A stretch of 14,895 nt of DNA from Rubrobacteraceae bacterium (GTDB lineage: Bacteria; Actinomycetota; Rubrobacteria; Rubrobacterales; Rubrobacteraceae). The notes below the pieces were generated by a model. That model was not told the DNA's origin. It worked only from the letters and a program-made list of their open reading frames with translations, and ran no database searches. The position numbers and the translations under genes were made by a program. Shown here piece after piece: positions 1-14,895 of the stretch (within the stretch, counting starts at the first letter, position 1; each line of letters opens with the position of its first letter). The stretch is from contig JAUJMB010000025.1 in assembly GCA_030447045.1 (NCBI GenBank), forward strand, positions 1 to 14,895. The letters are read 5' to 3'.

Positions 1-81
1 CAACAGCGTGAGGCCGACGAAGGCCCAGGAGACCGCCGTCAACCACCCGGGGATCATGCCCCCCATCTCGTCCATATTCAC
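1..81 (-). CDS. Membrane protein, N-terminal fragment (runs off the window)
   Basis: The minus strand is open from a GTG at 81-79 (or ATG at 75-73) to the window edge. It encodes about 27 residues: a short Met/Asp/Glu/Gly stretch followed by a hydrophobic segment (GWLTAVSWAFVGLTLL) that looks like a first transmembrane helix. The GTG is preferred because AGGGGAG (93-99, complement) lies 11 nt upstream; the ATG two codons later is further away. The family cannot be recognised from so little. Upstream lies a four-unit 11-bp direct repeat resembling a PHO box and a possible -10 element, so phosphate-responsive control is inferred. Being real and membrane-bound is likely; the function is unknown. 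Confidence 0.6.
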   Translation of the reverse strand, partial: MNMDEMGGMIPGWLTAVSWAFVGLTLL

Positions 82-153
82 GCTACGAACACTCCCCTCT
101 CAAAGTTTGGTTTCGATACGATCTACACGATACCTTCTACGGTCCAGCGCGAT

Positions 154-213
154 AAGATAGACCATCGGTGTGAAGAAGTCGTGAGAAATAGGTGAACAAG
201 CCGTGACTTCTAC
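154..213 (-). promoter_or_regulatory. PHO-box-like tandem 11-bp repeats with candidate -10
   Basis: Four consecutive 11-nt units (170-180, 181-191, 192-202, 203-213) each begin with GTGA on the plus strand, so each ends in TCAC on the minus strand; one contains GTTCAC. Exact 11-bp phasing is the hallmark of OmpR/PhoB-family sites, and actinobacterial PhoP boxes are built from GTTCACC-like 11-nt units (established knowledge). TATCTT (159-154, minus) lies 10 nt downstream of the array, where an activator-dependent -10 would sit, giving a leader of roughly 65 nt to the GTG at 81. The repeat is seen directly; the regulator identity is inferred. Confidence 0.6.
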
Positions 214-295
214 CCACCGTATGTCTTAGGAGTTTGAGCTCCCGGAACTTCGCGCCGGGGTTCTCAGCGGTTTGGCCTCGATGGAAGCGGGTGGG

Positions 296-913
296 TCAGG
301 CGAGCGGCCAGAGTGGCGTTCGCTCTACGACGACCGGAGAGAGGTCCGCGGGGAACTCCGTTCCTGGCCGCCCCAGCACGCAGAACTCGGGCGTGGGGCC
401 CAGCACCAGCTGTCGTCGCCAGAGGCTCGTTTGTGGTGCGTTCGTCCAGGGTTCGATCCGATCGTAGAACTCCCCGTAGGAGGTGCCGCGTTGCTTGGTC
501 AGCCAGGTGGCGAGGTCCGACCCCACCGCGGCGGGCTCACCGCTCCCGAACCCGTACAGGCCCCCGGCGCCGCCCACGGCGGACGCCCCGGCGACCCTGT
601 CGTGCGGGCCCTTGCGTTCCCCGGAGACGGCGAGCTCGTTCAGGGGGTCCAGCGCGGAGGAGCCGTCGAGCAGGTACCAGTCCTCGTAGCCGCGAAACCC
701 GGGACCGACCCATGGAGCCCCTTCGATGCGGAAGGTCGCCGAGCCACGAAACCCTCTCAGGTCCACCCCCGCCAGCGCCTCGTGGAAGGAGATCAGGCCC
801 CGCTCGTAGTCTCGGGGCTCCACACCCTCCGACGGCCAGTGCCAGAATACGTAGGCGAGCGCGCCCGTCTTGCCCTCCTTCGCTGGTCTATCTCTTCTGA
901 AAGATGATGGCAC
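296..913 (-). CDS. Uncharacterised ~190-205 aa protein (possible ferredoxin-like/EthD-like fold)
   Basis: A minus-strand reading frame ends with TGA at 298-296. From about residue 45 of the longest version it looks like a folded, soluble protein: aromatic-rich start (ALAYVFWHWPSEG), DYERGLISFHEALAG, a YEDWYLLDG segment, and a second half containing TSYGEFYDRIEPW and WRRQLVLGPTPEFCVLG. The two halves may be a duplicated alpha/beta unit as in dimeric alpha-beta-barrel proteins, but this is an impression, not a family match. The start is uncertain. GTG at 913 is the nearest standard start upstream of the compact region but has no good ribosome binding site. AAGGAGG at 880-874 sits 5 nt before an ACG codon (868-866), suggesting initiation there (190 aa). 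No membrane segment or signal peptide is evident. Confidence 0.65.
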   Translation of the reverse strand: MPSSFRRDRPAKEGKTGALAYVFWHWPSEGVEPRDYERGLISFHEALAGVDLRGFRGSATFRIEGAPWVGPGFRGYEDWYLLDGSSALDPLNELAVSGERKGPHDRVAGASAVGGAGGLYGFGSGEPAAVGSDLATWLTKQRGTSYGEFYDRIEPWTNAPQTSLWRRQLVLGPTPEFCVLGRPGTEFPADLSPVVVERTPLWPLA

Positions 914-1297
914 AAGTCCGGCCGGACCGCACGCGCCTTGCTCGGAACTTCGGAGGGCCACGAAGGTATGCGAGAGCGGCTGGAAGGCTCGAAAAAGCAC
1001 CCTCGTAGTCGTTGTTCAACGAACCCGTAGAAGCGGTGTAACATCCTGAAACCGTCCAGAAAGCCTCGAGAAGATGCCTGGAACCTCCGACGATTGGTCC
1101 TGAGACCGCAACAGCCGAAAGAAACGGCCCGTCTTGTTGGCCACGAAGCCCCGTTCGACCCGCCCGGGATTTTTCGGACGGTCTCTAACCGGCGCCTTAC
1201 TACCCGCCGACGCCTTTCTAGAGAGAGCCCACGGCATCTTCCTGCTCTCGGTTAATGAAAAGGCAAGCTTCGGGCGGTCGGAGGCATGCGACGCCGT
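914..1297. other. Gene-poor interval of 384 bp
   Basis: No convincing gene. Short minus-strand frames here have no family resemblance and no good ribosome binding site. A weak inverted repeat GAGAGC (1223-1228) / GCTCTC (1244-1249) lies downstream of the haloacid dehalogenase gene and could help end that transcript, but it has a 15-nt loop and no T-run. The promoter of the 296-913 gene presumably lies here; no clear -35/-10 pair was seen. Confidence 0.4.
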
Positions 1298-1963
1298 TCA
1301 GAGCCTCCCGGCGAGTTGCTCCAGGTCCTCCACCACGAGGTCGGCTTCGATGCCCCAGGGGTCGAAGACGGTGGCGGGGTCCCGCCTCACCCAGGCCGCC
1401 CGCAACCCCGCGGACTTCGCCCCGATCACGTCCCACCCGTTGCTGGAGACGAGCCACGTCTCCCCCACCGGCCGATCCAACCGCCGCGCGAGGTAGCGGT
1501 AGACCTCCGGGTCGGGCTTGAAGGTGCCCAGATCGTCCACGCTGACGACGGCCTCCAGGTTGTCGAGCACGCCGCCCCGCTCCAGCAGCACGCGCGACGT
1601 CCGCTCCACGCCGTTGGAGAAGGCGACCATGGTGTGCCCCTCGGACCGCAGCCGCTCGAGACCGGGCAACACGTCCGGGAAGGGCCGGAGGTTCTGGTAC
1701 TCCTCTACGAGACCCTCACGCTGGTTGTCCGAAAGCTCCAGGCCGAACGAGAGGGCGGCGAAATCCAGGGCCTGCCGGGTGCAGACCCCGAAGTCCGCGT
1801 ACTCGCGCATGAGGCCCCGCCGCCAGGTGTACTCGATCTGCTTTTCGCGCCAGAGGGCCGAGAAGCGCTCGGCCCCCTCCCCGACCATCTCCCTGAGGTG
1901 CTCGTCCATGTCCAGGGGGTCGACGAGCGTGCCGTAGATGTCGAAACCAAGCGCCTCGGGCAT
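1298..1963 (-). CDS. (S)-2-haloacid dehalogenase, type II (HAD superfamily)
   Basis: A 221-aa cytosolic enzyme predicted to hydrolyse the carbon-halogen bond of L-2-haloacids to D-2-hydroxyacids (EC 3.8.1.2). All catalytic positions of the family are visible: nucleophile Asp8 in FDIYGT with Thr12, Arg39 in WREKQIEYTW, Ser116-Asn117 in AFSNG, Lys149 in GTFKPDPEVY with Tyr155, and Ser173, Asn175, Asp178 in VSSNGWDVIGAK. The numbering is uniformly two less than in the well-known Pseudomonas enzymes. Length is typical (about 220-230 aa). The ATG is preceded by GAGGGGGAGG, and the gap to the upstream ABM stop is only 9 nt, so it is the last gene of the 2861-1298 operon. True substrate is unproven: type II family members also act on non-halogenated substrates, but retention of all nine residues favours dehalogenation. 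Confidence 0.9.
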   Translation of the reverse strand: MPEALGFDIYGTLVDPLDMDEHLREMVGEGAERFSALWREKQIEYTWRRGLMREYADFGVCTRQALDFAALSFGLELSDNQREGLVEEYQNLRPFPDVLPGLERLRSEGHTMVAFSNGVERTSRVLLERGGVLDNLEAVVSVDDLGTFKPDPEVYRYLARRLDRPVGETWLVSSNGWDVIGAKSAGLRAAWVRRDPATVFDPWGIEADLVVEDLEQLAGRL

Positions 1964-1972
1964 GCCTCCCCC

Positions 1973-2260
1973 TCAGGCCACGGCTTCCACGTGGCGCACC
2001 TCGGGCTGGCCGGCGAGGTAGGGTTCTATAGCCTCCCCGAAGCTCTCGAACTGGGGCCTCTGCGTGAGGTCCGTGTGCGCCTGGACGGAATCCCATTCCA
2101 CGATGGGGGTGAAAGAGTCAGGGTCCTCGACGCCCCGGTGGAGGCTCGCGCCCCTGCTGCCCTCCGCTTCGTCGGGGATGTTCGCGACACCCCCGTACGC
2201 CTCGACAAACGCCTTCGCCTGGCCCTCCCGCGTCTGCAACACCGCGATCTCGCGTACCAA
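1973..2260 (-). CDS. Antibiotic biosynthesis monooxygenase (ABM)-like small protein
   Basis: A 95-aa protein of the dimeric alpha/beta-barrel ABM type. It starts VREIAVLQTREGQAKAF, has the usual central SLHRGVEDPDSFTPIVEWDS strand-turn-strand, and ends with the ESFGEAIEPYL helix before a short strand. Family members are cofactor-free monooxygenases, heme-degrading enzymes or small-molecule-binding proteins; the substrate cannot be deduced. The start chosen is TTG at 2260-2258 because GGGAGGAAGAC lies immediately upstream and the length then fits the family (about 95-105 aa). The longer frame would run into the upstream gene with low-complexity sequence. It lies 58 nt after the selenoprotein-like gene and 9 nt before the dehalogenase, in one operon. 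It probably handles a reactive or oxidised metabolite together with its neighbours (inference). Confidence 0.78.
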   Translation of the reverse strand: MVREIAVLQTREGQAKAFVEAYGGVANIPDEAEGSRGASLHRGVEDPDSFTPIVEWDSVQAHTDLTQRPQFESFGEAIEPYLAGQPEVRHVEAVA

Positions 2261-2318
2261 GTCTTCCTCCCGGTCCGTGCGGAGAAGGGGGACGGCGGAC
2301 CGCCCCCCGAAAATATCC

Positions 2319-2861
2319 CTAGCTGTGTACCCGCTCGACCTTCGGTATGTCGAGCTCGGTGCCGGCGAGGTCGTTCGTGTAGTTGGAGAAGGTCGTAAGC
2401 GCAACGTGGGCGACCATCTCCAGGATCTCCTCGTCGCTGAAGCCGGCCTCGCGCGCCCCGTTAACTGCTTCGTCGGACGGGTGGCCCCTGGTCTCGACGA
2501 CCTCGCGGACGAACCTCAGGCCGGCCGCGCGCCGGGCGTCATCGGACTCGAAGCCCTGCGCCTGCCGGATCTCCTCTTCGCTCAACCCTTCCTGGCCTGC
2601 CAGGCCAGTATGGGCGGCCAGTCAATAATCGCAGCCGTTGAAGTCCGAGACGGCGACGGCTATGGACTCCTGCATCTTGCGATCGAGGGTGCCGCCCTTG
2701 AGCGTGGCGTTCAGGTCCATGTAGCCCCCGAACGCCGTCGGCGAGACGGCGAACGTCTTGTAGAAGTTCAACATCTTGCCGGCGCCCTTGGCGCCCTGCT
2801 CCATCAGCGGACGCGATGCCTCTGGGGCGCTCTCCTGCTCGACGGGCTCTACGCGCGGCAT
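2319..2861 (-). CDS. AhpD/carboxymuconolactone decarboxylase-family peroxidase-like selenoprotein (TGA = Sec80)
   Basis: One frame of 180 aa interrupted by a single TGA (2624-2622). The N-terminal half (79 aa, MPRVEPVEQE...) ends SDFNGCDY; after TGA the same frame continues LAAHTGLAGQEG... to FSNYTNDLAGTELDIPKV, a complete carboxymuconolactone-decarboxylase fold. The residues match the AhpD proton-relay site with exact spacing: Glu65, Cys77, TGA80, His84 correspond to Glu118, Cys130, Cys133, His137 of mycobacterial AhpD. TGA thus replaces the second cysteine of CxxC, giving CxxU. A bacterial SECIS-like hairpin follows the TGA. Family members reduce peroxides or act as disulfide reductants. 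The ATG (2861) follows GAGAGGAG. It is the first gene of the operon with the ABM protein and dehalogenase. The alternative is a TGC/TGT-to-TGA nonsense mutation, but the downstream part is well preserved. No selA/selB/selC is in the window to confirm decoding. Confidence 0.85.
2586..2621 (-). promoter_or_regulatory. Candidate bacterial SECIS element
   Basis: Directly after the in-frame TGA (2624-2622, minus) the mRNA can fold into a hairpin. CUGGCCU (2608-2602) pairs with AGGCCAG (2598-2592) around a three-base loop GGC. A lower CCC (2614-2612) / GGG (2588-2586) helix is separated by a 3x3 internal loop. Twenty nucleotides lie between UGA and the apical GGC. Known bacterial SECIS elements lie immediately 3' of the UGA inside the coding region, with an apical loop 16-37 nt away and a G among the first loop bases; all of these hold here. 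A second CTGGCC at 2621-2616 offers a competing pairing. Confidence 0.7.
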
Positions 2862-2896
2862 GGGTCTCCTCTCGTTCGTGGCCGCTACTATCCGCC

Positions 2897-2924
2897 AACA
2901 TACCCGAATTCCCGTATAGATAAA
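2897..2924 (-). promoter_or_regulatory. Candidate promoter and operator of the selenoprotein operon
   Basis: On the minus strand TTTATC (2924-2919) and TATGTT (2902-2897) are separated by 16 nt, a plausible though weak -35/-10 pair, about 35 nt before the start codon. The spacer holds an 18-bp dyad, ATAC-cc-GAATTC-cc-GTAT (2900-2917), symmetric apart from the two cc/cc positions. It stands out as AT-rich in this genome. Overlap of dyad and promoter suggests repressor control, inferred only. Confidence 0.35.
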
Positions 2925-3100
2925 ATCGCGGACCCTCCGAGGTGGCCCCTGCCCGGAACAAACCCAAACCACGCCCTAGAGCCTGTTTTGCATAGCTGAA
3001 GGCGCAAAGCCTGGAGTGAACCGCACGACCGCCGTCATCGTATCGTTTGCGTGTCTGTTTGTTTTGTAGGGAGTCGCGGGTTATGCCCGAAGGAGCTCGC

Positions 3101-3710
3101 ATGAGAGTCCTATTCGAGGGGTTCGACCGGCTGGACACCGCCCCTAACCGCTGGCCCGTCGCCCACAGCGTAACGCTGCTGCGCGTGAGCCTGGGCCTCG
3201 TCTTCCCGGCCTTCGGGGCTCTCGGGTTCTTCCGGGGGCCTCGGCCCCATCGAAGGCCTGGCGACGAGCACGACGACCGCGCTCACCTTCGGGCTCGTCC
3301 CGCCGGGCGCGGGGCTGGCGATGGTCGCCGCGCTGGAGGAGGTCGCCGTCGGCCTGTGCTTCGCGACGGGGAGGTTCCTGCGGGCGGAGGCGTGGCCGAT
3401 GGGGGCGCGGATGATCGGGGCGATGTCCCCGCTGGTGCTGTTCCCCGGGGGGCTGTTCGCCGGCCCCTCCCACGCCACGACCCTCGCGGCGCAGCACATC
3501 GTCAAGGACGCGGTGCTGGTGGCCGCGGCCGTGGTGGTGGCGTCCACCTGGGCGGGCGCTCGCATCGCGGCCCATCCCAGGAGCATAGGGAGCACCCTAG
3601 TGACGATGGCACCTCGCAAGGTCGTCGCTTCCCGTGGCGGCGCACCCGGCGTTCCCGTCCGCGCCCGCAGGGCCGGGGACTACAGCAGCTACGCGGAGGG
3701 GCGGGGCTGA
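3101..3710 (+). pseudogene. DoxX-like membrane protein, frameshifted
   Basis: ATG at 3101 follows AGGAG (3091-3095) with 5-nt spacing. The first frame encodes MRVLFEGFDRLDTAPNRWPV then a hydrophobic helix (SVTLLRVSLGLVFPAFGALGFF) typical of DoxX-like proteins. It then loses sense (Arg/Gly/Pro-rich). The expected continuation appears in another frame from about 3239: GPIEGLATSTTTALTFGLVP, then ALEEVAVGLCFATGRFLRA, PLVLFPGGLF, and a last helix DAVLVAAAVVVASTWAG. Removing one G from the G5 run at 3234-3238 restores about 200 aa ending at TGA 3708-3710. DoxX relatives are four-helix membrane proteins linked to thiosulfate:quinone oxidoreductase or thiol/redox complexes. A sequencing error in the homopolymer is as likely as a true pseudogene. 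It lies 89 nt before the sulfite-oxidase-like gene and probably shares its transcript. Confidence 0.75.
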
Positions 3711-3799
3711 GGGCTCCCGAGGTTATGCGCACGCCTAAAGATTTCGGGGTACGCAAGGTTCACGCGACGCTCGCCGGCCGCCGAAGAGGAGGAGACTAG

Positions 3800-4906
3800 A
3801 TGCCGAACAGGGTAACAGAGAGCGCGGAGTTTACCCGCGAGGAGGTGATACAGGCCCAGAGGTGCCACAGCATGCACGCGGAGGGCCTGCGCTATCCCGT
3901 GACCCCTCTGGGGATGCACTACCTCCTGATCCACTACGACATACCCTACGTGGATCCCGAAGCCTACGAGCTCGAGGTCGGGGGCCTCGTCCGGGAGCCG
4001 CTGAGGCTGACCCTCGAGGACATCAGGGCCCGCCCGAAGGTGACCGAGGCGGTGATGATGGAGTGCGCCGGCACCGGCCGCTCGCACGCCTCGCCCCGCA
4101 CCGTGTTCGTCCCCTGGTTCGACGGGGCCATAGGGTGCGCGGAGTGGGCCGGCACGCCGCTCGGGCCGATCCTGGAGGAGGCCGGACTGCTCGACGGGGC
4201 GGTCGAGGTCCTGTTCACCGGCCACGACCGGGGTATCGAGCAGGGCATAGAGCAGGTCTTCGAGCGCAGCCTCTCCCTCGATGAGGCCTCGCGCGAGGGG
4301 GTGATGCTCGCCTACGAGGTCAACGGCGTGCCCCTCTCGCCCCAGCACGGCGCGCCCCTGAGGCTCATAGTGCCCGACTGGTACGGGATGACCTCCGTGA
4401 AGTGGCTCCGGTCCATCACCGCGATAGCGGAGCCCTTCGACGGTTTCCACCAGGGGAACCAGTACCGCTACAAGCGCTCCGCCGACGAGAAGGGCGAGCC
4501 CGTCACCCGCCAGAGGCCCCGCGCCATGATGGCGCCGCCCGGCATCCCCTCCCAGCTCGGCCGGACGCGCTACGTGGAGGCAGGGCGGGTCCGGATAGAG
4601 GGCCGCGCGTGGTCGGGCTTCGGGGCGGTAGAACGGGTGGAGTTCAGCCCGGACGGCGGCAAGAGTTGGGAGGAGGCCGAGCTGGGAGGGCGGGTCGGGC
4701 GGTTCGGCTGGTTCGGATGGTCCCACGAGTGGGAGGCCGGCGCGCCCGGCGAGTACGAGCTCTCCTGCCGGGCCACCGACGCGGCCGGCAACGCCCAACC
4801 CCTCGACGCCGCAGAGGTCTGGAACCACGGCACCTACGGCGTCAACGCCGTCCAGCGCGTGCCCGTCGTCGTCAGGGAGAGGGGGGAACACCAGCGTCAA
4901 GGCTGA
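3800..4906 (+). CDS. Sulfite oxidase-like molybdopterin oxidoreductase (cytosolic)
   Basis: A 368-aa protein with the two-domain layout of the sulfite oxidase family. The N-terminal molybdopterin-binding domain spans about residues 30-215: HYLLIHYDIPYVD, YELEVGGLV, MMECAGTGRS with Cys89 as the predicted molybdenum ligand, and VPDWYGMTSVKWL. The C-terminal dimerisation domain (about 245-360) carries RIEGRAWSGFG, VEFSPDGGKSW and ELSCRATDAAGN. ATG at 3800 is preceded by GAGGAGGAG. Unlike periplasmic SorA/YedY-type enzymes there is no Tat or Sec signal peptide, so it is predicted cytosolic. There is no heme-b5 domain. Substrate (sulfite or another oxo-acceptor) is not fixed by sequence; the CAGTGRS motif differs from the CAGNRR of classical sulfite oxidases. 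Its DoxX-like neighbour suggests a sulfur-redox role. Confidence 0.88.
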   Translation: MPNRVTESAEFTREEVIQAQRCHSMHAEGLRYPVTPLGMHYLLIHYDIPYVDPEAYELEVGGLVREPLRLTLEDIRARPKVTEAVMMECAGTGRSHASPRTVFVPWFDGAIGCAEWAGTPLGPILEEAGLLDGAVEVLFTGHDRGIEQGIEQVFERSLSLDEASREGVMLAYEVNGVPLSPQHGAPLRLIVPDWYGMTSVKWLRSITAIAEPFDGFHQGNQYRYKRSADEKGEPVTRQRPRAMMAPPGIPSQLGRTRYVEAGRVRIEGRAWSGFGAVERVEFSPDGGKSWEEAELGGRVGRFGWFGWSHEWEAGAPGEYELSCRATDAAGNAQPLDAAEVWNHGTYGVNAVQRVPVVVRERGEHQRQG

Positions 4907-4918
4907 CCAACGGCCTCT

Positions 4919-4953
4919 GGAACGTTCCGAGAAGGCCCCTCCCGGAAACGTTC
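4919..4953 (+). terminator. Possible terminator after the sulfite-oxidase-like gene
   Basis: GAACGTTCCG (4920-4929) can pair with CGGAAACGTTC (4943-4953), a 10-bp stem with one bulged A and a 13-nt loop, starting 13 nt after the stop codon. No T-run follows, so intrinsic termination is uncertain. Confidence 0.4.
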
Positions 4954-5144
4954 TGCAACCGGCGACTGGCGGGCTCGTGGGCGCCCGGGAGGCCAAGATG
5001 AGGGGTCAAGTCCCCCCGAGGTACCGGAAGCCGCCACATCGCGTAACCGCTCTTATCCCTCCGACCTTGCCGACGCCGAATGGCTCCCGCCGGTGCCGCT
5101 GCTCGCGAGCCGCGTTGACGAACTACAGCGCGGTGGATCGCACA

Positions 5145-5176
5145 AGAGACCGAGACCGGCCGGCAAAACGGTCTCT
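5145..5176 (-). terminator. Terminator-like hairpin at the YfhO stop codon
   Basis: AGAGACCG (5145-5152) and CGGTCTCT (5169-5176) form a perfect 8-bp inverted repeat. On the minus strand it begins at the yfhO-like stop codon (5177-5175). A second GGTCTC copy directly adjacent gives an alternative pairing partner. There is only a short T-containing tail (TTGTGC), so strength is uncertain. Confidence 0.5.
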
Positions 5177-7625
5177 AGGACGCCTTGGCGGTCGGGAGGT
5201 TGTCCGCTCCTCTCCGGCGGCGGCGAGCAGCGGAGATCACCAGGACGGCGAGTGCCAGGTAGGCGGCCAGCGAGACCGCAAGGCCGGTCTGCAGGGTCCA
5301 CGACTCGTAGCGGAGCTCCACCGAGTGCTCCCCCGCGGGCACGGGGACCGCGCGCAGCGCGTGGTCGGCGGCGTAGAGGGGGGCCGGCTCGCCGTCGACG
5401 TAGGCCTTCCACGCCGGGTAGTACGCCTCGCTGAGCACGAGCAGCCCCCGCGCCCCGGTTGCGGTCTCGAGGCTGATACCGTCGGCCTCGTACTCCGTCA
5501 CCGTGGCGCGGTCGGCGGAAGGATTCTCCGGTTGGTCGAGGTCCGGGGGCGGCCTTTCCAGCAGGGCTGTCTCTCTCGGATCCACCGCGCCGGAGCCCAG
5601 TTGTTCTAGCGTCTCCGACCGCGGGACCTGACGCGCCGAGTGGACGATCCAGGCCCGGGGGAGCGCGTCGCGGTTTTCGAGCACCTCCGCCCGCTCGTCG
5701 TTGTACACGGTGGGGTGGGCCTCTTTCAGCTCCCGCAGCAGGGTCTCGTCCGGGTTCACGGCCGCGGGCAGGACCATGTAGCGGACGTTGAGCAGGTCCA
5801 GCAAGGGGGAGTCCAGCCCCTCCGCGTAGACGTCGGCGTTGTGATACCCCTGCGAAGCTCCGTTGAGCGCCTTCATGTACTCGTAGTACCGGGCTGGTTG
5901 GACGGGATTGTAGCCCTGGATGCTGTGCAGCCCCGGCGGGGTCCCCAGGTTGCTGGCCAGGAGCGCGGGGGCGGTTCCCTTCTCCGTGTACCTGTTGTTG
6001 TAGTGGAAGCTCTGGTTGTCGCCGCGCAGGTACGGGTTGAAGCCGAAGTAGCGGGCCGGCTCGTCGTCCGTCTCCGACCGGAGAAATTCGGCCACCGCCG
6101 AAGGTTCGTAGTAACGGGAGAGGTCGATCTTTACGAGCTCTTTGCCCGGGCTGGCGGTCTCGCGCTCCACGACGGCCGCCCTTCCCGCCACGGACAGGTC
6201 GGCGAAGACCAGGAGCACCACCACGAACGCCGAGATCCGGCACCCCACCGGAGAGCGGGCACAGACGATCGCGCACGCGCCCGCCCCGGCGAGGGCCAGC
6301 AGCGAGACCACGGGTATCTCCAGGCCCAGGTCGGCCAGAGACGAACCCCCCGCCCCATCACCGGTCGTAAAGAGCGCGACGAGGCGAGACGACAGAAAAA
6401 GGACGGTCAGCGCGGGCAGGACCATCACGGCACCGAGGCCCAGGCCCCGCTTCCCCAGGCTGCTCAGCGTGGCGCCGGCCAGGAGGGCGAGCCCGAGGTA
6501 GAGGACCACCTTTATTCGCTCGGGACCGTGGGGATGCATCCACTCGAAGCCGGGCAACGTCTGGTACAGGATCCAGTGCAGCGGCGTGGGGCCCTGGCCG
6601 GCCAGGATAAGGACGCAGAGCGAGAGGACCGCGAAGAAAGGCACGGCGTTGCGCCCGCGGGCGACCAGGGGCGCCGCGAGGGCGAGGGCCAGGACGACCA
6701 GGCCCGGGTAGGCGAGGCCGGGTACCGCCAGGCTCGCCAAGTCCCCCAACGTCCATCCTCCCCAGGCCCCCCTGACGCCTTCGAGGCTGGCGTAACCATC
6801 TGCCAGGTTCGACAGCCTCTGGTACTCCAGGCGGGGCAGCAGCCCGGCGGCGGCCAGGCCGAACCCGAACAGTAGCACCCCGCCGCCGTGGATCAGGGCG
6901 CCGAAGACCCGCCCCCGAAGGCCCCGGATGTTCTCCGGCGGGAAGAGGAGTGTGCGGTAGGCCACGTACCCGCCGAGGGCGAGCAGGGCGTAGTAGGAGC
7001 CCTGCCCGGGCCACGCGGCGAGCATCTGGCTCAACGCCAGCCCGCCCACACCCAACCAGAGGCCGCGCTGCGGCCAGCGGGCGCTGCGGACCGCAAGCTC
7101 CACGCCCAGGAGCGCGAGCGGGAGCCAGGCCATCACGCTGGCATACGGGGAGCAGCACAGGTTGCGCCAGTACAAAAAGACGTTGAACTCGTAGGCCACC
7201 GCGGCCAGCAGGGCGCCCGCCAGGTTCATGCGGAGCGCCCGCGCGAGGGCGTACGTGAAGAGCCCGGCGAGCAGCAGGTGGACATACAGGTAGCCATTGG
7301 CCGCCGCCGCCACCGGCAGCAGCGTGAACAGGACCATCGCCGGCAGGTAGGTCCAGCCGGAGAGGGGGTCGCCCGCGAACGGGGCCCCGCTGAACTGGTG
7401 CGGGTTCCAGCCAGGGACGTCCCCGGCGCGCAGCCTCTCGCCCAGGTACGAGTACCAGGTGTAGTACTGGGTTACGGTGTCCTTGCCGACCACGGTCCCG
7501 CCGTCCACGAGGTCCCACACCGCGACCAGGGCCAAGGCCGCCAGCAAGAGCCCGACGGCGAGGTCCTTGTAACGCTCGACGACCGGAAGTAGCCGGGAGC
7601 GTGCAAGCTTGGCCGCGAAGTTCAT
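5175..7625 (-). CDS. YfhO-family multi-pass membrane protein
   Basis: An 816-aa protein with the YfhO layout. After a short basic N-terminus there is a transmembrane helix (about 22-40). A GT-C-like external loop GKDTVTQYYTWYSYLGERLR with Asp49 follows, then DVPGWNPHQFSGAPFAGDPL. About eleven more hydrophobic helices reach to about residue 480, followed by a large extracytoplasmic domain (about 490-770, with FGFNPYLRGDNQSFHYNNRY and SEAYYPAWKAYVDGE). A final helix (about 782-800) and an Arg-rich tail end the protein. YfhO relatives are needed for glycosylation of cell-envelope polymers such as lipoteichoic acid in Bacillus and are thought to be lipid-linked-sugar glycosyltransferases; the substrate here is unknown. 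ATG at 7625 is preceded by AAGGAAGAGG. It appears monocistronic, diverging from the two-component system. Confidence 0.88.
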   Translation of the reverse strand: MNFAAKLARSRLLPVVERYKDLAVGLLLAALALVAVWDLVDGGTVVGKDTVTQYYTWYSYLGERLRAGDVPGWNPHQFSGAPFAGDPLSGWTYLPAMVLFTLLPVAAAANGYLYVHLLLAGLFTYALARALRMNLAGALLAAVAYEFNVFLYWRNLCCSPYASVMAWLPLALLGVELAVRSARWPQRGLWLGVGGLALSQMLAAWPGQGSYYALLALGGYVAYRTLLFPPENIRGLRGRVFGALIHGGGVLLFGFGLAAAGLLPRLEYQRLSNLADGYASLEGVRGAWGGWTLGDLASLAVPGLAYPGLVVLALALAAPLVARGRNAVPFFAVLSLCVLILAGQGPTPLHWILYQTLPGFEWMHPHGPERIKVVLYLGLALLAGATLSSLGKRGLGLGAVMVLPALTVLFLSSRLVALFTTGDGAGGSSLADLGLEIPVVSLLALAGAGACAIVCARSPVGCRISAFVVVLLVFADLSVAGRAAVVERETASPGKELVKIDLSRYYEPSAVAEFLRSETDDEPARYFGFNPYLRGDNQSFHYNNRYTEKGTAPALLASNLGTPPGLHSIQGYNPVQPARYYEYMKALNGASQGYHNADVYAEGLDSPLLDLLNVRYMVLPAAVNPDETLLRELKEAHPTVYNDERAEVLENRDALPRAWIVHSARQVPRSETLEQLGSGAVDPRETALLERPPPDLDQPENPSADRATVTEYEADGISLETATGARGLLVLSEAYYPAWKAYVDGEPAPLYAADHALRAVPVPAGEHSVELRYESWTLQTGLAVSLAAYLALAVLVISAARRRRRGADNLPTAKAS

Positions 7626-7840
7626 CTACCTCTTCCTTTTGCGGACTACGCGCCCGTCTCACTAGCCCCGTCGATGCCAAATTACGCTCCGCGGGCGCGC
7701 TTGGATCAAGGCCCGCAAACCCTCGGCACCCGTCCCCTCTCCCCGAAGTCTCTCCGGGCCATCGTGACACCGGAAGGGTAGCAGCACGGGGCAACGGGCA
7801 CGATAGCGCGTTTCCTCTGGTCGAGTCCCGCCGCCTAAAG

Positions 7841-7884
7841 TTAAGCCACTTGTAAGGACCTCGTAACCGTCGCGTAAGCGTAGC
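7841..7884 (+). promoter_or_regulatory. Tandem 11-bp TAA(G/C) repeats, probable OmpR-type regulator box
   Basis: TTAAG, GTAAG, GTAAC and GTAAG begin at 7841, 7852, 7863 and 7874, exactly 11 bp apart. Face-of-helix tandem units are how OmpR/PhoB-family dimers bind; MtrA and GlnR sites in actinobacteria are likewise built on GTnAC-n6 repeats (established knowledge). The adjacent response regulator is of that family, so autoregulation is the simplest reading. The array is about 150 bp upstream of that gene and could also serve the divergent YfhO-like gene. Confidence 0.6.
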
Positions 7885-8002
7885 GGGTTAGCGTGTCCTG
7901 TACGCCGAGAGATCGACCGCGGAGGGCGCACCGCTGCCGGGAGCATCCTGGTCGGGGCCGAGTTGCGCAGACGGGCTAAGGCGGGGCCGGTCGATGGCAG
8001 GA

Positions 8003-8008
8003 TATAAT
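8003..8008 (+). promoter_or_regulatory. Consensus -10 element (TATAAT) before the response regulator
   Basis: A perfect TATAAT lies 18 nt before the GTG at 8027 and 30 nt before the GTG at 8039. No recognisable -35 sits 16-18 nt upstream (the region is GC-rich), as expected if an activator is required or if the match is chance. Transcription from here would begin near 8015 and give a very short leader. Confidence 0.4.
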
Positions 8009-8026
8009 CCTGCGGAGAGGGGAGAA

Positions 8027-8725
8027 GTGGGTTCAGCGGTGGCAAAGGTCCTGATCGTCGACGACGAGCCGAACATCCGGGAGGTGGTCGGCCTCTACCT
8101 GCGCCGCGACGGCCACGCCGTCGTCTCGGCCGCCGACGGCGAGGAGGCCCTGGAGCTTTTCCACATTAGCGACCCCGACCTCGTCGTGCTGGACCTGATG
8201 CTCCCGAAGGTCAGCGGGCTGGAGGTGTGCCGCCGGATGCAGGCCGAGCGGAGGGTACCCCTGATCATGCTCACGGCCCGGGGCGCGGAAGAGGAGCGCA
8301 TAGTCGGCCTCGGCCTCGGCGCCGACGACTACGTGGTCAAGCCCTTCAGCCCGCGCGAGCTCGCCGCGAGGGTGGCGGCGGTCCTGCGCCGCGCGGGGGA
8401 GGCCCCGCCCGGGGACGCCGGCGAGAGGGTCCTGGCCTTCGACGGGCTGCGGATCGACCCCAACACGCGCGAGGTCCTGGTTGGCGGCGAGCCGGCGAAC
8501 CTCACGGCGCGGGAGTTCGACCTTCTCTACCACCTGGCCGCAAGCCCCGGCCGGGTCTACACCCGCGACCACCTCATGGAGGTGGTATGGGGCTACGCGT
8601 TCTCGGCGGACACCAGCACCGTCACCGTGCACATGCGCCGGCTGCGCGAGAAGGTGGAGCCGGACCCGGCCCACCCACGCTACCTGCAGACCGTGTGGGG
8701 CGTCGGGTACAAGTTCGCCGGATGA
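8027..8725 (+). CDS. OmpR/PhoB-family response regulator
   Basis: A two-domain regulator of about 230 aa. The receiver domain (AKVLIVDDEPNIREVV onward) has the acidic pair Asp8-Asp9, phospho-acceptor Asp52 in VVLDLMLPK, Thr79 in MLTA and Lys101 in VVKPFSP (numbering from the GTG at 8039; add four for 8027). The C-terminal winged-helix domain has NLTAREFDLLYHLA, TRDHLMEVVWGY, the recognition-helix region STVTVHMRRLREKVE and the terminal VWGVGYKF. Two starts are possible. GTG at 8027 has GGAGAGG 6 nt away; GTG at 8039 gives the common MAKVLIVDD start but a 14-nt spacing. It overlaps the kinase gene by ATGA, so they form one operon. Its likely targets include the 11-bp repeats upstream of itself and of ccdA (inference). 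Confidence 0.93.
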   Translation: MGSAVAKVLIVDDEPNIREVVGLYLRRDGHAVVSAADGEEALELFHISDPDLVVLDLMLPKVSGLEVCRRMQAERRVPLIMLTARGAEEERIVGLGLGADDYVVKPFSPRELAARVAAVLRRAGEAPPGDAGERVLAFDGLRIDPNTREVLVGGEPANLTAREFDLLYHLAASPGRVYTRDHLMEVVWGYAFSADTSTVTVHMRRLREKVEPDPAHPRYLQTVWGVGYKFAG

Positions 8726-9957
8726 GGGGGACGCTCCGGACGGCCGGCGTGGCGCTACTGTTCCTCGCCGTCTCTTTAGCGGCGGCGCTCCTCGCCGCGG
8801 TGACCCTCGGCCTGCCGGAGGCGGACCTGCCGCTCGTGGCCGCGTTGCTCGCCGGGGCGGGCGGCGGGGGCGGGCTGCTCGCCCTGCTTCTCATACGGCC
8901 CGCCGTGCTCGGGCGCCTCGGCGGGGTGCGGGCGCAGCTCGTGGGGGCCGGGCTCGTCGGCACCCTGCTCCTCCTGGGGATGATGCTCGCCGGGGCGCGG
9001 GCCATGTTCCTCTCCGGCCACGACCTCTCGCTCCTGCTGACGATGCTCGTCTTCGCGGCGGTCCTCTCCGTCGGCTTCAACCTGCTCTGCGCGAGGCCGC
9101 TGGCGGACCGCATCGGGCGGGTGCGGGCAGGGACGGCCAGGGTCGCCGCCGGGGATCTGGAGTCCGAGGTGCCCGTGGAGGGCCACGACGAGGTAGCGGG
9201 CCTGGCCGAGGACTTCAACCGCATGGCCCGGGCGCTCGCGGCGGCGGCCGGACGCGAGCGGGAGATGGAGAAGGCGCGGCGCGACCTCATCGCCGCCGTC
9301 TCCCACGACCTGCGCACGCCGCTCGCCTCGACGAGGGCCCTGATCGAAGCCGTCGCCGACGGCGTCGCCGAGGACACCGAGGCCGAGGCCCGCTACCTCT
9401 CCTCCGCCAAGCGCGAGCTCGCCCACCTCAGCCGTCTCGTGGACGACCTCTTCGAGCTCGCCAGGATAGACGCGGGGGTCCTGCAGCTCACCATGGAAGC
9501 GGCCTCCCTACACGACCTTATCTCCGACACCATCTCGAGCTTCAAGCCGCAGGCCGACAACCGGGGCATCCGCCTCGTCGGCGAGGTCTCGGGCGACGTG
9601 GACCCGGTCCTCGCAAACCCGCCCCGGCTCCAGCGCGTGCTCCACAACCTCGTCTCGAACGCCCTGCGCCACACCCCGGCCGACGGCACCGTGGCCCTGC
9701 GCGCCGCCGCGCAGGGGGGTGAGGTTCGGGTCGAGGTCTCCGACACCGGCGAGGGCATCGCCCCGGAAGACTTGCCCCGCATCTTTGAACGCTCCTTCCG
9801 CGCCGAGAAGTCCCGCAGCCGCGGGACGGACGACCCCGGCGCCGGCCTCGGCCTGGCGATAGCCAGGGGCCTCGTCGAGGCGCACGGCGGCACCATGGAC
9901 GTCGAGAGCGAGCCGGACCGGGGCTCGCGCTTCCGCTTCACGCTCCGCCGCGCCTAG
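8722..9957 (+). CDS. Sensor histidine kinase (HAMP, HisKA, HATPase)
   Basis: A 411-aa membrane kinase that phosphorylates the overlapping response regulator. The N-terminal ~125 residues contain about four hydrophobic helices (9-29, 38-59, 72-92, 102-123). The extracytoplasmic loops are very short, so the signal is probably sensed in or near the membrane. A HAMP-like segment (ARPLADRIGRVRAGTARVAAGDLE) spans about 124-175. The HisKA H-box AVSHDLRTPL places the phospho-accepting histidine at 195. The ATPase domain shows the N-box NLVSNALRHTP (309-319), G1 DTGEGI (341-346), the F-box-like RIFERSF and G2 GAGLGLAIA (373-381). The start ATG overlaps the regulator's TGA (ATGA), indicating translational coupling. 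The stimulus is not deducible. Confidence 0.93.
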   Translation: MRGTLRTAGVALLFLAVSLAAALLAAVTLGLPEADLPLVAALLAGAGGGGGLLALLLIRPAVLGRLGGVRAQLVGAGLVGTLLLLGMMLAGARAMFLSGHDLSLLLTMLVFAAVLSVGFNLLCARPLADRIGRVRAGTARVAAGDLESEVPVEGHDEVAGLAEDFNRMARALAAAAGREREMEKARRDLIAAVSHDLRTPLASTRALIEAVADGVAEDTEAEARYLSSAKRELAHLSRLVDDLFELARIDAGVLQLTMEAASLHDLISDTISSFKPQADNRGIRLVGEVSGDVDPVLANPPRLQRVLHNLVSNALRHTPADGTVALRAAAQGGEVRVEVSDTGEGIAPEDLPRIFERSFRAEKSRSRGTDDPGAGLGLAIARGLVEAHGGTMDVESEPDRGSRFRFTLRRA

Positions 9958-9958
9958 C

Positions 9959-10018
9959 GGTTCGAGAATCAATCGCCCGAACCACGTTGTCGGCTATCAG
10001 CTCCTGTCGAGGCAGGAG
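9959..10018 (+). terminator. Two small hairpins after the kinase gene
   Basis: GGTTCG (9959-9964) pairs with CGAACC (9978-9983), directly after the stop codon. CTCCTG (10001-10006) pairs with CAGGAG (10013-10018) with a 6-nt loop. Neither has a T-run; together they could attenuate read-through into the ccdA operon. Confidence 0.3.
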
Positions 10019-10085
10019 GACCCGCAGCGAGGAGTGTGGGCCCGGGGGTGAGCTTCGGGGGGACCGGAGCGTCTTCGGGAGAGAC

Positions 10086-10107
10086 CTTACGGGTTCCTTA
10101 CGGCTGA
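10086..10107 (+). promoter_or_regulatory. Two 11-bp CTTACGG repeats upstream of ccdA
   Basis: CTTACGG at 10086 and again at 10097 are exactly 11 bp apart. CTTAC is the reverse complement of the GTAAG units in the array at 7841-7884, so the same OmpR-type regulator may bind both. The site is about 125-145 bp upstream of the ccdA start. Confidence 0.5.
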
Positions 10108-10229
10108 GACGTCTGGGCTGGGGATCCGTTGTTGGCCGTCGGGACTCGTGTGAAAATCGTGGCGGCGGGCTATCTCTGGAGTTGTCGGTCGGATGAACGG
10201 GCGGTTCAAGACCTTGGTGGAGGGCTAGG

Positions 10230-10922
10230 ATGGCGGAGCCGACGCTCGTCGTCGCCGCCCTCGCCGGGCTCGCGTCTTTCCTGTCGCCGTGCATGTTGCC
10301 CGTCATCCCGGCCTTTCTCGCCCAGATGGCGGGCACGTCGCTCGACGTCTCCGACTTGAGGCGGCGGGACGTCCTCTTTGGCACGGTGCTTTTCGTGGCC
10401 GGGTTTTCGACCGTTTTTGCCGGGCTCGGGGTGACGCTTGGGGCGGTGCTTCAGGGGGTGGCAACGGAGGCCATCGCGTGGCTCTCGCGGGCGGCGGGGA
10501 CGGTCGTGATCCTGCTGGGGCTGCACCTGACGGGGTTGCTGCGCCTCCCGCTGCTGGACCGCCAGGGCTCCCCGCGGTCCCGTTCGGGGCACCTAGCACC
10601 CCTGCTGTTCGGGGCGTCCTTCGCCGTGGCGTGGACGCCGTGCGTCGGGCCTATCCTGGGCAGCACGCTCGCCCTCGCGACCACGCAACCGGCCGCGGCG
10701 TTCCCGCTGCTGCTCGCGTACGCCGGCGGGCTCGGGGCGCCCTTCCTGCTCGTCGGCCTCTTCCCGTCGCGGGCCCTGTCGTTCCTGAAGGGGCACCGCA
10801 GGGCCGCGGCGCGCCTGCACGTGGCGTTCGGGGTGGTCCTGATCGGGCTCGGCGTCCTCGTCTTCACCAACAAGCTGAGCCTGCTCGCCAACTTCCAGCT
10901 ACTCAACGAGGTGCTCCTGTGA
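10230..10922 (+). CDS. ccdA: CcdA/DsbD-type transmembrane thiol electron transporter
   Basis: A 230-aa polytopic membrane protein of the CcdA family, which carries electrons from cytosolic thioredoxin across the membrane to extracytoplasmic thiol-disulfide proteins, classically for cytochrome c maturation. The two hallmark cysteines lie in the expected pseudo-repeat motifs: Cys21 in SFLSPCMLPVIP and Cys138 in AVAWTPCVGPILG. About six hydrophobic helices are visible (4-30, 49-75, 83-107, 122-148, 155-177, 195-215) and the length is typical. ATG at 10230 follows GGAGGG. It overlaps the next gene by GTGA, so the partner is the TlpA-like protein. No cytochrome c maturation genes are in the window, so other extracytoplasmic clients remain possible. 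Confidence 0.9.
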   Translation: MAEPTLVVAALAGLASFLSPCMLPVIPAFLAQMAGTSLDVSDLRRRDVLFGTVLFVAGFSTVFAGLGVTLGAVLQGVATEAIAWLSRAAGTVVILLGLHLTGLLRLPLLDRQGSPRSRSGHLAPLLFGASFAVAWTPCVGPILGSTLALATTQPAAAFPLLLAYAGGLGAPFLLVGLFPSRALSFLKGHRRAAARLHVAFGVVLIGLGVLVFTNKLSLLANFQLLNEVLL

Positions 10923-11704
10923 GGTCCGTGGTCCCCCGTCCCGTCCTGCTCGTCCTCGCCCTGGTCGCGGTGGCCTGCGCCATCGCCTTTATCGAACTGC
11001 GTCTCGACGCAAGAGGCCCCGTCTCGGCCGAAGCCAGCCAGAACCCACCTCCCGCGGAGGAGCAGGCGAGACCAGAGGCCCCGACCGTCGAAGGGACGCC
11101 CGATGCCGCCGCGGGCGAACGGAGAGAGGTGACCGCGCCCCCATCTCCCGCCCGCAAGCGGGAGCAAGGCCCCGAAGACCGCGCCGCCGAAGGGAAGGCA
11201 GCCCCGGCCGTCTCCGACGCGGAGCGGATCGCCGGGAAAGAAGCGGAGCACCGGCGGGCGGAGGAGATCTCCAACCCCTCCGGCTTCGTGAACGCGGAGG
11301 ATTTCTCGGTGCGGGAGGCCGCCGGGGAGAAGGTCGTCCTGCTGGAGTTCTGGACCTACACCTGCTTTAACTGCCAGAACGTCCAGCCCCACGTAAACGC
11401 CTGGCACGACGCGTACGCCGAAGACGGGTTGCAGGTCGTCGGCGTCCACACGCCGGAGTTCGGGTTCGAGCGGGAGTACGCCAACGTGGAGGCCGCCGTG
11501 CGGGAGGCCGGGATCGAGTACCCCGTCGTCTTGGACAACGCATACGCCACGTGGGACGCCTACGACAACCGCTACTGGCCCGCCATCTACCTGATCGACG
11601 CCGACGGCTTCGTCCGCTACAAGCACTTCGGCGAGGGCGCCTACGAGGAGACGGAGGCGAAGATCCAAGAGCTCCTGGCGGAGCGGGACCGCATCTCGGG
11701 CTGA
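10919..11704 (+). CDS. Membrane-anchored TlpA/DipZ-like thioredoxin (CFNC)
   Basis: A 261-aa protein. An N-terminal hydrophobic helix (about 8-26) acts as signal anchor. A long charged Pro/Ala/Glu-rich linker (about 30-118) follows, then a thioredoxin fold (about 122-258). The redox motif is EFWTYTCFNCQNVQPHV with Cys149 and Cys152. VVGVHTPEFGFE, YPVVLDNAYATWDAY and RYWPAIYLID, with cis-proline at about Pro221, match the thioredoxin part of DipZ proteins, where it is fused to a CcdA domain. The GTG at 10919 overlaps the ccdA stop (GTGA) and GAGG lies 7 nt upstream. CcdA should keep it reduced on the outer face of the membrane. It could instead act as an oxidase or peroxidase-like protein; the family comparison favours a reductase role. 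Confidence 0.9.
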   Translation: MRSVVPRPVLLVLALVAVACAIAFIELRLDARGPVSAEASQNPPPAEEQARPEAPTVEGTPDAAAGERREVTAPPSPARKREQGPEDRAAEGKAAPAVSDAERIAGKEAEHRRAEEISNPSGFVNAEDFSVREAAGEKVVLLEFWTYTCFNCQNVQPHVNAWHDAYAEDGLQVVGVHTPEFGFEREYANVEAAVREAGIEYPVVLDNAYATWDAYDNRYWPAIYLIDADGFVRYKHFGEGAYEETEAKIQELLAERDRISG

Positions 11705-11748
11705 CCCGCCCTCGAACCCGGTCCGAAAGGGAACCGGCTCGGCGGGAT

Positions 11749-11793
11749 CCGGCGCCCCGACGCCTCCCCTCCGGGAGCGGGTCGGGGCGCCGG
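11749..11793. terminator. Bidirectional terminator between convergent operons
   Basis: CCGGCGCCCCGAC (11749-11761) and GTCGGGGCGCCGG (11781-11793) form a perfect 13-bp inverted repeat. Inside it CTCCC/GGGAG makes a second short hairpin. It lies 45 nt after the TlpA-like stop and 12 nt from the DUF2339 stop on the other strand, the right place to stop both transcripts. There is no T-run on either side. A smaller bulged hairpin CCGGTCC...GGAACCGG (about 11718-11736) precedes it. Confidence 0.7.
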
Positions 11794-11804
11794 GTAAGCG
11801 GCCC

Positions 11805-14072
11805 CTACGACGGACGGCGGGAGAGGTGGCGGCCGGGAGCGTGGGGCGCGTCTGCGTCCTCGCGCGGGTTCCAGAGGTTGCGCAGGTGGTAGCTCAGGAG
11901 CAGGAACAGCCCGCCGAAGCCGAGGAAGAGGAGGACGCGCCAGAGCGGGTCGAGCGCGGCGAGGTCCCACAGGAAGAGCTTGGCGACCACGAGGAAGAGC
12001 GTCGCGACCCCGCCCCTGATGAGGTACGTGTGGTCCCGGCGCAGCCCGGCGACGAACATCGCGGCACCCGTGAGCCCCCAGGCGACGGTGACGTAGGCGT
12101 CGGGGGAGCCCGGCAGCGGCCCGAGCTCGCGCCAGAACCACGCGAGCAGGGCCGCGTGGGCCGCGATGCGGTAGACGAGAGCGGTCTTACGGCCCGCGAC
12201 GGTCCACGAGCACGCCAGGATCAGGGCGACGACGGCGAGGTCCGCGATGCCCCAGAGGCCCCAGCGGCCGACGATGCTCCACCCGAAGCCATCCGGAAGG
12301 GCCATCCCCACCGCGAGCCTGCCGGCGAGCCACAGCCCGACGAAGACGGAGAGGGCGTGCGCCCCGCCCACCGTCCCCCACTCCGGGCGCCGCCGCGAGA
12401 GCAAATGAAGCCCGGCGGCGTAGAGCGCCAGCGCCACGAGGGCGTAGACCCCGTCGGTCAGGGGGACGAGCTCGCGCAACAGCAGGCCCGCTGCCGCCGC
12501 GTGCGCGAAGACCCGGTACACGCGCCGGACCTCGGGCGCCGCGAGCGCCGTGGAGCCCGCGAACGCGAGGGCCAAGATCGCGAGGCCAACGAGCGCGTCC
12601 ACGTTGAGGAACGGCATCATGGCGGCAGGATCGAAGATATTCTGCAACGTCCCGTCCAAGAGCAGGGGGAATACCCAGGCCGCGACCACGGTGAAGAGAG
12701 CGTGGCCAATAAGGGAGACGGCCCTGTCCGAGAGCCTCCTGGCGACGAAATGCAACGCAGCGGCCTCGACGGCCAGCACGAGCAGCAGCGCCTCCCCTTC
12801 CAGCAGGAAGGCCAGCGAGAACGTCGCGAACAGCAGCGCGACGATGGCCTGTGCGTGGGAGACGCGCTCCCCGCGCCCGACCCGCCGGAACCCGATCCAG
12901 GCGAGGGCGTGGGAGACCGAGATCCCGAGCGCCACCAGCCCGAGGGTGGTCCTACCAGGACTCCACAACAGATGCGTCATCCACAGCGAGATCAGGGGCG
13001 AGGCGAACGAGAGCAGACGCGCCAGTGTTCCGTCCACAAAGAAGCGCTCCTTGTCGCCCGCGAGCAACCGCATCGCGGTCCCGACCTCCGGGACCCGCCA
13101 ACGCCGCGGGCTCACGTGACGGAGCGCCTCCCGCGCGGAGGGCACGAGCCACAGCAGGACCCACCCGAAGAGTACCCCGGCCTGCAGCGCCACCCCGTCG
13201 GCGACCGGCAGCGGGCCGACCGGGTCGACGCCCGCGTGTCCGGTGAACAGGACGGCCCAGTACCCGCCGAACGCGACCAGCAGGAGCGAACGCCAGCCTT
13301 TGAGCAGGTACATCCCCATCGCCCCCGCGAGGACGAGCCCGGCGTACAGCACGAGCCCGCCGAGGGCGCCGTCCCCGTCGTAGAGCAAGAAAGGCGTGGC
13401 AAGGCCGCCGGAGACCCCGATGACGGCCAGCGCCGCCCCCTCCTGGTGCAGCGCCAGGGCGAAGGCGAGCAGGGTGACGGCCGCCATGAACGCGAACGCC
13501 ACGGGATACGAGAACACGCCAAGCATGTTGAACGCGGCGAACCCGGTGATGTAGTACGTCCCTATCCCACCCCCAAGCACCACCTGCGCGAAGGCCCGCC
13601 TGCCCGCGTAGACGCGCAACCCGACCCATACGAGCGCGGTCCCGAGAAGGATCCCGAGCCCCACCCGCACCGCCGGCGTCAGGAGTACCTGAAGCCACCC
13701 CCTGTCCCACGAGAACTTGAACAGGAACACCACGCCCATGAGGAAGAGCGCGATGCCCACCTTGTTCATCCACCACTCCCACCGCCGCAGGTTCGCCAGC
13801 TCGAAGGGCGACTCCAGCCCCCGCCACCTCTCACCCAGGGGCCGATTCCTCTCCCGGCCTTCCGGCGCGTCCGGTCCCATAACGGCCCCCGCCCCCCCTC
13901 GAGAGCCGCCGACGCTCGCAGTCCCACGGCCCACCCCGGCCCGTTCCGGGACCGCCACGTCCCGGGGAGGCGCCAGGCTCAGCCGCAAGCGCTCTAACTC
14001 CCGTTCGTGCCCCTCGAAGTCGGCCTCCAGGCGTCGTACGCGTTCTTCCAGGTTCTGCCCGCCCTCGCGCAT
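11805..14072 (-). CDS. DUF2339-family large polytopic membrane protein
   Basis: A 755-aa protein. The first 35 residues form a predicted coiled coil (NLEERVRRLEADFEGHEREL), followed by a Gly/Pro/Arg-rich linker to about residue 95. The conserved membrane entry WEWWMNKVGIALFLMGVVFL follows, then about 20 or more hydrophobic helices to the C-terminus, including QVVLGGGIGTYYITGFAAF and GGLATPFLLYDGDGALGG, typical of DUF2339. The short polar tail is Arg/His/Pro-rich. No catalytic motif is known to me; the family is uncharacterised and presumed envelope-related. ATG at 14072 is chosen because GGGAGGA and GGAAG precede it and it overlaps the upstream stop as TAATG; the longer in-frame extension overlaps the upstream gene and is low-complexity. 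Confidence 0.88.
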   Translation of the reverse strand: MREGGQNLEERVRRLEADFEGHERELERLRLSLAPPRDVAVPERAGVGRGTASVGGSRGGAGAVMGPDAPEGRERNRPLGERWRGLESPFELANLRRWEWWMNKVGIALFLMGVVFLFKFSWDRGWLQVLLTPAVRVGLGILLGTALVWVGLRVYAGRRAFAQVVLGGGIGTYYITGFAAFNMLGVFSYPVAFAFMAAVTLLAFALALHQEGAALAVIGVSGGLATPFLLYDGDGALGGLVLYAGLVLAGAMGMYLLKGWRSLLLVAFGGYWAVLFTGHAGVDPVGPLPVADGVALQAGVLFGWVLLWLVPSAREALRHVSPRRWRVPEVGTAMRLLAGDKERFFVDGTLARLLSFASPLISLWMTHLLWSPGRTTLGLVALGISVSHALAWIGFRRVGRGERVSHAQAIVALLFATFSLAFLLEGEALLLVLAVEAAALHFVARRLSDRAVSLIGHALFTVVAAWVFPLLLDGTLQNIFDPAAMMPFLNVDALVGLAILALAFAGSTALAAPEVRRVYRVFAHAAAAGLLLRELVPLTDGVYALVALALYAAGLHLLSRRRPEWGTVGGAHALSVFVGLWLAGRLAVGMALPDGFGWSIVGRWGLWGIADLAVVALILACSWTVAGRKTALVYRIAAHAALLAWFWRELGPLPGSPDAYVTVAWGLTGAAMFVAGLRRDHTYLIRGGVATLFLVVAKLFLWDLAALDPLWRVLLFLGFGGLFLLLSYHLRNLWNPREDADAPHAPGRHLSRRPS

Positions 14073-14488
14073 TATCTTCCGTCCTCCCTTCGGGGCTTGC
14101 CCTTCGCCGCGACGGCCTCCCGCTCCGCGCCGCGGAGCGCCTCTTCCAACAGACCCGGCAACCCCCGCAGCTCCTCGATGGCGGCGCCAGGGTCCCTCTC
14201 CACGGATGCCGAAGCGGCGGCGAACCGGCGCCAGAACTCCCGCGCCGGTGTAGGATCTTCTCCGCAAGAGATCCCACCCCCCCCGCGCTCCTTTTCGGCG
14301 AGCCGTATCGCGCCGGGCGACAGGGACGAGATCCCGGCCTCAGCTACCCGCCGCAAATGCGCGTGCTCCACGGTATCCGCAGACTCCTCCGCGTCCGCCC
14401 ACCCATCACGGCGTACAAAGGCCCAGAGCACAAAGACCACGAGCAAAAACCCCGCCACCAGAGAGACCATCACCCCGACGCCCTCCAT
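14072..14488 (-). CDS. Small single-pass membrane-anchored protein coupled to DUF2339
   Basis: A protein of up to 138 aa with one N-terminal transmembrane helix (about 7-26, VSLVAGFLLVVFVLWAFV) and a cytosolic, Glu/Arg/Ala-rich, probably helical tail (EHAHLRRVAEAGISSLSPGA, AREFWRRFAAASASVERDPG, GLLEEALRGAEREAVAAK). No family is recognised. The start is uncertain. ATG at 14488 has only a weak GGTTGGA directly before it, while GGAGG inside the first codons lies 8-11 nt before an in-frame GTG (14473) and ATG (14470), which may be the true start. Its TAA overlaps the ATG of the DUF2339 gene (TAATG), implying translational coupling and joint function in the membrane. The AT-rich dyad just upstream probably holds its promoter. 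Confidence 0.75.
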   Translation of the reverse strand: MEGVGVMVSLVAGFLLVVFVLWAFVRRDGWADAEESADTVEHAHLRRVAEAGISSLSPGAIRLAEKERGGGGISCGEDPTPAREFWRRFAAASASVERDPGAAIEELRGLPGLLEEALRGAEREAVAAKGKPRREDGR

Positions 14489-14497
14489 TCCAACCGA

Positions 14498-14527
14498 AAA
14501 CTTACGCTGTATATATACGTTGTAAGT
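14498..14527. promoter_or_regulatory. AT-rich 30-bp dyad (candidate operator/promoter)
   Basis: AACTTAC (14498-14504) and GTAAGTT (14521-14527) are perfect inverted copies flanking a central palindrome GTATATATAC (14508-14517); only the 3-nt spacers (gct, gtt) break symmetry. This is strikingly AT-rich for the window. It lies 10 nt before the ATG at 14488 (minus), and TATATA could act as -10 in either direction. The arms contain the same CTTAC/GTAAG core as the 11-bp arrays, but inverted rather than tandem. Confidence 0.5.
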
Positions 14528-14632
14528 TAACAGAGCCTGGCCTGGCGCGCTAGGGTCGTCCGCCCGTTCTTAACAAGGTTTAATTCGGTGGAGCATCGCG
14601 GCTCTGGGGGAGACCGGGGAACTCCCGGATCG

Positions 14633-14794
14633 CCACGTCCTCGACCACGAGCTGAACCGATCGGAGGGTTATCGGGCGGGGTCGGGGGGTTCTGATGAGT
14701 CGTCGGCTCGCGGGGACTGCCGGGGCACAGGGACGTGACCGGCGGTAGCCCTGCCCCCGGCGCCGAAACCTAGCCGACCGGGTAGGCGACGTGG
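14633..14794 (+). ncRNA. Candidate cyclic-di-AMP riboswitch (ydaO/yuaA type)
   Basis: The closing helix P1 is CCACGTC (14633-14639) with GACGTGG (14788-14794). A long internal hairpin pairs GCCGGGG (14719-14725) and CAGGG (14728-14732) with CCCTG (14749-14753) and CCCCGGC (14755-14761). The 3' segment GCCGAAACCTAGCCGACC then GGGTAGGCG resembles the conserved ydaO core (CCGAnACC...AGC.AACC.CGUAGGCG). The middle holds GGGACGTGACCGGCGGTAGC and GGGGTTCTGAT, like the family's internal elements. In actinobacteria such elements sit before cell-wall hydrolase and resuscitation-factor genes. The match is from memory of the consensus; a covariance-model search would decide. Confidence 0.65.
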
Positions 14795-14895
14795 GCTGGG
14801 GCATTTGCGAAGATACGCCCGTTGGTGTTCGCAGGAGAGGCGACACCCTCTCCCAGCTCACGCAGATGTACGGTGGCGCCGCGAAGAAGGCGGGA
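14795..14895 (+). other. Possible expression platform downstream of the riboswitch
   Basis: Two mutually exclusive hairpins can form. GGTGTtCGC (14824-14832) pairs with GCGACACC (14840-14847), and GGAGAGG (14834-14840) pairs with CCTCTCC (14847-14853). This is what a riboswitch switch point would look like. No start codon with a sensible ribosome binding site follows within the window. GAAGAAGGCGGGA at the very end could be the ribosome binding site of a gene starting just past the edge. Confidence 0.3.

Follow-up and report, generated by a model that had tools for sequence, protein, structure and literature searches.

A conserved in-frame TGA in an AhpD-like gene of Rubrobacteria is likely read as selenocysteine

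Among the closest described systems are the AhpD-like selenoproteins with a CxxU motif, of which 27 sequences were reported from the Sargasso Sea in 2005 (PMC1088965), followed in 2008 by two groups of AhpD-like selenoproteins comprising 299 and 70 sequences (PMC2398784). A table from 2026 has rows for the families TIGR01926 and PF02627 (PMC13188914). In Rubrobacter xylanophilus, five selenoproteins were counted in 2006 (PMC1794560) and a tRNA-Sec was mentioned in 2017 (PMC5330540); the same bacterial genus group uses selenocysteine (Sec), and the available portion of PMC1794560 names no AhpD-like selenoprotein for that species. The corresponding cysteine proteins belong to the AhpD or 'peroxidase-related' family with a CxxC motif (PDB 6e8l, 3lvy, 2prr), whereas the gene analyzed here has TGA in place of the second cysteine codon. 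The debrominase Bmp8 (PDB 6ohi/6ohj) shares 18% identity with the encoded protein.

The gene lies in a stretch of 14,895 nucleotides from a Rubrobacteraceae bacterium (contig JAUJMB010000025.1), the whole of which is referred to as the window. The features relevant to this analysis, all on the minus strand, are as follows:

2319..2861, minus strand: AhpD-like (CMD domain) gene; 180 amino acids on readthrough; ATG start with AGAGGAGA upstream; TAG stop
2622..2624, minus strand: TGA codon at residue 80; predicted selenocysteine at the second position of the CxxC/CxxU motif
2592..2608, minus strand: candidate SECIS hairpin CTGGCC-TGGCA-GGCCAG, at a distance of 13 nt downstream from the TGA; stem of 6 bp, or of 7 bp if a U-A closing pair is counted (loop GGC)
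1973..2260, minus strand: ABM domain protein, second operon gene; PF03992, 43.6 bits; TTG start after GGGAGGAA; TGA stop
1298..1963, minus strand: haloacid dehalogenase type II, L-2-haloacid dehalogenase-like, third operon gene; TIGR01428, 183.4 bits against a cut-off of 125.4; TGA stop

Read from 2861 to 2319, the translation (MPRV...NGCDY-U80-LAAH...VHS) forms a single frame, 180 residues long, that ends in TAG and contains just one in-frame TGA (2624-2622). The earlier note had described the frame as continuous across the TGA with family sequence on both sides, and this holds: the Pfam CMD domain (PF02627) spans the TGA (residues 47-101, 62.1 bits against a cut-off of 23), the upstream half alone falls below that cut-off (21.1 bits), and a Pfam scan of the downstream open reading frame (2319-2585) gave no match. 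The whole protein matches the AhpD core model TIGR00778 (54.7 bits against a cut-off of 27.8) and has an AhpD-like fold, predicted as one helical domain running across residue 80. Also visible in the translation is the proposed arrangement Glu65-Cys77-TGA80-His84 with its 12/3/4 spacing, which reproduces that of the AhpD residues we take to be Glu118, Cys130, Cys133 and His137; the title of one paper mentions an H137F mutant of Mycobacterium tuberculosis AhpD. Gene callers split the gene, as had been anticipated, since the database proteins P0016 (92% identical) and P0080 (82%) stop one residue before position 80; both are protein records, from which the type of stop codon after residue 79 is not readable. 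An open frame split by TGA is no evidence in itself, because the six frames of the window contain 23 TGA codons with at least 60 open codons on either side, and the case therefore rests on homology and conservation. What places the TGA at residue 80 beyond chance is homology on both sides of it, cysteine in that column of most homologues, and retention of the TGA in relatives.

A protein search yielded 741 relatives at E<=0.001, and among the best 120 of these the proteins P0002-P0008, 56-64% identical to the window protein, have cysteine at residue 80. An alignment of 116 relatives has Cys77 in every sequence and Cys80 in at least 90% of them. Scanning of genome contigs gave 10 loci, eight of which (Rubrobacteraceae, Rubrobacter or Actinobacteria/Actinomycetota; 56-93% identity) all have TGA at residue 80, one of them (L008) ending at residue 86; the remaining two are distant and have cysteine. 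The Rubrobacteria sample comprised 39 genomes, the order and class searches giving the same set, and 15 of them hold 17 matches of at least 49% identity. All 16 matches that cover residue 80 have TGA there (49-93% identity), and the seventeenth (G008:C231) starts at residue 96. Three weaker matches in Rubrobacteria (27-31%) have cysteine in genomes G026 and G039 and a TGA of its own in G007 (locus L054). At E<=1e-20, matches occur in 33 of 396 Actinomycetota genomes, namely the 15 carriers and 18 others (33-39% identity) that lack an in-frame stop, so within this sample the TGA form is confined to Rubrobacteria. In viral contigs, 63 stretches fitted a pattern and none was a relative of the gene, and plasmids gave only short matches of 68-76% in four records.

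Comparison of homologues at residue 80, suggested in the earlier note, thus revealed TGA in every Rubrobacteria copy of at least 49% identity that covers the site and cysteine in most other homologues. Each of these Rubrobacteria matches has one TGA and no other stop, and past the TGA eight comparisons with the window gave dN/dS values of 0.15-0.44 and four further pairs gave 0.03-0.44; judged from these substitution ratios, the frame after the TGA is under purifying selection. Decay of the downstream half in close relatives, named beforehand as grounds for abandoning the selenocysteine reading, was not seen in these matches.

Two further loci in the same genomes carry a TGA. The genome that holds L041 has, at a contig end, another copy of the Sec gene (locus L052, 1-477; G006:C329) with 49% identity, which likewise carries TGA and the 6-bp hairpin. 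Locus L054 (1501-2025; G007:C147:7322-7858) is a distant frame of the AhpD type (27% identity) whose TGA falls within a CFYU motif. A TGA-containing selD lies about 2.2 kb away, and the frame represents a second selenoprotein candidate.

In a tree of 48 proteins, from which the Sargasso Sea sequences were left out, the Sec forms and five near Cys forms make up one clade (support 100/100) on a stem branch of 0.66. The near Cys forms (five of P0002-P0008) are nested within the Sec clade with L040, L041 and L043, and then with L045/L046 (98/85 and 99/93). The simplest reading of this topology is one change from cysteine to selenocysteine at the base of the clade and one later change back to cysteine, and P0002-P0008 likely represent such a Sec-to-Cys replacement. 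The clade resembles the AhpD-like CxxU selenoproteins (PMC1088965; TIGR01926 row in PMC13188914) in its domain family, in the position of Sec as the second residue of the CxxC motif and in a SECIS-like hairpin past the TGA. It differs from them in forming a Rubrobacteria clade on its own stem and in an operon with a haloacid dehalogenase gene. The scores of all five clade members compared lie below the TIGR01926 cut-off of 81.8 bits (window, 62.5; L037, 80.1; L044, 70.6; L047, 59.7; L040, 81.1), as do those of the Cys homologues P0002 and P0064. The NCBIfam models of AhpD-type selenoproteins likewise score the window protein far below their cut-offs (NF041238, 29.7 against 175; NF041047, 27.3 against 110; NF053654, 37 against 310), and for this protein and four orthologues no NCBIfam model other than the general AhpD core TIGR00778 exceeded its cut-off. 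The description 'likely new selenoprotein' in the earlier note stands for the gene and its Rubrobacteria clade, in which the TGA is conserved, and not for the kind, because AhpD-like CxxU selenoproteins have been in print since 2005 (PMC1088965). In the literature covered, which included few subscription papers, no paper was found on this Rubrobacteria clade, its nested Cys branch or its linkage to a gene of the L-2-haloacid dehalogenase type.

Just downstream of the TGA lies a hairpin of the bacterial SECIS-like type with G in a small apical loop, its folding energy alone being ordinary. The window and its two nearest relatives have the stem CTGGCC/GGCCAG, unlike the rest of the clade, starting 2 nt farther from the TGA; the only difference among the three stems is a C-to-T change in L035 that keeps the pair as G-U, and the hairpin type of the window is known from these three near-identical sequences. 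Outside this group, 12 of 13 relatives have a 6-bp stem, CTCCGC/GCGGAG, beginning 11 nt after the TGA. One pair of the L049 stem is U-G, and the L043 stem has one broken pair and lacks G at the usual loop position. The loop-closing bases, which are the third positions of codons +6 and +7, pair as A-U, G-C or C-G, four times each among 12 distinct sequences and with no exception. The covariation score of this closing pair was reached in 0 of 500 shuffles and was lost with slid partners, and the pair has changed at least four times on the tree (12 rows). Of the seven stem pairs, the closing pair alone varies on both sides and four are constant throughout; the number of covarying pairs and the number of pair types were accordingly no better than in shuffles (462 and 432 of 500 as high). 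In all sequences but L043 the second loop position is G, which agrees with the apical guanosine described for SECIS elements of bacteria (PMC1088965).

For the window, folding energy gave z = -1.40 (20 of 200 shuffles as good; -1.61 in a second run), compared with -2.50 to -0.12 for relatives and -2.56 to 0.12 for four Cys homologues, these four being the loci that passed the motif filter out of 18 tried. Sec-clade regions thus fold with energies no lower than those of the four Cys homologues, and the window region is not singled out. In codons +1 to +10, third positions are only slightly more often identical (0.57, compared with 0.53 and 0.49); this average and the folding energy are both weak and are not the main support for the hairpin. 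In the window no Rfam family scored as high as its gathering threshold, and the hairpin was therefore judged by its pair changes. By eye, the TGA-containing selD genes at loci L031-L034 have a hairpin, GCTCC(A/G)G-GGG(T/A)C-CTGGAGC, soon after their TGA that is comparable to that of the AhpD gene.

The nearest relative, genome G001 (93% identity for the AhpD protein and 94% for the dehalogenase), encodes SelA, SelB, tRNA-Sec and a TGA-containing SelD; about 2.8 kb separate its selD from the AhpD gene on the same contig. In the eight genomes of loci L001-L008, SelB scores over its cut-off in five and tRNA-Sec occurs in the same five (ARAGORN tRNA-SeC, anticodon TCA in all five, adjoining selB in four); SelA is found in four, with one further partial match beside a masked stretch, and SelD in six, every best match having one in-frame TGA. 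The one SelB scanned with Pfam (L013) contains the SelB winged-helix domain. Across the Rubrobacteria sample, selB exceeds its cut-off in 29 of 39 genomes and in 12 of the 15 gene carriers. The other three carriers are G002, G005 and G008; no selD was over the cut-off in G002 and G005, and that of G008 contains TGA. These three assemblies may be incomplete, which would account for the missing selB. The complete Sec pathway (SelA, SelB, SelD and tRNA-Sec) is present in G001 and some other carriers, and we infer that the organism of the window has the same pathway as G001.

That the gene heads an operon with an ABM-like protein and a haloacid dehalogenase, as the earlier note had it, is borne out by the ABM domain gene (2260-1973) and the type II dehalogenase gene (1963-1298). 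The closest solved relatives of the 1298-1963 protein are haloacid dehalogenases (PDB 3um9 and 1jud); it has DxYGT rather than DxDGT, and its FDIYGTL, SNG, KPDP and SSNGWD stretches, which presumably have catalytic roles, align with 1jud. In 14 of 15 carriers the dehalogenase gene follows downstream within 1 kb, a count that includes G036, where it is split in two pieces and went unreported in the E<=1e-40 search; in G038 the two genes are about 108 kb apart. An ABM homologue stands between them in the window and in 6 of the 15 carriers. At E<=1e-40 the dehalogenase gene is also found in 12 Rubrobacteria genomes that lack the AhpD gene, and in six of these neither an AhpD nor an ABM gene occurs within about 2.5-3 kb of it; the pairing is thus one-sided and the partners are not obligate.

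Elsewhere in the window, on the plus strand, a membrane-protein-like frame (3101-3707) seems to be interrupted by a single frameshift at about 3231-3240, with 46 codons before it and 159 in a different frame after it; Pfam matches neither piece, and a tentative assignment to DoxX was therefore dropped. Also on the plus strand, 10230-11704 encodes a CcdA/DsbD-type membrane protein and, after it, a protein of the AhpC-TSA/thioredoxin fold that has a CFNC motif; the two may form a thiol-redox pair.

Several other explanations of the TGA have to be weighed. It could have arisen by mutation or misreading of a cysteine codon (TGC/TGT), leaving two fragments of a pseudogene, and the split-looking frame at 3101-3707 indicates that errors or decay may occur nearby, while three carrier genomes lack selB and the related proteins P0002-P0008 have cysteine at residue 80. 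We regard such an origin as very unlikely: decay or sequencing error was rejected because all 16 Rubrobacteria copies that cover the site, from separate genomes, share the TGA and because dN/dS after it is 0.15-0.44, and each match has no stop other than this one TGA. Nor is there much to recommend the view that the TGA is a true stop, with the 79-residue upstream half as the functional product and the downstream half as a separate gene. Gene callers do predict that product in relatives (P0016, P0080), but the CMD domain covers both halves, the predicted fold is a single helical domain across the site, and the downstream half, which Pfam does not match when scanned by itself, retains the AhpD frame in full-length relatives, all of which makes this explanation highly improbable. 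Decoding of the TGA as tryptophan or another amino acid, through a changed code or a suppressor tRNA, is formally possible for any in-frame TGA; here nothing was found in its favor and it is extremely improbable, since column 80 of the homologues is cysteine and relatives have SelA, SelB and a tRNA-Sec with a TCA anticodon. A changed code was rejected because five other genes in the window end with TGA as their normal stop.

A further alternative accepts the selenocysteine and concerns what it does. Thyroid deiodinase is a selenoenzyme whose selenocysteine attacks a carbon-bound halogen, and the window protein might be a selenol-based reductive dehalogenase on an AhpD fold, similar to Bmp8 and standing beside a hydrolytic L-2-haloacid dehalogenase and the ABM protein, in which Sec80 would attack as in the deiodinase and as supposed for the Cys-based relative Bmp8. 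If true, an unrelated fold would be carrying out chemistry like that of the deiodinase, within a clade of which one branch has returned from Sec to Cys. We consider this alternative unlikely, as structures that go by the names AhpD or peroxidase-related (6e8l, 117.1 bits) are closer to the window protein than is Bmp8, which is absent from the 13 single-sequence matches at E<=0.001, and the 12 genomes of the class with a haloacid dehalogenase gene and no AhpD gene show that the partners are not obligate.

Taken with the comparative evidence, TGA80 is almost certainly decoded as selenocysteine; the earlier note had both the codon and its probable meaning right. It is very likely that the TGA at 2624-2622 lies inside one conserved AhpD-like gene and is read as Sec, giving a redox enzyme with a CxxU motif that is predicted to act as a reductant of hydroperoxides or similar oxidised compounds; a peroxidase-type activity of the Sec80 protein, suggested by analogy, is somewhat favored, and its most likely function would be selenol-based reduction of peroxides or disulfides. 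SelB and tRNA-Sec would act at the hairpin downstream of the TGA. By analogy to AhpD, Sec80 would be the attacking selenolate and Cys77 would resolve, with Glu65 and His84 as a proton relay, the roles of the matched AhpD residues being those we assume. The protein may act together with the ABM and haloacid-dehalogenase-type proteins encoded beside it, oxidised or halogenated organic compounds being one example of what they might process.

Because the TGA is likely read as Sec, what standard gene finding has halved is likely a working enzyme of a known kind, and the analysis corrects a gene whose relatives stand in databases as truncated fragments. It also extends the AhpD-like selenoproteins by a clade from Rubrobacteria, whose candidate SECIS element is backed by compensatory changes. 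The linkage to a haloacid dehalogenase gene provides a testable lead to the substrate, and the matched Sec and Cys orthologues, the latter about 60% identical to the window protein and nested among the Sec forms, would make the gain from selenium directly measurable.
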